DNA from: Subtercola frigoramans
GTDB lineage: Bacteria; Actinomycetota; Actinomycetes; Actinomycetales; Microbacteriaceae
DNA length: 64,000 nucleotides
Assembly (NCBI RefSeq): GCF_016907385.1
Contig: NZ_JAFBBU010000001.1
Coordinates: forward strand, 558,001-622,000
Direction of reading: 5' to 3'
In this document: positions 1 through 64,000 of the stretch, piece after piece
Layout of the letters: the number at the start of each line of letters is the position of its first letter
Position numbering within the stretch: position 1 is the first letter of the stretch
Position numbers and translations under genes: made by a program
The notes under the pieces: generated by a model
What the model saw: only the letters and a program-made list of their open reading frames with translations
Told to the model about the DNA's origin: nothing
Databases searched by the model: none

Positions 1-2768
1 GGCTGGACTACGCCAACCAGGCCGCGCAGGGCACTCTCGCGCTGTTCTGGACTCGACCCGATGTCACCGGTTCCAACGTTGTCCCCGCAGCGCAGTTGAA
101 GCCTGACTATGGCCTTTCGACAAGCAGTGTCACCTATGACACGGTGCCGTCGGGCACGACAGGGGTAGCGGCAACCGCGGTCTCGAACATGTCGTCGACG
201 ACGGCCTACGGGCCGAACCCCTGGCTGGGTATGGCAGTGTCGTCAACGATCGACCCATCTGGTGCGAACCTCACGACGGCGACGAGCTACGAGACTTCGG
301 CGACTGGGTATCAGCGTCGAGTGGGTAAGACGCTGCCTGCGGCGACGGCCTCGGGTGCGGCAAACGCGGGTTACACGTATGCGTATTACTCTGACAACGG
401 TGGGTACGAGGCGTCCTTCTCGCCAGCGCTCACGACGCCGGTGTGCGGGGTGCCGTTGGGTACGAAGCAGTACGGCATGTTGCTGAGCACGACGACTCCG
501 TCGCCGACGACTGCCGGGGGTGGAAACATCGTCTCCGCGGTGGTGTACGACTCGCTCGGCCGTGTTGCGGGGTCGCGGGCATCCGCTGATTCGGGGTGGC
601 AGTGTGTCACCTACAACGCTCGCGGCCAGGTGACCAAGACAACGTACCCGCCATACGGTGCGCAGACGACGATCCGAACGGTGACGAACGGGTACACGGC
701 CGAAGGTACGTATTCGGCCGCGGGTGTGCCGACCGGCAATCCTCTGGTCGGCTGGTCAACCGATGACTCGCTCTCGGCCACGACGACGGGTGGCAAGATC
801 AGCACCACAATCGATCTCCTGGGCCGTACGGTGTCGTACACCGATGTGTGGAACACGGTCACGACGCCGACGTACAACGCGCTCGGTCAGATCACGTCGA
901 CATCGGTGCTCCCGGCGGGCGGCACGGCGAGTGTGCAGTCAGCGTCGTTCAACGTCGACGGTCAGGTCACTCAGGTGAAAGACGGCGCGAACGTGATTGC
1001 CGTGCCCGCCTACGACGCGACGGGGCAGGTCACGTCTGTGTCGTACCCTTCGGGTGCGGGCAACGCAGGTAATGGTTCGGCGTTACAGGCGATCGCCCGT
1101 AACAGTGTCGGTGCGACGGCAGGTCTGTCGTGGTCGTTCGCGACCGGTCAGCCGGGAATCAGTGACACGGTCGCGCGGTCGCAGGCGGGCCGGGTGCTGA
1201 AAGACACCACCCAAGACGGCACCGCGACCACTGCCGTGTCGACGTACGGGTACGACGTTGCGGGCCGGCTGATCACAGCGGCAACGGCCGGGCACACACT
1301 CACGTATGGGTTCGCCGCGACCGGTGGCTGTGGGGTGAACACGAAGGCGGGTATGGATGGTAACCGCACCAGCCTCACGGATGTGTTTGGTGGTGTGACA
1401 ACGGCGACGGCGTATTGCTACAACAACGCCGATCAGCTGACCTCGAGCACGGTGACGAACCCGGTGCCGGGCGCTGATACGACGAACACCGCGCTGCCGG
1501 CGGGCAAGCTCGCGTATGACAGTCATGGCAACACGAAGACCCTCGCTGATCAGACTCTGGGGTATGACGCGGTGAACCGTCACCTGACGACCACACTGAC
1601 CGGTGGCACCACGGATGGTACGACGGTGACGTACCTCCGCGATCAGACCGACCGGATCGTCTCCCGCACGACGTTCGTCCCTGGCACGGGTGCTGGTACG
1701 GGCACGAGCACGGTGTTCTACTTGTACGCCGGTGGTGGCAGTTCCCCGATCATGGCGCGTGAGGGCACAGCGGCGGTATCGCGGATGCTCGCCCTCCCTG
1801 GCGGCGTCACCGTTCTGATCCCAGCAACAGGCAACCAGGTGTGGTCGTATCCGAATGTTCACGGTGACACGGTGGTGACCGCGACCCAGGCTGGGGTTCG
1901 GTCATCCGTGTACCGGTACGACCCGTACGGTCAACCGATCAGCGCGACGGGTGTCATCGGTACGACTAGCAGTGACGGTGCGGTGCCGGACACGTTGCCG
2001 GGTGCTGCGGATTACGGCTGGTTGGGCGGTAACGACAAGCTCTACGAGCACCAGGGCAGCATCGCGATTGTCGAGATGGGTGCCCGGCAATACGTCGCCG
2101 CCCTGGGAAGGTTCCTCGGTGTTGACGCGGTCGAGGGAGGCAACGCCAATGCCTACAACTACCCTGACGACCCGGTCAACAAATACGACCTCTCAGGGAA
2201 TCGGCAGGACTGCGGCAATTGCGGGTATGACGCGAAGAGCAATTATGCGGCGTTGATGGGAGGAATTTATGTCAGTAACGGAGGCGAATCGAGGTCATTG
2301 CGAAATTCCGGAAGTATGGCTGGTGTATGGGGGCGCCCAATTTCGATAACCAGCGTGTCCTCGAGCGCGGCGAGCATGGCTGCGGCGTGGAGAAGTCTAG
2401 CGAACGCACCGATGACCGCAGTCGGCGCGGGCGTAGCCTTGATGTCAGGAGCGAACATGTCAGCGTGTGGCTCGTCTGGCGGACTTCTCATCTGCGGGGG
2501 TTCACCAAATATCCCGCCGGGTGCTGGAATAACGTTTGGAGACCTATTTACGTCGGGAAATTCGACGATAGCTGTGAAGGGGAATTCAGGTTTGGTAGGT
2601 CATGAAGCTGCTCACACGTGGCAGTGGGCAATCCTCGGGCCTGACTCATTCGGTCTTATCTATGTAGACAGTTCTCTTGGCGAAGCGGTCACGGGGATCC
2701 ATAAGGGTTGCGGCAATCCGCTTGAATATGGCGCAGGCTGGAAAGGAGGTAACTATGACGATTGCTAA
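1..2768 (+). CDS. Rhs/YD-repeat protein with C-terminal HExxH tip (5' end outside window)
   Basis: The reading frame is open from base 3, so this is the 3' part of a larger gene. The visible ~920 residues carry repeated YD-type units (YNALGQ, YDSLGR, YDATGQ) ending in the core closure motif around 2180-2200 ([10 protein letters not shown]). In polymorphic Rhs toxins the variable effector domain starts directly after this motif. The tip (about 2200-2765, ~190 residues) contains HEAAH at 2601-2615 followed by TWQ and later an NPLEYGAGW segment, which together resemble a gluzincin-type zinc peptidase with a downstream Glu ligand. Two Cys occur at the start of the tip and two near its end. The stop codon lies inside the next gene, which starts at 2755. 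The peptidase role is inferred from the motif; secretion and target cannot be judged because the N-terminus is missing. Confidence 0.9.
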
Positions 2769-3237
2769 AAGGAGGCGATTCAGGCGCTTAGCGACTCTCT
2801 CGATCGTCTTGGTGGCACTTGTTTCGGCAAATGGATGCGCTGTGCTTCCCTTTGACCCGCCGAGTAACGGCGCAGCCTCCGTGCAGTCGTCTGGTGCCGG
2901 CCTGGTATTTACAATTTGCAGATCGATCACGGCCAAAGAAGTGCTGTTGGAAGAAAGAAATACTCCTCAGGGCAGGAGCTGGTCGACCCTGTGGGATGCG
3001 ACGGGCCAGCAACGGCTTGACAAGTTTTCAACTCTAGCCACTTCTGGTCGTGATGGCTTCGGCTCTGCCACGACGCAACCCTCCATCAATAGTGGAGATG
3101 AACTTTCGTTACTCATCGTAGGCACAGGCGACACGAGCATTTCCGCAGGATTCGGCCCGTTTACTGATGCTGGCGTCCCGTCACATCAGTGGCTACAATC
3201 CAATGGCAGCCTGACTGATGATCCCTGCCCGTTTTGA
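2755..3237 (+). CDS. Putative lipoprotein A, candidate immunity partner of the Rhs tip
   Basis: 160 residues. I chose ATG 2755 because a strong Shine-Dalgarno (AAAGGAGGT, 2742-2750) precedes it and because the tandem paralogue starts with the same MTI(A/S)K. The gene overlaps the end of the Rhs gene by 14 bp, so translation is probably coupled. An Arg-rich n-region (RRRFRRL), a hydrophobic stretch and SANGC at residues 25-29 look like a lipoprotein or Sec signal, although the lipobox (ANGC) is not optimal. The mature part has an SxTAKEVxL segment, a Trp-rich middle and a C-terminal CPF. No known family was recognised. Position directly behind an Rhs effector tip is the usual place for an immunity gene; that role is inference. 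Confidence 0.8.
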
Positions 3238-3347
3238 TGCGTAAGGAGCGTTAGTTTTGGGCGTAGGTGGATCCTCACAGGGGGCCTCATTTCGCGTGAT
3301 CTCACATGCCGTACGGGGCTCCGGTCGCTCCTGGGTTAGAGGTAACC

Positions 3348-3845
3348 ATGACAATTTCCAAAAGTAGGCGGTTCAGACGACTCGCGACCTTCTCGATCGT
3401 CGTCGTGGCACTGGCTTCGGCAAATGGATGCGCCGCGCTCCCGTTCGACCCACCCAACAGTGGTGCGGTCTCGATTCAAGCGTCTGAAACGGGCCTCCGT
3501 ATTACGGTGTGCAAGTCGATCACCGCGACGCGCATTTGGTTGCAATCACGCAATGTCGCCGAAGGCAGAGCATGGTCACAATTGTGGGATGCGACCGGGC
3601 AATCGCATCTTGAAAGATTGACGATGATCTCTACTTCGGGCACAGAGGGCTTTGGCGCGGCAACTACGCAGCCTTCGCTCGCAAGCGGTGAGGAACTTTC
3701 CTTGATGATCGTCGGCACCGAGAGCGAAAGTATCGATGCCGAGTTCGGCCCTTTACCCGAAAGTGGTCTCTCAAAGGATCAATGGTTGCAGTCTGACGGA
3801 AGTTCCAGTTCCGAACCTTGCCCTTCCCCGAAATCTGCGAAGTGA
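3348..3845 (+). CDS. Putative lipoprotein B, tandem paralogue of lipoprotein A
   Basis: 165 residues starting at ATG 3348, with AGAGGT upstream. It is clearly homologous along its whole length to the preceding protein: both share [29 protein letters not shown](S/A)ATTQPS, ELSL(L/M)IVGT and QWLQS. The signal region again ends in ANGC, and a late EPCPSPKSAK replaces the DDPCPF end of copy A. The two genes are separated by ~110 bp, so this copy may have its own expression or be a relic of an older toxin tip. Tandem, diverged copies of this kind are common behind polymorphic toxin genes, where orphan immunity genes accumulate. Function is not recognised. Confidence 0.78.
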   Translation: MTISKSRRFRRLATFSIVVVALASANGCAALPFDPPNSGAVSIQASETGLRITVCKSITATRIWLQSRNVAEGRAWSQLWDATGQSHLERLTMISTSGTEGFGAATTQPSLASGEELSLMIVGTESESIDAEFGPLPESGLSKDQWLQSDGSSSSEPCPSPKSAK

Positions 3846-4022
3846 AAGTCGGAGCCGCGAAGGCGAATTCGACACCCTCGACCAATTGGCGCCTAGGCGG
3901 ACAGGTATTGCGGTGCTGCCCTGCTAACCAAAGAGAGGCACACGCTCAAGCGTGGGTTCGCAGCCTGGTCAGCCATAATCTGGTTCTGGGGATGCGCTCA
4001 TTAATCTTTACGGCGGCAACTT

Positions 4023-4667
4023 GTGAACGATTCTTTGCAGGGGAGGCGTCGAGACGCCCGGAGTACCCTAGGCGTTGCTCTCGCGTACATTCTTTTCTGC
4101 CTCGTCTTCATCCTGAGGATGATTCAGGCATTCTCACACGGAAGTCCCGACGTTGTTGGCATCACCTTCTTCGCGATGTTTGGATTGGCACTCCTGACAT
4201 TGCTGCTTTTCGGCCTACCTGTCGTCGTGAGAAACACCCGGCTTCGCAGGGCTGACGGCGCCGCATACGTGTTCACATCACTCCAGGGCAATCTCAGCAC
4301 GGTCGGGATTTCGCCAAGTGCCAGAGTCCTAGGCAAAGAAATTTACGCCGGTACTCACGAACTCTGGGCATCAGTGCGCGCAGACGAATTCGGGTTGACT
4401 TTCTGGGGTGCGCTATCGATGCGAACAAGTAGTCCTAGTTTTGAAATCGCAAAGAGTTCGATCATTGCGACGCGCACGACCAAGTTCCGAATACAAGGTT
4501 TGCCCGAGACAGGCGTCATCGTTGAATTCGAGGCCGAAGGTGGGGCACGTGCCGAGCTCGCGATTCGCCCAGCATCCCGATGGTTCTTCGGTATCACGGG
4601 TACAACCCAGCGAGGTGCCACCAGAACCTTACGGCGAATCGATGGAGCCGTAGGGGATCTATCTTGA
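4023..4667 (+). CDS. Membrane protein with two N-terminal TM helices and a soluble C-terminal domain
   Basis: 214 residues with a GTG start. Two hydrophobic helices occur at roughly residues 15-33 and 45-70, followed by an NTRLRR positively charged segment and a ~140-residue soluble domain rich in beta-forming residues. The layout resembles the IS-disrupted protein further downstream, but I could not establish homology by eye. No Shine-Dalgarno is obvious, so the start is uncertain by a few codons. It belongs to the island of small membrane proteins downstream of the Rhs gene, where immunity or accessory functions are plausible. No family was recognised. Confidence 0.65.
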   Translation: MNDSLQGRRRDARSTLGVALAYILFCLVFILRMIQAFSHGSPDVVGITFFAMFGLALLTLLLFGLPVVVRNTRLRRADGAAYVFTSLQGNLSTVGISPSARVLGKEIYAGTHELWASVRADEFGLTFWGALSMRTSSPSFEIAKSSIIATRTTKFRIQGLPETGVIVEFEAEGGARAELAIRPASRWFFGITGTTQRGATRTLRRIDGAVGDLS

Positions 4668-4726
4668 GATATAGCGGCCATTCCGTTACCCGACGGCCGC
4701 ACTTGGTCACTGCGACCAGTAAGAGA

Positions 4727-4885
4727 ATGTCGGTCATCCTGCTAGGAATTCGAGGCGCGGGGCAAATGAGTCATGCATTTGCCGACCCTCACGTGGAAGA
4801 TGCACCATCCAGCTCCACGGCTGAACTGTTCTTTGGGCTTACACCTCAGGGGGATCGCATTGAGAACTTCCTAGGAGGGTTCTAA
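4727..4885 (+). CDS. Possible small ORF coupled to the next membrane protein
   Basis: 52 codons from ATG 4727, with a weak AAGAGA before it. The last base of its TAA is the first base of the next gene's ATG (TAATG), a typical arrangement for translational coupling, and the AGGAGG ribosome site of the next gene lies inside its 3' end. The peptide has no membrane segment and ends in GDRIENFLGGF. It could instead be a remnant of a longer gene. An in-frame ATG at 4769 is an alternative start. Support is limited to the overlap, so confidence is low. Confidence 0.28.
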   Translation: MSVILLGIRGAGQMSHAFADPHVEDAPSSSTAELFFGLTPQGDRIENFLGGF

Positions 4886-5178
4886 TGGAAAGGTCGCGCC
4901 TCAATTGGGTCGGTGCTCTTACTCTCCTTATCGTCCGGTCGTTAGCGTTGTGGCTCCTCATACCTCTGGGATTTATTGTTTGGCTATTCGTCGGTTATTC
5001 ACTAGACGCGCGCGGGGCAACGCTAGGGCATTGGCTTGGTTGGCTGGATCAGAATTTCGTTGTCTTCATGATTCGGTGCGTTGTTCGCCCGTTTCTGCAT
5101 GGGCCGCCGCCGCGATACACGCCGTGGAGTCGGATCGAAGATGTTGACCATCGCATCAAACTGTTCGATGCGTACTGA
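4885..5178 (+). CDS. Small membrane protein (97 aa), paralogue of the 9587 protein
   Basis: Starts at ATG 4885 behind a clear AGGAGG (about 4873-4878). One long hydrophobic segment spans residues ~10-40 (LTLLIVRSLALWLLIP) and is followed by a Trp-rich amphipathic stretch and a Pro/Arg-rich tail. The segment IVRSLALWLLIPLGFIVW is matched by MIRGLLLWILIPGGAIIW in the short protein at 9587-9739, so the two are members of the same small family within this island. Function is unknown; the context suggests an immunity-type or Rhs-associated membrane protein. Confidence 0.65.
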   Translation: MERSRLNWVGALTLLIVRSLALWLLIPLGFIVWLFVGYSLDARGATLGHWLGWLDQNFVVFMIRCVVRPFLHGPPPRYTPWSRIEDVDHRIKLFDAY

Positions 5179-5206
5179 GGCTTAGTGAAATCGAATGGAG
5201 ATCTCT

Positions 5207-5392
5207 ATGCAAACAACTCTGCTGATTGTCGATGCGATGGCGGTGGCGCTTACCGTTACATATTTGATTGTGGGTAAGCGTCTCAAGAAGTCCGCTCGAC
5301 CAGCCTGGAATTTGCTTTGGGCGGCGACATTGTCGTCTGCCATCGCTGTCGTAGTGGTCGCCGTAGCAAACTTCTTCGTTATCAACCATTAG
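5207..5392 (+). CDS. Small two-helix membrane protein
   Basis: 61 residues from ATG 5207, chosen over the upstream in-frame ATG at 5195 because GGAG at 5197-5200 has ideal spacing to 5207. Two hydrophobic helices (residues ~3-22 and ~38-57) flank a basic loop (GKRLKKSARPAW). It starts 28 bp after the preceding membrane-protein gene and probably belongs to the same transcript. No homologue was recognised. Confidence 0.5.
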   Translation: MQTTLLIVDAMAVALTVTYLIVGKRLKKSARPAWNLLWAATLSSAIAVVVVAVANFFVINH

Positions 5393-5951
5393 ATGACGAC
5401 GCGCACAACTGAAGCGTCGCCGACACTGAGTCTCTCCTGTCTTCGGATGACCACGAACCTCTGATTCCAGAAGTTGTCTACAGTCGTTGCTCGCAGACGG
5501 CTCTAGTTCCGAGAAGCCGTGTGAACCGTAAATCTATATCGGTGCCTCTGAATACTCACAGGGATCGGCGATGCGTCGTTCCACGTTCCAACCAGAGCAG
5601 AGATTATGGGCTTGGAGACAAAATGATAACTCTCATGGCGCGAAGGTCTGTCGGCCCGATCGTGTGGGCGCTCGGCGCGGCCACGGTTGTGTTTCTGATT
5701 GTGCATTCGATTTTGTCTCCGGGAACCACAGGGTCTGGCCCTTTCGCTACCGTTCTAGGCACAGTCGCAACTTGCGCTGCGATTGTCGGCCTCACGCTTG
5801 GCGCTCTGCGTTTCATGGCTTACTCGCAAGACTCTCTGCTTGAGGATCTCATTGCCTCTAAGGGCGCGATCTTCGGTTTCCGAGCTCGCCTTGACTCGAC
5901 GTCTTACCGGGCACTGAGCGACCATCTACCTGGATCGATGTTCAGGTTCGC

Positions 5952-5957
5952 CGCCTC
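5952..5957. repeat. Left target-site duplication of the IS21 element (CGCCTC)
   Basis: CGCCTC abuts the TGTTAACGCC end of the element and is repeated exactly at 8055-8060 on the other side. A 6-bp duplication lies within the 4-8 bp range known for the IS21 family. Confidence 0.9.
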
Positions 5958-6010
5958 TGTTAACGCCAACTCAATATGGGGCCACGGCTGCCAACTGAAA
6001 ATAGGGCCAC
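5958..6010 (+). repeat. IS21 terminal inverted repeat, left
   Basis: 53 bp matching the reverse complement of 8002-8054 with about ten mismatches. It starts TGTTAACGCC and contains two internal transposase-site repeats. Confidence 0.88.
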
Positions 6011-6019
6011 GTGGTTTGT

Positions 6020-7986
<1,967 letters not shown>

Positions 7987-8001
7987 CTTCCATAGTGGTT
8001 G

Positions 8002-8054
8002 GTGGCCCTGTTTTCAGTTGGCAGTACTGGCCCTGTTTTCAGTCGGCGTTAACA
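8002..8054 (-). repeat. IS21 terminal inverted repeat, right
   Basis: This repeat contains two direct copies of GGCCCTGTTTTCAGT (8004-8018 and 8029-8043) and ends GGCGTTAACA. It lies upstream of istA. Confidence 0.88.
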
Positions 8055-8060
8055 CGCCTC
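8055..8060. repeat. Right target-site duplication of the IS21 element (CGCCTC)
   Basis: Exact second copy of 5952-5957, immediately outside the right inverted repeat. Confidence 0.9.
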
Positions 8061-8508
8061 AGGTGAATTGAATGTGCTAATCACGAATGCCGGTGTCGGG
8101 TTCTATTGGCCACTCCGAACATCGGAGCAACGAATCTTCTTCGTGCCCGTGAACGACGTTATCGGCGCATTCAAAGGGCCAAAGCGGTCGTTCTTTGGCG
8201 GAGATCTAAATCTGGACACGTCAACCGAAGTCGGCGGACTTCACTTGAGAGTCTCGGGGTACCGGCTGAGGGCGAGAGGTGGCATTGAGAGAATCATCGC
8301 CTGCCTGCATCAAGGCCAGTTCGGATGATCACCAATTGCCGATCGGTCGAGGCTCAGGGTGCCTGCCTGTGTCGATCCGACAAGCGAATTTGGGCGAACT
8401 GTGACTGTGCTACTTCGAACTACTTCGCCGATATCCTCGAATACTTCGAACAATGACTTGGAACACCAAGTTCTTGACCTCGCGCATTCTTAGATCGAAG
8501 GAGACCAG

Positions 8509-8751
8509 ATGAACGGTGCAGGCAAGCCCTTCTTTGTTGTGTCCCTCTACGCGGCAGGTGTGTTCATTTTGTCGGTCGTTTATATAGTGATCGCGAATCT
8601 TCTTGGAAATCCGCCCATCGGTCACAGCCCTGTTTCTCTCGTCGTCAGCATTGCGTTCATAGCCGGGTTTGTGGTGGGAGTGATGTCAGCCACACTTGGT
8701 GTAATCACGATGCTCTTTGAACGAAAAGCGAACAGATTCGACGGGTTCTAG
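8509..8751 (+). CDS. Small two-helix membrane protein (80 aa)
   Basis: ATG 8509 with a good AAGGAG (8499-8504). Two hydrophobic helices occur at residues ~8-30 and ~43-68, joined by a short NPPIGHSP loop, with a basic C-terminus (ERKANRFDGF). It stands alone between the IS-split gene and the Rhs fragment. A GCCGGCAT/ATGCCGGT hairpin follows at 8761-8787. No family was recognised; like its neighbours it may be an orphan immunity-type protein. Confidence 0.6.
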   Translation: MNGAGKPFFVVSLYAAGVFILSVVYIVIANLLGNPPIGHSPVSLVVSIAFIAGFVVGVMSATLGVITMLFERKANRFDGF

Positions 8752-8760
8752 CTCTTGGGG

Positions 8761-8787
8761 GCCGGCATGCTTGGATAGTATGCCGGT
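8761..8787. terminator. Possible hairpin after the 80-aa membrane protein
   Basis: CCGGCAT and ATGCCGG face each other across an 11-nt loop, nine bases after the stop codon of the upstream gene. There is no U-tract, so it may be a weak terminator or only a structured spacer. Confidence 0.3.
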
Positions 8788-8808
8788 AATGGTGGCTAAC
8801 CGGTCCTG

Positions 8809-9087
8809 ATGCGTGTGGGCACGGCGGCGGTGTCGCGGATGCTCGCCCTCTCTGGCGGCGTCACTGATCTGTTCCCGGCCCCCGGTGATCAGGTGTGGTC
8901 GTACCCGAACGTTCACGGTGACACGGTGGTGAACGCGACCCAGGCTGGGGTTCGGTCATCCGTGTACCGGTATGACCCGAACGAGGATCAGGGCAGTATC
9001 GCGACCGTCGAGACGGGTGCCCGCCACTACGTGGCAGCTTTGGGACGGTTCCTCGATGCCTCAAGTGATGCCCTAGAATCAAAATGA
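8809..9087 (+). pseudogene. Rhs C-terminal remnant with internal deletion
   Basis: The 92-codon frame is nearly identical over most of its length to the end of the Rhs core at about 1760-2135 ([40 protein letters not shown](Q/H)YVAALGRFL). Compared with that copy, ~45 codons between YRYDP and the QGSIA segment are missing, and homology ends right after GRFL, where a short unrelated tail (DASSDALESK) follows. The upstream border of homology is near 8803. It looks like a displaced 'orphan tip' cassette whose toxin domain has been lost. The stop overlaps the ribosome site of the next membrane-protein gene, as would be expected for a toxin/immunity junction. Confidence 0.85.
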
Positions 9088-9096
9088 GGTGATCTC

Positions 9097-9543
9097 ATGA
9101 ATAGGAGTGCAGGTGCGCTCACTGACTACGATTCGAATTTTCCGAGGCGACTCGTGGGCCGATCCGTAGCCGTTGGAGTGATTTGCTCGGCCGTATTTTC
9201 GGTTGTCAGCGTCGTGGTGTTGAACGCCGGATTCGGGTTTTCTGGATTGTTTCTCAATGTCATTTTCACGGCAGTCTTGGCCATTCCGGTCGGCGCGCTG
9301 TTGGGCCTTTCGGTCTCGCTTCTTGGACTGCTGTCTCGCGCTGTCGCCATGAGGGTGAACAGTTCGCGTCGAAACCGGGTGATAGCGACCGGAATTGGTG
9401 GCGCGTTCGGCGGACTGGCTTTGATAGTCGCACTCTGGCTTCTCTTTGAGCCCGTTCGCAACTATTGGTGGGCCGAGTGGCCCGTTGTAGTGCTCGCTGG
9501 GCTGCTTTGCGTTTGGTACACGTGCCGCACCGAAGAGAATTAG
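9097..9543 (+). CDS. Four-helix membrane protein directly behind the Rhs remnant
   Basis: 148 residues; ATG 9097 with GAGGTG upstream that overlaps the stop region of the Rhs remnant. Four hydrophobic segments occur at roughly residues 22-45, 52-80, 98-118 and 126-143. The position corresponds to that of an immunity gene to the lost toxin tip. No family was recognised, and membrane topology is the only firm statement. Confidence 0.65.
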   Translation: MNRSAGALTDYDSNFPRRLVGRSVAVGVICSAVFSVVSVVVLNAGFGFSGLFLNVIFTAVLAIPVGALLGLSVSLLGLLSRAVAMRVNSSRRNRVIATGIGGAFGGLALIVALWLLFEPVRNYWWAEWPVVVLAGLLCVWYTCRTEEN

Positions 9544-9586
9544 TGAATGTGTGGGCGGTAAGAACGATGATCCTAGGAGCGCTAAA

Positions 9587-9739
9587 TTGAAACCCACCAT
9601 CGGGGCGATTGGAATTCTGCTTCTTCTTATGATCCGCGGGCTTCTGTTATGGATTCTCATACCGGGGGGCGCGATCATCTGGGCCGTGGCGTTCGTCTAC
9701 TTCATAAAACGTGGTGCTGGCCTTGGGCCTACCTCGTGA
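9587..9739 (+). CDS. Short membrane protein, probably truncated paralogue of the 4885 protein
   Basis: 50 residues from TTG 9587, chosen because TAGGAG lies 7 bp upstream; a GTG at 9551 is the longer alternative. The hydrophobic core (MIRGLLLWILIPGGAIIW) matches that of the 97-aa protein at 4885, but this copy stops after GLGPTS. In the next frame a WAYLVSQESMV segment resembles the WLGWLDQNFVV that continues the longer paralogue, which suggests a frameshift near 9725. It may therefore be a decayed copy. Confidence 0.45.
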   Translation: MKPTIGAIGILLLLMIRGLLLWILIPGGAIIWAVAFVYFIKRGAGLGPTS

Positions 9740-9814
9740 GTCAGGAAAGCATGGTTGAGCAAAGGGCGGGTGCGGACATAGAGAGATTCAGCCTGCGCCC
9801 ACACACCGTTAAGG

Positions 9815-10216
9815 TTGATCTTTGTCTTGTCTATCCCGCTGGGTGGTGCGGCCGTATTCGTCATCGAAATAGTTCTTGAGGTGATGAGAAGGAGTGCGGT
9901 GTCGCCGTGGACGTGGACGGCGGCAGTTCTCGCCGGAATCATCGGAATCTTCATCGGACCGCTGTCGGCCACCGGCGGAATCATCGCGTATCTGGCCAGC
10001 CTCAAGTTTCGACGGCACCCGTTTTGGATTCGACTCGGGCTGATCGTGTTGGGTTCGACGGTCTTTGCGGTGCTGCCCTTTGTGCTGTTCGGCTATTGGG
10101 AGGCTCTACCGCTCGTGATGATGGCCTCCGTCGTCTTCAGCGCCGCGGCCTATGTGCTTGCTGTCGCCGTTTCGAATCGACCAATCGTCGGCCCTCGGCG
10201 AAATCGCGCCAAATAA
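9815..10216 (+). CDS. Four-helix membrane protein
   Basis: 133 residues starting at TTG 9815 (an in-frame stop at 9779 limits extension). Four hydrophobic segments are seen at about residues 2-22, 33-60, 70-93 and 97-118. The last ~14 codons lie inside a long-stem palindrome (10175-10253), so the native C-terminus may have been replaced when the repeat inserted. Start choice is weak because only AAGG precedes the TTG. Confidence 0.5.
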   Translation: MIFVLSIPLGGAAVFVIEIVLEVMRRSAVSPWTWTAAVLAGIIGIFIGPLSATGGIIAYLASLKFRRHPFWIRLGLIVLGSTVFAVLPFVLFGYWEALPLVMMASVVFSAAAYVLAVAVSNRPIVGPRRNRAK

Positions 10217-10253
10217 CGCGTTGGGTTGGCTCAGGGCCGACGGTTGAGTGATT
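10175..10253. repeat. Long-stem palindromic repeat, copy 1
   Basis: The 21-nt arm at 10175-10195 (AATCGACCAATCGTCGGCCC..) pairs with 10233-10253 with three mismatches around a 37-nt loop. The left arm is shared exactly, over ATCGACCAATCGTCGGCCCT, with the repeat at 12855. The loop contains AAATAACGCG, comparable to AAATAGTGCG in the other two copies. Confidence 0.75.
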
Positions 10254-10301
10254 TCGCCGGGAGCAGCGCGGGCAAGCGCGGCCGCAGGGGCGCAGAATGG
10301 A

Positions 10302-10715
10302 ATGGTGGCACACCGCAAAAGCGCATCAGAAATCGAAGAGGCCGAACCCGCCGAGCGTACGTGTGTGTCGTGCGGCCGCACGATCACGTGGCGTGCGGCC
10401 TGGGCTCGAGACTGGGCCAGCCTGAAGTACTGCTCCGACGCGTGCCGTCGACACGGCATCACCGACACCGATCGTGAGCTGGAGAGAACCATCGAGAACC
10501 TGCTGGAGACACGGGCGATGGATGCCTCGATCTGCCCGTCAGACGCAGCACGCGCCATCGGCGGCGAAACCTGGCGGGAGTTGATGGAGCCCGCGCGTCG
10601 CGCCGCCCGTCGCCTCGTCGCGGCGGGGCGGTTGGAGATCACGCAAGGCGGAACGGTCGTTGATCCGTCGACGGCGAAGGGGCCGATTCGCCTGCGTCGG
10701 CCCCGTTCGGGCTGA
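10302..10715 (+). CDS. DUF2256-DUF3253 fusion protein
   Basis: About 137 residues from ATG 10302 (an in-frame start at 10248 is possible but would begin inside the palindrome). The N-terminal half has the zinc-ribbon-like CVSCGRTITWRAAWA..W..LKYCSDACRRH pattern of DUF2256, with four Cys. The C-terminal half has the winged-helix-like DUF3253 pattern (ICPSDAARAIGGE..WRELMEPARRAARRLVAAGRLEITQGG). This fusion is found across bacteria without a known function; a nucleic-acid-binding role is plausible from the two folds. Confidence 0.85.
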   Translation: MVAHRKSASEIEEAEPAERTCVSCGRTITWRAAWARDWASLKYCSDACRRHGITDTDRELERTIENLLETRAMDASICPSDAARAIGGETWRELMEPARRAARRLVAAGRLEITQGGTVVDPSTAKGPIRLRRPRSG

Positions 10716-10814
10716 AGACCAGTCGCGGCATCCGTTCGAATTCGGGCCGCGAAGAATGTCGGTCGCCCGTAATAGCGTAGAAGCGAAAACCACCACGAAC
10801 AAAGGACACCATTC

Positions 10815-11690
10815 GTGCAGTACCGCAGCATTGCATCACGATCCGTCTCAGCGATCGGTCTCGGCGGAATGCCGATGTCGATCGAGGGTCGGCCAGACGA
10901 AGCGCGTTCGATCGAGACCATCCACGCAGCGCTCGACGCGGGTGTGACACTCATCGACACGGCCGACGCCTACCACCGCGAGGCCGCGGAAGTCGGCCAC
11001 AACGAGGAACTCATCGCCCGTGCTCTGAAGAACTATGGCGCCGATACCTCACAGGTTCTCGTTGCAACCAAGGGTGGTCACCTGCGCCCGGGCGACGGAT
11101 CGTGGACGCAGGATGGCCGTCCTGACTATCTAAAGAAAGCCGCGAAGGCGTCGGCCAAGCGCCTCGGTGTCGAGGCGATCGGCCTCTACCAGTTCCACCG
11201 GCCCGACCCGAATGTTGCCTATGCGGATTCGATCGGTGCGCTCCGCGAGCTTCTCGACGAGGGTGTGATCGAGCTCGCCGGAATCTCGAATGCGAACATC
11301 GCCCAGATCGACGAAGCGAATGCCATTCTCGATGGGCGGCTGGCCTCGGTGCAGAACCAGTTCTCCCCGGCGTTCCGCTCCAGCCTTGTCGAACTCGAGC
11401 ACTGCGCCGGCCTGGGCATCGCCTTCCTGCCGTGGTCGCCACTCGGCGGAATCAAGCGCGCGGGCGAAATCGCGTCCCAGCACAGCGCCATCGAGGAGAT
11501 TGTCCGTGCACATGGGGTGAGCCCGCAGCAGGTTGTTCTCGGCTGGGAGCTGGCTCTTGTGCCGGTTGTCATACCGATTCCTGGCGCGTCACGGCCGCAG
11601 AGCATCCGGGACTCAGTGCAGGCGGTCGATCTCGTGCTCAGCGACGAGGAACTCGCCCTCCTGAGTGTCGGCGACCCTGTAGCTGAGTAA
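10815..11690 (+). CDS. Aldo/keto reductase
   Basis: 291 residues from GTG 10815. The AKR catalytic tetrad is complete: Asp48 (LIDTADAY), Tyr53, Lys86 (VATKGG) and His128 (YQFHRPD). The C-terminal NADP(H)-binding part (IPIPGASRPQSIRDS) is also present. It is a soluble (alpha/beta)8-barrel enzyme reducing carbonyl substrates; the substrate cannot be told from sequence. A second, unrelated AKR follows 45 bp downstream on the same strand, so the two may be co-transcribed. Confidence 0.93.
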   Translation: MQYRSIASRSVSAIGLGGMPMSIEGRPDEARSIETIHAALDAGVTLIDTADAYHREAAEVGHNEELIARALKNYGADTSQVLVATKGGHLRPGDGSWTQDGRPDYLKKAAKASAKRLGVEAIGLYQFHRPDPNVAYADSIGALRELLDEGVIELAGISNANIAQIDEANAILDGRLASVQNQFSPAFRSSLVELEHCAGLGIAFLPWSPLGGIKRAGEIASQHSAIEEIVRAHGVSPQQVVLGWELALVPVVIPIPGASRPQSIRDSVQAVDLVLSDEELALLSVGDPVAE

Positions 11691-11735
11691 GCGACGCTCT
11701 GATCGACTTCTCTGACTTTCTGAAAGGCTTGCTCC

Positions 11736-12671
11736 ATGATTACTGTTCCCGTTGGCCCGGCTGGAATGACGGCACCGAACGTGGTGCTCGGCTTGATGCG
11801 CATCGCCGACAAGACCGACGACGAGATTCGAACCCTCGTCGGGGCTGCGCGTGATGCGGGCATCGACTTCTTCGACCACGCCGATGTCTACGGTTCGCGA
11901 ATGCACGAGTGCGAGGAGCGCTTCGGCACCGCCATGGATCTCACGCCTGCAGAGCGAGCAGAGGTGACGATCCAGACGAAGATGGGAATCGTTCGCGAAG
12001 GCCCGTACTTCGACTTCTCGTACGAGCACATCGTGTCGAGCGTCGAAGGCTCGCTGCGTGCACTGCGCACCGACTACATCGACATTCTGCTGCTTCACCG
12101 GCCCGACGCGCTTGTCGAACCAGATGAAGTGGCACGGGCGTTCGATGAGCTCGAAGCGTCTGGAAAGGTGCGCGCGTTCGGGGTCTCCAACCACACTCCG
12201 CGCCAGATCGACCTCTTGAAAGCCTCCGTTCGCCAGCCGATCGTCGCAAACCAGCTCCAGCTGTCGATCACCCACGCACCCATAGTCGCCCAAGGCGTGG
12301 CTACGAACATGTCTGGCGTGGACCAGTCGGCGACAATCGACGGTGGCGGCATTCTCGACTACTGCCGTCTCAACCAGATCACCGTTCAGGCGTGGTCGCC
12401 GTTTCAGGCAGGATTCTTCGACGGAGTCTTTCTGGAATCGCCCGAATACCCCGAGCTCAACGCCGCGATCGACCGGCTGGCGGCACACTACGACGTTCCT
12501 CCGATCGCCATCGCAACAGCGTGGATCACCCGCCACCCGGCGCGCATGCAGGTTGTGCTCGGCACGACCACGCCGCAGCGTGTCGCCGACGCGGCGCTCG
12601 GGTCGGGCATCCCGCTCACTCGTGCCGAGTGGTACGAGCTGTTCCGCACGGCGGGCTACCGCGTGCCATAA
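11736..12671 (+). CDS. Aldo/keto reductase, YdhF type
   Basis: 311 residues from ATG 11736. The tetrad is Asp47 (FFDHADVYG), Tyr52, Lys82 (QTKMGI) and His121 (LLLHRPD). The DHADVYG motif and the QAWSPFQAGFF segment are characteristic of the YdhF subgroup of NADPH-dependent reductases. Substrate unknown. The gene is followed by a 277-bp spacer filled with two palindromic repeats. Confidence 0.93.
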   Translation: MITVPVGPAGMTAPNVVLGLMRIADKTDDEIRTLVGAARDAGIDFFDHADVYGSRMHECEERFGTAMDLTPAERAEVTIQTKMGIVREGPYFDFSYEHIVSSVEGSLRALRTDYIDILLLHRPDALVEPDEVARAFDELEASGKVRAFGVSNHTPRQIDLLKASVRQPIVANQLQLSITHAPIVAQGVATNMSGVDQSATIDGGGILDYCRLNQITVQAWSPFQAGFFDGVFLESPEYPELNAAIDRLAAHYDVPPIAIATAWITRHPARMQVVLGTTTPQRVADAALGSGIPLTRAEWYELFRTAGYRVP

Positions 12672-12766
12672 GTCGACGGTCGTAACGGTCGTGGCGCGCC
12701 GCGGCGAAGGAGTGGAGGCACGTGGCGTGGATCGTTCGCCCACCTGTTTGCGCCGCACCAAGCTGG

Positions 12767-12833
12767 AAATCCGACGAACGTCAGCCGAACCGTGCGAAAT
12801 AGTGCGCCGGTCGGGCTGAGGTTCGTCGGTTTG
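12767..12833. repeat. Long-stem palindromic repeat, copy 3
   Basis: The arm at 12771-12786 (CCGACGAACGTCAGCC) pairs with 12813-12829 with one mismatch. The loop core CCGTGCGAAATAGTGCG is identical to that of the neighbouring copy at 12855-12931, although the stem sequences differ. Confidence 0.7.
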
Positions 12834-12854
12834 CGCAGCGACGAAGACGCGCCG

Positions 12855-12931
12855 ATCGACCAATCGTCGGCCCTGAGGGAAGCCGTGCGAAATAGTGCGT
12901 CGGTTTGAACGAGGGCCGACGATTGATCGAT
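12855..12931. repeat. Long-stem palindromic repeat, copy 2
   Basis: ATCGACCAATCGTCGGCCCT at 12855-12874 pairs with 12912-12931 with a single mismatch around a 37-nt loop. The left arm equals that of copy 1 at 10176-10195. It ends 17 bp before the stop codon of the FMN-binding gene. Confidence 0.78.
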
Positions 12932-12948
12932 CTGACGGGCAGCGTGAC

Positions 12949-13494
12949 CTAGAGCCCGGCTTGGTCGAGGGCCGACTGCAGCGATTGCAGGTAGCCGTCG
13001 CTCGTGTAGGTTGCGCCGCTCACCGTCGCGACGTTCGCCGACTGGGCTGCGAGCACTTCGCTGCGCAGAATCGGGGCGGCACGCGCGCTGATCTGCACCG
13101 ACTTGTTGTCGTCGTCGGTGAGCTTCAACGCGGTGACATCGGTGATGGTGCCGTCGGCCACGGTCACCGAGACCTGGATCGTGCCGAAGCGCGTGTTGAC
13201 GACCGAGCCCGTGTAGGTCTGAGCGGTCGCAGGCGCAGTGGTCGCCGACGGCGAAGGCGTTGCGGATGCTGTCGCCGACGTCGACGCAGACCCACTACTG
13301 GCCCCGGCGCTCCCGGCCGCGCTCGCCGCACCAGTACCGGTCGAGGTCCCAGTGGCAGCCGACGCACTGCTCGACGTCGACGCACCAGTCGACGCCAGCC
13401 CCGCAGCATCCTGCTCGTGCACGCCGATCTGCCACCCGGCAGCCAGCACGGCCGCCGACGACAGAACCGAACCGAAGACGGCTCTCTTTCTCAT
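12949..13494 (-). CDS. Extracytoplasmic FMN-binding domain protein
   Basis: 181 residues. A signal-like N-terminus (MRKRAVFGSV..AAVLAAG) is followed by a long low-complexity Ala/Ser/Thr linker (residues ~32-90) and one FMN-binding domain. The flavinylation motif SGATYTSDGY is present, with Thr162 the expected site of covalent FMN attachment by an ApbE-type transferase (none in this window). It overlaps the upstream ferric-reductase-like gene by 4 bp. The pair is the usual arrangement of flavin-based transmembrane electron transfer in Actinobacteria: the membrane protein passes electrons from cytoplasmic NAD(P)H to the surface flavoprotein. Confidence 0.9.
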   Translation of the reverse strand: MRKRAVFGSVLSSAAVLAAGWQIGVHEQDAAGLASTGASTSSSASAATGTSTGTGAASAAGSAGASSGSASTSATASATPSPSATTAPATAQTYTGSVVNTRFGTIQVSVTVADGTITDVTALKLTDDDNKSVQISARAAPILRSEVLAAQSANVATVSGATYTSDGYLQSLQSALDQAGL

Positions 13495-15011
13495 GAGTCG
13501 AACCTTTCGAGGTGGATCTGTTTCTCTGCGAGGCCGGCTCGCCGGGCATCCTGAACGACGAGGTCGGCCCAGGCCTGCGGCCCGCAGATGTAGAGGTCGG
13601 AGTCGTGCAGGTGCGGGAATACCGTCTCGAGCGTGACGCCGCTGCGGAGGGCCGACTCCGACATCCAGGTGTCGGTTCCCGCGGGGCGGTGACCCATCAT
13701 CGAGAAGGCCGAGCTGCCCGTCGACACAGAGATGCCGGCGACCTCCTGCCAGAGGTACTGCCCATTCTCGTCGCTCGCCCTCAGCAGAACGCTGGCCTCG
13801 CCGGCGCGCAACGAAGCGTGCTCAAGCATGGCGCGTACCGGGGTGATGCCGATGCCCGCGGTCACAACAGAGAGGTACGGCGACGTGCGCGCGCGATCGG
13901 TGAAGACGCCGTACGGCCCTTCGATCGACACCGAGGTGCCGACGGGCACGCGGCTGATGCGCGCCGACCCCGCGCCGAGGTCGCGCACGGTGATCCGGAT
14001 GGCATTCGCCGTGGGCACCGCCGAGAACGAGATGGGGTGGGCGTGCCACCAGGTGTTCGCGCTCCAGAATCGCCACACAGCGTACTGGCCGCCCTGCACC
14101 CTGAGCGTCTCGAGCTTCGTGCCCGACATGACGATCGACACGACCCCGGGGGCGATGGTTTCGACCGAGGTGACGCGCAGGCCATGCCGAGCCGAACGGA
14201 TGATCGGCAGAGCGAAGCGATAGACAACAATGAGTCCGAACGCAGCCACGTACAGGGCGATCCAGTAGACGCGCTGAAGAGTGCCCTCGGCGAGAACGCC
14301 GCCGGTGCTCAGCTGGTGCGGCAGCGCGACGAGTACCGCGGCGTAGCTGAGAAGGTGGATGAGGTGCCAGGCCTCGTAGGCGAAGCGCCGGCGAACGGCC
14401 ACGATCGAGGTCACGACGACGAGCACCAGCAGCCCGAGCCCGAGGTAGGCGAGGAGCAGCTCGGTCGAGTTGGAGAGCAGCGAGAGCGTCTCGCCGACGA
14501 CGTCGATCTGGTCGAGCATGGCGTAGCTGATGGTGAGCAGCAGGCCGTGGGCCAGAATCAGGTACAGGGCCGGCTTGCCGAGGGCCCGGTGGAGGGCGAT
14601 CGCGCGATCCTGCCCCACCGTGCGGTCGATCCACGGAACCCGTGCGGCCAGAACGAGCATCACCAGAATGAGGTCGGTGCCGGCGAGGCCCGCCATGATG
14701 CCGACGGCGTTGATCGTTCCCTGCAGCGAGGAGAAGTCGGCGACGCCGGCGTAGGCGAGATAGAGGGCGATGGATGCTGCGACCGACGTGACACAGAGAA
14801 GTTGCATCACGTCTGCAGCCGTCTGGCGCCGGCGGTGATTCTTCGCCCGGGAGCGGGTGTCGGCGCTCAGGCTGGCCGCTGACCTGCCTGTCGCTGCCGA
14901 CGCAACGCCGGCTGCTGACACGCCGCCAGCCGTGGAGCCGTGTGGCCCGGGTGCGCTCACTGGAGCCGCAGCCGTGCCGGGCCTGCGTGGAGGGGTGAGG
15001 GTGGAAGACAT
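13491..15011 (-). CDS. Ferric reductase-like transmembrane oxidoreductase with FAD/NAD(P) domains
   Basis: 506 residues. After an Ala/Pro/Gly-rich N-terminus (~1-60) there are about six membrane helices (residues ~70-275), with His residues that could hold haem (ALHRALGKPALYLILAHG, AWHLIHLLSY). An FAD-binding barrel (HPISFSAVP) and a ferredoxin-reductase NAD(P) domain (GIGITPVRAML, YICGPQAW) follow. The family (FRE/NOX-like) moves electrons across the membrane. It is co-transcribed with, and overlaps, the FMN-binding gene, which is the probable electron acceptor. Confidence 0.9.
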   Translation of the reverse strand: MSSTLTPPRRPGTAAAPVSAPGPHGSTAGGVSAAGVASAATGRSAASLSADTRSRAKNHRRRQTAADVMQLLCVTSVAASIALYLAYAGVADFSSLQGTINAVGIMAGLAGTDLILVMLVLAARVPWIDRTVGQDRAIALHRALGKPALYLILAHGLLLTISYAMLDQIDVVGETLSLLSNSTELLLAYLGLGLLVLVVVTSIVAVRRRFAYEAWHLIHLLSYAAVLVALPHQLSTGGVLAEGTLQRVYWIALYVAAFGLIVVYRFALPIIRSARHGLRVTSVETIAPGVVSIVMSGTKLETLRVQGGQYAVWRFWSANTWWHAHPISFSAVPTANAIRITVRDLGAGSARISRVPVGTSVSIEGPYGVFTDRARTSPYLSVVTAGIGITPVRAMLEHASLRAGEASVLLRASDENGQYLWQEVAGISVSTGSSAFSMMGHRPAGTDTWMSESALRSGVTLETVFPHLHDSDLYICGPQAWADLVVQDARRAGLAEKQIHLERFDS

Positions 15012-15148
15012 GTGACAAGCTTTGCGAGCGTTCTGATGAGCAGCCCTTCAGGAGCCTCTGCCCGCACTTTGAGCTTTCTATGAGAAGCCGATGAGGCCGG
15101 TGGCCGTGTAAGTTGTTGGACTCAGTCCAGCAAATGTAGAGTGGGCGC

Positions 15149-15793
15149 ATGATCGAATTTCACGATGCGGGGGTCGGCGCACGCCTGGTGCCCTACGAAG
15201 AGGGTCTTGTGCTGCAGCGTTCCGTGCACCGGGCTGTGGTTGCCAAAGAGATGCCCGACACGGTGATTCTGCTCGAGCATCCATCGGTCTATACGGCGGG
15301 CAAGCGCACGGATGTCTCTGAGCGACCCACCGACGGCACCCCGGTCATCGACGTGGACCGCGGCGGCAAGATCACGTGGCACGGCCCGGGTCAGCTCGTG
15401 GGGTACCCGATCATCCGGCTCACTGACCCGATCGACGTGGTGCGGTACGTGCGCACGCTCGAAGAGGTGCTGATCGGCGTGCTGGCCGACGTCGGAGTCG
15501 AGGCCTTCCAGGTCGAGGGCCGCTCTGGCGTGTGGGTGAATCGCGGGTTCGGCGAGGCGAAGATCGGTGCGATCGGCATTCGCGTGGCAGAGGGCGTTAC
15601 GATGCACGGGTTCGCCCTCAACTGCAGCAACAGCCTCGACGCGTACGCCGGCATCATCGCGTGCGGCATTCGCGACGCGGGGGTGACGACCATCTCTGAG
15701 GTGTTGGGCAGAAAGGTCGAGCCGCTCGACGTTCTGCCATCGGTTCAGGCGAGGCTCGAACACGCCTTCGCCGCGGCAGGAGTCGCCGCGTGA
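15149..15793 (+). CDS. lipB: Lipoyl(octanoyl) transferase LipB
   Basis: 214 residues from ATG 15149. It transfers octanoyl from acyl carrier protein to the lipoyl domains of 2-oxoacid dehydrogenases and GcvH. Family motifs are visible: [16 protein letters not shown], the catalytic Lys in [11 protein letters not shown] and the catalytic Cys in IIACGI. The 3' end overlaps lipA by 4 bp, so the pair forms one operon for de novo lipoylation. Confidence 0.97.
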
Positions 15794-16776
15794 GCGCCGT
15801 GCCGGAGGGGCGCAAGATGCTGCGCCTCGAGATCCGCAACGCCGAGACGCCCATCGAGCGAAAGCCCGAGTGGATCAAGACCAAGGCCAAGTTCGGCCCC
15901 GAGTACCGGCAGCTGCAGAACCTCGTCAAGACCGAGGGCCTGCACACGGTCTGCCAGGAGGCCGGATGCCCCAACATCTTCGAGTGCTGGGAAGACCGTG
16001 AGGCCACCTTCCTGATCGGTGGCTCGCAGTGCACCCGTCGCTGCGACTTCTGCCAGATCGACACGGGCAAGCCCGCCGACTACGACCGCGACGAACCGCG
16101 CCGCGTTGCCGAGTCGGTCGTGCAGATGAACCTGCGCTACGCGACCGTGACCGGCGTCGCCCGCGACGACCTGCCCGACGAGGGGGCGTGGCTGCACGCC
16201 GAGACTGTGCGGCAGATCCACGCGATGAACCCGGGAACCGGCGTCGAGATCCTGGCGACCGACTTCTCGGGCAACCCCGATCTGCTGGGCGAGGTCTTCT
16301 CCTCGCGCCCCGAGGTCTTCGCGCACAACGTGGAGACCGTACCCCGCATCTTCAAGCGCATTCGCCCGGCGTTCCGGTACGAGCGCTCGCTCGACGTGAT
16401 CACACAGGCGAGGGCCGCGTCGCTCATCACCAAGTCGAACCTCATTCTCGGCATGGGCGAGGAGCGCGCGGAGATCAGCCAGACGCTTCACGACCTGCAC
16501 GACGCAGGAACCGACATCATCACGCTGAACCAGTACCTCCGGCCCTCGGCGCGGCACCTGCCGGTCGACCGTTGGGTGCACCCCGACGAGTTCATCGAGC
16601 TCAAAGAGGAGGCCGAGGAGATCGGCTTTCTCGGGGTTCTCGCCGGCCCGCTGGTGCGCTCGTCGTACCGCGCCGGCCGTCTCTGGGCCCAGTCGATGCA
16701 GCGCAAGGGTTGGGTCGTTCCCGAGCACCTGTCGCAGCTCGCCGACGCGTCGGCCGGTTTCGCGCAGGCGGTCTGA
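15790..16776 (+). CDS. lipA: Lipoyl synthase LipA
   Basis: 328 residues from GTG 15790. It is a radical SAM enzyme inserting two sulfurs into protein-bound octanoate. Both cluster motifs are present: the auxiliary cluster ([13 protein letters not shown]) and the radical SAM cluster (CTRRCDFC). The C-terminal VRSSYRAG contains the conserved RSSY serine ligand. It is translationally coupled to lipB. Confidence 0.98.
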
Positions 16777-16850
16777 CCCGCGCCGGGTGGTCTGACTCGC
16801 CCGCAGCTCTGCCGATCATCCCCTCGCAGGATGCTCGGCCGATTATCCTG

Positions 16851-16976
16851 CCGACCTGACGCAATACGCCCTCCTGTGTGCCGGATGCTCGACCGACCTG
16901 ACGCGAAACGCCCTCCGTGGTGCCAGATGCCCGCCCGACCTGACGCGAAACGCCCTCCGTGGTGCCGGGTGGAGGC
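16851..16976. repeat. 42-bp tandem repeat, three units
   Basis: Units start with CCGACCTGACGC at 16851, 16893 and 16935, exactly 42 bp apart, and continue with ACGCCCTCC..GTGCC. A single further copy of the unit head (CCGACCTGACGCGAAACGCC) is at 17101. There are no distinct spacers, so this is not a CRISPR array. Confidence 0.8.
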
Positions 16977-17170
16977 GTTTCGCGTCATGTCGCGCGAGGC
17001 GCTGCTTCGGCCCGGCCTGCGTCGCAGGACGATCCGGGTGGCTGAACGATCCGGGGGTCAGGATGATCCGGGTGGCTGGATGCGCGCCGCCCACACTGTG
17101 CCGACCTGACGCGAAACGCCGTGTGGGCTGCCGGGTGGGGGCGTGTAGCGTCATCTCGCGCGAGACAGTA

Positions 17171-17206
17171 GCAGGCAAGCAGGCAAGCAGGCAAGCAGGC
17201 AGGCAG
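17171..17206. repeat. Microsatellite (GCAGGCAA)n
   Basis: The 8-bp unit GCAGGCAA is repeated about three times and followed by degenerate GCAGGCAG copies. Such arrays are prone to slippage. Confidence 0.7.
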
Positions 17207-17250
17207 AAACGGAAGCAGGGAAGCAGCCGGGCAGTCGCGGGAGCTAGGAG

Positions 17251-17700
17251 CTAGGGGCGGTGGAGGGCGTCGATCGCGCTTTCGGCCGCAACCCAGGCCA
17301 GCATCGCGCACTTCACCCGGGCGATGTAGCGCGAAGTGCCGCCGAGTACCACCGCGTCACCGAGCAGCTCCTCGTCGGGCTCGATGGTGCCCTTCGAGCG
17401 CATCGCCACGCGAAATGCGTCGATTCGCTCGCTGAGCCCGTCGACGCTGAGCCCGGCAGCCAGGTCGGAGAGCAGCGACGCCGACGACTGCGAGATCGCA
17501 CAGCCGTGCCCCTCCCACGCGAGCGTCGAGATCGCACCACTCTCGTCGAGGTGCAGCTGCAGCGTGATCTCATCGCCGCAGGTCGGGTTCAGCTGGTGTG
17601 ACTCGGCCGCAGCTCCCGCGCTGAGCCCGAACCCGTGCCGCTCGCGCGCGTGATCCATGATCACCTGCTGGTAGAGCCCCTGCAGCTCGCCCGAGCTCAT
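17251..17700 (-). CDS. sufU: SUF Fe-S assembly protein SufU
   Basis: 149 residues. The three conserved Cys are present (NPTCGDE, GHGCAIS, RVKCAMLAW), together with the zinc-ligand Asp in CGD. In Gram-positive bacteria SufU is a zinc-dependent sulfurtransferase that accepts sulfur from SufS. It overlaps the sufS stop by 4 bp; sufBCD are not in this window. Confidence 0.95.
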   Translation of the reverse strand: MSSGELQGLYQQVIMDHARERHGFGLSAGAAAESHQLNPTCGDEITLQLHLDESGAISTLAWEGHGCAISQSSASLLSDLAAGLSVDGLSERIDAFRVAMRSKGTIEPDEELLGDAVVLGGTSRYIARVKCAMLAWVAAESAIDALHRP

Positions 17701-19076
17701 GCGTGCGCCCCGAAGAACGCGATCGCGTCGACGGTGGCGGCGAGAAACTCGTCCACCTCGCCGGCGGTCGTGTAGAGGTACGTGCTCGCACGCGTGCTCG
17801 AGACGACGCCGAACCGCCGGTGCAGCGGCTGCGCGCAGTGGTGGCCGACGCGCACGGCGATGCCCCGGTCATCCAGAAACTGGCCGAGGTCGTGCGAGTG
17901 GATGCCCGGCACATCGAAGCTCGCCAGCCCGACCCGCTCGTGGCCGACTCCCGGCCCGAGCACCTTCACGCCCGGAATCGCTCTGAGCCCTGAAACCAGT
18001 CGCTGCCCGAGTTCGGCCTCGTGCGCCGCGATGCGGTCGACACCCACTGCGGTGAGGTAGTCGACGGCGGCCGCAAGTGCGATAGCCTGCGACACCTTCT
18101 GCGTGCCGGCTTCGAAGCGCTGCGGCGCGGGGAGGAATTCTGCCTTCTCCATGGTGACGGTCGTGATCATCGACCCGCCCGTGAGAAATGGCGGCATCGC
18201 GTTCAGAAGCTCGCGCCTGCCGTAGAGCACGCCGATGCCGGTCGGGGCGAGCATCTTGTGGCCCGAGAACACGGCGAAGTCGACGTCGAGCGCGGCCACA
18301 TCGAGCGTGAGGTGCGGAGCCGACTGGCAGGCATCGAGCAGCACAAGGGCTCCGACGGCCCGGGCGAGCGCCACGAGTTCGGCGACGGGGTTGATCACGC
18401 CGAGCACGTTCGACACGTGGGTGAACGCCAGCACACGGGTTCGCGGCCCGATCACCTGGGCGGTGACCTCCAGACGCAGCGTGCCATCGTCGTCGATCGG
18501 AATGTACTTCAGTGTCGCGCCGGTGCGCGCGGCAAGCTCCTGCCACGGGATCAGGTTCGCGTGGTGCTCCATCTCGGTGACGACGATCTCGTCGCCTGGG
18601 CCGATCCTCAGCGCCTCAGCCGCTGGCCCGCCGCGCCCGAGGCTCGCGTTCGAGAGCGCGTAGGCCACGAGGTTGATGCCCTCGGTGGCGTTCGACGTCC
18701 AGACGACTTCGTCGGGCTGCGCACCGACGAACCGGGCAACTGTCTCGCGAGCGTTCTCGAACCGCTCGGTGGCCTCAGCTGCGAGGGTGTGCGCACCGCG
18801 ATGCACTGCAGCGTTCTCTGTCAGGTAATAGGCACGCTCAGCGTCGAGCACGCTCAGCGGCTTCTGTGACGTTGCACCAGAGTCGAGATAGACGAGTGGA
18901 TGCCCGTTGACCTGCGACCCGAGAATGCCGAAGTCGCGGCGCAGCACGGCGATCTCTGTTTCGGTGAGGGGGGACGCGAACCCGGGGGCCGACCCAGCCG
19001 AGGACGGGGTCGGGGGCACGACGCGCGGTGCGGGTGTGGGCGCGGGTGTGGATGTGGGTGAAGTGGTTGTGGTCAT
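17697..19076 (-). CDS. sufS: Cysteine desulfurase SufS
   Basis: 459 residues from ATG 19076; an upstream in-frame ATG at 19133 is less likely because the family core starts only after a Pro/Thr-rich segment. PLP-binding Lys lies in FSGHKMLAPTGIG and the persulfide Cys in VGHHCAQPLHRRF. It releases sulfur from cysteine and passes it to SufU, encoded immediately downstream. The N-terminal ~40 residues (TTTTSPTSTPAPTPAP) are an unusual low-complexity extension. Confidence 0.95.
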   Translation of the reverse strand: MTTTTSPTSTPAPTPAPRVVPPTPSSAGSAPGFASPLTETEIAVLRRDFGILGSQVNGHPLVYLDSGATSQKPLSVLDAERAYYLTENAAVHRGAHTLAAEATERFENARETVARFVGAQPDEVVWTSNATEGINLVAYALSNASLGRGGPAAEALRIGPGDEIVVTEMEHHANLIPWQELAARTGATLKYIPIDDDGTLRLEVTAQVIGPRTRVLAFTHVSNVLGVINPVAELVALARAVGALVLLDACQSAPHLTLDVAALDVDFAVFSGHKMLAPTGIGVLYGRRELLNAMPPFLTGGSMITTVTMEKAEFLPAPQRFEAGTQKVSQAIALAAAVDYLTAVGVDRIAAHEAELGQRLVSGLRAIPGVKVLGPGVGHERVGLASFDVPGIHSHDLGQFLDDRGIAVRVGHHCAQPLHRRFGVVSSTRASTYLYTTAGEVDEFLAATVDAIAFFGAHA

Positions 19077-19228
19077 GGACCTAAGCCTGCTTTCCTTGCC
19101 CTTAATCCTAAGCATCCCTGCACCCTGGCCCACCGTTCGCGCGAAAGTGCTCCGAACGGTACATTTGCCTTGGAGGCCTCGCAGAGCTTCGCGATTGTCG
19201 GAGCAGGGCGAGAAGTGGGGGCTGGGTG

Positions 19229-21049
19229 ATGAGCAGAACAGACAGCTTGCAGAATGACTTCCGCTCGCGCGTTGTTCAGATTCTCGCCGTCGAAACCTCC
19301 ATTCGCTACGCCTTCTTTGCGCTGTTCGTCGACATCCAGCCGTCGTGGTTGCGACTGGTGCTCGGTTTTCTGTCGGTTGCGGCCATCATCGTTGCGATTC
19401 TGATTCGCAACCGCGAACTGACCTCGCACGTACCCGGCAGAATCCTGATCGTTGCCGCCATGATCGTGCTGGCGTTCGTCGGTTTTGTGATCACGTCGCC
19501 CGAGCTCGCGGTGATCGCCGCGTTCTCTCTGCTCGGGCTTGCCATGTCGGCCATTGCGCTCGACACGTTCCGGCCAGGAATGGCCATCGGGCTCGTCGGT
19601 CACGCACTGGCATTGCTCGTGCTCGGGTTTCGCAGCAGCACGATCATCGCCGCCTATCTCATCTATATCGGACTCGCCATCACGGCGACCTTCCTGATCG
19701 TGCGCCTCAGGGCCTTTCTCGAACTCGAGCGAGATGCCGCCCTGCAGCTTGCGCACACCGACCCACTGACGGGCCTGCTCAACAGGCGGGGCATGGAGAT
19801 CCAGGTACCCCTGCTCGATGCCGTGGCCCAGCGTGATGAGCAATTGCTCGGCTGCCTCGTGCTCGACCTCGACCACTTCAAGAAGGTCAACGACGCATTC
19901 GGCCACCGCACGGGCGACAGCGTTCTGTCGCGCACCGCTGAGACCATCCAGAGCACCATCAGGGCGGCCGACATCGCGGTTCGTACCGGCGGTGAAGAGT
20001 TCGCCGTGTTCTCGGTGGTGCGATCATCCACCGACCTCGCTCTGCTGGCCGAGCGCCTTCGGAGCAATCTCGCCTCGACTGAGCTCAAGCCCCATGTCAC
20101 AGCGAGCATCGGGGGAGCGATCGGCCGAGGCGGCTCTGCCGAAGAGATCTCATCGCTGTTCGAACTCGCCGACACCGTTCTGTTCACGGCCAAGAAGGCC
20201 GGCCGCAACACCGTTCGCATGTTCGACGGCTCACTCGGCAGGCCGCTGCCAGCGAGTGCGCTCACCGCGGACTACTCACGGTCGAAGGCGTCGGATGTCT
20301 CTGCCGCCATCAGGGATCGCACCGTGTTCGTGGTGTACCAGCCGATCGTCGATCTCGAAGCCGAACGTATCATCGGGTTCGAAGCACTGGCCCGCTTGAC
20401 CACGCCAGACGGCTCCAACATCATTCCGCCGATCGTGATCAGCGAGGCGCGCAAACAGGGCCTTCTCGACCGACTCACCATCGACATCGTCACGGACGCG
20501 TACCTCGCGATGGAGGAGTTCCTCGACATCGAACCGGGCGCGCCGACGCTGCACATCAACATCGAGGCCACACAGATCACGTCTCCCGAGCTGCTGGAGC
20601 ACCTTGAGACGATGCGGATGTCGCACCCCAGGGTGCAGCTGCGTCTGGAGTTCACCGAGGCGTCGATCAGCGACCTGAACACCGATGCGATCGAGCAGAT
20701 GAGGAGCCTCGCGCAGTCGGGGATATCGTTTGCGCTCGACGACTACGGGCAGGATCACGCCAGTGCCGCTGCCCTGCTGCGCATGCCGCTTCACACGGTG
20801 AAGATCGACAAGGTGTTTCTCGCCGATGAGACCAATCCGCGCCACAAGATCATTTTGAGTTCGGTGGCCCACCTCGTGAGCGACCTGCAGATGCACACCG
20901 TCGTAGAAGGTGTCGAGACGCAATCGGGTCACCAGACGCTGGTCGACCTCGGCATCACCCACGCCCAGGGTTATCTCTACGGTCGGCCACTGACTGCCGA
21001 AGACACGAAGGCGCGGCTCACCGACTCCGGCCTGACGATGTGGACCTGA
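19229..21049 (+). CDS. Membrane-bound GGDEF-EAL diguanylate cyclase/phosphodiesterase
   Basis: 606 residues from ATG 19229. About five to six membrane helices fill residues ~10-160. A GGDEF domain follows with the active-site variant GGEEF (VRTGGEEFAVF), which is catalytically competent in many cyclases. The C-terminal EAL domain has FEALARL, NIEATQ, EFTEAS, DDYG, KIDKVF and VVEGVET, so its main metal ligands and catalytic residues look intact. It probably turns cyclic di-GMP over in either direction. It is monocistronic and divergent from sufS. Confidence 0.94.
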   Translation: MSRTDSLQNDFRSRVVQILAVETSIRYAFFALFVDIQPSWLRLVLGFLSVAAIIVAILIRNRELTSHVPGRILIVAAMIVLAFVGFVITSPELAVIAAFSLLGLAMSAIALDTFRPGMAIGLVGHALALLVLGFRSSTIIAAYLIYIGLAITATFLIVRLRAFLELERDAALQLAHTDPLTGLLNRRGMEIQVPLLDAVAQRDEQLLGCLVLDLDHFKKVNDAFGHRTGDSVLSRTAETIQSTIRAADIAVRTGGEEFAVFSVVRSSTDLALLAERLRSNLASTELKPHVTASIGGAIGRGGSAEEISSLFELADTVLFTAKKAGRNTVRMFDGSLGRPLPASALTADYSRSKASDVSAAIRDRTVFVVYQPIVDLEAERIIGFEALARLTTPDGSNIIPPIVISEARKQGLLDRLTIDIVTDAYLAMEEFLDIEPGAPTLHINIEATQITSPELLEHLETMRMSHPRVQLRLEFTEASISDLNTDAIEQMRSLAQSGISFALDDYGQDHASAAALLRMPLHTVKIDKVFLADETNPRHKIILSSVAHLVSDLQMHTVVEGVETQSGHQTLVDLGITHAQGYLYGRPLTAEDTKARLTDSGLTMWT

Positions 21050-21069
21050 TCAGACGCTGCACCCAGGCC

Positions 21070-21159
21070 GCCGGTTGAATAGCACGAAGTACGGATCGAA
21101 ACTTGCGTCGGGGGGTGGGTTTCGATGTACGCGGCTGCACCCCGATTCTCAACCAGCGC
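21070..21159. repeat. Extragenic inverted repeat of the GGTTGAGTAG/GTATCGAAAC family
   Basis: Degenerate copy: GGTTGAATAGCACGAAG then ATCGAAAC on one side, and TTTCGATGTACGCGG then TCTCAACCAGC on the other. Close relatives lie at 24794-25050 and 39516-39702. Confidence 0.7.
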
Positions 21160-21309
21160 TCTGCGAGCGTGAGTCGACCCTCAACGACAGTCGAGTTACC
21201 TCTGGAATTTTGACGCGCCGACAGGTAGTATCGATATACGAACAGAAGTTCGACAGGCGAACATCGGCTAGCGTGACCCGACAGCAGCCTCACCCAGCGG
21301 AGAGTGACG

Positions 21310-22008
21310 ATGATTTCAAAGACGAGTGAGAGTGCTGCGGCCGCCCTGGCCGACATTCCAGACGGCGCCACGATCATGATCGGCGGTTTCGGCCTCGCCG
21401 GGCAACCCGTCGAATTGATCGAAGCCCTGCTGGATCAGGGCTCCACCGGCCTCACGGTGGTGAGCAACAACGCAGGCAACGGGGACAGCGGCCTCGCGGC
21501 CCTGCTGAAGGCCGGGCGGGTGAACAAGATCCTCTGCTCGTTCCCGCGGCAGACCGATTCCTACGTGTTCGACGCCCTCTATCGTGCCGGCGAGATCGAG
21601 CTCGAACTCGTTCCGCAGGGCAACCTCGCGGAGCGCATCCGTGCGGCCGGAGCGGGAATCGGCGCCTTCTTCAGCCCGACCGGGTACGGCACTCAGCTCG
21701 CTGAGGGCAAGGAAACGCGTGTCATCGACGGGCGAGGGTACGTGCTCGAGCATCCGATCACCGCCGATTTCGCGCTCATCAGTGCGTACCGGGCCGATCG
21801 GCTGGGAAACCTGACGTACCGCAAGACCTCGCGCAATTTCGGGCCGATCATGGCAAGCGCGGCGACGACCACGGTGGCCCAGGTCGACCGTATCGTTCCG
21901 CTCGGCGAGATCGACCCCGAGAACGTCGTCACTCCGGGCATCTACGTGGACCGCGTGGTCGAGACCGGTGACCGATTCGAGAAAGAGGAGTGGGCCGATG
22001 TCAGGTAA
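21310..22008 (+). CDS. pcaI: 3-oxoacid CoA-transferase subunit A
   Basis: 232 residues from ATG 21310, preceded by GGAGAG. The CoA-transferase I subunit A pattern is clear (IPDGATIMIGGFGLAGQP, VVSNNAGNGDSGLAALL, GTQLAEGKETRVIDGRGYVLE). With subunit B it transfers CoA from succinyl-CoA to a 3-oxoacid. The next genes encode subunit B and a thiolase, the order seen in beta-ketoadipate pathway operons, so 3-oxoadipate is the likely substrate; acetoacetate is the alternative. It overlaps subunit B by 11 bp. Confidence 0.9.
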   Translation: MISKTSESAAAALADIPDGATIMIGGFGLAGQPVELIEALLDQGSTGLTVVSNNAGNGDSGLAALLKAGRVNKILCSFPRQTDSYVFDALYRAGEIELELVPQGNLAERIRAAGAGIGAFFSPTGYGTQLAEGKETRVIDGRGYVLEHPITADFALISAYRADRLGNLTYRKTSRNFGPIMASAATTTVAQVDRIVPLGEIDPENVVTPGIYVDRVVETGDRFEKEEWADVR

Positions 22009-22663
22009 CTCATGGACACGACGACAGATCGCAGAGCGATTGGCTGCCGACGTACCCGACGGTGCGTACATGAACCTCGGAATCGGGCTCCCGACGCTGG
22101 TCTCGAACTACCTGCCGAGCGATCGAGAGATCATCCTGCACACCGAGAACGGCATGCTGGGCATGGGCCCGGAGGCCGAGCAGGGCCACATCGACCCTGA
22201 CCTCATCAACGCCGGCAAGCTCCCGGTGACCGAGCTGCCGGGGGCGTCGTACTTCCACCACGGCGACTCGTTCGGGATGATGCGCGGCGGTCACCTCGAC
22301 CTCTGCGTTCTCGGGGCATTTCAGGTCTCGGAAACGGGTGATCTCTCCAACTGGAGCACGGGAGCCCCCGATGCCATCCCGGCCGTTGGGGGAGCGATGG
22401 ACCTCGCGATCGGCGCCAAGAAGGTCTACGTCATGATGGAGCTCGCCAGCAAAGACGGCCGCTCCAAACTCGTCGAGACCTGTACCTACCCGCTCACGGG
22501 TCTCGCCTGCGTCGACCGCCTGTACACCGATCGTGCCATCTTCGAACTCGGCCCCGACGGCGCTGCGGTGATCGAACTGGTCGGCGAGACGACCGTCGAC
22601 GAATTGCGGGAACTCACCGGGCTCGCGCTGCGCGACGCGACCTCAGCCGCGGCGACCCAATAG
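21998..22663 (+). CDS. pcaJ: 3-oxoacid CoA-transferase subunit B
   Basis: 221 residues from ATG 21998 (AAAGAGGAG at 21982-21990). The catalytic Glu50 lies in LHTENGMLGMGP, and SYFHHGDSFGMMRGGHLD is typical of subunit B. It forms the active enzyme with the overlapping subunit A. The stop is followed directly by four 18-bp repeats before the thiolase gene. Confidence 0.92.
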   Translation: MSGNSWTRRQIAERLAADVPDGAYMNLGIGLPTLVSNYLPSDREIILHTENGMLGMGPEAEQGHIDPDLINAGKLPVTELPGASYFHHGDSFGMMRGGHLDLCVLGAFQVSETGDLSNWSTGAPDAIPAVGGAMDLAIGAKKVYVMMELASKDGRSKLVETCTYPLTGLACVDRLYTDRAIFELGPDGAAVIELVGETTVDELRELTGLALRDATSAAATQ

Positions 22664-22734
22664 GGCCAGGCGAACACCGCGGGCCAGGCCAACACCGCGG
22701 CCGGGCGAACACCGCAGGCCACGCGAACACCGCA
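22664..22734. repeat. 18-bp tandem repeat, four imperfect units
   Basis: Units of the form GGGCCAGGCGAACACCGC, 18, 18, 17 and 18 bp long, start right after the pcaJ stop codon. Confidence 0.75.
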
Positions 22735-22775
22735 AACCAGACACACACTCCAGCACAACAGAAAGGTGCCCTCGA

Positions 22776-23945
22776 ATGACCGAGAGCTTCATCTACGACG
22801 GTATCCGTACTCCCGTCGGCCGGTTCGGCAAATCCCTCGCCGGTGTGCGCCCCGACGACCTCGCAGCCCACGTCGTGTCAGAGCTCGTGAAGCGCCACCC
22901 CACGCTTGACACAGCGACGATCGACGACGTCTTTCTCGGCGACGCGAATGCCGCGGGCGAAGACAACCGCAATGTGGCGCGTATGGCCAGCCTTCTGGCA
23001 GGTCTTCCGACCTCTGTGCCCGGTGTGACTGTCAACCGTCTCTGCGGCTCGGGCCTCGAAGCGGCCATCCAGGCCAGTCGAGCGGTGGAGGCGGGTGACG
23101 CCGACCTCATTCTCGCGGGCGGGGTCGAATCGATGAGCCGCGCACCCTGGGTGCTGCTGAAGCCCGAGCGTGCGTACCCGGCAGGTTCCGAGACGTTGCA
23201 CTCGACCACGCTGGGCTGGCGGATGGTGAACCCGGCGATGCCCTCCGAGTGGACGATTCCCCTGGGTGAGACGGCGGAGATCCTCGCCGACCGCTATTCC
23301 ATCTCGCGCGAGGAGCAGGACGACTTCGCCGTTCGCAGTCACCAGCGTGCCGACGCTGCGTGGAACGCTGGCATCTACGACGACGAGGTCGTGCTCGTGC
23401 CCGGAACCACGCTCGCGCGTGACGAAGGTATTCGTGCCGACTCGAGCAGGGCATCCCTTGCGACGTTGAAGCCGGCATTCCGCCGCGACGGTTCGGTCAC
23501 GGCCGGCAACTCGTCACCGCTGAACGACGGAGCGGCTGCGATGTTCATCGGTCGCGAAGGTGCGCTCGACGCGCAGCCGCTGGCCCGCATCGTTTCGCGC
23601 GCCGTCGCAGGAAACGACCCGAACATCTTCGGCATCGCTCCCGTTGAGGCGGCGAACAAGGCGCTGGCGAGGGCCGGAAAGACCTGGGCCGATGTCGACG
23701 TGGTCGAACTCAACGAAGCCTTCGCGGCGCAGTCGCTGGCCTGCCTGAAGCTGTGGCCGGAACTCGACCCCGAGAAGGTCAACGTCGACGGCGGAGCGAT
23801 TGCCATCGGGCATCCGCTCGGTGCATCGGGCGCACGCATTCTGTTACACCTCGCCCGTTCACTCGAGCGTCGGGGTGGGGGAGTCGGCGTCGCGGCGATC
23901 TGCATCGGAGTCGGGCAGGGTCTTGCCGTCGTGCTCGAGCGCTGA
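22776..23945 (+). CDS. pcaF: Thiolase (beta-ketoadipyl-CoA / acetyl-CoA acyltransferase)
   Basis: 389 residues from ATG 22776 (GAAAGG upstream). Nucleophile Cys90 (TVNRLCGSGLEA), the His of GHPLGASGAR and the second Cys in CIGVGQG are all present. It cleaves a 3-oxoacyl-CoA to acetyl-CoA plus a shortened acyl-CoA. Downstream of the CoA-transferase subunits and upstream of an IclR regulator, the most likely substrate is 3-oxoadipyl-CoA, giving succinyl-CoA and acetyl-CoA. Confidence 0.93.
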   Translation: MTESFIYDGIRTPVGRFGKSLAGVRPDDLAAHVVSELVKRHPTLDTATIDDVFLGDANAAGEDNRNVARMASLLAGLPTSVPGVTVNRLCGSGLEAAIQASRAVEAGDADLILAGGVESMSRAPWVLLKPERAYPAGSETLHSTTLGWRMVNPAMPSEWTIPLGETAEILADRYSISREEQDDFAVRSHQRADAAWNAGIYDDEVVLVPGTTLARDEGIRADSSRASLATLKPAFRRDGSVTAGNSSPLNDGAAAMFIGREGALDAQPLARIVSRAVAGNDPNIFGIAPVEAANKALARAGKTWADVDVVELNEAFAAQSLACLKLWPELDPEKVNVDGGAIAIGHPLGASGARILLHLARSLERRGGGVGVAAICIGVGQGLAVVLER

Positions 23946-23968
23946 GGCGTGTGGTTCCAGCCGATAGC

Positions 23969-24790
23969 ATGACTGGCGTGCAGGCCGAGCAGCAAGATCC
24001 CAGTCCAGTGAGCGAACTGCCCGAGCCGAGTGACCAGTACGTGCAGTCGCTGGTTCGCGGTCTGACCGTCATTCGCGCCTTCGATGCCGATCACCCGGCC
24101 ATGACGCTCAGCGAGATCGCCGCGCAGACCTCGCTGACCAGGGCGACCGCCCGGCGTTTTCTGCTGACGCTCGTCGAGGTCGGGTACATGCAGACCGATG
24201 GGCGACTCTTCACGCTCACACCGAGGGTGCTCGAGCTCGGGTTCAGCTACCTCTCGGCCCTCACCCTGCCGCAGGTCGCCCAGCCCTACCTCGAGCAGCT
24301 CTCCCGCGAGACGGGCGAATCCAGCTCGGCTTCGGTGCTCGATGGCGGCGACATCGTCTACGTGGCGAGGGTCGCCGTGCGGCGCATCATGAGCGTCACG
24401 ATCAGCGTCGGCACCCGCTTCGAGGCGTACACCACGTCGATGGGGCGCGTGCTGCTCGCAGGCCTCGCACCGGATGATCTGCTCGCCCACCTCGACCTCG
24501 TGACGTTCTCGCAGAAGACCCCGCGTTCCATCGATACCCGGCCCGCTCTGCTCGCCGAACTCGACCGGGTACGCGAGCAGGGCTTCGCGCTTGTGGACCA
24601 GGAGCTCGAGATCGGGCTGCGGTCGATGGCGGTGCCCGTGTTCGACGCCTCCGCGCGCGTGGTGGCGGCGATCAACGTGTCAGTCTCGGCCGGCACGCGC
24701 ACGCCGGAGGAGATGAGGGCGACGCTGCTCGCGCCCCTGCGTCACGCGGCTACCGAGATCAGCGCGAGCCTGGCCGCGGCCCGTCGCTAG
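23969..24790 (+). CDS. IclR-family regulator, PcaR-like
   Basis: 273 residues from ATG 23969 (GTG 23978 is an alternative). The N-terminal winged helix is MTLSEIAAQTSLTRATARRFLLTL. The C-terminal effector domain has SSSASVLDGGDIVYVARV, GTRFEAYTTSMGRVLLA and the G(F/Y)ALVDQELEIGLRS signature. Most IclR proteins of this branch regulate aromatic or beta-ketoadipate genes, which fits its place at the end of the CoA-transferase/thiolase operon. Confidence 0.92.
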   Translation: MTGVQAEQQDPSPVSELPEPSDQYVQSLVRGLTVIRAFDADHPAMTLSEIAAQTSLTRATARRFLLTLVEVGYMQTDGRLFTLTPRVLELGFSYLSALTLPQVAQPYLEQLSRETGESSSASVLDGGDIVYVARVAVRRIMSVTISVGTRFEAYTTSMGRVLLAGLAPDDLLAHLDLVTFSQKTPRSIDTRPALLAELDRVREQGFALVDQELEIGLRSMAVPVFDASARVVAAINVSVSAGTRTPEEMRATLLAPLRHAATEISASLAAARR

Positions 24791-24793
24791 GAG

Positions 24794-25050
24794 TTTCGAT
24801 ACACGCGGCCGCGCCCCGCTACTTGAACCGCCGGTTGAGTAGGTGAGCGCGGCGGGCGCCCTGAACGGGCGCTCGCTTTGAGCGCGGCACGCCGCTACGC
24901 CGGTTGAGTAGCACGTAGTGCGTATCGAAACCCCCACGCGCAACGGGTTTCGATACACGCGGCTGTGCCCCGTTACTCAACCAGCGGTGCGCGTGCCGCG
25001 CTTTGAGCGAGCGCCCGTTCAGGGCGCCCGCTGCGCTCACTTACTCAACC
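24794..25050. repeat. Large composite inverted repeat of the GTATCGAAAC family
   Basis: A 60-bp arm (24833-24892) and its near-perfect inverse (24991-25050) flank an inner palindrome carrying GGTTGAGTAG..GTATCGAAAC and GTTTCGATACACGCGG..CTCAACC. A further half unit begins at 24794. The right edge reaches into the neighbouring phosphatase gene and supplies its stop codon. Confidence 0.85.
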
Positions 25051-25710
25051 AGCGGGGCGAACGCCAGCGGTCGGGTCGGGAGCCGAGGCATCTTCGAGGC
25101 TCGCGCCGCCGATGGGCTCGTCGGCCCAGTAGGTAGTCACCCAGCCCTCGACCGCCGAGCCCTCAAGGACGACGACTGCCGTGTTCTCGAGCAGGTGCGT
25201 CCTGCTGAACTCGGCGTCGATGTTCTGCGACGCGTACGACGCCCAGGTGCGGATGGCGGCACCGTGGCTGACCACCGCGATGGTTCCCTTGGGGTGTGCA
25301 GTGGCGACCTGCTCGATAGCCGCCGTGTAGCGGGCATAGAACTCGTTGCCGTCTTCGCCGCCCGGGATGCGCGCGTCGAAATCGCCCCACCAGGAGAAGA
25401 TCGTGCCCATGTAGGTGCGGATCGCCTCCTCGTCGGAGCGCTGCTCGAGGTCTCCGGCGTCGATCTCGTGGATTCCATCGAGCACCACCGGCACCAGGCC
25501 CCGCGCGAGAGCGAGTGGCGCTGCTGTCTCGTGGGTGCGCTGCATCGTCGAGACGTAGATCGCGTCGATCGGGATCGACCCGAGTGAATCGGGGATGGCA
25601 GCGGCTTGCCGCTTGCCGAGTGGAGTGAGCCCCGGCCCCGGAATCGCCGTGCCGAGCGCGCCGTTCACGTTGTCGATGGTCTGGCCGTGTCTGATCAGGA
25701 GTAATCGCAT
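25045..25710 (-). CDS. Histidine phosphatase family protein
   Basis: 221 residues from ATG 25710. The phosphohistidine motif RHGQT (LLLIRHGQT) and the second catalytic His (VVSHGAAIRTW) are present, placing it in the phosphoglycerate-mutase-like superfamily; the substrate is unknown. The TGA stop comes from the GGTTGAGTAA at the edge of the extragenic repeat, so the present C-terminus (ASAPDPTAGVRPAG) may have been reset by that insertion. Confidence 0.9.
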   Translation of the reverse strand: MRLLLIRHGQTIDNVNGALGTAIPGPGLTPLGKRQAAAIPDSLGSIPIDAIYVSTMQRTHETAAPLALARGLVPVVLDGIHEIDAGDLEQRSDEEAIRTYMGTIFSWWGDFDARIPGGEDGNEFYARYTAAIEQVATAHPKGTIAVVSHGAAIRTWASYASQNIDAEFSRTHLLENTAVVVLEGSAVEGWVTTYWADEPIGGASLEDASAPDPTAGVRPAG

Positions 25711-25791
25711 CAGAACCAGCCTAGAACGTCTCGGTGAACCGCATTGCCGGGCACGGCCCGGAGAACCAGCCGACCCGCAGTGCTGGCACTA

Positions 25792-26661
25792 CTACGCGGT
25801 GATTCCGTTGGCGTCGAGCGAGTCGGCGACAATCGTCAGGCCCTGCAGGCCCGGCATCTTCGCGATGTGGGCGTCGATGGCGTTGACCGCCTTTCGACCT
25901 TCGGGGCCACCGAAGATGTGCCCCATCACGTGCTTGACTTCGGTCTTGTCCATGATGGTCGAGCCGACCGGTCCCCAGAACTTGCCGAGCGCGAACCGCG
26001 CGAACTTCTGGGCGACGACGCTCTTACCGAGGCGCTCCCGAGCCTGCGTTGCATAGAAGGCCACGTGCCGCGCCTCCTGCATTGCGATGCGCTTCAGGAG
26101 CTCGGCGAGCACCGGGTTGCCTTCGATTTCGGCAAGGCGCTTGTAGGCGGCGACGGCCGACCACTCGTTTGCCGCACCCCAGATCATGTGCACGCCGATG
26201 AAGTCCTTGCCCACGAGGTTCGAGAGCACGGACTGTTTCACGGGGTCGATCCGGTCTTTCCAGCCCAGTTTCAATCGCTTCGACTTGAGTTCATCGAACT
26301 CGAGCACGATGTCGTGCATACGCAGCACATCGGCGAGCGCCTCGCCATGCCAGAACTCCTCGCGGTTCCACATGGTCATGAAGCCGGTCACGTCGGAATC
26401 GCGGTGTGAGGGTGTGACGAGCATGTCACGCATGTAGCAGACGGTGTGATATTCCACATCGGCCATATATCGAATTACGCGCAGGGTGTCAGGAGGCAGG
26501 GGATTCGTTCGGAAGTCCTCGAAGTCGAGATCTTCCCAGGCGACGTTCTTCGAGGTCTTGGTGTAGTTGTCGATATCGAAGGCCATGAGCGTGTGAGAGG
26601 GGCTTGCTGTGAAGCGAAGCTCCTCGTCCTCCTCTTGAATAGAACCGGCTTGTGCGTTCAT
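25792..26661 (-). CDS. Ferritin-like di-iron protein, acyl-ACP-desaturase type
   Basis: 289 residues from ATG 26661. The four-helix di-iron ligand set is complete: Glu70 (DVEYH), Glu102 and His105 in REEFWHG, Glu166 (AANEW) and Glu196 with His199 in QEARH. This E..ExxH..E..ExxH pattern is that of soluble ferritin-like desaturases and related oxygenases, which use O2 to desaturate or hydroxylate acyl chains. The gene ends the lipid operon, 71 bp downstream of a PlsC-type gene. A second, ligand-poor paralogue heads the same operon (31388-32263). A role in modifying ether-linked chains is my inference; it could instead be a fatty-acid desaturase or hydroxylase. Confidence 0.85.
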   Translation of the reverse strand: MNAQAGSIQEEDEELRFTASPSHTLMAFDIDNYTKTSKNVAWEDLDFEDFRTNPLPPDTLRVIRYMADVEYHTVCYMRDMLVTPSHRDSDVTGFMTMWNREEFWHGEALADVLRMHDIVLEFDELKSKRLKLGWKDRIDPVKQSVLSNLVGKDFIGVHMIWGAANEWSAVAAYKRLAEIEGNPVLAELLKRIAMQEARHVAFYATQARERLGKSVVAQKFARFALGKFWGPVGSTIMDKTEVKHVMGHIFGGPEGRKAVNAIDAHIAKMPGLQGLTIVADSLDANGITA

Positions 26662-26732
26662 CCGGGTTGGTCTGGCTGGGTTGATCTATGCCTATTGTGC
26701 GATAGCTTGCTGAATTACCGGTGTTGCTTGGG

Positions 26733-27455
26733 TCAAGTCCACACTTGGCGTCGAGTTTGACGCTCGGGCTTTGTTGCATTCCAGACTCGACGCCAATGGG
26801 CGGCTGTCTCGTCTGTTCCCGTGTCGGGCAGTGAACCCTCGGCCTGTGCGCGAAGGGCGCCGTACCAGCCGAGTTTCGCCTCGGCCATTCCGAGCGTGAT
26901 GGCTTGGACGATCGAGGCATTCACTGCAGAGGGTTCGTCGCCGGCCGCCGTGTGGATTGGTGCGCCGAAGACGACGGTGACCGAGTGGCCACCCGATTCG
27001 GGCAGAACGCGCCACGGCGGCAATGCACGAAAGGTGCCGACCAGTGCCACGGGCACGATGGTGACACCCGACCGGATGCCCAGCCGCGCCGCCCCGAGAT
27101 CGAACTCCGTCATCGAGCCGTCGTCGGAGCGCTGCCGCTCGGGAAAGAGCAGAACGCTGACGCCGTGGTGCAGTAGCGCGCTGAGGCGCGACACCGAGCG
27201 GAGCCCGCGAGCACGGTCGGCCAGGCCGAGCAGGCCGTGATGCGGCTCGACAGCCACGGAGACGAGCTGCGGAGCGTACTCGCGCACGAGCTCACCCACC
27301 AACGCAGCATCCAGTTCACTCGGGTGGTTTGCCACGAAGAGGTACGGACCCGGGTGGTCTGCCAGCTGGTCGAGCCCACGAACGACAGGGTCGACAGCGA
27401 GGCGCACGGCAAGAGCCGAAGCCCTGCCGAGCCCTGTACCGGGCGTGTGCTTCAT
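26733..27455 (-). CDS. PlsC-type acyltransferase
   Basis: 240 residues. The HX4D catalytic motif is present (VANHPSELDAAL). The second motif, usually FPEGTRS, is FPERQRS, so a conserved Gly-Thr pair is changed. The family moves acyl groups onto glycerophosphate-type acceptors at the membrane. Its ATG overlaps the stop of the LarA-like gene by one base, so it is part of the operon running from 32263 down to 25792. It is one of two PlsC-type proteins in this lipid locus; which acceptor it uses is unknown. Confidence 0.87.
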   Translation of the reverse strand: MKHTPGTGLGRASALAVRLAVDPVVRGLDQLADHPGPYLFVANHPSELDAALVGELVREYAPQLVSVAVEPHHGLLGLADRARGLRSVSRLSALLHHGVSVLLFPERQRSDDGSMTEFDLGAARLGIRSGVTIVPVALVGTFRALPPWRVLPESGGHSVTVVFGAPIHTAAGDEPSAVNASIVQAITLGMAEAKLGWYGALRAQAEGSLPDTGTDETAAHWRRVWNATKPERQTRRQVWT

Positions 27456-28996
27456 CAGCTGACCTCGGAGATGGTCACCGGCGCCCCGTGGACGTACGTG
27501 ATCGAGGGAGAGAGCCCGACGCTGTCCGATGCCATCTCCAGCGCGTCATTCAGGGTCGTCGCCGCTTTGAACCCCATGCGCCTGGTCGACTCGAGGTTGC
27601 CCCCGACGAAGATGACGTCACCGAGGTGCTCGATGGCCGGGGCCGCCGAGTACCAGGCGTGGAACGGGTGCAGCGCGTGGTGGGCGAAGCTCGTCTGGTA
27701 GAGGTGCCGGTACCACGGGTCTGAGGCGAACTTGCCCTCGAATTCCGCTGAGAGACGGCCGGAGTCGGTGGTCGTGGCTAGCGCCTCGGCGAAGAAGTCG
27801 ACGTAGGCCGGGTGATGGAGCGGGTGGAACCAGTTCGCCAGCGGGTGGTAGAAGATCGCCGTGCCGCCCTTGCGAACCACGGGTGCCGACGTCGAGCCGT
27901 TGAAGACCTGGCCGAGTCCGAGGGCTGCGGCCGTTACGGGGTTCAGAGTGGTGCCGATGCCGCCGGGGTTCGGGATCCCGAAGAGCGCGATGTCTGCGGG
28001 AGTGTCGACCTGGCCAACCTGCTGCTGGGTCAGAAACGCTTCGGTGAGGGGATGCACGGAGCTCGGTCGCCCGGCAACCACCGAGGTCACGCCGAACCCG
28101 ATGCCCGAGATCTGGCTCAGCCCGACACGTTTGCGAGAGGGCAGCAGTCGGCTTGCCGCCTGGAGGCCGGCGGAGAGGGCCCTGTCAGTGACGCTCCACT
28201 CGCGTTCGCGCTTGCTGAGGAACGCGGTGCCGGGGCCCGTCGGCTCTGGTGAGAGCGTGACATCGATGGTGAAGACCCGGGCCGTGTCGCCGATCTGGTC
28301 GACGAGGGCGCCATAGGCGTCGGCAGAGCCCTGAGCCACCGCGAGAGGGGAGTTGAGGGCGCGAGCGGTTGCAGCGCTGGCCAGCTTCGTGACGACGGCA
28401 GGTGCACCTTCGTTGCCCACGGCACTGGCGAGGCGAACCGAGATGACGAGGTCACTCGAGACGACTCGGGAATTGATCTCGATCGGGGTGCCGTCGGCGG
28501 AACGGCCCACCTCCACGAGATCGTTCGTGGCTTCACTGTCGTGACTGCGCAGCCGGTCTGGCGAGAACGACGCGAACACGCGGTCACCGAGCACGGCGCG
28601 CAGATCCTGTGCGGTCAGGCGGCGCCGCAGCCCGGTTGCCGCAATGAGTTCGACGTCGTCGACGCCGGCCACAGCGGCAAGCTCGAGCACTCGTTCGATG
28701 ACGCGCTGCCGAACATCCGGTGCAGAGCGAGCGGTGAGCGGCTGGGACAGGTCGTCGAAAACGATCGTCACGCGGGTTTCCGGGTGAAGCAGGGCCTTCA
28801 GCGGTTCGCTGTCGACAGGCTTGGCAAGTGCACGGTCGATCTGGGCGTCGACCGAACGGATGCCCGGCAGCGCATCGGGCGGGTACAACACGCTGGCCCC
28901 GGCGGGCAGCCGCTCCAGCAACACCTTCTCGCCCTGGAAGACGACGAGCGGAGGGGTCTGTGCGTCGACGCTCAGAACGAATCCTGGTCTACTCAT
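27455..28996 (-). CDS. LarA-like (DUF2088) protein
   Basis: 513 residues. The N-terminal half resembles the lactate racemase LarA domain: VTIVFDDLSQPLTARSAP corresponds to the DxTRP segment, and ELIAATGLRRR and GTPIEINSRVVSSDLVIS match conserved blocks. The His expected in the ATGxH segment is replaced by Arg, and the GGxK/NH region with further nickel-cofactor ligands is not recognisable, so racemase chemistry with the pincer cofactor is doubtful. It overlaps the fatty acyl-CoA reductase gene by 8 bp and the PlsC gene by 1 bp, which ties it firmly to the lipid operon. Function is unknown. Confidence 0.8.
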   Translation of the reverse strand: MSRPGFVLSVDAQTPPLVVFQGEKVLLERLPAGASVLYPPDALPGIRSVDAQIDRALAKPVDSEPLKALLHPETRVTIVFDDLSQPLTARSAPDVRQRVIERVLELAAVAGVDDVELIAATGLRRRLTAQDLRAVLGDRVFASFSPDRLRSHDSEATNDLVEVGRSADGTPIEINSRVVSSDLVISVRLASAVGNEGAPAVVTKLASAATARALNSPLAVAQGSADAYGALVDQIGDTARVFTIDVTLSPEPTGPGTAFLSKREREWSVTDRALSAGLQAASRLLPSRKRVGLSQISGIGFGVTSVVAGRPSSVHPLTEAFLTQQQVGQVDTPADIALFGIPNPGGIGTTLNPVTAAALGLGQVFNGSTSAPVVRKGGTAIFYHPLANWFHPLHHPAYVDFFAEALATTTDSGRLSAEFEGKFASDPWYRHLYQTSFAHHALHPFHAWYSAAPAIEHLGDVIFVGGNLESTRRMGFKAATTLNDALEMASDSVGLSPSITYVHGAPVTISEVS

Positions 28997-31391
28997 GGAA
29001 GATCTCTTTCAGGCTGGGTGCGGTGGAAAGTTCGTGTTGCGGGCGGTTCGCCTCGGCGACCGTCACAGGAGGGGCCGGGCGCAGGAGCTCGGCGATGGTG
29101 TCGATGGGCGAGATCTTGTTGTCGGTCCACTGGTGGATACGCCAGTGTTTGACTGTGGCGTGCTGGTACAGCGCCGCATCGGGGTTCACTGCCTGCGGAT
29201 TGCCGACGAGTTCGAGCCAGGCACGGTCGGCGTGGCTGTCGCCGTAGGCGTAGGACTTCGACAGGTCGATTCCCTCGCGCTCGGCATAGATGCGCAGCCA
29301 GGCCGCCCTGGCCTCGTCGACGAGCGGCGGTTTCGACAGGTAGCCCGTCCAGATGCCGTTCTGGGAGTGCATCGTGCTCGCGACGACTTCGTCGAAAAGG
29401 GAGACGAACGGTGAGGTGAAGACGTCGATCGCACCGGTCACGAGCACCGTGCGGTGGCCGGCCTCGCGGTGCTTGCGGATCTGCCTGACCGCCTCGGGCC
29501 GGATGCGCTGAAGCAGCACGTCGCCCACCGAGTCGCGGATGAGCTCGCGGAGCGCGGCCTCGTCGACGCCTTCGTAGCGCCGCAGGAAGGTGCGGAGGAA
29601 CTCGCCCCGGTCGCGCCGGTCGGTCGCGATGTAGCGGGGCAGGGAGCCGAAGAGGTTGGCGAGTTCTGCCGGCCACTTCGACTTGTCGAGGCTGGCGAGC
29701 CTCACCCACAGGTACTGCTCGATGATGTTGGTCGCCAGTACGGTGCCCTCGAGGTCGAACACGGCGACGGCGTCGGGGTTGTGTGGCAGCGGTTTCTCGA
29801 CCTGGGCCTTGGGGCGCGGACGAGAACTGAAGGTGCGCATCAGGGTGGTCACGGCCGGGAAGTGAACCTGTTGCAAGTAGTGATCCCAGTCGATCAGTTG
29901 CGAGTTGAAACCGAACTTCGCCCGCTCGGATTCGGGCAGCTGTTCGTTCAGGGCTGCGGTGCGGCTGTCGTCGTAGATGATCTCGGCCTGGGTGTAGTTC
30001 TGGTACAGGTCGGAGTAGGCGCGCAGCAACTCGAGATCGGTCTGCTTGGAGGAGACGCTGCGCATCCAGTCGCGTGTGACACTCGACGACGGCAGGCGCA
30101 GGAGGGTCTTGCGGGCGTAAGAGTTCGAGCGTTCGCCGAAGCGCAGGGCCCTGGCGATGGCCTTGGAGCCGGGGAACGACCAGAGGGGGGCTCTGATGTG
30201 GCCCCGCTGGTCATCCGGAATCGGGTTGGCCCTGAAGTAGGTCAGCACGTTCTCGTAGATGTCACGCATGGTGAGCGGGTTTCGCCCGCCCGAACTGAGG
30301 TGATAGTACTTCGGCTCGCCTACGGACGGGGGGTTCGCGGCTACGGCAAGGGTGGCGTTGACCACGATGTCGACGGGAATGATGTCGAGAATGCTGTCGG
30401 GGAGCCCAGGGAACTCTGGCAGCAGCCCGCGCCCATAGGCGATGATCAGCGGGTCGGCGACCTTGAAGCCGTCGATCCAGCCGGGGAAGGGGTGATTCAA
30501 CGCGCTCTCGATGATGGCGGGTCGCACGACAGAGAGGCGGTGGCCGTTGCCGGCCCACAGCTGCTCGGCGACGCGTTCGCTCATCGACTTGGTCAGGGCG
30601 TACACGTCGGCCCAGCCGAGGCTCTGCGCCCGGGTGCGGCCGTAGTCGACCAGCCGCTTCGTGACCCATTCGATGCGACCCTGTTCGGCAGCCGCGGCGA
30701 TGGCCTGGGGGCCGACCTTGCCCACCTCACTGCGCGCTGCGGCGATGAGCTTTCGCAGCACCTCGGGGCGGCGGGAGGAGGCCTCGACCTGCGCGCGGGC
30801 GGCGACCGCAGCATCCATCTCCGCACGCCAGTCGACAGTGTGCTTCAGGGATTCCTCGACAGTGGTGCCTTTGCGGATGCCGCCGACGTAGGCCGTCGAC
30901 ACGTGAACGACGTGTGGGTCGGAGCCGGTGCGCAGCAGGGCCTCGTACAGCCCGACCGCGCCACCGACGTTGGTCTTGAAGGCTTCGTCGATGGGCGGGT
31001 CGAACGACACGGTCGATGCGCTGTGGATCAACACGTCGAGGTCGGCGGGCATGGCGGCGACCGAGCCCATGCTCGACTCCACCACCGTGATGCGTTCACG
31101 CATGGCGCGGTCGACCTCGTCGGCGCCGACCCGTTCGCGCCACTTCGAGAAGACGGGCTTGCGCAGCAGGCTCGTCAGTCGCGCTTCGCCGGTCAGCGAG
31201 CCTTTCGGCCGGATCAGCAGGGTCATGCGAGTGGTCGGGTAGTCTGCCAGCAGCTTCTCGAGCAGGGCCTGGCCGACGAATCCGGTGGCGCCGGTGAGCA
31301 TGATGTGCTGGCCTTCGAGGGGTGCGAAGACCTCTGCGTCTGGGCCTGGGTTCAGCACAGCATCCGGCGTGGACTTCTCGCTGTTGCTCAC
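28989..31391 (-). CDS. Fatty acyl-CoA reductase fused to a HAD-IB phosphatase-like domain
   Basis: 800 residues. The N-terminal extended SDR domain has NAD(P)-binding TGATGFVG (33-40), VHVSTAYVGG and catalytic Tyr264/Lys268 (VYALTK). The region to ~520 fits the male-sterility/FAR family that reduces acyl-CoA to aldehyde or alcohol. The C-terminal HAD domain (from ~540) has DLEGT at 546-550, a Thr motif (LVTGAIDVF) and GDSHADRAW (~717), but the second Asp of DxD is Glu. It overlaps both neighbouring genes (8 bp and 4 bp). In an ether-lipid pathway it would supply the fatty alcohol used by the AGPS-type enzyme encoded at 33962. Confidence 0.92.
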   Translation of the reverse strand: MSNSEKSTPDAVLNPGPDAEVFAPLEGQHIMLTGATGFVGQALLEKLLADYPTTRMTLLIRPKGSLTGEARLTSLLRKPVFSKWRERVGADEVDRAMRERITVVESSMGSVAAMPADLDVLIHSASTVSFDPPIDEAFKTNVGGAVGLYEALLRTGSDPHVVHVSTAYVGGIRKGTTVEESLKHTVDWRAEMDAAVAARAQVEASSRRPEVLRKLIAAARSEVGKVGPQAIAAAAEQGRIEWVTKRLVDYGRTRAQSLGWADVYALTKSMSERVAEQLWAGNGHRLSVVRPAIIESALNHPFPGWIDGFKVADPLIIAYGRGLLPEFPGLPDSILDIIPVDIVVNATLAVAANPPSVGEPKYYHLSSGGRNPLTMRDIYENVLTYFRANPIPDDQRGHIRAPLWSFPGSKAIARALRFGERSNSYARKTLLRLPSSSVTRDWMRSVSSKQTDLELLRAYSDLYQNYTQAEIIYDDSRTAALNEQLPESERAKFGFNSQLIDWDHYLQQVHFPAVTTLMRTFSSRPRPKAQVEKPLPHNPDAVAVFDLEGTVLATNIIEQYLWVRLASLDKSKWPAELANLFGSLPRYIATDRRDRGEFLRTFLRRYEGVDEAALRELIRDSVGDVLLQRIRPEAVRQIRKHREAGHRTVLVTGAIDVFTSPFVSLFDEVVASTMHSQNGIWTGYLSKPPLVDEARAAWLRIYAEREGIDLSKSYAYGDSHADRAWLELVGNPQAVNPDAALYQHATVKHWRIHQWTDNKISPIDTIAELLRPAPPVTVAEANRPQHELSTAPSLKEIFHE

Positions 31392-32263
31392 GTGGTGACT
31401 CCCGTCGCGCCGCCGGAGGTGGGCAGCCCCGCCGCCAGCCGAGACCCGACGTTCACCCCGAAACGGTGTGCAGCCTTGCGCGCGACGTTGAGGCCTCGAA
31501 GCCCGGGAAGCTGGTCGACGGCGCCGTCGATCGCTTCGATGTCAGCCTGCCCGCCCGGGCCGCTGAACAGGTAGCTCATCATGAATCGCGTCTCCTGGGT
31601 TGGTTGCTCGCTCGTACCCGTCGGCGCCCACGAGTGCCTCAGGGACGACCGTGTCAGCTTTCGGGCCTGCGCCGATTCTTCCAGCCTGCGAAGGGTTTCG
31701 CCTTCAAAGAAGTGCAAGTGGCGATTTCGCAGCACCTGAAAGCCGTTCAGAACCTCGGCGAGTGCGGCGTTCGGCTCTCTTCTGACGATCTCGGCGTACG
31801 ACACCCGGCTCACGAGTTCGTCGATGTAGCCGTGGGTCACGTGGATCGAGATGAAGTCCTCGCCGATGAGGTTCGACCTCACGGCGTTGACGATGGGCGA
31901 GACCCGGTCGACGAACTCGCGCCCGAACCGTACGACCGTGAGCCTCGCGCGATTCGTGGCGGGCACGAAGGTGTCGTGCACGGCGAGAATGCGGTCGAAG
32001 GCGTCGGCGATCCAGTACTTCTCGAACGCCCAGGTGGCCAGAAAGGCAGTCAGGCGGGCGTCTTTGTGCGAAGGTGTCACGAGCACGTCACGCATGTGGT
32101 GCATCGTGAAGTTCTCGAGGTCGCGCAGGTACGCGATGGCCCGCAGCGACTGTGCACCGAGTGGATGCTCGGCAAACGCCTCCAGCGGCAGAGTGGCTTC
32201 GTGGCTTCCTGCCGCCGTGCGCGTGTACTGGCGAATGTCGAAGTCGCCGGTGTTCTCGGTCAT
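31388..32263 (-). CDS. Ferritin-like paralogue lacking part of the di-iron site
   Basis: 291 residues from ATG 32263, chosen because GGGAG lies 7 bp upstream; a long in-frame extension upstream is non-coding. It aligns along its length with the di-iron protein at 25792 (RDVLVTPSHKDARLTAF against RDMLVTPSHRDSDVTGF; ATWAFEKYWIADAF against MTMWNREEFWHGEAL). Of the six ligands Glu50, Glu149 and His182 remain, but the Glu102, His105 and Glu196 equivalents are Lys82, Ile85 and Arg179. It is therefore probably unable to bind two irons and may be a structural partner of the active paralogue. It is the first gene of the operon and overlaps the reductase gene by 4 bp. Confidence 0.85.
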   Translation of the reverse strand: MTENTGDFDIRQYTRTAAGSHEATLPLEAFAEHPLGAQSLRAIAYLRDLENFTMHHMRDVLVTPSHKDARLTAFLATWAFEKYWIADAFDRILAVHDTFVPATNRARLTVVRFGREFVDRVSPIVNAVRSNLIGEDFISIHVTHGYIDELVSRVSYAEIVRREPNAALAEVLNGFQVLRNRHLHFFEGETLRRLEESAQARKLTRSSLRHSWAPTGTSEQPTQETRFMMSYLFSGPGGQADIEAIDGAVDQLPGLRGLNVARKAAHRFGVNVGSRLAAGLPTSGGATGVTT

Positions 32264-32362
32264 GGGGTACTCCCGTGCTGTGTACGTCGCGGTTCGGTGG
32301 AACCGCCGGCGAAGGGGCGTATTCGCAACTGTCGTTCGTTGCCGTGTCGTAGGGTGTTTGCC
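32264..32362. promoter_or_regulatory. Divergent promoter region of the lipid locus
   Basis: This 99-bp spacer separates the minus-strand operon (start 32263) from the plus-strand genes (start 32363) and must hold both promoters. A perfect palindrome CGGTTC-GGTG-GAACCG at 32290-32305 is a candidate operator, possibly for the TetR-family protein encoded at 35679. This assignment rests on position and symmetry only. Confidence 0.45.
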
Positions 32363-33133
32363 ATGGGAACCGCATTGATCACAGGCGGCAGCTCGGGCAT
32401 CGGAGCATCGTTCGCCCGGGCGCTGGCGACCAGGGGCGAGAATCTTGTTCTGGTTGCGCGCGACACAGAGAAACTCGACAGGGCGGCCGCTGCACTGCGG
32501 CTGGAGTTCGGCGTGAACGTCGAGACGGTCTCTGCCGACCTCGCGGTGCGCGCGGACGTCGTGCGCATCGGCGAGATCCTGGCGCGCACAGACGACCCGA
32601 TCGACACCCTCGTGAACAACGCCGGCTTCGGGGTGCACACCTCGCTGCTCGCAGAAGACACGACGCCGCACGAGCACGCCTTCGACGTGATGTGCCGTGC
32701 AGTACTCATGCTGGGGGCGGTCGCCGGCCGAACCATGAAGGCCCGCGGTTCAGGCACGATCATCAACATCTCGAGTGCGGCCGGTTTCATCACGATGGGC
32801 AGCTATTCCGCGATCAAAGCGTGGGTGCGCATCTACAGCGAGGGTCTCGCCGTCGAGCTGAAGGGCAGCGGAGTGCAGGTGACCGCGCTCTGCCCCGGCT
32901 GGGTTCACACCGACTTTCACGATCGCGCAGGCATTCGCAAGTCGTCGATTCCGGAGTTCTTGTGGATCGACCTTGACGAGATGGTCGAAGACGGGCTTGC
33001 TGATGCCGTCAGTGGCAAGGTCATCTCCATCCCTTCCAAGCGGTACTCGGCGCTCATGTTCGTCGCCAGGCACGCCCCGCGTAACGGAATCCGATGGATC
33101 TCGGGCCGCATTTCATCCAGTCGCGCGCACTGA
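32363..33133 (+). CDS. Short-chain dehydrogenase/reductase of the lipid locus
   Basis: 256 residues from ATG 32363. The N-terminal NAD(P) motif is TGGSSGIG, followed by NNAGFG and the catalytic Ser (INISSAAGF) and Tyr/Lys (YSAIK). The tail (PSKRYSALMFVARHAPR) resembles membrane-associated SDRs that act on lipid ketones. Alkyl- and acyl-dihydroxyacetone-phosphate reductases (DHRS7B, Ayr1) belong to this superfamily, so reduction of alkyl-DHAP made by the neighbouring AGPS-like enzyme is a reasonable proposal; other SDR substrates remain possible. Confidence 0.88.
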   Translation: MGTALITGGSSGIGASFARALATRGENLVLVARDTEKLDRAAAALRLEFGVNVETVSADLAVRADVVRIGEILARTDDPIDTLVNNAGFGVHTSLLAEDTTPHEHAFDVMCRAVLMLGAVAGRTMKARGSGTIINISSAAGFITMGSYSAIKAWVRIYSEGLAVELKGSGVQVTALCPGWVHTDFHDRAGIRKSSIPEFLWIDLDEMVEDGLADAVSGKVISIPSKRYSALMFVARHAPRNGIRWISGRISSSRAH

Positions 33134-33215
33134 CACAGGCCTGTTTCGGCCCTCGTAAATAGTATCGCTACGGTGTGCGTTTCGGTTCGCGGTGCATTGT
33201 GAGTACGCTGGGTTG

Positions 33216-33965
33216 GTGGAGTTCGGCAATAGGTACACTTCACGAGCCCAAGCGGGAGCTCGTTTCGTAGCACAGCGCCTTCTGCTGAAACCGCTCATCT
33301 GGTCGATGGTGAGAATCCACGTCACCGGTCGCTCGCAGCTGAAAGATGTGCACGGGGCCTACATCGTCGTGGCCAACCACAGCAGCCATCTGGATGCCCC
33401 GCTCATCCTGGGCGCAATGCCGAGCAGGCTCTCCCGCTACCTCGCGGCCGCCGCCGCAGCGGACTACTTCTTCGACGTGTGGTGGCGCAAAGGCCTCACC
33501 GCGCTGTTCTTCAACGCGTTCCCGGTCGATCGCAGCGCGACCTCGCGCTCGAACGGTCTCACCGGCAAACTGCTGCACCACGGTGTGCCTCTGCTGGTCT
33601 TCCCCGAGGGAACCCGCTCCAAAGACGGAACGATCGCCCCCTTCAAGGCGGGTGCAGCAGCGCTCTGCATCAAGTACGGCATCCCGTGCCTGCCCTTGGC
33701 GATCATCGGTGCATCCGAAGCCATGCCGCGGGGGCGCAACTGGCCCGTGCCCGGTCGGCCACCGGTTGAAGTCGCCTTCGGTGAACCGCTCATTGCTGGT
33801 GAGGGCGAGACCGTCGACCAGTTCAACAAGCGCATCGAGCGCACGGTACGGGAGCTTCACGTCTCACACCAGCCGAAACTGCCCGTGAGTCTGATCGACC
33901 CAGAACTGCAGAACGACCCCGGAACGCCGGGTACTACGCACACCCCCACCGAAGGAGCCGCATGA
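33216..33965 (+). CDS. PlsC-type 1-acylglycerol-3-phosphate (or DHAP) acyltransferase
   Basis: About 249 residues from GTG 33216; GTG 33192 is an equally possible start and neither has a clear Shine-Dalgarno. The motifs are complete: NHSSHLD (HX4D) and FPEGTRSKDG. A membrane-associated N-terminus precedes them. It overlaps the AGPS-like gene by 4 bp, so the two are co-translated; this suggests it provides acyl-DHAP for the AGPS reaction or acylates the alkylglycerol-phosphate afterwards. The C-terminal Pro/Thr-rich tail (~25 residues) is variable. Confidence 0.9.
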   Translation: MEFGNRYTSRAQAGARFVAQRLLLKPLIWSMVRIHVTGRSQLKDVHGAYIVVANHSSHLDAPLILGAMPSRLSRYLAAAAAADYFFDVWWRKGLTALFFNAFPVDRSATSRSNGLTGKLLHHGVPLLVFPEGTRSKDGTIAPFKAGAAALCIKYGIPCLPLAIIGASEAMPRGRNWPVPGRPPVEVAFGEPLIAGEGETVDQFNKRIERTVRELHVSHQPKLPVSLIDPELQNDPGTPGTTHTPTEGAA

Positions 33966-35632
33966 CCGACGTCAAACACATGAAGTGGTGGGGTTGGGGC
34001 GTTGAAGGCGTGGGTTTCCACCACGAAGACAAGCCCGGCTTCGCGCCGTTCGTTGTTGACGCCGTCGGAATCGATGTGTGGCGTGAGCCCGTGCCGCCGA
34101 TCGACTTCTCCGAGGTCGCCGTGCCGCCGAGCCAGGCGGGCGCCGAACTGATCGACGCCCTGACGCTCATCGTCGGGCCAGAGTATGCGACGGTCGATGA
34201 CCTCGAACGTGTCGTGCACACCTACGGCAAGAGCATCCGGGATCTCATCAGGCTTCGCGCCGCGATCCTGCCGCGCATTCCCGACGTCGTGGTCTACCCG
34301 GCAGATGAGAGCGCAGTGCAGCGCATCGTCGACCTCGCCGTGGCGACGAACTCGGTCATCATTCCCTTCGGTGGCGGCAGCAACATCGTGGGAAGCCTCG
34401 AACCGCTGCCCACCGAGACACGACCCGTGATCTCGCTCGACATGGGCCGGCTGTCGCGCGTGCTCGAGATCGACGAGTACTCCGGGCTCGCCACCATTCA
34501 GGCCGGCGTGCTCGGCCCCGACATGGAAGAGCAGCTGAACGCCCGCGGCTGGACCATGGGGCACTTCCCCGACAGCTTCACGTACTCCACCCTCGGCGGG
34601 TGGATCGCGACCCGTTCGTCGGGCATGCAGTCAGACAAGTACGGCGACATCGCCGAGATCACCAAGGGCATCAGGGTCGTTCAGCCCGGCAAGCTGCTGG
34701 TCGTACGCCCCATTCCGTCGTCGGCGACCGGGCCGAGTGTGCGCGAGGCGATCCTCGGCAGCGAGGGCCGCCTGGGTGTCATCACCGAGGCTGTGGTGCA
34801 GGTGCACCGCGTGCCCGAGAAGCGTGAGGTCATCGGTTACCTCTTCCGCGACTGGGATTCGGCGCTCGCCGCCATGCACGACATCAACAAGAGCGATGCG
34901 GCACCGTCGATCACTCGCGTCTCTGACGCGAGGGAGACCGCGTTCTCGTTCAGTACCTCCAAGGCCAGCCACGGCATCAGCGGGCAGGTGCAGAAGGCGT
35001 TGTTCGCGTTTCTGAAGCGCCGCGGGTGGAACCTCGACGAGGTCTGCCTCTCGTTCATCGGCTACGAGGGTTCGTCGGCCAACGTCGCCCACCAGAAGTC
35101 GGTGGTCGGGGATGTGCTCAAGAAGCATGGAGCGATCAACCTCGGCAAGGGCCCGGGAACGCTGTACGACCAGAAGAAGTTCGACACCCCGTACCTGCGT
35201 GACTTCCTGCTCGACCGGGGGGCTGCGGCCGACGTGTCGGAGACCTCTGCACCGTGGTCGAAGCTCAAGCCGCTCTACGACAACGTCTTCGCTGCGGCGA
35301 ACAAGGCGTATGACGAGATCGGCATGAAGGGGTGGATCATGTGCCATCTCTCGCACTCGATGCACGCGGGAGCCTGCCTCTACTTCACGTTCGCGTTCAC
35401 TCACGACGGGGTCGACCCGATCGCGCAGTACGACGTCGTGAAGTCGGCCATCCAGCAGGCCTTCATCGACTCAGGGGCGACGCTGTCGCACCACCACAGC
35501 GTCGGTCTCGAACACTCGCAGTGGGAGGTCGCAGATATCTCCGAGGCTGGGGCAGACCTCGTGCAGGGAATGTTCACGGCCGTCGACCCGGGTGAGAACC
35601 TCAATCCTGGCAAGATCCTGCCGACGCGCTGA
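33962..35632 (+). CDS. Alkylglycerone-phosphate synthase (ether-bond-forming flavoenzyme)
   Basis: 556 residues. AGPS swaps the acyl group of acyl-DHAP for a fatty alcohol, creating the ether bond. Specific AGPS signatures are visible: MKWWGWG at the start, FAD loop PFGGGSNIVG (135-144), HFPDSFTYSTLGGWIATRSSGM (201-222; cf. GHEPDS..STVGGW in animal AGPS), GACLYFTF, and LSHHHSVG with the catalytic HHH at 510-512. This is a much closer match to AGPS than to D-lactate or glycolate oxidases of the same superfamily. Together with the reductase fused to HAD and the SDR it defines an ether-lipid locus. Confidence 0.93.
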   Translation: MTDVKHMKWWGWGVEGVGFHHEDKPGFAPFVVDAVGIDVWREPVPPIDFSEVAVPPSQAGAELIDALTLIVGPEYATVDDLERVVHTYGKSIRDLIRLRAAILPRIPDVVVYPADESAVQRIVDLAVATNSVIIPFGGGSNIVGSLEPLPTETRPVISLDMGRLSRVLEIDEYSGLATIQAGVLGPDMEEQLNARGWTMGHFPDSFTYSTLGGWIATRSSGMQSDKYGDIAEITKGIRVVQPGKLLVVRPIPSSATGPSVREAILGSEGRLGVITEAVVQVHRVPEKREVIGYLFRDWDSALAAMHDINKSDAAPSITRVSDARETAFSFSTSKASHGISGQVQKALFAFLKRRGWNLDEVCLSFIGYEGSSANVAHQKSVVGDVLKKHGAINLGKGPGTLYDQKKFDTPYLRDFLLDRGAAADVSETSAPWSKLKPLYDNVFAAANKAYDEIGMKGWIMCHLSHSMHAGACLYFTFAFTHDGVDPIAQYDVVKSAIQQAFIDSGATLSHHHSVGLEHSQWEVADISEAGADLVQGMFTAVDPGENLNPGKILPTR

Positions 35633-35678
35633 GTCGTGCATTCGCGCAGCCGGGGTCTCGTGCGGTGGGGCAGTCGTC

Positions 35679-36317
35679 ATGGCTGACGACGCCCCGCTGC
35701 TGCCGAAACCCGGTGTGGAGCCGCCTGATGTTCAGAAGCCGGGCGCGCAGAGCGTCGGCGCGCAGAAGCCCGGCGCGCAGAAGTCTGCGACCGTTGCGCT
35801 GATCCTGTCGACAACCCTCGACATCCTGCGCACGAGGGGCCCGGCGGCCGTCAACATCGAGGCCGTCTCTGCGGCGTCCGGAATCGCCAAGACCACGATC
35901 TACCGGCGGTACGAGAACCGTGACGCCCTTCTCGAGGCGGCGATACTGTCGGTGGTCATCAACCCGGTTCCGCCCGCCGACACGGCGTATATCGAGCAGC
36001 TCCGGTGGGTCATCCGGCAGTCTCGCGACGGCGTCGAGAACATACTGGGCATGGGCGGGGTCTCTGCCATTCTCGCGGGTCAAGACAGACAGTTCATGGA
36101 CCTCATCCGCGGCATGCTCGTGCCCTGGATCGCCCTCGTGCGCAGCCTCCTCGTGGCCGGCGTCGCTTCGGGGGAGCTGCGCGCCGACGTGGATGTCGAT
36201 GTCGCCCTGAACTTCATTCTCGGGTCGTCGCTCGGGGAGTTCATTCGCGTGGGCACGGTCTCAGACGACTGGTCGGAGCGTGTGCTCACCATGGTCTGGC
36301 GCATGGTCGGGCCCTGA
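35679..36317 (+). CDS. TetR-family regulator with repetitive N-terminus
   Basis: 212 residues from ATG 35679. The HTH is VNIEAVSAASGIAKTTIYRRYENRDALLEAA. An unusual ~35-residue N-terminal extension repeats KPGAQ-type units (VQKPGAQSVGAQKPGAQKSA). It starts 46 bp after the AGPS-like gene on the same strand and is the natural candidate to control the lipid locus. Confidence 0.9.
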   Translation: MADDAPLLPKPGVEPPDVQKPGAQSVGAQKPGAQKSATVALILSTTLDILRTRGPAAVNIEAVSAASGIAKTTIYRRYENRDALLEAAILSVVINPVPPADTAYIEQLRWVIRQSRDGVENILGMGGVSAILAGQDRQFMDLIRGMLVPWIALVRSLLVAGVASGELRADVDVDVALNFILGSSLGEFIRVGTVSDDWSERVLTMVWRMVGP

Positions 36318-36507
36318 GGCAGCCCAGTCACAAGCGAGCTGGGGGCCAGACCTCAGTGGTCGGGCATCGCTGCAACCAGCCGCGCGTAACCCTCATCGAT
36401 GAGCGCGCAATTCTCCGTGCACAGGCTCTCCGTGCACAGGATCGTGGGGAGCCCGCTGGGTCAGTGCGTTGCCTGATGACAGACGACGCTGACCGCCGGG
36501 GTGTGGG

Positions 36508-37248
36508 TCAGACCTCGTCGAGCACGGGGTCGTGCGGAGACTGGTCGTCGCCGGAGCGGCTTGCAGCCGGCGAATCGAGGCCGGCCCGCTTGAGGATTTC
36601 GGTGGTCACAAGGATCGGCCTGTGGTCGGAGAGTCCCTGAGGCAGCGTCTCGACGAGCTGGATGTCGAGCCCCTTCGAGGTGAGGAAGTCGAAGTGGTAC
36701 GCGATCGACTTCGTGTAGAAGTACGTCGGCCCGTCGCTCAGGGACAGCGAATACCCCGCGTCTTCGACCTGTTTGATGAGCTTGTTTCGAAGCAGGGGGT
36801 AGTTGAAGTCGCCCGCCATGAGGGTCGGCACGTCGCCGCTCAACTCGCTCAGGTGGTTCAGTGCCCCGGCGATCTGCCGCCGGCGCATCAGGTTGGTGGC
36901 CGACAGCGGTGAGGCGTGAAACGATGCCAGCTGCAGGTCTTGCCCGGTGTTCACATCAACCAGGCGGGTCGTCAGCAGACGCTCGATGCCCGGAAGCAGC
37001 ACGCGGTCGTGTAGAGCACGTTGCAGAGAAAACGCGTGCGAGTCGAGCGCGGTGAAGCGCTCGGGCCGGTAGTAGATGGCCAGGCCGAGTTCGCTCTTGT
37101 AGGTGGCGCTGGCCAGCTTGAGATCGCCGATCTCCTCCGGCATGCGCACGCCGTCGCCCTCTTGGAGGGTCAGAGCGTCGACAGGATGACGTGCAACGAG
37201 CTCAAGCAGTTCAGCGGTAGCTGCGTGCCTGCGCAGGTTGTAGCTCAT
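36508..37248 (-). CDS. Endonuclease/exonuclease/phosphatase family protein
   Basis: 246 residues starting MSYNLRRH at 37248; relatives usually begin two or three residues earlier, and the codons before the ATG read LKI, so a non-canonical upstream start is possible. EEP-fold residues are present: Asn in SYNLRR, Glu in LTLQEG, GDFN and SDHRP. The fold hydrolyses phosphodiesters in nucleic acids or small substrates; the substrate is unknown. Confidence 0.85.
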   Translation of the reverse strand: MSYNLRRHAATAELLELVARHPVDALTLQEGDGVRMPEEIGDLKLASATYKSELGLAIYYRPERFTALDSHAFSLQRALHDRVLLPGIERLLTTRLVDVNTGQDLQLASFHASPLSATNLMRRRQIAGALNHLSELSGDVPTLMAGDFNYPLLRNKLIKQVEDAGYSLSLSDGPTYFYTKSIAYHFDFLTSKGLDIQLVETLPQGLSDHRPILVTTEILKRAGLDSPAASRSGDDQSPHDPVLDEV

Positions 37249-37605
37249 GATCTTCAGTTCGAACCGCCCAACGATCGTGCCCCTGCCTGTTTACGACTTT
37301 CAGTGTAACGAAAATCGCCGACAGCCAGATGCGGGGTACCGGATGCCCGGCACACGTCATTCGGAGCCCCGGCGCTTTCCGCTTGCCCCACCCCCCACCC
37401 CCCACCCCCCACCCCCCCCCGTTAGGTGTACCGACTTCCGCTGCTCTCCCCAGCAGAAAGCAGCACAAGTTGGTTCACCTACCCAGGGAGGAGGGGGGCG
37501 AGACACACGGGGGCGCCTTGCGCAACCCCGGCCGTGACGCTTTGACTTCGTGAGAGCCCCGGCGGAGCCTAGAAACTGTTACTGCACCGATGATCTGGAG
37601 TTGAG
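37249..37605. other. Gene-free spacer with C-rich tract
   Basis: No gene is supported. A C-rich microsatellite of CCCCCCA units occupies 37386-37420; the rest shows no recognisable RNA or terminator. It must carry the promoters of the two divergent flanking genes. Confidence 0.6.
37386..37420. repeat. Poly-C microsatellite (C6A units)
   Basis: Four to five CCCCCCA units end in a run of nine or ten C. Such tracts are prone to slippage and to sequencing error. Confidence 0.85.
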
Positions 37606-38586
37606 ATGACGCGATTCGGATACACCCTCATGACCGAGCAGAGCGGCCCGAAAGACCTGGTCGCCTACGCCGTCGCCGCTGAGAACGTGGGTTTCGACTT
37701 CGAGGTGTCGAGCGACCACTACTCGCCGTGGCTCACCAGCCAGGGCCACGCTCCCTACGCCTGGACTGTGCTCGGCGCCGTGGCCCAGGCCACCACGCGG
37801 GTGGAGCTCGCGACGTATGTGACGTGCCCGAGCATCCGGTACCACCCTGCCGTCGTCGCCCAGAAGGCTGCCACCCTGCAGCTTCTGGCCGACGGCCGAT
37901 TCACCCTGGGGCTCGGTGCTGGAGAGAACCTGAATGAGCACGTGGTCGGCGAGGGCTGGCCCGCGGTGGATGCCCGGCAGGACATGCTCGAAGAAGCGGT
38001 GCAGATCATCCGGGAGTTGCACACCGGCGAACTCGTCACCTGGCAGGGCGACTACTTTCGCGTGGACTCGGCCCGCATCTGGGACCTGCCCGACGGGGGA
38101 GTGCCGATCGGGATCGCGGTCTCTGGGCCGAAGTCGATCGAACGGTTCGCTCCCCTCGGCGACGTGCTGATCGCCACGGAGCCGAAGGCCGAGCTCATCA
38201 CGGGTTGGGAGGCGGCGCGTTCGGACCTGGCGGGGGCCGGCCCGTCGCGATCGATCGGCCAGATTCCGATCTGCTGGGGGCCCGACAAAGACGAAGCCAT
38301 CGCGCTGGCGCACGAGCAGTTCCGATGGTTCGCCGGTGGCTGGGCCGTCAACGCCGATCTGCCAACGCCGGCCGGGTTCACCGGTGCCAGCCAGTTCGTG
38401 CGGCCTGACGATGTCGCCTCGAGCATCGCCTGCGGCCCCGATCTCGACGAACTCGCCGAGAGTGTGAAGCCGTTCCTCGAGGCAGGGTTCACCGACGTTG
38501 CCCTGGTTCAGGTGGGCGACCAGCGCCAGCAGGAGTTCCTCGACACTGTCGCCGAACCCCTGCTCGAGAAGCTCCGCGCCCTCTGA
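37606..38586 (+). CDS. F420-dependent LLM-class oxidoreductase, G6PDH-like
   Basis: 326 residues from ATG 37606. The bacterial luciferase-like barrel is clear (FGYTLMTEQ, VSSDHYSPWL, RVELATYVTCPSIRYHPAVVAQKAATLQLLADGRFTLGLGAGE). The segment SDHYSPW and the GENLNEHVVG loop match the family related to F420-dependent glucose-6-phosphate dehydrogenase. It uses cofactor F420, consistent with an actinobacterial host. Substrate is not certain. Confidence 0.9.
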   Translation: MTRFGYTLMTEQSGPKDLVAYAVAAENVGFDFEVSSDHYSPWLTSQGHAPYAWTVLGAVAQATTRVELATYVTCPSIRYHPAVVAQKAATLQLLADGRFTLGLGAGENLNEHVVGEGWPAVDARQDMLEEAVQIIRELHTGELVTWQGDYFRVDSARIWDLPDGGVPIGIAVSGPKSIERFAPLGDVLIATEPKAELITGWEAARSDLAGAGPSRSIGQIPICWGPDKDEAIALAHEQFRWFAGGWAVNADLPTPAGFTGASQFVRPDDVASSIACGPDLDELAESVKPFLEAGFTDVALVQVGDQRQQEFLDTVAEPLLEKLRAL

Positions 38587-38732
38587 CCCGCAGGGCCGCC
38601 GACTCACCCCCGCCCACGCCGCACAGGTGCAGTCCAAGCCCCGTCGACTTTCCCCGGTGTGCAGGAAATCGGCCCGAACGTGCACCTTCGGGAAAGTGGA
38701 TAACATCAGCATCAACGAAGAGGGGTGGCCCC

Positions 38733-39503
38733 ATGGCTGAGAACGACGCTGCCGCCGAGAACTACACGGTGACCCTGAGTGATGTGGATCTGACGGGTGC
38801 CGCGCTGCCCGGTATGAGCCCCGGTCTCTACGGTGCACTCGCGGTTCCGGCCGGGGAGGGCCCGTGGCCCGCGGTCGTGATGGTCTTCGAGGCCTTTGGC
38901 ATGACGGACGTCATGCGCCGTCAGGTCGACCGCATGGCCAACGCGGGATATCTCGTGCTCATGCCCGACATCTTCGTGGACGGCGGCGCGCGAAAGTGCG
39001 TGGTCGCCACCTTCAAGGCGATCACGAGCGGGGAAGGGCGTGCCTGGGTCGACGTCGAGGCGGCCCGCCGGTACCTGCTCGCCCGCCCTGACTGCACAGG
39101 CAAGGTCGGAGTGCTCGGCTTCTGCATGGGTGGCGGGTTTGCGCTCGCGGCGGCAACGAGCGGACGCGGATTCGATGCCGCCAGTGCGAACTACGGCCGC
39201 CTGCCGGGCGACATCGACGCGTGGGCTGCAACAGCGTGCCCGGTCGTCGGCAGTTACGGCGGTCGCGACAAGTCATTGAGGGGCGCCGCGGCGAAGTTGG
39301 AGTCTGCGCTCACCCACGCCGGCGTTCCCAACGATGTGAAGGAGTACCCGGAGGCTGGCCACTCGTTTCTCAACGACGCCGAGACCGGCCCGAAGGCTAT
39401 GCGCCCGATCACCACGTTGATGCTCGGGGCGGGCCCGAACCCCGAGGCGGCCGCCGACGCGTGGAAGCGCATCGACGCCTTCTTCGCCGAACACCTCGCC
39501 TGA
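38733..39503 (+). CDS. Dienelactone hydrolase family protein
   Basis: 256 residues from ATG 38733. Alpha/beta-hydrolase fold with nucleophile Cys in GFCMGGG, Glu in VFEAFGM and catalytic His near the end (EAGHSFLND). The Cys nucleophile is typical of carboxymethylenebutenolidase, which opens dienelactones in aromatic breakdown, but many family members act on other esters. It is followed by two copies of the extragenic repeat. Confidence 0.9.
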   Translation: MAENDAAAENYTVTLSDVDLTGAALPGMSPGLYGALAVPAGEGPWPAVVMVFEAFGMTDVMRRQVDRMANAGYLVLMPDIFVDGGARKCVVATFKAITSGEGRAWVDVEAARRYLLARPDCTGKVGVLGFCMGGGFALAAATSGRGFDAASANYGRLPGDIDAWAATACPVVGSYGGRDKSLRGAAAKLESALTHAGVPNDVKEYPEAGHSFLNDAETGPKAMRPITTLMLGAGPNPEAAADAWKRIDAFFAEHLA

Positions 39504-39515
39504 CGCTACGTCGCT

Positions 39516-39597
39516 GGTTGAGTAGCAGGGCGGCAGCCCTGCGTATCGAAACCGGTTGTGCGTGGGGGTTTCGATACGCACTTCGTGCTACTCAACC
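39516..39597. repeat. Extragenic inverted repeat, GTATCGAAAC family, copy a
   Basis: Starts GGTTGAGTAGCAGGGC, runs through GTATCGAAACC, then GGTTTCGATACGCAC and ends GCTACTCAACC. Both halves are mutually inverted. It is very similar to the copy at 39622-39702. Confidence 0.9.
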
Positions 39598-39621
39598 GGC
39601 GATTGACGCAGCCTTGCCGCT

Positions 39622-39702
39622 GGTTGAGTAGCAAGGCGCAGCCCTGCGTATCGAAACCGGTTGTGCGTGGGGGTTTCGATATGCACTTCGTGCTACTCAA
39701 CC
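39622..39702. repeat. Extragenic inverted repeat, GTATCGAAAC family, copy b
   Basis: Near-identical direct repeat of the preceding copy, 106 bp further on, between the dienelactone hydrolase and reductase genes that converge here. Confidence 0.9.
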
Positions 39703-39708
39703 GGCGGT

Positions 39709-40443
39709 CTACACGCCGCCGAAGCGCTCAGTGCGCACCCGTGATGCAGGGTGCCCGAGCTCGACCAGCCAGCCGGCGATCTGCTCCACGAACGCGTTCG
39801 GCCCGCATACATACGTCGTCGGCCCCAGCTCCGGCGAAACGGTCAACATCTCGACCTCGGTGCGGCTGAGTCGCCCGACTGACCGGTCCGCGCCCTGCGG
39901 CGCCTGCCGTGTGAACGCGTAGTCGACCATCACGTGCGCTGCCGACTTCTCGGCCAGCCGCCGCAGCTCCTCGGTGTAGAACACGAACTCCGGCGCGCGA
40001 ACCGAATACAGCAGCCGCATCGGTGTCGGATGCCCGGCACCCGCGTGCGTGCGCAACATCGACATCAGCGGAACCACCCCCGACCCGCCGGCAATGAGCT
40101 GAATCGGCTCGGCTTGTTCCGGCTTCCACACGAAGTACCCGCCGACCGGACCGCGTACCTCGATCATGTCGCCGACCTCGATGCCGCGAACGAGGTACGG
40201 CGAGACTTCGCCGTCATCCAGTTCTTCGACCGAGACCTCGACCAGGGCATCGGGGTCAGTGGAGGCGCCCGACGCGATCGAGTACTCCCGCGAGGCCTGG
40301 TACCCGTCGGGGGCCGTCACCCGCAGGTCGAGATGCTGCCCAGAGAGCTGCCCTCGCCAGTCTTCGACGCGCAGGGCAAGCGTTCGGGCGGTGGCGGTCT
40401 CGTCGTGGATCGCCTCGACGGTCGCCCGGTGCCACTCAACCAT
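39709..40443 (-). CDS. FAD/NAD(P)-binding oxidoreductase, partner of the molybdoenzyme
   Basis: 244 residues from ATG 40443. Ferredoxin-NADP-reductase type: FAD motif REYSIAS, NAD(P) motifs AGGSGVVPLMSMLR and YVCGPNAFVEQ. It ends RVRTERFGG without a 2Fe-2S domain, so electrons probably leave through the FAD to a partner protein. The gene lies 45 bp downstream of the molybdopterin oxidoreductase and is co-directional, suggesting that the two form an electron-transfer pair. Confidence 0.9.
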   Translation of the reverse strand: MVEWHRATVEAIHDETATARTLALRVEDWRGQLSGQHLDLRVTAPDGYQASREYSIASGASTDPDALVEVSVEELDDGEVSPYLVRGIEVGDMIEVRGPVGGYFVWKPEQAEPIQLIAGGSGVVPLMSMLRTHAGAGHPTPMRLLYSVRAPEFVFYTEELRRLAEKSAAHVMVDYAFTRQAPQGADRSVGRLSRTEVEMLTVSPELGPTTYVCGPNAFVEQIAGWLVELGHPASRVRTERFGGV

Positions 40444-40488
40444 GCTGCACCATCTCAACGGTGCCGCGCGCCGCCGGAATTGCTCTCA

Positions 40489-41082
40489 CTACGAGTACCG
40501 CTCCTCTTTCCACGGGTCGCCCAGGTCGTGGTACCCGTACGTCTCCCAGAAGCCGAACTCGTGGTGATCCATGAGGGTGATGTTGTTGACCCACTTCGCG
40601 CTCTTCCATAGGTAGAGGTGCGGGATGAGCAGCCGCGCCGGACCGCCGTGGTCGGGCGCGAGCGGCTTGCCGTCGAACTCGAAGGCGATCCAGGCCTTGC
40701 CGCCGACGAGGTCGCTGGTGCGCACATTGGTCGTGTAACCGCCGTAGCACGAGGCCATCGCGAACTCGGCCGAGGTGTCGATACCCTCCAGCAGATGGTC
40801 GAGCGACACACCCCGCCAGCCCATGCCGAACTGCGACCAGCGGGTCACGCAGTGCAGATCGACCGTGAACTGCTCGATCGGCTGCTCCAGGAGGGTCTGC
40901 CAGTTCCACGCCTTCAGGTCGCCGTTGGCCGCCCGCAGCGACAATGCCCAGTTGTCGGTGTTGATGTTGGGTGTCGGTCCTGCCGAGAGCACCGGAAAGT
41001 TGCTGACCTCGTACTGGCCGGGCGGCAGAAGAGGGTTGGCGTCACGACGCCGACCGGTGAAGCCGGGGGAGAAGATTCCCAT
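40489..41082 (-). CDS. Molybdopterin-dependent oxidoreductase, sulfite-oxidase fold
   Basis: 197 residues from ATG 41082. The Mo-cofactor domain motif with the metal-ligand Cys is LHCVTRWSQ; CYGGYTTN, GGPARLLIPHLYLWKSAKWV and FWETYGYHDLGDPW are family blocks. No twin-Arg signal is seen (MGIFSPGFTGRR), so it is probably cytoplasmic, unlike MsrP/YedY. The paired reductase follows. Substrate unknown; sulfoxides or nitrogen oxides are options within the family. Confidence 0.92.
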   Translation of the reverse strand: MGIFSPGFTGRRRDANPLLPPGQYEVSNFPVLSAGPTPNINTDNWALSLRAANGDLKAWNWQTLLEQPIEQFTVDLHCVTRWSQFGMGWRGVSLDHLLEGIDTSAEFAMASCYGGYTTNVRTSDLVGGKAWIAFEFDGKPLAPDHGGPARLLIPHLYLWKSAKWVNNITLMDHHEFGFWETYGYHDLGDPWKEERYS

Positions 41083-41175
41083 GGAGTGCCCTTTCGTGAG
41101 AAACGGTCGCGAGCTGAAGAAGAGACCCGCACAAGCTCATAGACTCAATGTACAGCGAACGTTAGAGGAGTGGCA

Positions 41176-42255
41176 GTGACCCTGTTCGACTTCGACGCGC
41201 TCGCCGATGAGAACGGCCGCACCTCAGAGGGCTGGCCACCGCCGCCGGGCCCGCCGCGCCGAAGGTCGCTTCTGGGCCGGGTGTTCTTGGCCCTTGCGAT
41301 CGTCGTCGCGATAGCGATACCCACTGGCGCGATCGGCTGGGGCATCTTCCACCAGCGCATCGAAGACCAGATGGCCGTCTGGAACTACCGACCCACGGCA
41401 GAGCTGGCACAGATGTCGACCGATGCCGGCCTCAACGACGAGGGCCGATTCTACTTCTACGCCAGCGCGCCCACGGTCGAGAGCGCCAGCAACTTCACCG
41501 CCGTGTGCGGTTCGTCTCGCGACGACTTTGTGCTTCTCGGGTGCTACAACGGCTCGAGTATCCATATCTTCGATGTGTCGGATGCCCGGCTCACCGGCAT
41601 TCGCGGCGTGACCGCTGCACACGAGATGCTCCACGCGGTCTACGCGCGGCTCAGTGACTCCGACCGTACCGACCTCGACGCCCTGCTCGAGGCGCAGTAC
41701 TCCACGGTGAAGGATGACCCCGAGCTCTCGGCCCGAATGGCGAGCTACGCCACCTTCGAGCCAGGCGAGCGCGACAACGAGCTGCACTCGATCTTCGGCA
41801 CCGAGCTCGGCAGCCTGAGCCCCGAACTCGAGGCGCACTATGCCCACTACTTTGCTGACCGCTCGAAGGTCGTCGCGCTGAACGCCTCGTTCCAGGCTGT
41901 GTTCACGCAGGTGCAGGACCAGGAGACAGCGTTGGCAGCGCAGCTCACGGCCGCGGGCGACTCGATCGATGCCGAATCGTCGAAGTATTCGGCCGACATC
42001 GACACGTTGAACGCTGACATCGGCACCTTCAACTCCCGGGCAGACAGCGGCGACTTCTCCAGCGAAGCATCGTTCAACACGGCTCGCAGCGTGATTCAGC
42101 AGCGCAGCGACGACCTCAAGGCCCGTTACGACTCGATCCAGGCGGATATCGCCCACTACGACGAGCTGCGCACGCAATTGAAGGCCCTCGACTCGCAGGC
42201 CGCCGAGCTCAATCGCAGTATCAACAGCACGCTGCAGACGCCCGCTGCGGGCTGA
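41176..42255 (+). CDS. Membrane-anchored putative HExxH metallopeptidase
   Basis: 359 residues. I prefer GTG 41176 because AGAGGA lies 6 bp upstream; GTG 41170 would touch it. A Pro-rich cytoplasmic N-terminus is followed by one membrane helix (residues ~35-60). The external part carries HEMLH (149-153, VTAAHEMLHAVYARL), then a region rich in acidic and Gln residues that may form a coiled coil (residues ~235-350). A Glu-rich segment (LEAHYAHYFADR) could supply a third zinc ligand. No named family was recognised; catalysis is inferred from the motif. Confidence 0.8.
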   Translation: MTLFDFDALADENGRTSEGWPPPPGPPRRRSLLGRVFLALAIVVAIAIPTGAIGWGIFHQRIEDQMAVWNYRPTAELAQMSTDAGLNDEGRFYFYASAPTVESASNFTAVCGSSRDDFVLLGCYNGSSIHIFDVSDARLTGIRGVTAAHEMLHAVYARLSDSDRTDLDALLEAQYSTVKDDPELSARMASYATFEPGERDNELHSIFGTELGSLSPELEAHYAHYFADRSKVVALNASFQAVFTQVQDQETALAAQLTAAGDSIDAESSKYSADIDTLNADIGTFNSRADSGDFSSEASFNTARSVIQQRSDDLKARYDSIQADIAHYDELRTQLKALDSQAAELNRSINSTLQTPAAG

Positions 42256-42360
42256 GTCGCGGGTTGCCGCAGCCCAGTGCAGCGATGACGATCTGGCTGG
42301 GCTGCTGTCGGCTAGCCCAGGGCTGCGTTCCGCGCTCAGCTGTCCGACAATGACCGGGCC

Positions 42361-43818
42361 TCAGCTGCCGCGGATGGTCTCGTAGGCGTCGAGGGCGCGC
42401 TTGCGGGATTCGCCGAGGTCGACCATCGGTTCGGGGTAGGCGGGAGTACCGTACTCGGGCACGTAGGTGGTGATGTACTCCGACTCGGGGTCGAATTTTG
42501 CGGCCTGGAGCGCCGGGTTGAAGACCCTGAAGTAGGGTGCAGCATCCACACCCGAACCGGCGACCCACTGCCAGTTCATGGCGTTGCTGGCTTGGTCGGC
42601 GTCGACCAGGGTGTCCCAGAACCAGGCTTCGCCGACGCGCCAGTCGATGAGCAGGTTCTTCACGAGGAAGGATGCCGCGACCATCCGCACACGATTGTGC
42701 ATGACGCCGGTCTTCCAGAGTTCGCGCATGCCGGCATCGACCAGTGCAACCCCTGTTCGGCCCTGTTGCCAGAGCTCGAGGGTTGCGGGCTCCGGCTCGC
42801 TCCAGGGGAACGCGTTGAATGCTGGGCGCATGTTCTCAGTCGTGATCTCGGGGAAGTGGTAGAGCAGGTGATACGCGAACTCGCGCCATCCGACTTCGCG
42901 CAGGAACGCTGCGCTCCCGCCGGGCTGCACGGTTCGAGCGGCAGAAGGGCCTTTCAGCCCATGCCAGAGCTGGAACGGGCTGATCTCGCCGAAACGCAGC
43001 CGGGGTGACATACGGGAGGTGACATCGTGGGCGGGCAGGTCGCGGTCGCTGGTGTAGTCGCCGAGCCCGTGCGCGACGAAGGTGGCGAGTTGCGCGTGGG
43101 CCGCAGCCTCGCCGGGCACCCAGGCTTCACGGAGACCCGCAGCCCAGTCGGGGGCGGTCGGGAGGAGGCCCCACGAGTCGAGGCGGTCGGTAGGCAGCTC
43201 AGCTGGTACTGCCGCAGGGTTCGCTGAGGTGGACGGGCGCGCCGTCCGTGCCGTATCGGTGCTGTGGGCGCCGGACCCCGTTGCGAGGGCCGCGGTGACT
43301 GCCTTCGTCGGGGCAGGAAGCGGCGGCCGCGGAGCCGGCGCACCGAGGCACGCCTTCCAGAATGGAGTGAAGACACGGTAGGGCTGGCCCTGTCCGGTCT
43401 GCAGTGTCCACGGCTCGAAGAGCACGCTCGCCTGAAAGCTGCGGGCCTCGATTCCCTGCGCCTTGAGCGACGACTTGATCCCCGAATCGATCTCGCGCTC
43501 GGCGAGACCGTAGCGACGGTTCCAGAAGACGGCACCGGCCTGCGTCTCGGCACACAGCTCGGCCACGACGTCGGTCGCGGCTCCGCTTCGAAGCGTCAGG
43601 GTGAGGCCCAGGGCATCCAGCTCGCCGGCCAGAGCCGCGAGGCTGTGGTGCAGCCACCACTTGCTCGCTCCGCCCAGTGGCCTGATGCCTGGGCTTGATT
43701 CGTCGAGAATGTAGACGCAGACGATCTGTTCGCCGCGTTCGACCGCTGTATGAAGGGCCGGATGATCGGCAACCCTCAGATCGTCACGAAACCAGACCAG
43801 GCTGGGCCCGTCGCTCAT
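42361..43818 (-). CDS. phr: Deoxyribodipyrimidine photolyase
   Basis: 485 residues. N-terminal antenna-chromophore domain (LVWFRDDLRVADHPAL) and C-terminal FAD domain (RMSPRLRFGEISPFQLW, WREFAYHLLYHFPE, MNWQWVAGSGVDAAPYFRVFNP). The MNWQW segment and the Trp electron-transfer residues are as expected for class I CPD photolyases. A variable Ala/Pro/Thr-rich loop sits at ~190-215. The start overlaps a MarR-type gene (ATGA), so light repair may be under that regulator's control. Confidence 0.95.
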   Translation of the reverse strand: MSDGPSLVWFRDDLRVADHPALHTAVERGEQIVCVYILDESSPGIRPLGGASKWWLHHSLAALAGELDALGLTLTLRSGAATDVVAELCAETQAGAVFWNRRYGLAEREIDSGIKSSLKAQGIEARSFQASVLFEPWTLQTGQGQPYRVFTPFWKACLGAPAPRPPLPAPTKAVTAALATGSGAHSTDTARTARPSTSANPAAVPAELPTDRLDSWGLLPTAPDWAAGLREAWVPGEAAAHAQLATFVAHGLGDYTSDRDLPAHDVTSRMSPRLRFGEISPFQLWHGLKGPSAARTVQPGGSAAFLREVGWREFAYHLLYHFPEITTENMRPAFNAFPWSEPEPATLELWQQGRTGVALVDAGMRELWKTGVMHNRVRMVAASFLVKNLLIDWRVGEAWFWDTLVDADQASNAMNWQWVAGSGVDAAPYFRVFNPALQAAKFDPESEYITTYVPEYGTPAYPEPMVDLGESRKRALDAYETIRGS

Positions 43819-44342
43819 TCGGCGGTCGCGGCGCTGGGGCCCCCAGCCGCGGATTCTGACGGAGTGTCGACCACACAGTCGTCGGTGCCGCCGCTGACGC
43901 TGATGCGGAGTCTGTCGCAGAGCGCGAGCAGTTGGGCGAGCTGGTCGGGGTGCAGCGCCTTCGACATCTCGTGGCTGATGGTGCGACCGTGCACGCGGGC
44001 CGCCTCACGGTAGACCTCGAACCCGTCGGCTGTGAGGGAGACGATGGTGCCGCGGCCATCGCTCGGGTCGACAGACTTCGAGAGGATGCCGCGGGCCGCC
44101 AGCCGGTCGACGAGCCGGGAGACGCTCGGCTGGGTGAGCAGGGTGCGCGTGTTGAGGTCGCGGATGCGCATGCGTCGCTCGGGTTGGATCGACAGCGTGT
44201 ACAGAACGTCGTACTCCGTGAGAGAAATGACCTGCGAGGGGAAGTCTTCGGCGAGCATGCGCATCATCGTCACCTGGGCGCGAAAGAGTGCCTCCCATGC
44301 GGCGACCGGTGAAACTTTCTCGGCGCGGTCGTGGTCAGCCAT
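43815..44342 (-). CDS. MarR-family regulator
   Basis: 175 residues from ATG 44342. Winged helix: LTEYDVLYTLSIQPERRMRIRDLNTRTLLTQPSVSRLVDRLAARGILSK, with the DxR wing SVDPSDGRGTIVSL. The C-terminal ~30 residues are a polar tail. It is the first gene of a two-gene operon with the photolyase and probably controls it together with its own promoter. Confidence 0.93.
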   Translation of the reverse strand: MADHDRAEKVSPVAAWEALFRAQVTMMRMLAEDFPSQVISLTEYDVLYTLSIQPERRMRIRDLNTRTLLTQPSVSRLVDRLAARGILSKSVDPSDGRGTIVSLTADGFEVYREAARVHGRTISHEMSKALHPDQLAQLLALCDRLRISVSGGTDDCVVDTPSESAAGGPSAATAE

Positions 44343-44672
44343 CTGTGCCCTTTCTCAGAACTCCAGCTTAAACGCAAGTGTGTGCTCTGGTGCTCTATTC
44401 CTGGGTCAGGCGGCGCATGCCTCGTCTCTCGACCGGCATGTCTCGCCTCTCGTGAGCCCATCGCGCCGAAATGAGGCGGTTACGCGCGGCGCCTTTCGTC
44501 GCATCGGCCTCACTCTCCGCACACGACACGTGGTCAGCGAGTCAGGCGCCGGCCGCGACGTTCCGCGCACGTGTGCCGCCGTCGGCTCGAGGTGAGTTGG
44601 TTGCGCCGAAAAGAGACCACCACACCCGACGCAACTCGGCAGAACGGCCTCACGAAGGCTCGGTGCCTATAT

Positions 44673-44805
44673 CGCCGCAGGAGCGGCGGCGAACCAAGCG
44701 AGGTCGGGAAAAGCGGTGACCGGTGCGTCGCTTTTCCGTTTCCGGGGAGAAGCCTGGGTGGCGTCCGCTAATCCCGGCAGTCTGCCGCAGGGGCGGCGGT
44801 AAGCC
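44673..44805. repeat. GC-rich extragenic repeat, copy 1
   Basis: Bounded by GCCGCAGGAGCGGCGGCGAACC and GCCGCAGGGGCGGCGGTAAGCC-type ends. An inner hairpin (GGAAAAGCGG..CGCTTTTCC, 44708-44737) is also present. The same end motif with CCAAACGAGGTCGG flanks the copies at 46.57 and 46.75 kb. Confidence 0.6.
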
Positions 44806-44817
44806 AGTTAAACGGAC

Positions 44818-44853
44818 AAGACCCGGTCGTAGAGGCTAACGACCGGGTCTTTC
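44818..44853 (+). terminator. Strong intrinsic terminator without an assigned gene
   Basis: A perfect 13-bp stem, AAGACCCGGTCGT against ACGACCGGGTCTT, has an 8-nt loop and TTTCCC after it. Only the plus strand is followed by a T-tract. Confidence 0.8.
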
Positions 44854-45087
44854 CCTTGCACCAAGAGTGTCCTGCAATCACATTCCGCGCTTCGCTGCCA
44901 CAGCAAACAACTAACGCTCTTGAACTATATAACGGTTACGTAACGGCGAGCAAGTTATCAAAACGTTATTTTCCTAAGAATTCACCCAGAGGCTCCGCAT
45001 GGGTTCATTTTGCGCCTGGGGCCTGGCGAATAGTGGGCGCTGCCCTAGCCGTTTCATCGATAACAAATGTATGGTATCGTCAATAAC

Positions 45088-45777
45088 ATGACAACGAGAG
45101 CAGTGATCGTGGCCGCAACGGCCGAGCTTCTGGCGCGGTCCTCCGACGGCGACGTTTCGACGCGAGCCGTGTGTGAGGCGGCGCGAGTGCAGCAGCCCGT
45201 CATCTACCGTCTCTTCGGCGACAAAGAGGGTTTGCTCGCGGCGACCATCGACTCGGTCTGGGACCAGTACCTCGGCCTGAAGCGCGCCGCAGAGCAATCC
45301 GAAGATCCGTTGGATGATCTGCGAGCCGGGTGGGACAGCCACACTTCGTTCGCCCTGGCCAACCCCAACGCATATCGGCTGCTCTATGGGTCGACCGCTG
45401 TGCACCGGGCATCCTCGGCGGCAGAGGCGATGCGGTTGCTGCGCGCAGTGCTCGACCGGCTTGCAGCGCAAGGCCGGTTGCTGATCGACCCCGAAGCGGC
45501 GTCGCGTCTCATGATGGCGGCCAATACCGGCGTGGCCCTGGCCCTCGTTCTGAACCCCGCTCTCTACCCCGACCCGTTGTTGTCAGGGCTGATGCGTGAC
45601 TCCGTCATCGCCTCAGTCGTCACGAATTCACGCAGGGCACCCGAGCCGGCTGAAGCCGAGCGCGTCGCGGCGATCACTCTGCGTAATGCGCTGCCCCGAT
45701 CATCCGGCACCCTCTTCACCAGCGCTGAAGCGCCGTTATTGGATGAGTGGCTGGAACGCATTCAAACCAAGAAGTGA
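45088..45777 (+). CDS. TetR-family regulator
   Basis: 229 residues from ATG 45088. HTH: STRAVCEAARVQQPVIYRLFGDKEGLLAA. The TetR-type ligand domain is Ala/Leu-rich. The gene is followed after 10 bp by an SDR gene, and both probably form one operon with the regulator controlling the reductase. The upstream sequence ATGTATGGTATCGTCAATAA is AT-rich and may contain the -10 box and operator. Confidence 0.92.
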   Translation: MTTRAVIVAATAELLARSSDGDVSTRAVCEAARVQQPVIYRLFGDKEGLLAATIDSVWDQYLGLKRAAEQSEDPLDDLRAGWDSHTSFALANPNAYRLLYGSTAVHRASSAAEAMRLLRAVLDRLAAQGRLLIDPEAASRLMMAANTGVALALVLNPALYPDPLLSGLMRDSVIASVVTNSRRAPEPAEAERVAAITLRNALPRSSGTLFTSAEAPLLDEWLERIQTKK

Positions 45778-45787
45778 AGGAACACGC

Positions 45788-46546
45788 ATGAGCACAAATC
45801 TGACAAGCGAAACCGCAGCGCCCACCCGGGTGGCGCTCGTCACTGGGGGATCTGGCGGAATCGGCAGGGCGGTCGTAGAACGGCTCGCCAGGGACGGGTT
45901 TGCCCTCGGAGTGCATTACTCCGGCAACAAGGCCAAGGCAGACGAGACGGTCGCAGCAATTGTGGCCGGGGGTGGTCGGGCAATCGCCATCGGCGGAGAC
46001 GTTGCCGAGGAGCGTGACATGTCGGCTGCCTTCGACGCGGTCGAGGCGGAGTTCGGCGGGATCGACGTCGTGGTCAACACGGCGGGAATCATGATTCTCT
46101 CGCCCATCGCCACGATGGACCTCGACGAGCTCGACCGAATGCTCCGCACGAACGTCAGGGGCACGTTCGTGGTCTCGCAGCAGGCGGCACGCCGGGTGCG
46201 TTCCGGCGGTGCGATCGTGAACTTCTCGACCTCGGTCACCCGCACCCAGTTCCCGAGCTACGGCGGGTATGTCGCGAGCAAGGCCGCGGTCGAGAGCATG
46301 ACGCTGATCCTCGCGCGCGAGCTGCGCGGCAAAGATGTGACCGTCAATGCGGTCGCTCCGGGCCCCACCGCCACTCCGCTCTTCCTGACGGGCAAGGATG
46401 ATGTGGCCATCGCAGGCCTCGCCCAAGCTGTGCCCCTGCAGCGTCTGGGGCAGCCCACCGACATTGCCGAAACGGTCGCGTTCCTCGCAGGCTCGGCCCG
46501 CTGGATCAACGGCCAGGTCATCTTCACCAACGGCGGCCTCGCCTAG
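45788..46546 (+). CDS. SDR-family oxidoreductase
   Basis: 252 residues from ATG 45788 (GAAGGA upstream). NAD(P) motif TGGSGGIG, NTAG, catalytic Ser (NFSTSVTR) and YVASK, and PGPTATPLF in the C-terminal part: a classical SDR close to FabG-like glucose-dehydrogenase or 3-ketoacyl reductases. It is co-transcribed with the TetR gene. Substrate unknown. Confidence 0.93.
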   Translation: MSTNLTSETAAPTRVALVTGGSGGIGRAVVERLARDGFALGVHYSGNKAKADETVAAIVAGGGRAIAIGGDVAEERDMSAAFDAVEAEFGGIDVVVNTAGIMILSPIATMDLDELDRMLRTNVRGTFVVSQQAARRVRSGGAIVNFSTSVTRTQFPSYGGYVASKAAVESMTLILARELRGKDVTVNAVAPGPTATPLFLTGKDDVAIAGLAQAVPLQRLGQPTDIAETVAFLAGSARWINGQVIFTNGGLA

Positions 46547-46559
46547 CGCTCACGCACCA

Positions 46560-46870
46560 GTAGGCACTGCGGCGGCGCACCAAACGAGGTCGGATGAACG
46601 CGGCGACCGCGCTCGTCGCGTCCAGCGGCGCCCGGCGCTCTAACTTCAGTTCGTAGATGTTCTGCCGGTGGTGCGCCGTCCCCACCGGCCCCTCCTCACG
46701 CCGTAGCCGGCGCGTGGAGCCTCTGACCGGCGTGGGCCCAGAGCCGGCGGCGCACCAAACGAGGTCGGATGAACGCGGCGACCGCGCTCGTCGCGTTCAG
46801 CGTCGCTCGGCGCAATGACGCCAGTTCGTGAAGGTTCTGCCGGCAGTGCGCCGCAGAGGCGGCGGCGCAC
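46560..46870. repeat. GC-rich extragenic repeat, two direct copies
   Basis: Two ~105-bp direct repeats (about 46569-46675 and 46747-46850). Both begin GGCGGCGCACCAAACGAGGT, continue with a GCGGCGACCGCGCTCGTCGCG hairpin and end CAGTTCGT..GTTCTGCCGG..GTGCGCCG. The second copy is followed by GCCGCAGAGGCGGCGGCG. They fill the spacer between two convergent genes. Confidence 0.75.
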
Positions 46871-46884
46871 AAAACAAGCACTAC

Positions 46885-47628
46885 TCAGAACAGGTCGGGG
46901 CTCGGCGTGCTCGTCTGGCGCACCGAGACATCGGCGTGGCGGTCGAAGCGATAGCCGACACCGCGAACCGTGCGCACGATGTCTTCGTAGTCGCCGAGCT
47001 TCGAGCGCAGGCGGCGAACGTGTACGTCGATGGTGCGCTCGTTGGGGATGTCGTCGTCGCTGGCGCTCCAGAGCGCGTTGATCAATTCGGCGCGGTCGAT
47101 GGTGCGGCCCTCGCGCAGCACCAGGTACTGGAGAAGCTCGAACTCCTTGTAGGTGAGGTTCGCCGATTCGTTGTCGAGCAGCAGGCGCTTGCGCGAGAGG
47201 TCGATCACGACGCCGTCGCGGGCGCGATCTTCTGGTTCTGGCTCCTCCTGGCGGTGCTTAGCGAGGGCGGCCGGGTCCTGGAGGGCAAGGCGCACAACAT
47301 CGACGTCGCGGCCGCCTGAGCCTCGCGGCGCCAGGGCGACAGCGGCGTAGGTTTCGGAGCTGGGCGCGATCTGGGCGACGAGCGCCTTGATCTGGGCCAC
47401 GATCTTGCCGAGCTCGGTGCCGTCTGCTTCGGCTTTCTCTTCGTCGATGCCGACGTACAGAACGAAGCCCCGGGCTTCGGTGCCCGACGGTACGGCGCGG
47501 ATGCGGGACGCCGTTGGGCTGCTCGGCTCAGCGGCGGGAGTCGATGCCGAGGTGGGCACGGGGGTGACGGTCTGGCGCGGTGTGAGCTGGGCCGGTGCGA
47601 GCGAGGGAGCGAGGTGAGCGATTGACAC
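46885..47628 (-). CDS. Winged-helix (OmpR-type) DNA-binding protein without receiver domain
   Basis: 247 residues. The C-terminal ~95 residues are a full OmpR/PhoB winged helix (ANLTYKEFELLQYLVLREGRTIDRAELINALW, ERTIDVHVRRLRSKLGDYEDIVRTVRGVGYRF). The N-terminal part has a Pro/Ser-rich start and a small alpha/beta segment (FVLYVGIDEEKAEADGTELGKIVAQIKALV) that does not look like a receiver; no phospho-acceptor Asp motif is seen. Such orphan regulators are known in Actinobacteria. It is monocistronic. Confidence 0.88.
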   Translation of the reverse strand: MSIAHLAPSLAPAQLTPRQTVTPVPTSASTPAAEPSSPTASRIRAVPSGTEARGFVLYVGIDEEKAEADGTELGKIVAQIKALVAQIAPSSETYAAVALAPRGSGGRDVDVVRLALQDPAALAKHRQEEPEPEDRARDGVVIDLSRKRLLLDNESANLTYKEFELLQYLVLREGRTIDRAELINALWSASDDDIPNERTIDVHVRRLRSKLGDYEDIVRTVRGVGYRFDRHADVSVRQTSTPSPDLF

Positions 47629-48097
47629 GGGATGTCCTTTGGGGGTGATGATGCTCGCAGTGCTGTATTCCGTGACCGGGTGTGAGCCTGGCTGGCTTCA
47701 CGAGATCCGGTGCGGTGGAGAACTGCGTTTCTGTCGATGTGGCGTTGCTAGGGCGCCGGGGCTGGCAGACCGGGGTGCGGGTCGGCCAGAGAGGAGTTCG
47801 ATCATCCGCACCCCTGAGGGAGTGCGATTCGAGTCAAACTCGGCGGGCGGAAAGAGAGGGGCGCTGGTGAGCGGCAGGTCTCGTTAGCGACACATTCGAC
47901 AGAGCATGGCGGCGCGGCCGGGCATCATCATGCCGGCATTCCCTGAGGCCTCGAAGGAGGTAGGGGTGCGAGAGTCGTCATACATAGGGATAAGTAAAGC
48001 CGAAAATCAGTGTGAGTGTCAACTTTTTTGCGCCAGAGACGTGAGTTTCTACCCGAATGGACGATTATTGCGTCGTGACCGGTGCGTGAGCCCTGTC
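47629..48097. other. Gene-free 469-bp spacer
   Basis: Lies upstream of the winged-helix gene (minus strand) and downstream of upp (minus strand). No gene, RNA or convincing terminator is seen. An AT-richer stretch at about 47975-48040 is the only compositional anomaly. Confidence 0.5.
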
Positions 48098-48730
48098 TCA
48101 GACGACCCCGTAGAGCCGGTCGCCGGCATCGCCGAGCCCGGGCACGATGTAGCCGAGTTCGTTGAGCCGTTCATCCAGGGCGCCGAGCACCAGCGTCACG
48201 TCGTGGCCCGCGGTGCGCTTCTCAAGCGCGGCGACACCTTCGGGGGCCGCCAGCAGGCAGATCGCCGTCACATCGACGGCACCTCTGGCAAAGAGAAAGT
48301 CGATGGCCGCCCCGAGTGAGCCGCCAGTGGCGAGCATCGGATCGAGCACGAAGCACTGCCGGTTCGAGAGATCGTCGGGCAGGCGTTCGGCATAGGTGCT
48401 CGGCTCGAGTGTCTCTTCGTTTCGAACCATGCCCAGAAACCCGACCTCGGCGGTAGGCACGAGCTTGACCATTCCCTCGAGCATGCCGAGCCCGGCTCTG
48501 AGAATGGGCACGACCAGCGGGCGCGGTTCGCTCAGCGCAACCCCGGTCGTCACCGCGACTGGGGTGGTGATGGTCACCTCGTTCACCCGCACGTTGCGCG
48601 TCGCTTCGTAGGCCAGCAGCGTCACCAGCTCTTCGGTGAGCGCGCGGAAGGTCGCCGACGACGTCGACTGGTCGCGCAGCACCGTCAGTTTGTGGGTGAT
48701 GAGCGGGTGGTCGGCAACGTGAACTCGCAT
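48098..48730 (-). CDS. upp: Uracil phosphoribosyltransferase
   Basis: 210 residues from ATG 48730. It converts uracil and PRPP to UMP in pyrimidine salvage. The PRPP loop ([16 protein letters not shown]) and the uracil-binding C-terminus ([11 protein letters not shown]) are intact, and its length is that of the family. Divergent from tadA. Confidence 0.97.
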
Positions 48731-48832
48731 AGGGTAAATCTACCGCCAGACCACGCAGCCAGCGAGCATGCGGCCGCACGTGGTCTGGGCAACGACGAGT
48801 GCCGATCATCGAAACGCAGCAGGGAAGGGCCC

Positions 48833-49309
48833 GTGTCAGAAACAGTCTTTCCCGCCTCGTCCCAACACGACGAATGGATGCTCGAGGCCCTCGCCGAGGC
48901 ACGGCTCGCGCTGCGCTCGGGAGACGTGCCTGTCGGCGCGGCGATCGTCGTGACCGAATCGGGCGAGCGACTGGCTACAGGCCGAAACGAGCGGGAGCTT
49001 CACACCGACCCGACTGGCCACGCAGAGATCGTCGCCCTCCGGGCCGCGGCTCGAGCACGAGGCAACTGGCAGCTGCAGGGCACGACCCTGATCGTCACGC
49101 TCGAACCGTGCGTGATGTGTGCCGGAGCAATTCTCGCTGCGCGCGTCGACACGGTCGTGTTCGGCGCGTGGGATGAGAAGGCGGGAGCTGTCGGTTCGGT
49201 CTACGACGTGCTGCGGGACCGCAGGCTGAACCACCGGGTCGAGGTCTTTGCCGGCGTGCGCGCTGCGGAGTGCGGCCAGCTCCTCACCGAATTCTTCCGC
49301 GAACCCTGA
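48833..49309 (+). CDS. tadA: tRNA-specific adenosine deaminase TadA
   Basis: 158 residues from GTG 48833 (AGGGAAGGG upstream). The zinc/catalytic motifs HAE (TGHAEIVALRAA) and PCVMCAGAI are present, along with FGAWDEKAGAVGSVYD. It deaminates A34 to inosine in tRNA-Arg(ACG). In actinobacteria it is commonly found beside upp, as here. Confidence 0.96.
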   Translation: MSETVFPASSQHDEWMLEALAEARLALRSGDVPVGAAIVVTESGERLATGRNERELHTDPTGHAEIVALRAAARARGNWQLQGTTLIVTLEPCVMCAGAILAARVDTVVFGAWDEKAGAVGSVYDVLRDRRLNHRVEVFAGVRAAECGQLLTEFFREP

Positions 49310-49395
49310 GGCGCTGTCGACGCTGCTGAGGTGCGGCCCGAGCGCCTGGCGCATGTCACTGCGGCAGCCTGAACCGCGGGTGCTCGACGCAGCTT

Positions 49396-50358
49396 TCAGT
49401 CGGAGGCCTTGATGACGATGGCCTCGGTCGGCGTCGCAGGGTCGACCGGTGCGACGTAGACGTCGGGCTCGATGTAGATCACTCGGGCGATGGGCAGCGC
49501 CGCGCGAATCCGCGCCTCGACCGAGTTGATCGTGGTGGCGACGTCGTCGAGGTGCGCCGAAGCGGGCAGCGTGATCTTGGCTGCCACCATGAGTTCATCT
49601 GGCCCGAGGTAGAGGGTCTTCATGTGGATGACCCGCTCGACCTCGTCGCCCGCTTCGATGGCGGTCAGGATCGCCGCGATGTCGGCCGGGCCAGCGCCTT
49701 CGCCGACGAGCAGGCTCTTCGTCTCGATGCCGAGAACGATGGCCACCAGGATGAGCAGCACGCCGATACCGATGGTGCCGATACCGTCGAAGACCCCGTT
49801 GCCGGTGACGACAGAGAGCACAACGCCGATGAACGCAAGCGCCAGCCCGATCAGGGCGGCGACGTCTTCGAGCAGCACGACGGGCAGTTCAGGCGCCTTG
49901 GCACGGCGGATGAACTGCACCCACGACTGGCCGCCGCGCGTGTGGTTGCTCTCCTTCATCGCGGTTCGCAGCGAGAACCCCTCGAGGATCATTGCGGCCA
50001 CCAGTACGGCGATCGGCAGCCACGGCGTCTCGATGGGGTGCGGGTGCCCGACCTTCTCGATGCCCTCGTAGAGCGAGAAGACCCCACCGACCGAGAAAAG
50101 GATGATCGACACGACGAACGCGTACACATACCGCTCGCGCCCGTACCCGAACGGATGCTCGACATCGGCTTCTTTGCGGGCCTTGCGACCTCCCAGGAGC
50201 AGGAGCAGCTGGTTGCCCGAGTCGGCCAGCGAGTGCACGCTCTCAGCGAGCATCGATGACGACCCCGAGAAGACGAAGGCGACGAACTTGATGACCGCGA
50301 TTCCGAGGTTGGCGCCCAGTGCCGCGAAGATCGCTGTGTTGCCGCCAGATGTGCTCAC
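49396..50358 (-). CDS. Cation diffusion facilitator family transporter
   Basis: 320 residues. Six membrane helices; metal-site motifs are HSLADSGNQ in helix 2 and LLEDVAALIG in helix 5, so the HxxxD site is partly conserved while the other is ExxxA-like. A cytoplasmic CDF domain follows (residues ~210-300). It exports divalent metals such as Zn, Mn or Fe by proton antiport; specificity is unclear. Confidence 0.9.
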   Translation of the reverse strand: MSTSGGNTAIFAALGANLGIAVIKFVAFVFSGSSSMLAESVHSLADSGNQLLLLLGGRKARKEADVEHPFGYGRERYVYAFVVSIILFSVGGVFSLYEGIEKVGHPHPIETPWLPIAVLVAAMILEGFSLRTAMKESNHTRGGQSWVQFIRRAKAPELPVVLLEDVAALIGLALAFIGVVLSVVTGNGVFDGIGTIGIGVLLILVAIVLGIETKSLLVGEGAGPADIAAILTAIEAGDEVERVIHMKTLYLGPDELMVAAKITLPASAHLDDVATTINSVEARIRAALPIARVIYIEPDVYVAPVDPATPTEAIVIKASD

Positions 50359-50416
50359 GTATGAATTCCCTTGTGGTTTCGAGTATCGGTTGTGCTCCCA
50401 ATCCTAGGATGGTCGG

Positions 50417-51256
50417 GTGAATGAAATCAGGCTCCCCTCCATTGCACTTCTCGGCGCCGGTTCGATGGGCCGGGCCATTCTGAGCGGCCTGCTGGCACCG
50501 AACGTGCAGGTGGACGGCCCGATCCGCGTGACCAACCGTGCCGCGGCGAGCGCGGAACTTCTCCCGCGCTCGGAGAAGGTCACCTCTCTCGTGACATCGG
50601 AAGACCCCGAGGCGAATCGTACGGCGGTGGCCGGTGCCGCCATCGTGCTAGTCGCGGTCAAGCCGCACATGGTCGCCGAGCTGCTCGACGAGATCAGCCC
50701 GGTGCTCGAGCCCGGCACGATCGTGGTGAGCGTCGCGGCGGGCGTGACGACCGCAACAGCGGAGTCGCACACGCCGGAGGGGGTGGCGATCATCCGGTCG
50801 ATGCCCAACACCCCGGCGATGGTGGGCCGCGCGGTCACCGGAATCAGCGCCGGCTCGCGGTCGACCCCCGAACAGCTCGAGATCGTGCGCGGGCTGTTCT
50901 CCACGGTGGGGGAGGTGGTCGAGGTTCCGGAGTCACAACTCGATGCTCTCAGCACCATCTCTGGCTCGGGGCCCGCCTACGTGTTTCTGTTGATAGAGAA
51001 GCTGACGGCGGCGGCTGTGGAGAAGGGGTTCTCGGCCGAGCAGGCGGCCCAGCTCGTGAACGGCACCTTCATCGGGGCGGCCGAGCTCCTGCGCCAGTCC
51101 GACAAGACGCCCGAACAGCTTCGCATCCAGGTCACCAGCCCGAAGGGCACCACAGAGCGGGCGATCGGCGTGCTGCAGGATGCCCGGCTCGACGAGATCT
51201 TCATCGAGGCGACGGACGCGGCGCTGGCGCGGGCGCGTGAACTCGCTGGTGGGTGA
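50417..51256 (+). CDS. proC: Pyrroline-5-carboxylate reductase
   Basis: 279 residues from GTG 50417. It makes proline from pyrroline-5-carboxylate with NAD(P)H. Rossmann motif (LLGAGSMGRAIL), VAVKPHMV, MPNTPAMVGRA and the C-terminal signature SGSGPAYVFLLIEKL are all present. It is monocistronic and convergent with trkA, with a shared terminator. Confidence 0.97.
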   Translation: MNEIRLPSIALLGAGSMGRAILSGLLAPNVQVDGPIRVTNRAAASAELLPRSEKVTSLVTSEDPEANRTAVAGAAIVLVAVKPHMVAELLDEISPVLEPGTIVVSVAAGVTTATAESHTPEGVAIIRSMPNTPAMVGRAVTGISAGSRSTPEQLEIVRGLFSTVGEVVEVPESQLDALSTISGSGPAYVFLLIEKLTAAAVEKGFSAEQAAQLVNGTFIGAAELLRQSDKTPEQLRIQVTSPKGTTERAIGVLQDARLDEIFIEATDAALARARELAGG

Positions 51257-51314
51257 AGGGGCGCAGTTTGCGGCATTCCCGACGAAGCACAGCTTCGTCG
51301 GCGCTGGCGTCGCG

Positions 51315-51341
51315 GCGAGCATCCACTGGATGCTCGCTTTT
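51315..51341. terminator. Terminator between proC and trkA
   Basis: Perfect 10-bp stem GCGAGCATCC-ACT-GGATGCTCGC followed by TTTT on the plus strand, reaching the trkA stop codon. A second hairpin (CGACGAAG..CTTCGTCG) precedes it near 51279-51300. Confidence 0.8.
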
Positions 51342-52005
51342 AGCTCCAGCGCGCAAAGCTGTCGATGTCGGCGGCCGTTCCCGAGACCACGATGAGGTCG
51401 TCGTCGCCCACGACGGTGTCGGCTCCGGCATAGACGAACTTCTGGCCGGGGCTCCTGACGCCGACGACCGTGATGCCGTGCTTGCGGCGGAGGGCGAGAG
51501 TGGAGAGCGCTGCCCCGCGGGCCGCCAGCGGAGGTCGCAGCTTCGCCAGCGACAGTTCGTCGTCGAACTCGATGAAGTCGAGCACCTGGCCAGACACCAG
51601 GTGAGCGATGCGGTCACCGGACTCCGCTTCGGGGTAGATCACGTGATGGGCGCCGATGCGCTGCAGGATGACGCCGTGCGAGTGCGACATCGCCTTCGCC
51701 CAGATCTGCGGCACACCGAGTTCGGCAAGGTTCGAGGTCGCGAGGACGCTAGCTTCGAGTGACGCGCCGATGGCGACGATCGCAATCGAGAAGTCCTGCG
51801 CGCCGACCTGTCGCAGGGCGTCGATGTCGCCCGCGTCGGCCTGCACGGCGTGTGTCGCGACACCCGACCACTTCTGCACGAGGGCCGCGTCGGTGTCGAC
51901 GACGAGCACCTCGCGACCGAGCCGCTCGAGCTTGCTCGCAGCAGCCGCACCGAAACGGCCCAGGCCGATGATGAGAACGGGTGCATCCGATGGATTGCTA
52001 GCCAA
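51340..52005 (-). CDS. trkA: Potassium uptake protein TrkA/KtrA
   Basis: 221 residues. Peripheral NAD-binding subunit controlling K+ uptake: RCK_N Rossmann domain (LIIGLGRFGAAAASKLERLG, VLVVDTD) and an RCK_C domain (~residues 140-215). It overlaps trkH by 8 bp, so the two are made together. Confidence 0.95.
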   Translation of the reverse strand: MASNPSDAPVLIIGLGRFGAAAASKLERLGREVLVVDTDAALVQKWSGVATHAVQADAGDIDALRQVGAQDFSIAIVAIGASLEASVLATSNLAELGVPQIWAKAMSHSHGVILQRIGAHHVIYPEAESGDRIAHLVSGQVLDFIEFDDELSLAKLRPPLAARGAALSTLALRRKHGITVVGVRSPGQKFVYAGADTVVGDDDLIVVSGTAADIDSFARWS

Positions 52006-53446
52006 CGATCGGCCTCTCTTCTGGATAGGTGTAGAGCTGGCGGCGGTGCCGGGAGGCCAGCGCGGCCGCGAAGGTCACGGTACCGATCCGCCCCATGAAC
52101 ATGGTCGCAGCCATCACGTAGATTCCCGCGTCGGGCAGGCTCGCAGTGAGGCCGGTAGAGAGGCCGGAGGTGCCGAACGCCGAGATCACATCGAAGAGAA
52201 CCGCATCGAGCGTCGCGCCCGAGATCTGCAGGATGACGATGGTCGCCACGGCGACCGTCGTCGCCCCCCAGAGAACAACACTGACGGCAAGGCGCAGGAT
52301 GTCGACCGGAATCCTCCGGCCGAAGGCCTCGACCGAATCGTTGCCGCGTGCTTCAGCGAACGCCGCCAGAAAGAGCACCGCGATGGTGCTCACCTTGATT
52401 CCACCGGCCGTTGACGCCGAGCCGCCGCCGATGAACATGAGCATGTCGGTGATGAGCATGCTGGAGCCGTTCAACTGGTCGATGGGGATCGTCGCGAATC
52501 CGCCCGACCTCGTCATCGTCGACAGGAACAGCGATTGGAAGGCCTTGTCGCCCACATTCAAATTCCCGAACGTCGCAGGGTTCGAGAATTCGAGGGCGAA
52601 GTACAGCACGGCACCGCCGCCCAGCAGAACCAGTGAGGTGACCACGGTGAGCCTGACGTGCAGCGACCAGCGCGGCTTGCCGGGAGTGCGGATCGCGCGG
52701 GTGACGGCGTAGATCACCGGGAACCCGATGCTGCCGAGAAAGACACCGAGCATCAGCACGCCGAGAAACCAGTAGTCCGTCGCGAAGGGCGCCAGCCCGC
52801 GAGGGTCGGGCGAGAACCCCGTGTTGGTGAACGCCATGGCCGAGTAGTAGATGCTCTGCAGGGCCGCCTTGTCTGGCTGGATGCCGCTGAGCAGCATCCG
52901 GGGGAACAACAACACGGTGAGCCCGGCCTCGATCACCAATGCGCTGACGGCCACGGTGGCCAGAAGCCCACCCACTTCCCCGAGACGCACAGCCTGGCTG
53001 CTGCCGCTGATGCCGGAGTGAGCGTGCGACGGGTCGGCCTCACCGATGGCGAGCAGGCGCGATCGCAGTCCGAGCCGGCGGGAGATGACAAGCCCGAGAA
53101 TCGAGGCGAGCGTCAACACGCCGACCGCGCCGATCTGCACGCCGAGATAGATGACCGTCAGGCCGAAACCCGACCAGTGCGTCGCCATGTCGACCGTCGA
53201 CAGGCCCGTGACGCAGATCGCCGATACAGCTGTGAAGAGCGCGTCGGCAAAGCCAGTGGCCGTTCCCTTCGCGCTCGCGACCGGCAGGGAGAGGAGAACG
53301 GTGAAGAGGGCGACCAGTGCGAGAAAGATCAGCACGGCGAACCGTGCGGGCGAACGGCCGGAGAAATCGTTCACCGCTTCGCGAAACCGCGAGCGGGTGG
53401 ATGATGCGCCGTAGCGGGGGCGTTTTGTGGCCGTGCTGCCGGTCAT
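51998..53446 (-). CDS. trkH: Potassium uptake transporter TrkH/KtrB
   Basis: 482 residues, integral membrane, with eight or more hydrophobic segments. The selectivity-loop sequences (SAICVTGLSTVD, AMAFTNTGFSPD, TMTRSGGFATI, SAFGTSGLSTGLT) each carry the conserved Gly of the four P-loops. It moves K+ with Na+ or H+ and is gated by the TrkA ring encoded by the overlapping downstream gene. Confidence 0.96.
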   Translation of the reverse strand: MTGSTATKRPRYGASSTRSRFREAVNDFSGRSPARFAVLIFLALVALFTVLLSLPVASAKGTATGFADALFTAVSAICVTGLSTVDMATHWSGFGLTVIYLGVQIGAVGVLTLASILGLVISRRLGLRSRLLAIGEADPSHAHSGISGSSQAVRLGEVGGLLATVAVSALVIEAGLTVLLFPRMLLSGIQPDKAALQSIYYSAMAFTNTGFSPDPRGLAPFATDYWFLGVLMLGVFLGSIGFPVIYAVTRAIRTPGKPRWSLHVRLTVVTSLVLLGGGAVLYFALEFSNPATFGNLNVGDKAFQSLFLSTMTRSGGFATIPIDQLNGSSMLITDMLMFIGGGSASTAGGIKVSTIAVLFLAAFAEARGNDSVEAFGRRIPVDILRLAVSVVLWGATTVAVATIVILQISGATLDAVLFDVISAFGTSGLSTGLTASLPDAGIYVMAATMFMGRIGTVTFAAALASRHRRQLYTYPEERPIVG

Positions 53447-53561
53447 CCATCACCCCTCTGGCCCCGCCAGAGTGGAGAGGGCACGGTCGACTGCTCTGCC
53501 GACCAGCTTGTCAGTGGAGTCGCTCACCGCGCAACGCGGCCCGAGCAACTACCCTGTAGCC

Positions 53562-54128
53562 ATGGCTGACATCTTCTCTGTAATCGCCGACCCGACGCGG
53601 CGCCAGATCCTGTCGCACCTGCTCGACCGGTACGTGGGCTCTGACGCTCCCTCGGCGCCAGACGGCACCACTACGGCGCCGATGGGCGAGATCAGTGTGT
53701 CAGACCTGGTGTCGAAGCTCGTGCTGAGTCAGCCGACGGTCTCGAAGCATCTCAAGGTCCTGCGCGATGCGGGCCTGGTGACCGTGCGCGAAGAGGGCCA
53801 GCATCGGTTCTATGCGCTCGAATCGAGCCCTCTCGAGGAGGTCGAAGATTGGTTGATCCCGTTCCTGAGCGCGGACTTCGACGATGCCATGGACCAGGAT
53901 TCCCTCGACATCGAAGCCGAGCTCGACGAGCTGGAGTCGCAGGCCGAACGCACGCAGGCCGCAGCCCAGGCGAGAGACGGAATTCCTGCAGCGGCCAGAC
54001 CGCAGTCGTCAGCGGCACGCGCCGGCGAGCGGCTGGGCTACACGGTGGCCGGGGCCGCCGAACGCGCCAGGGCGCTCTTCGAAGAGGCGTCGCGCCGCAT
54101 CCCTTCTATCTCTCGCAGCAGCGATTAG
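53562..54128 (+). CDS. ArsR-type winged-helix regulator with extended C-terminus
   Basis: 188 residues from ATG 53562. The DNA-binding region is FSVIADPTRRQILSHLL..VSDLVSKLVLSQPTVSKHLKVLRDAGLVTVREEGQHRFY, with a ~15-residue insertion after the first helix pair (VGSDAPSAPDGTTTAPM). The C-terminal half is a Glu/Ala-rich, probably helical segment (ELDELESQAERTQAAAQA). No metal-binding Cys is present, so metal sensing is unlikely. It resembles actinobacterial SMC/oriC-associated ArsR-like proteins but identity is not certain. Confidence 0.85.
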   Translation: MADIFSVIADPTRRQILSHLLDRYVGSDAPSAPDGTTTAPMGEISVSDLVSKLVLSQPTVSKHLKVLRDAGLVTVREEGQHRFYALESSPLEEVEDWLIPFLSADFDDAMDQDSLDIEAELDELESQAERTQAAAQARDGIPAAARPQSSAARAGERLGYTVAGAAERARALFEEASRRIPSISRSSD

Positions 54129-54352
54129 CAACCCGCCGAGAAGCGATCCGCTGGCTCGCGCGGATTTCCTCCGTCGGCAGGGCCGGGCCTGTGAAAAACC
54201 TCAGCTTCGCGCAATATTCATGCCTCTTTAACAGGTTTTACACATCTGAAATGTTTTATCCCTCGAACAGGGGGAGGTCGTCATTTAGGGTTGTCGAACG
54301 CGTGCGGGCCCTCTGCCGCGAGTGTTGGCTCTGACTGATTGAGGTCCTCTAG
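54129..54352. other. AT-richer leader of the subtilase gene
   Basis: 224 bp without a gene. The part 54200-54300 is clearly more AT-rich than its surroundings (CTTTAACAGGTTTTACACAT) and probably contains the subtilase promoter. No riboswitch was recognised. Confidence 0.4.
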
Positions 54353-57300
54353 GTGAGTATTCCCCGGCGACGATTTGCCCTGCCCCATGACGGTGTTATC
54401 GGTAGGACGGCGAAGCGCAGGCGCGGTCTCACCGTTGCAGCTGCGCTCGCGGCGGTGGTTCTCGGAGTGTCGGGTGCGGCTGCGAGCGCTTCAGCTCTTC
54501 CTGCCATCAACGGCGTGAGCGCTGCCGTATCACAAGGCACGACCCCGTCGATCGGCTTCACCCCGCTGCCCAGCGCCCCCACGCAGCCGGTGAGCGACTT
54601 CACAGACGGCCGCTACGTGGTGGCGATGACCAACCCCGCCGCGTCCACCTACAACGGTGGCCTGAACGGCTTCGCTCCGACCAAACCCGACCAGGGTTCG
54701 CAGATGAACGCCAGGTCGGCGCCGGTCACCAGCTACACCGATTTTCTGGCGAGCCAGCAGAAAGACGTGGCCTCCTCGGTCGGGGCATCCGTCGACTACT
54801 CCTACACACTCGCGTTCAACGGCTTCTCGGCCAACCTGACCGCTGCGCAGGCTTCTGCACTGACGGCCAACAAGAACGTTGCCAGGGTCACTCGCGACGA
54901 ACTGAAGCACATAACCGCCGCTGAGCCCTCGACCACGTTCCTCGGCCTCGACGGCCCGAGCGGGGTCTGGGCGAAGAACGGCGGAGTCGACGCAGCCGGT
55001 GACGGCGTCGTCGTCGGTGACATCGACACTGGAATCGCGCCGGAGAATCCCTCCTTTGCCGGCGACGCCCTCGGTACGACCCCCGGTGCGGCCCCGTACG
55101 TGGACTCCTCCGCCCCCGACGGTGTCGGGCCGATCACCTTCGCGAAGGCCGACGGCAACACCTTCCACGGTGAGTGCGTCACGGGTGAGCAGTTCACCGC
55201 CTCCGATTGCACCACGAAGATCGTGGGCGCTCGTTACTACCTCGACGGGTTCGGTGCAGGCAACATCGGCACGGCGGCAACCGGCGAATACGTCTCCCCT
55301 CGTGACGGTGACGGACACGGTTCGCACACCGGCAGCACCGCGGTGGGCAACAACGCCGTCACGGCGACCGTGGGTGGCGACAGCTTCGGCCAGATCAGCG
55401 GTGTCGCACCAGCGGCGAAGATCTCGGTCTACAAGGTCTGCTGGTCGGGTCCCGACCCCGCCTCCAGCGACGACGATGGATGCACGAACGCCGACATGCT
55501 CGCAGCGATCGACCAGTCTGTGGCCGACGGCGTCGACGTGCTGAACTTCTCCATTGGTGGCTCCTCTGCGCTCACGACCGTCTCCGACACCGACGTCGCC
55601 TTCCTCGGCGCGGCCTCTGCCGGCATCTTCGTCGCGGCCTCGGCTGGCAACTCCGGCCCCTCGGCCTCGACGCTCGACAACGCATCGCCGTGGTACACCA
55701 CGGTGGCGGCCTCGACGATCCCCAGCTATGAAGCCACGGCAACGCTCGGTACTACCGAGAAGTTCGCCGGCGGTTCCATCACGGTCCAGCCCCACGGCTC
55801 TGGCCCGCTCACCGGACCGCTCGTTCGCGCCGACCTGGTGAAGCTGGCTTCGGCAACGGCGGCAGACGCGCTGCTCTGTGCACCAGGGTCACTCGACCCT
55901 GCGAAGGTTTCCGGAAACATCGTGTTCTGCCAGCGCGGGGTCTACGACCGGACGGCGAAGTCCGCTGAGGTGCTTCGTGCCGGTGGTATCGGCATGCTGC
56001 TGGTGAACAAGACCCCCAGCTCGATCGATCTCGACGAGCACTCCGTACCGACCGTGCACCTCGACTCGACGGCCTGGAACACCACGTACGCATACTCGGC
56101 ACTTCCTGGCGCGACGGTCACGCTGAGCAAGGGCAACACCGCGGGCCCGTCCCCGGCAGTGCCGCAGCTCGCCGGGTTCTCGTCACACGGCCCGGTGCTG
56201 GGTGGCGGCAGCGACATCCTGAAGCCCGACATCACGGCCCCTGGCGTTGCCATCCTCGCGGCAGCAGCGAACGCCCAGGGCGGGGATCCGACCTGGGAGT
56301 TCCTCTCCGGCACCTCGATGGCCGCCCCGCACATCGCGGGTCTTGCGGCACTGTATCTGGGCGTGCATCCACAGGCCACTCCTGCTGAGATCAAGTCGGC
56401 CATGATGACGACGGCGGGCAACACCGTCGACAGCACCGGCGCAGACGTGACCGACGTGTTCGGCCAGGGTGCCGGCAACGTCGACCCGACGAAGTATTTC
56501 AACCCCGGCCTGCTGTACCTCAACACCAGCGACAACTGGTGGCAGTACATCGTGGGAATGGGCTACGACGTCACGAGTGACCCGCCCATCGTGCCGATCG
56601 ACCCGAGCGACCTCAACCTCGCTTCGATCGCCATCGGCTCGCTCACGGGTTCGCAGACCGTCACCCGAACGGTGACATCGACGCAGGCCGGCACATTCAC
56701 CGCGTCTCCGGTCTCCATTCCGGGTATCGACACGGTGATCTCGCCGACTAGCCTGTCGTTCGACGCGGCGGGCGAGTCCAAGAGCTACACCGTCTCGTTC
56801 ACGCGAACGGATGCCCCGCTCAACGAATTCGCCACCGGCTACCTCTCGTGGACGAGCGGCGACACGGTCGTCAGGAGCCCGCTCGCGGTGCAGCCTGTCG
56901 CCCTTCTGGCGCCGGCTGTGGTGACGGGAACGGGAACCACCGGGTCGGTCGACGTACCCGTGACCCCCGGCGCCGACGGATCGATTCCGCTGGTCGCCGA
57001 GGGGCTCGCGAAGGGTGACCTGCTGCTCTCGACCGACCAGGACCCGGGCATCCCGCTCGGTGGTCACTCCGCCGTACAGGGCCAGGGCACTCCGGCCCTG
57101 TTCGATGTGACGGTGCCCGAAGGCGTGAGTTATGCGCGCTTCGACCTGCATTCGGTCACGACGGCCGAAGAGGGTGCTGACCTCGACCTCACGGTCGATC
57201 TGATCGACGATGCCAATGATGGGGCCGTTCTCGACGAATGGGTCTCGGCAACCGGTGCGGCGAACGAGCGGGTCAACATCGCTTCGCCGGCCGCGGGGCA

Positions 57301-57829
57301 CTACCGACTGAGCGTCGACGTGTTCTCGCTGCCCACCGGGCAGACGACAGCGGCGATGGACATGCGGTCGTTCCTCGTCTCGCCGACCGGGGGTAGCGGC
57401 GCCTTCACGGTGCCACCGGCCATCGACGGCACCCAGGGCACGTCGACCTCGTACACGGCATCGTGGCGTGGACTCGACTACTCGTCTCCGTACCTCGGAT
57501 CTGTCGCCTACGGCGACACGGGGCTGACGACGATGTTCGAGGTCACGACCGAGGCGGCACCTCCGACGACGCCCACGACCACCCCGACCCCGACCGACAC
57601 GGCATCGCCTGTACCCACTGTTCCGGGCACTCCGACGCCGACGTCATCGAATTCGGCATCGGCATCGGCTGTGCCCGACCCGGGCTCGGGTGGCTCAGGG
57701 CTGGCATCGACGGGTCTGACGGTGTTGGTGCCGATCGGTCTGGCGGGCATCCTGTTGCTCGCAGGAATCAGCGCGCTGGTGGTTCGCCGTCGCCGCGCAG
57801 CTTCGGTTGACGGAGGCCTCGACGAGTAA
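54353..57829 (+). CDS. Cell-wall-anchored S8 subtilisin-like protease
   Basis: 1158 residues from GTG 54353. A twin-Arg-rich signal region (KRRRGLTVAAALAAVVLG) is followed by an I9-type propeptide (~85-190) and an S8 domain with catalytic Asp225 (GDIDTGIAP), His322 (GHGSHTGST) and Ser655 (GTSMAAPHIAG). A protease-associated insert lies between His and Ser. Beta-rich domains (Fn3-like, ~750-1070), a Pro/Thr/Ser linker and the sorting signal LASTG (1117-1121), a hydrophobic helix and RRRR follow. LAxTG is the motif of class E sortases of high-GC Gram-positives, so the enzyme is probably cell-wall linked and digests external proteins. Confidence 0.95.
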   Translation: MSIPRRRFALPHDGVIGRTAKRRRGLTVAAALAAVVLGVSGAAASASALPAINGVSAAVSQGTTPSIGFTPLPSAPTQPVSDFTDGRYVVAMTNPAASTYNGGLNGFAPTKPDQGSQMNARSAPVTSYTDFLASQQKDVASSVGASVDYSYTLAFNGFSANLTAAQASALTANKNVARVTRDELKHITAAEPSTTFLGLDGPSGVWAKNGGVDAAGDGVVVGDIDTGIAPENPSFAGDALGTTPGAAPYVDSSAPDGVGPITFAKADGNTFHGECVTGEQFTASDCTTKIVGARYYLDGFGAGNIGTAATGEYVSPRDGDGHGSHTGSTAVGNNAVTATVGGDSFGQISGVAPAAKISVYKVCWSGPDPASSDDDGCTNADMLAAIDQSVADGVDVLNFSIGGSSALTTVSDTDVAFLGAASAGIFVAASAGNSGPSASTLDNASPWYTTVAASTIPSYEATATLGTTEKFAGGSITVQPHGSGPLTGPLVRADLVKLASATAADALLCAPGSLDPAKVSGNIVFCQRGVYDRTAKSAEVLRAGGIGMLLVNKTPSSIDLDEHSVPTVHLDSTAWNTTYAYSALPGATVTLSKGNTAGPSPAVPQLAGFSSHGPVLGGGSDILKPDITAPGVAILAAAANAQGGDPTWEFLSGTSMAAPHIAGLAALYLGVHPQATPAEIKSAMMTTAGNTVDSTGADVTDVFGQGAGNVDPTKYFNPGLLYLNTSDNWWQYIVGMGYDVTSDPPIVPIDPSDLNLASIAIGSLTGSQTVTRTVTSTQAGTFTASPVSIPGIDTVISPTSLSFDAAGESKSYTVSFTRTDAPLNEFATGYLSWTSGDTVVRSPLAVQPVALLAPAVVTGTGTTGSVDVPVTPGADGSIPLVAEGLAKGDLLLSTDQDPGIPLGGHSAVQGQGTPALFDVTVPEGVSYARFDLHSVTTAEEGADLDLTVDLIDDANDGAVLDEWVSATGAANERVNIASPAAGHYRLSVDVFSLPTGQTTAAMDMRSFLVSPTGGSGAFTVPPAIDGTQGTSTSYTASWRGLDYSSPYLGSVAYGDTGLTTMFEVTTEAAPPTTPTTTPTPTDTASPVPTVPGTPTPTSSNSASASAVPDPGSGGSGLASTGLTVLVPIGLAGILLLAGISALVVRRRRAASVDGGLDE

Positions 57830-57865
57830 CCCGGATGTGAACGCGACGACGGTCTGACCGTTGCG

Positions 57866-57905
57866 AAGCGGCGCTTTCCACGAACTGTGGGAGGCGCCGC
57901 TTTCT
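57866..57905 (+). terminator. Terminator after the subtilase gene
   Basis: AAGCGGCGC-TTTCC pairs with GGGAGGCGCCGCTT around a short loop and is followed by TCTCTTG. It starts 36 bp after the stop codon. Confidence 0.7.
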
Positions 57906-58020
57906 CTTGTCTTCGCCGCGGAATCGCCTGGCTTTACATCGAGTCACGTCTGCCCCTAGAGTTACCAGTTATCACTCAGGTAACACCAACCCTGTGGATT
58001 CGCGCGAGAGGCAACGACCC

Positions 58021-58254
58021 ATGGCACACGATCTGTCAGACGTGCGATTCCTGACCGTTGCCGAGGTTGCAGACATGATGCGGGTATCGAAGATGACCGT
58101 GTATCGGCTGGTGCATTCGGGAGACCTTCCGGCAATCCGATTCGGCCGGTCGTTCCGGGTCCCCGAGACGGCCGTGGTGGCCGCCATCGGCACACCTGCG
58201 GTCGACTCGGCGGCCGCCGACAGCCGGACGGCGCCTTCGGCAGAGTCTGCCTAG
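58021..58254 (+). CDS. Excisionase/BldC-type helix-turn-helix protein
   Basis: 77 residues from ATG 58021. MerR-like HTH_17: FLTVAEVADMMRVSKMTVYRLVHSGDLPAIRFGRSFRVPE. This is the small single-domain type found upstream of the bS22 gene in many actinobacteria and related to the developmental regulator BldC. An Ala-rich tail follows. A DNA-binding regulatory role is expected rather than recombination. Confidence 0.9.
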   Translation: MAHDLSDVRFLTVAEVADMMRVSKMTVYRLVHSGDLPAIRFGRSFRVPETAVVAAIGTPAVDSAAADSRTAPSAESA

Positions 58255-58341
58255 CCGCTCGATGCGCTAGACTGCTCCGAGGTAATTTTTCCTTCTCGGC
58301 TGCACAGGAGTGTGGCCAAACCCAAATCTTGTGAGGTATCT

Positions 58342-58440
58342 GTGGGTTCAGTAATTAAGAAGCGTCGTAAGCGCATGGCGAAGAAGAAGCACCGCAAGCT
58401 GCTTCGTAAGACTCGTCACCAGCGTCGCAACAAGAAGTAG
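58342..58440 (+). CDS. Small ribosomal subunit protein bS22 (AURKAIP1/COX24-domain)
   Basis: 32 residues from GTG 58342 (GTGAGG upstream), MGSVIKKRRK..KTRHQRRNKK. This very short, highly basic protein is nearly invariant in Actinobacteria and was identified as bS22 in mycobacterial ribosome structures. It sits between the HTH gene and a bidirectional terminator. Confidence 0.96.
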   Translation: MGSVIKKRRKRMAKKKHRKLLRKTRHQRRNKK

Positions 58441-58513
58441 AACACGTCAGAGCGACGGCGCCTCCGGGTTCTCCGTCGAAGCTCTGCGTGCTCCCTCACG
58501 GGGAGTGCACCAG

Positions 58514-58543
58514 GCGTCAGGCTCTCGAAGCCTGGCGCTTTTT
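58514..58543. terminator. Bidirectional terminator behind the bS22 gene
   Basis: GCGTCAGGCT-CTCGA-AGCCTGGCGC followed by TTTTT. It overlaps the last codons of the convergent HAD gene, so that gene's C-terminus (KKRQASRA) is encoded by the hairpin. Confidence 0.88.
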
Positions 58544-59257
58544 GTGTTGATTCGGTGCGAGAACTCGCCTGTGCCGTTCTGACGGGCGCAGAATGGGCCA
58601 CCGGGCGAGGCGCGCGTGCTCGGTCAGGGCGCGGTCGGGGTGCACCAACACCGGATGCCCGACTGCGCTGAGCAGTGGCAGGTCGTTGGACGAATCGGAG
58701 TAGGCCCAGCACTGCCGGAGGTCGATATTCGCTCCGCTGGCGATGATCGCCGCCACGGTTGCCTTCTCGCCAGCGTGGAGCATCGGCCCGTCGAGGCGCC
58801 CGGTGAACGCTCCGTCGACGGTCTCGAACTGTGTGCCCCGCGCTCCCGTGAATCCGAGCTCCTCTGCGAGCACCTGCGCCACGATGTCTGCGGTAGTGGA
58901 GAGCAGCCAGACCTGGTCGCCTCTGGCGAGGTGCAGACGCGCCCTGGTGAGGACCTCTGGCCGGAGTCTGGCCTGGATACGTCGACGGTAGACCTCCTGT
59001 CCCAGACGACGCAGCTCGTCTTCGGTGTGCCCGGTGAGCATCTGAAGCGTTCTGTTCTTCGCTGTCTCGGTGTGGCGCATGTTCTCACCGACCGCCATGA
59101 ACCTGGCTTGCTGCCAGACGAACGACGCCACGTCGCGGGCGGTGAGCAGTTTCAGGCGCCACGCCCCCAGGCCGACCAGATACACCGTGGCGCCTCGCAC
59201 CAGCGTGTTGTCGATGTCGATGAACGCTATCGAAGATGTGGCCGTCGCCTCGGTCAT
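58517..59257 (-). CDS. HAD-IB family phosphatase (SerB-like)
   Basis: 246 residues from ATG 59257. HAD motifs: DIDNT (FIDIDNTLVRG), LLSTTADIV and YSDSSNDLPLLSAVGHPVLVHPD. The cap region resembles the IB subfamily of phosphoserine-phosphatase-like enzymes. Its substrate is unknown; in actinobacteria this type is often next to a glutaredoxin-like gene, which here is divergent. Confidence 0.9.
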   Translation of the reverse strand: MTEATATSSIAFIDIDNTLVRGATVYLVGLGAWRLKLLTARDVASFVWQQARFMAVGENMRHTETAKNRTLQMLTGHTEDELRRLGQEVYRRRIQARLRPEVLTRARLHLARGDQVWLLSTTADIVAQVLAEELGFTGARGTQFETVDGAFTGRLDGPMLHAGEKATVAAIIASGANIDLRQCWAYSDSSNDLPLLSAVGHPVLVHPDRALTEHARLARWPILRPSERHRRVLAPNQHKKRQASRA

Positions 59258-59300
59258 GCCGCCCATGCTACCGGGCAGGCACCCGCAGTACAGTAGACCC

Positions 59301-59570
59301 GTGGCGCATGCTGAACTCACCCTCATCGGAAAGCCGGGCTGTCACCTCTGCGACGATGCGCGTACGGTGATCGCGGAGGTCACGGAGTCGCTTCGAGGCA
59401 ATCCCGGATCGCCATCAATCACGCTGGCCGAGGTTTCGATCCTCGACGACCAGGCCTTGTTCGACGAGCATGTCGAAGACATCCCGGTTGTGCTCATCAA
59501 TGGCCGAATCCACACCTTCTGGCGGGTCGACCCGGCCCGTCTCGCCACCGCACTGTTGGGAGTCCGATGA
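59301..59570 (+). CDS. Glutaredoxin-like (DUF836) protein
   Basis: 89 residues from GTG 59301. Thioredoxin fold with GCHLCDDA as CxxC, and a cis-Pro in DIPVVLING. It overlaps the next gene by 4 bp. Likely a small thiol-disulfide protein. Confidence 0.92.
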   Translation: MAHAELTLIGKPGCHLCDDARTVIAEVTESLRGNPGSPSITLAEVSILDDQALFDEHVEDIPVVLINGRIHTFWRVDPARLATALLGVR

Positions 59571-59866
59571 TCCGGCACATAGTCACCTTCAGCTTGTCCG
59601 CCGAGTCGGCCGAGAAGCGGGCGGAACAGGCGGCCTGGGCCGGCGAACAGCTCATCTCGCTGGTGCCTCTCATTCCACAGATCCTCGCGCTCAGCATCGT
59701 GCACGATGTTCGCCACGAGGCAGGCAATGCCGATTTCGCGCTGATCGCGGACTATGCCGACCAGGCGGCGCTCGACGCGTACCAGGTACATCCCGATCAT
59801 GTTCGGGTCTCCTCCTCCATCAAGCCCCTCGTTGCGACGCGACTGGCCATCGACTTCGACGTCTGA
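59567..59866 (+). CDS. Dabb-family protein (stress-responsive alpha/beta barrel)
   Basis: 99 residues. IRHIVTFSL at the start, DFALIADYADQAALDAYQVHPDHVRV in the centre and RLAIDFDV at the end are the typical ferredoxin-like Dabb pattern. Such proteins dimerise; many have no known reaction. It is co-transcribed with the glutaredoxin-like gene. Confidence 0.92.
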   Translation: MIRHIVTFSLSAESAEKRAEQAAWAGEQLISLVPLIPQILALSIVHDVRHEAGNADFALIADYADQAALDAYQVHPDHVRVSSSIKPLVATRLAIDFDV

Positions 59867-60024
59867 TTGCTCCCACGCGCGCCCTCGTCGTACCTCGGAC
59901 CGGCGTCGCGCACAGGCCGATTCTCTGCAGCACCGTCCATTCCACAGGGCATCCCACACGAGGGTTCTCCACAGATCACGTCTGATGGCGGTGTAGTCAT
60001 CGGGTGGCGCTCTATCGTGAGCCC

Positions 60025-60726
60025 ATGAAGAACTCTCGTGTCTCCCTCTGGGCGGTCGCGCCCGAAGACCGGCCACGCGAAAAGCTGGCTCGCCTCGGGC
60101 CGGCCGGGCTCAGTGATGCAGAGCTGGTAGCGCTCGTGCTCGGCTCGGGTCTCCGAGGCGTCAACGTACTCGACAGTGCCCGGCTGCTGCTCGAGCAGTC
60201 CGGGGGCGTGCAGGAGCTCATGGGATTGACCGTACGCGAGCTCAGGCAGCTGATCGGCGTCGGGGCCGCGACAGCGGGTCGTCTTGTCGCCGTCGCCGAA
60301 CTCTGGCGCCGGGCCCACGACCCACCGCCCGGACCGGCGGTTGAGACGGCAACCGATCTTGTGCGTGCGATTCGTGCGCAGGTCGAAGTGGATTCGGTCA
60401 GCCGCTCGGGTTTCGGCGACCACGTGGATGAGGCCCCGCCAGCGACCTACCTCGTGATCACCGACGCCGAGCTTCGCCTTCGATGGGTGCTCGCACTCGC
60501 CACGAGCGACGATGAGACCATTGCGGCATTCGCCTCGCGGGTGCTGCACGAGGTGCTCTTTCGTGGTGGCTCTGCCTTCGCGGTCGCTTGGCTGAGCTCG
60601 GAGGGGTTCTCCGATGACTCCGAGGCGCGCGCGGCCCACGATGTGCTCAGAATAGCGTCGGCGACCGTCGGCCTGACTTTCCTGTCGGCGCTCGTGGTCA
60701 CCGGTCCGAGCTGGCAGGCGCTCTGA
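60025..60726 (+). CDS. RadC-like protein without the JAMM metal site
   Basis: 233 residues from ATG 60025 (GTG 60004 is possible). The N-terminal helix-hairpin-helix part is well conserved (RPREKLARLGPAGLSDAELVALVLGSG, LIGVGAATAGRLVAVAEL). The C-terminal part keeps the length and the end of the MPN domain (VGLTFLSALVVTG) but has WLSSEGFSDD in the position of the expected HNHPSGD, so the zinc ligands are gone. Catalytic peptidase function is therefore unlikely; a structural role remains open. Confidence 0.85.
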   Translation: MKNSRVSLWAVAPEDRPREKLARLGPAGLSDAELVALVLGSGLRGVNVLDSARLLLEQSGGVQELMGLTVRELRQLIGVGAATAGRLVAVAELWRRAHDPPPGPAVETATDLVRAIRAQVEVDSVSRSGFGDHVDEAPPATYLVITDAELRLRWVLALATSDDETIAAFASRVLHEVLFRGGSAFAVAWLSSEGFSDDSEARAAHDVLRIASATVGLTFLSALVVTGPSWQAL

Positions 60727-60799
60727 GTTCAGGTGGATTTTGCGTTGTGGTGAGCTCTGAGCTGCGGCCGACTCTGAACTGCGGCAGGCGCTGGCTCGG

Positions 60800-62128
60800 C
60801 TACGGGGTCAGGCGGGTCGGCCCACGGAAGAGATAGGTGACCTCACGCAGGTTTCCCTGGTGCAGCAACAACATGAGCACGCGAGCGAGCCCCATGCCGA
60901 ACCCGCCGTGGGGCGGCATTCCGTAGCGGAAGAAGTCGAAGTAGTACGCAAGCTCCTCGGGGTCGAGGCCCTTCTCGATCGCCTGCGCTTCGAGCACGTC
61001 GACACGGTGTTCGCGCTGGGCGCCGGTGGTGATCTCCGTGCCCCTAAAGATGAGGTCGTAGCTCTTCGTGATCGTCGGGTCTTCGTCGGAACGCATGTGA
61101 TAGAACGGGCGGATGCTCGTGGGGTAGTCGGTGAGGAACACGAACTCGTGCCCGTAGGTCTCCTCGACGTACGCGGCGATCTGCCGTTCGCCCTCCGGAT
61201 CCATGTCATCGTCGTTGCGATCGACGATGTGCCCTCGTTCGGCGACGATGCGCTTCGCCTCGAGCAGGGGGATGCGGGGGAATGGAACCGTCGGAACGAC
61301 CACGTCGATGTCGAACAGTGCTTTGATCTGCTCGCCGTGCTTCTCCTTCACCGCGGCGATGCCGGCGGCGAGCAGTTCTTCCTGCATGTGCATGACGTCT
61401 TCGTGGCTGTCGATCCAGCTGATCTCCGTGTCGACGCCGGTGAACTCGGTCGCGTGGCGCGAGGTGAACGACGGGTCGGCACGAAAGACCGGGCCGATGT
61501 CGAAGACCTTGCCGAAGCCGGCGGCCTGCGCCATCTGCTTGAAGAACTGCGGGCTCTGGGCCAGGTAGGCGGTCGTGTCGAAGTAGTCGAGCTTGAAGAG
61601 CTCGGCGTTCGACTCCGAGGGGCTGCCCATGAGCTTCGGGGTGTGGATCTCGATGTAGTCGTTGTCGATCCAGTACGTGCGGAAGGCGTGCTCGAGCGTC
61701 GTCTGGATGCGGAAGATGAGCGCATTGCGCGGCACCCGCAGGTCGAGGAACCGCCAGTCCATCCGCTTGTCGATGCCGCTGTCTACGGCGATCGGCGTTT
61801 CGGCGATGGCCGTCGAGGCCACAGTCAGGGTCTCGAGCTTCACTTCGATACCGCCGAGCTTGACCCGCTCGTCGTGCTTGAGCCGGCCGGTCACCGAGAC
61901 GAACGAGCCCTGGGTGAGAGCTGAGATCGTGGTGGCCGGTTGGTCGGCGATGACGACACCCTGATCATCCGAATTTCTCGGGTTCACCAGCTGAACCGCC
62001 CCGCTCTCGTCGCGGAGCACGACGAACTGCACCTTCTTCTGGTCGCGAACCGTCTCCACCCACCCCGAGACACTGACGGGGCCATCGGCCAGGGCGGGGA
62101 GGTCTTTGATGAGTACGCGATCAGTCAC
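60800..62128 (-). CDS. aspS: Aspartate-tRNA ligase, short archaeal/eukaryotic type
   Basis: 442 residues from GTG 62128. N-terminal OB-fold (VSVSGWVETVRDQKKVQFVVLRD), class II motif 2 (FDIGPVFRADPSFTSRHATEFTGVDTEISW) and motif 3 (GGFGMGLARVLMLLL). It lacks the GAD insertion of the ~590-residue bacterial AspRS, so it is of the archaeal type, which in bacteria is often non-discriminating and charges both tRNA-Asp and tRNA-Asn. An upstream extension is possible but low-complexity. Confidence 0.95.
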   Translation of the reverse strand: MTDRVLIKDLPALADGPVSVSGWVETVRDQKKVQFVVLRDESGAVQLVNPRNSDDQGVVIADQPATTISALTQGSFVSVTGRLKHDERVKLGGIEVKLETLTVASTAIAETPIAVDSGIDKRMDWRFLDLRVPRNALIFRIQTTLEHAFRTYWIDNDYIEIHTPKLMGSPSESNAELFKLDYFDTTAYLAQSPQFFKQMAQAAGFGKVFDIGPVFRADPSFTSRHATEFTGVDTEISWIDSHEDVMHMQEELLAAGIAAVKEKHGEQIKALFDIDVVVPTVPFPRIPLLEAKRIVAERGHIVDRNDDDMDPEGERQIAAYVEETYGHEFVFLTDYPTSIRPFYHMRSDEDPTITKSYDLIFRGTEITTGAQREHRVDVLEAQAIEKGLDPEELAYYFDFFRYGMPPHGGFGMGLARVLMLLLHQGNLREVTYLFRGPTRLTP

Positions 62129-62196
62129 GAGAGCCAATCTTATCGCGGGAGGTGCTGCGGGCGCCGCGCGGCCAGGGGTGCCGAAGCCAGTCGTGA

Positions 62197-62328
62197 TTAC
62201 GGGAGGCGGTTGAAGCGCACCTCGGAGGAGCGGTGGCCGTAGCCGTCGGTGACGGTTTCGATGATCGCGGCGACGATCGCGATGGCGGCGAGAACGCCGA
62301 GGAGAGTGAGGGTGATGATGATAGCCAT
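62197..62328 (-). CDS. Small single-helix membrane protein (43 aa)
   Basis: ATG 62328 with AAAGGA some 13 bp upstream. One hydrophobic helix (IIITLTLLGVLAAIAIVAAII) is followed by a polar tail ending SSEVRFNRLP. It lies 68 bp upstream of aspS on the same strand. Its function is unknown; the tail's conservation in relatives would be needed to confirm it. Confidence 0.6.
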   Translation of the reverse strand: MAIIITLTLLGVLAAIAIVAAIIETVTDGYGHRSSEVRFNRLP

Positions 62329-62485
62329 GATGGGGGTAGTTCCTTTCGTGAGTCCATTCCACTCCTGTTGACTGTTCAGCACAATCTAGTTCTTCTTCGC
62401 TTTTTGTGAAGCTGAGCTTCATCACTTATGAGTCATTCAGGTGCTGAGCAGCTTGGCTTGTTCTACGCTCCGTAGACTGTGGGGC

Positions 62486-63130
62486 GTGGTAGCCAGCCAA
62501 ATTCATCTCGTCCGTCACGGCGAGGTCTTCAATCCCGAGCATGTGCTCTATGGGCGACTGCCCGGCTTCGGGCTCTCAGACCTCGGCCGGCAGATCGCAC
62601 AGTCGGCAGCCGACGAACTCGCAGAGCGAAACCGTCCGGTCTCCGCCCTCTTCGCTTCGCCGCTGCAGCGCGCACAGGAGTCTGCCGAACCCCTGTCTGC
62701 TGCCTTCGGCCTCGAGATCCAGACCGAACCGCGCATCATCGAACCCACCAACAAGTTCGAGGGCATGAGCCCGCAGATGCGCAACGCAGCGCTGCGCCGG
62801 CCACAGAACTGGTCCTGGGTCGCGAACCCGTTCAAGCCGAGCTGGGGCGAGCCGTACAAGAGCATCACGAACCGGATGATCGCTGCCCTGCACGATGCGT
62901 ACGACTCCGTCGATTCGGGCGACGTCGTCATGGTGAGCCACCAGCTGCCGATCTGGGCGACCCACCTCGAGATCACCGGGCAACGACTGTGGCACGACCC
63001 TCGCAGGAGGCGCTGCAACCTGTCGAGCATCACCTCGTTCGAGCGCGTCGGCGGCATCTTTCTCGAAGTCGGCTACGAAGACCCCGCGGCAGACCTCCTG
63101 GCGCTGGCCACCGACGACGGGGCGGTGTGA
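62486..63130 (+). CDS. Histidine phosphatase family protein of the cytochrome c locus
   Basis: 214 residues from GTG 62486. RHG motif (IHLVRHGEVFNP) and second His (VMVSHQLPIW) are present. In actinobacteria a phosphatase of this type regularly precedes the TlpA-CcdA-ResB-CcsB genes, as it does here, with a GTGA overlap to the TlpA-like gene. The substrate is unknown. Confidence 0.92.
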   Translation: MVASQIHLVRHGEVFNPEHVLYGRLPGFGLSDLGRQIAQSAADELAERNRPVSALFASPLQRAQESAEPLSAAFGLEIQTEPRIIEPTNKFEGMSPQMRNAALRRPQNWSWVANPFKPSWGEPYKSITNRMIAALHDAYDSVDSGDVVMVSHQLPIWATHLEITGQRLWHDPRRRRCNLSSITSFERVGGIFLEVGYEDPAADLLALATDDGAV

Positions 63131-63768
63131 CACCGGGCATGCCTGACTCACTCTTTACCCGAATCCTGTCGGCGCGCACCTCGCGTCGCCTGCGTGCGTT
63201 CGGCGCTGCACTGGCATTGGCTGGGCTGCTCGCCGGCTGCTCGAGCGACACCTGGGCCAAGCAATACGCGGCCGGCGACTCGAAGCAGTACATCGCCGGC
63301 GACGGCACCGTGACCGAGATTGCCGCAGAGAACCGTGGCACTCCCGTCAGCTTCACGGCCACCACGGAATCCGGAACGTCCGTAGGCTCCTCGCAGTACC
63401 TGGGCCAGGTGCTCGTTCTGAACTTCTGGTACGCCGGGTGCGCGCCCTGCCGGGCCGAAGCACCCGCTCTGCAGACCCTCAGCGCGAAATACGCCGACAA
63501 GGGAGCGAGCTTTCTCGGTGTGAACGTGCGCGACCAGGCCGACACCGCCCTCTCGTTCGAGAAGTCGTTCGGCATCACCTATCCGTCGGTCATCGACACC
63601 GACGGGGGTGTGCAGCTGGCCCTCGCAGGGCTTGTCGCGCCCAACGCCGTGCCGACGACACTCGTGATCGACAAGCAGGGCCGGGTCGCCGCACGGATTC
63701 TGGGCCAGACCACCGAGCCGAGCATCCTCGACACCCTCATCAGCGGCGCTGTCGCTGAAACGAACTGA
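63127..63768 (+). CDS. TlpA/ResA-like thiol-disulfide lipoprotein
   Basis: 213 residues from GTG 63127, overlapping the upstream stop (GTGA); ATG 63139 is an alternative. Lipoprotein signal with lipobox LLAGC (ALALAGLLAGCSSD). The thioredoxin domain carries CAPC (NFWYAGCAPCRAEAP) and a cis-Pro (NAVPTTLVIDKQG). It works outside the membrane to reduce apocytochrome c Cys pairs, taking electrons from CcdA encoded 5 bp downstream. Confidence 0.94.
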   Translation: MTPGMPDSLFTRILSARTSRRLRAFGAALALAGLLAGCSSDTWAKQYAAGDSKQYIAGDGTVTEIAAENRGTPVSFTATTESGTSVGSSQYLGQVLVLNFWYAGCAPCRAEAPALQTLSAKYADKGASFLGVNVRDQADTALSFEKSFGITYPSVIDTDGGVQLALAGLVAPNAVPTTLVIDKQGRVAARILGQTTEPSILDTLISGAVAETN

Positions 63769-63773
63769 CAACC

Positions 63774-64000
63774 GTGGTGAACCCGTTCGCCGACGCCGTG
63801 CTCAACGGCCAGCTCCTCGTTGCGATTCCCATCGCCATGCTGGCCGGGCTGGTCTCGTTTGCTTCGCCGTGCGTGCTGCCGCTCGTTCCGGGCTACCTGG
63901 CGTACGTCGGCGGCCTGAGTGAGCCGGGGGAGCGTTCGAATCGCCGCAGGGTGCTTCTGGGCATCAGCCTCTTCGTTCTCGGCTTCTCCCTGGTCTTCGT
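63774..64000 (+). CDS. ccdA: Cytochrome c biogenesis protein CcdA (5' part)
   Basis: The frame opens at GTG 63774 (or GTG 63777) and continues past the window end. Residues ~20-40 give the typical AMLAGLVSFASPCVLPLVPGYLAYVGG with the first redox Cys and Pro-Cys-Val motif, followed by the start of TM2. CcdA passes electrons from cytoplasmic thioredoxin to the TlpA-like lipoprotein. ResB and CcsB genes are expected beyond the window. Confidence 0.94.
   Translation, partial: MVNPFADAVLNGQLLVAIPIAMLAGLVSFASPCVLPLVPGYLAYVGGLSEPGERSNRRRVLLGISLFVLGFSLVF

Follow-up and report, generated by a model that had tools for sequence, protein, structure and literature searches.

The window analysed here, a 64,000-nucleotide stretch of the 3.68-Mb single-contig genome of Subtercola frigoramans, contains a gene set that is very likely an aerobic ether-lipid locus, with two divergent operons reading SDR-PlsC2-AGPS-TetR on the plus strand and F2-FAR/HAD-LarL-PlsC1-F1 on the minus strand. 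We are inclined to think that it also encodes a vinyl-ether desaturase that evolved separately, as the second aerobic enzyme of its kind, made up of the soluble di-iron protein F1 and the metal-less F2 and non-homologous to CarF/PEDS1. This enzyme would give a large group of aerobic actinobacteria their plasmalogens and account for the dimethylacetals of Subtercola and for those of its relatives, where they may often go under the label C14:0 2-OH. For F1 taken by itself, no other single explanation fits as well as a role as vinyl-ether desaturase, which is reasonably probable and built on association: it draws on the modelled fold of the protein, its intact metal site, the constant company it keeps, the lack of CarF or PlsA matches in the genome and the dimethylacetals. 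The features of the locus are:

25792..26586, minus strand: F1, soluble ferritin-like di-iron protein of 264 aa, proposed plasmanyl (vinyl-ether-forming) desaturase
26733..27455, minus strand: PlsC1 acyltransferase (PF01553, 5.8e-12)
27455..28996, minus strand: LarL, LarA-like protein of 513 aa (PF09861, 3.9e-27; NF052592 over the full length)
28989..31391, minus strand: FAR/HAD, fatty acyl reductase with a C-terminal HAD-IB phosphatase-like domain (PF07993, 1.2e-44; PF12710, 1.3e-33)
31388..32263, minus strand: F2, F1 paralogue lacking metal ligands, proposed partner subunit (33% identity to F1)
32264..32362, no strand: divergent intergenic region of 99 bp between the flanking start codons
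32363..33133, plus strand: SDR, proposed alkyl-DHAP reductase (PF00106, 2e-36)
33192..33965, plus strand: PlsC2, proposed DHAP acyltransferase or alkyl-G3P acyltransferase (PF01553, 4.1e-21)
33962..35632, plus strand: AGPS, alkyl-DHAP synthase (PDB 2uuu, 6e-118; 4bby, 3.6e-81)
35679..36317, plus strand: TetR-type regulator (PF00440, 6e-9; a longer frame from 35592 is possible)

A preliminary description of this DNA had already given most of these genes, their strands and the 99-bp divergent region, all of which were confirmed here. The enzyme and regulator labels are backed by Pfam and NCBIfam profile searches, and the FAR, AGPS, SDR and two PlsC proteins named there match the Pfam families Male-sterility, FAD_binding_4 with FAD-oxidase_C, adh_short and PlsC, respectively. 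Its inventory nevertheless omitted the LarA-like gene (27455-28996) and the C-terminal HAD domain of FAR (1.3e-33). The genes were also said to overlap within each operon, which is true of several pairs but not of SDR and PlsC2, spaced 58 bp apart, nor of PlsC1 and F1, which are separated by 146 bp when F1 is started at 26586 (MAFDID, matching its relatives) and not at 26661. Redox partners and head-group enzymes are absent from the locus, which had been inferred to be a self-contained system. Past the F1 end of the locus, at 21304-24790, the translations look like CoA-transferase subunits, a thiolase and a regulator of the IclR type, as in a beta-ketoadipate set.

The case that the AGPS gene encodes an alkyl-DHAP synthase is convincing at the level of its sequence. 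The protein has the FAD_binding_4 and FAD-oxidase_C domains, its best PDB matches are the alkyl-DHAP synthases of Dictyostelium (2uuu, E 6e-118) and guinea pig (4bby, E 3.6e-81), and the HFPDS and HHH signatures noted previously are present. R319, R413, Y474 and H510-512 align to guinea-pig R419, R515, Y578 and H615-617, which we take to be active-site residues, and this Arg/Arg/Tyr/His-His-His set is retained in 77-78 of 78 relatives. The neighbouring enzymes are similarly well preserved: the GxxGxxG glycines and YxxxK pair of FAR are kept in every row that covers them (65 and 66 of 68 rows, respectively), the three Asp of the HAD domain in 68 of 68 rows, and the YxxxK pair of SDR in 76 of 76.

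We propose that these proteins make plasmalogens aerobically. FAR/HAD would reduce a branched acyl-CoA to the fatty alcohol, one of the PlsC proteins would acylate DHAP, AGPS would exchange the acyl group for the fatty alcohol to give alkyl-DHAP, SDR would reduce this to alkyl-G3P, and an acyltransferase would attach the sn-2 chain. F1, probably paired with F2, would then use O2 to desaturate the alkyl ether at 1'-2', and would thereby do the job of CarF/PEDS1 with an unrelated protein. What the analysis shows is the gene content, the conserved residues, a fold model, joint inheritance of the genes and the lack of a match in this genome to the known families of vinyl-ether genes; from these we infer each of the enzymatic steps, as well as the F1-F2 pairing and the substrate of F1.

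The six di-iron ligands of soluble acyl-ACP desaturases, four of them Glu and two His, follow a pattern with two ExxH motifs. F1 (94% identical to a Subtercola protein among the best 120 of 1004 homologues) has the same six di-iron ligands, retained in 105-106 of 106 rows, a count that, like that for F2 below, includes some genomes twice (e.g. L036 and L118). The di-iron site is thus complete, and structural prediction, proposed in the preliminary description, gave a desaturase-like model to which acyl-ACP desaturases are nearest. F1 resembles castor stearoyl-ACP desaturase and M. tuberculosis DesA2 in its six-ligand pattern and, judging from the model, probably in fold. F1 differs from these enzymes, however, in its low identity (14-19% in structural alignment), in a score against PF03405 of 19.2 bits, which falls under the curated Pfam cut-off of 22.7, and in having a metal-less paralogue in the same locus. 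All of its Pfam and NCBIfam matches, to rubrerythrin, FA_desaturase_2 and AcsF, are sub-threshold. For F2, the Pfam and NCBIfam searches returned no match, and its model (pLDDT 87) has the same fold as F1. Of the two ferritin-like proteins described earlier, then, only F1 has an intact di-iron site; in all 48 of its rows F2 has lost three ligands (E77 to K, H80 to I/V/L and E171 to K/R). The F2 alignment A3 was built on 33 of 35 candidate loci, leaving out L067 and L076 for an internal stop. F2 cannot therefore be a second di-iron enzyme of the F1 kind, and it is probably a conserved partner subunit that pairs with F1.

Gene order was compared across the best 80 of 258 F1 loci. The arrangement AGPS-PlsC2-SDR facing F2-FAR-F1 occurs in 47 of these, spread over more than 10 named genera, and nine others (eight Subtercola and one Labedella) insert LarL and PlsC1 ahead of F1; given this recurrence, the arrangement is not a matter of chance. 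The remaining loci comprise three single-strand versions in Ruania, one rearranged locus, eight with F2-F1 only, nine with F1 only, and three other or short ones. AGPS lies alongside F1 in 60 of the 80 loci and PlsC2 adjoins AGPS in all 60. In seven Jiangella F1-only loci and in Naasia, an AGPS at 61-65% identity is found elsewhere in the same genome. In Agromyces (four of four genomes searched) and in two Leifsonia, F2-F1 is kept but FAR is missing beside it, and a close AGPS was found nowhere in the genome; another Leifsonia (L046) has the complete locus. No close AGPS was found in the genomes of Haloactinopolyspora and the MAG of L036, and Actinopolymorpha has a 36% match only. In a tree of 59 F1 proteins, the nine Agromyces/Leifsonia-type rows form one clade (starred) nested in the AGPS-linked group, so that loss of the ether module would be derived there; this suggests that the module was lost secondarily in that lineage. 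Six distant F1s without a close AGPS form an outer clade and may differ in role. Long branches leave some placements in this tree unsure. The nine genes near F1 that were scanned for a functional partner in AGPS-less genomes (L077, L112, L115, L116, L120 and L121) showed no lipid theme; those near F1 in AGPS-less loci include TauE, sigma/anti-sigma, PadR, FGE, peptidyl-tRNA hydrolase, lysine-decarboxylase-like, methyltransferase and PALP genes, and the one gene scanned at the F1-less locus L106 was PTA.

The association is also evident genome by genome. In a sample of 150 genomes of the family, with AGPS counted at no less than 62% identity (rows at 32-37% in G017, G063, G064 and G142 being left out) and F2 found via the F1 query, AGPS was present in 40, FAR in 41, F1 in 44 and F2 in 44. 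AGPS and F1 occurred together in 38 genomes, AGPS only in two, F1 only in six and neither in 104 (Fisher p 9e-27, a value that, like that for the class below, ignores kinship; G079 and G142 belong to both samples). All 38 pairs share a contig, with a gap of <8 kb in 37, and FAR is present in 40 of the 40 AGPS genomes; in the 41st FAR genome (G107) the locus is broken by a contig end within PlsC2. Two of the 40 AGPS genomes have no F1: in G113 the FAR match is partial and the F1 query hits F2 alone, whereas G101 carries FAR, SDR, PlsC2 and AGPS and gave no F1 or F2 match. AGPS without F1 was likewise seen in G190, together with FAR, and in G378, as AGPS-PlsC2-SDR. In a class sample of 345 genomes, with AGPS counted at 47% identity or above (lower rows, and the F1 rows of G280, G363 and G409, which are pieces or at 34% identity, being left out), AGPS was found in 36, F1 in 34 and both in 21 (p 1e-15), and 13 of the 15 AGPS genomes without F1 came from one genus (g131). 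The survey of co-occurrence proposed in the preliminary description thus gave F1 in 38 of 40 AGPS genomes of the family and in 21 of 36 of the class, and the 15 class genomes with AGPS but no F1 speak against F1 as the vinyl-ether desaturase. Its further expectation, that the ferritin-like genes would not occur widely apart from AGPS, holds only in part: F1 stands without a close AGPS in five of 150 family genomes, plus a sixth where a contig ends, and in 13 of the 345 genomes of the class. Because F1 occurs without AGPS in some lineages, this shows that the F1 family is not tied to ether lipids in every one of them. Conversely, two AGPS-FAR-SDR-PlsC2 clusters (L130 and L132) are without F1 and F2, and are predicted to yield alkyl, not alkenyl, ethers.

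The known vinyl-ether enzymes, described earlier as not seen in the locus, were not found elsewhere in the genome either. A genome-wide search with PF10520 (CarF/PEDS1) gave no match in this genome, F1 included, while the same search was positive in 12 of the 296 genomes sampled from the phylum. Nor did PF10520 match in 11 relatives, among them S. vilae, S. lobariae and S. boreus; several of the 11 are drafts, and no control genome was positive in that search. PF09989, which we take to be the PlsA domain, was likewise without a match in this genome, with four of 14 control genomes positive. Of the 12 PF10520-positive phylum genomes, 11 belong to one family, and four short PF10520 loci (L126-L129) contain no relatives of the genes of the present locus. 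According to the part of a review available to us, true CarF outside myxobacteria has been reported only in Leptospira (PMC9131029).

The dimethylacetals, a mark of plasmalogens, that the preliminary description mentioned for Subtercola are borne out by the accessible text of PMC5945732, which gives about 21-29% in four species: approximately 22% in S. vilae DB165T, 27% in S. frigoramans, 29% in S. boreus and 21% in S. lobariae (sums computed here). The same text puts Agreia at <=4% and says that Frondihabitans has none. Locus L007 belongs to S. vilae DB165, a strain with measured dimethylacetals, and the loci of S. lobariae, S. boreus and Agreia bicolorata are complete, although the strain numbers for S. 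boreus differ from that of the measured strain. PMC7472656 found anteiso-15:0 dimethylacetal in Kineococcus, an aerobe; it takes the compound to point to plasmalogens and remarks that routine software reports it as C14:0 2-OH. When the C14:0 2-OH values in the available portion of PMC9287328 are set beside the anteiso-15:0 dimethylacetal values of PMC5945732, they agree for S. boreus (10.4 and 11.0) and S. frigoramans (9.9 and 10.3) and disagree for S. vilae (15.6 and 3.2) and S. lobariae (3.9 and 9.7). With disagreement in two of four Subtercola species in these partial sources, C14:0 2-OH is unsafe as a proxy for dimethylacetals across genera, and we rejected it as such. The former source lists C14:0 2-OH as not detected in S. 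endophyticus. Values of 17.0 in F. faeni and 4.2 in G. tibetensis, with traces in L. profunda and L. cavernae, are suggestive only, and a sister species of L. profunda carries the locus despite the mere trace in L. profunda itself; papers on Herbiconiux and on Salinibacterium/Agromyces yielded no figures that could be used.

Dimethylacetals can arise from aldehydes too, and we considered whether the locus makes saturated alkyl (plasmanyl) lipids, with F1 and F2 desaturating an acyl or alkyl chain at another position or oxidising some other lipid, and with the dimethylacetals coming from FAR aldehydes or an unlinked enzyme. Such an arrangement would sit well with the modelling of F1 as an acyl-ACP desaturase and with its persistence where AGPS is lacking, as in Agromyces, two Leifsonia and distant families, and the F. 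adelgis paper, in its available portion, gives one compound ambiguously as 'aldehyde/DMA'. We nevertheless regard it as unlikely: F1 is a near-constant companion of AGPS and FAR in the family sample, the Agromyces and Leifsonia F1s are one nested clade, so that their AGPS-less state looks derived, this genome has no CarF or PlsA match, and dimethylacetals make up much of the chains measured in Subtercola (PMC5945732). It is improbable that the AGPS-like protein is another FAD enzyme, of the glycolate/lactate dehydrogenase type, in a cluster making a different lipid. Pfam and NCBIfam do assign it to the broad FAD_binding_4/GlcD superfamily, but the Dictyostelium and guinea-pig enzymes are its top PDB matches by a wide margin, the Arg, Arg, Tyr and His-His-His residues are retained, and FAR accompanies it in every AGPS genome of the family. 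The cyanobacterial alkane route uses an aldehyde-deformylating oxygenase, and a version of it here, in which FAR makes an aldehyde and F1 is such an oxygenase, seems very improbable.

On the favoured reading, with F1 as the vinyl-ether desaturase, the pathway is known in kind, and the locus, a conserved cluster of aerobic bacteria from soil and cold water, looks like a variant of the animal type in which a soluble iron enzyme replaces the known membrane enzyme. It has the FAR, AGPS, SDR and acyltransferase set, with a conserved AGPS active site, in common with the animal/peroxisomal route (FAR1, GNPAT, AGPS, AGNPR/PexRAP and PEDS1), but it differs from that route in that FAR is fused to HAD, all genes are clustered, and a soluble di-iron protein is found in place of a PEDS1-family match. 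Myxococcus xanthus is likewise aerobic and, in the part of PMC9131029 seen, has AGPS, FAR-like, HAD and acyltransferase parts in common with the window (elb operon, MXAN_1676 AGPS, CarF). The present locus differs in having no CarF-family match in its genome, no ElbD-like fusion, and a linkage of AGPS to F1. The anaerobic PlsA/PlsR system converts the acyl ester directly, and PF09989, presumably its PlsA domain, has no match here; the vinyl-ether end product would be common to both (PMC9702350, in the portion available). A 2022 review singles out the aerobic myxobacteria as strikingly exceptional, among aerobic bacteria, for their plasmalogens (PMC9131029). The dimethylacetals of aerobic Subtercola and Kineococcus are already published; we found no gene assignment for them, and a search of titles and abstract openings, with subscription journals and preprints outside its scope, found no paper on such a locus. 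The locus is a candidate pathway for aerobic dimethylacetals and plasmalogens that can be tested genetically in strains that are not pathogens. Should F1 prove to be the desaturase, aerobic routes to the vinyl-ether bond would have arisen two or more times, and work on a soluble enzyme should be simpler than on membrane PEDS1.

Finally, the two genes inserted ahead of F1 set the Subtercola locus apart. A PlsC1-type protein at this place occurs only in the Subtercola and Labedella loci (nine of the best 80 of 258). LarL (97% identical to a Subtercola protein among the best 120 of 505 homologues) aligns over its full length with NF052592, like the LarA-family nickel-pincer racemases (LarAH14/15/16), but at 499 bits it is below the cut-off of 740. 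In an alignment of 17 sequences (A2), where the columns corresponding to LarA residues (catalytic His, cofactor Lys and Ni-site His) were assigned from motifs, LHRRM and the HHHN loop are retained in 10 of 11 relatives from other actinomycetes, one Micromonospora row having lost both, and the Lys of (G/C)GxK in 11 of 11. By contrast, the motif His, the Lys and the His-rich loop are all gone from LarL of the window and from five Subtercola/Labedella-type rows, and a search for LarC (PF01969) gave no match in this genome, with six of 14 control genomes positive. LarL as a nickel-pincer enzyme is thereby rejected for this genome, and it is probably a LarA-fold protein without a nickel cofactor, as far as its sequence allows. 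FAR, LarL, PlsC and F1 also occur in series in a Jiangellaceae-type MAG (L036/L118) with no close AGPS in its genome, a gene row that perhaps represents a different ether or alcohol lipid route.
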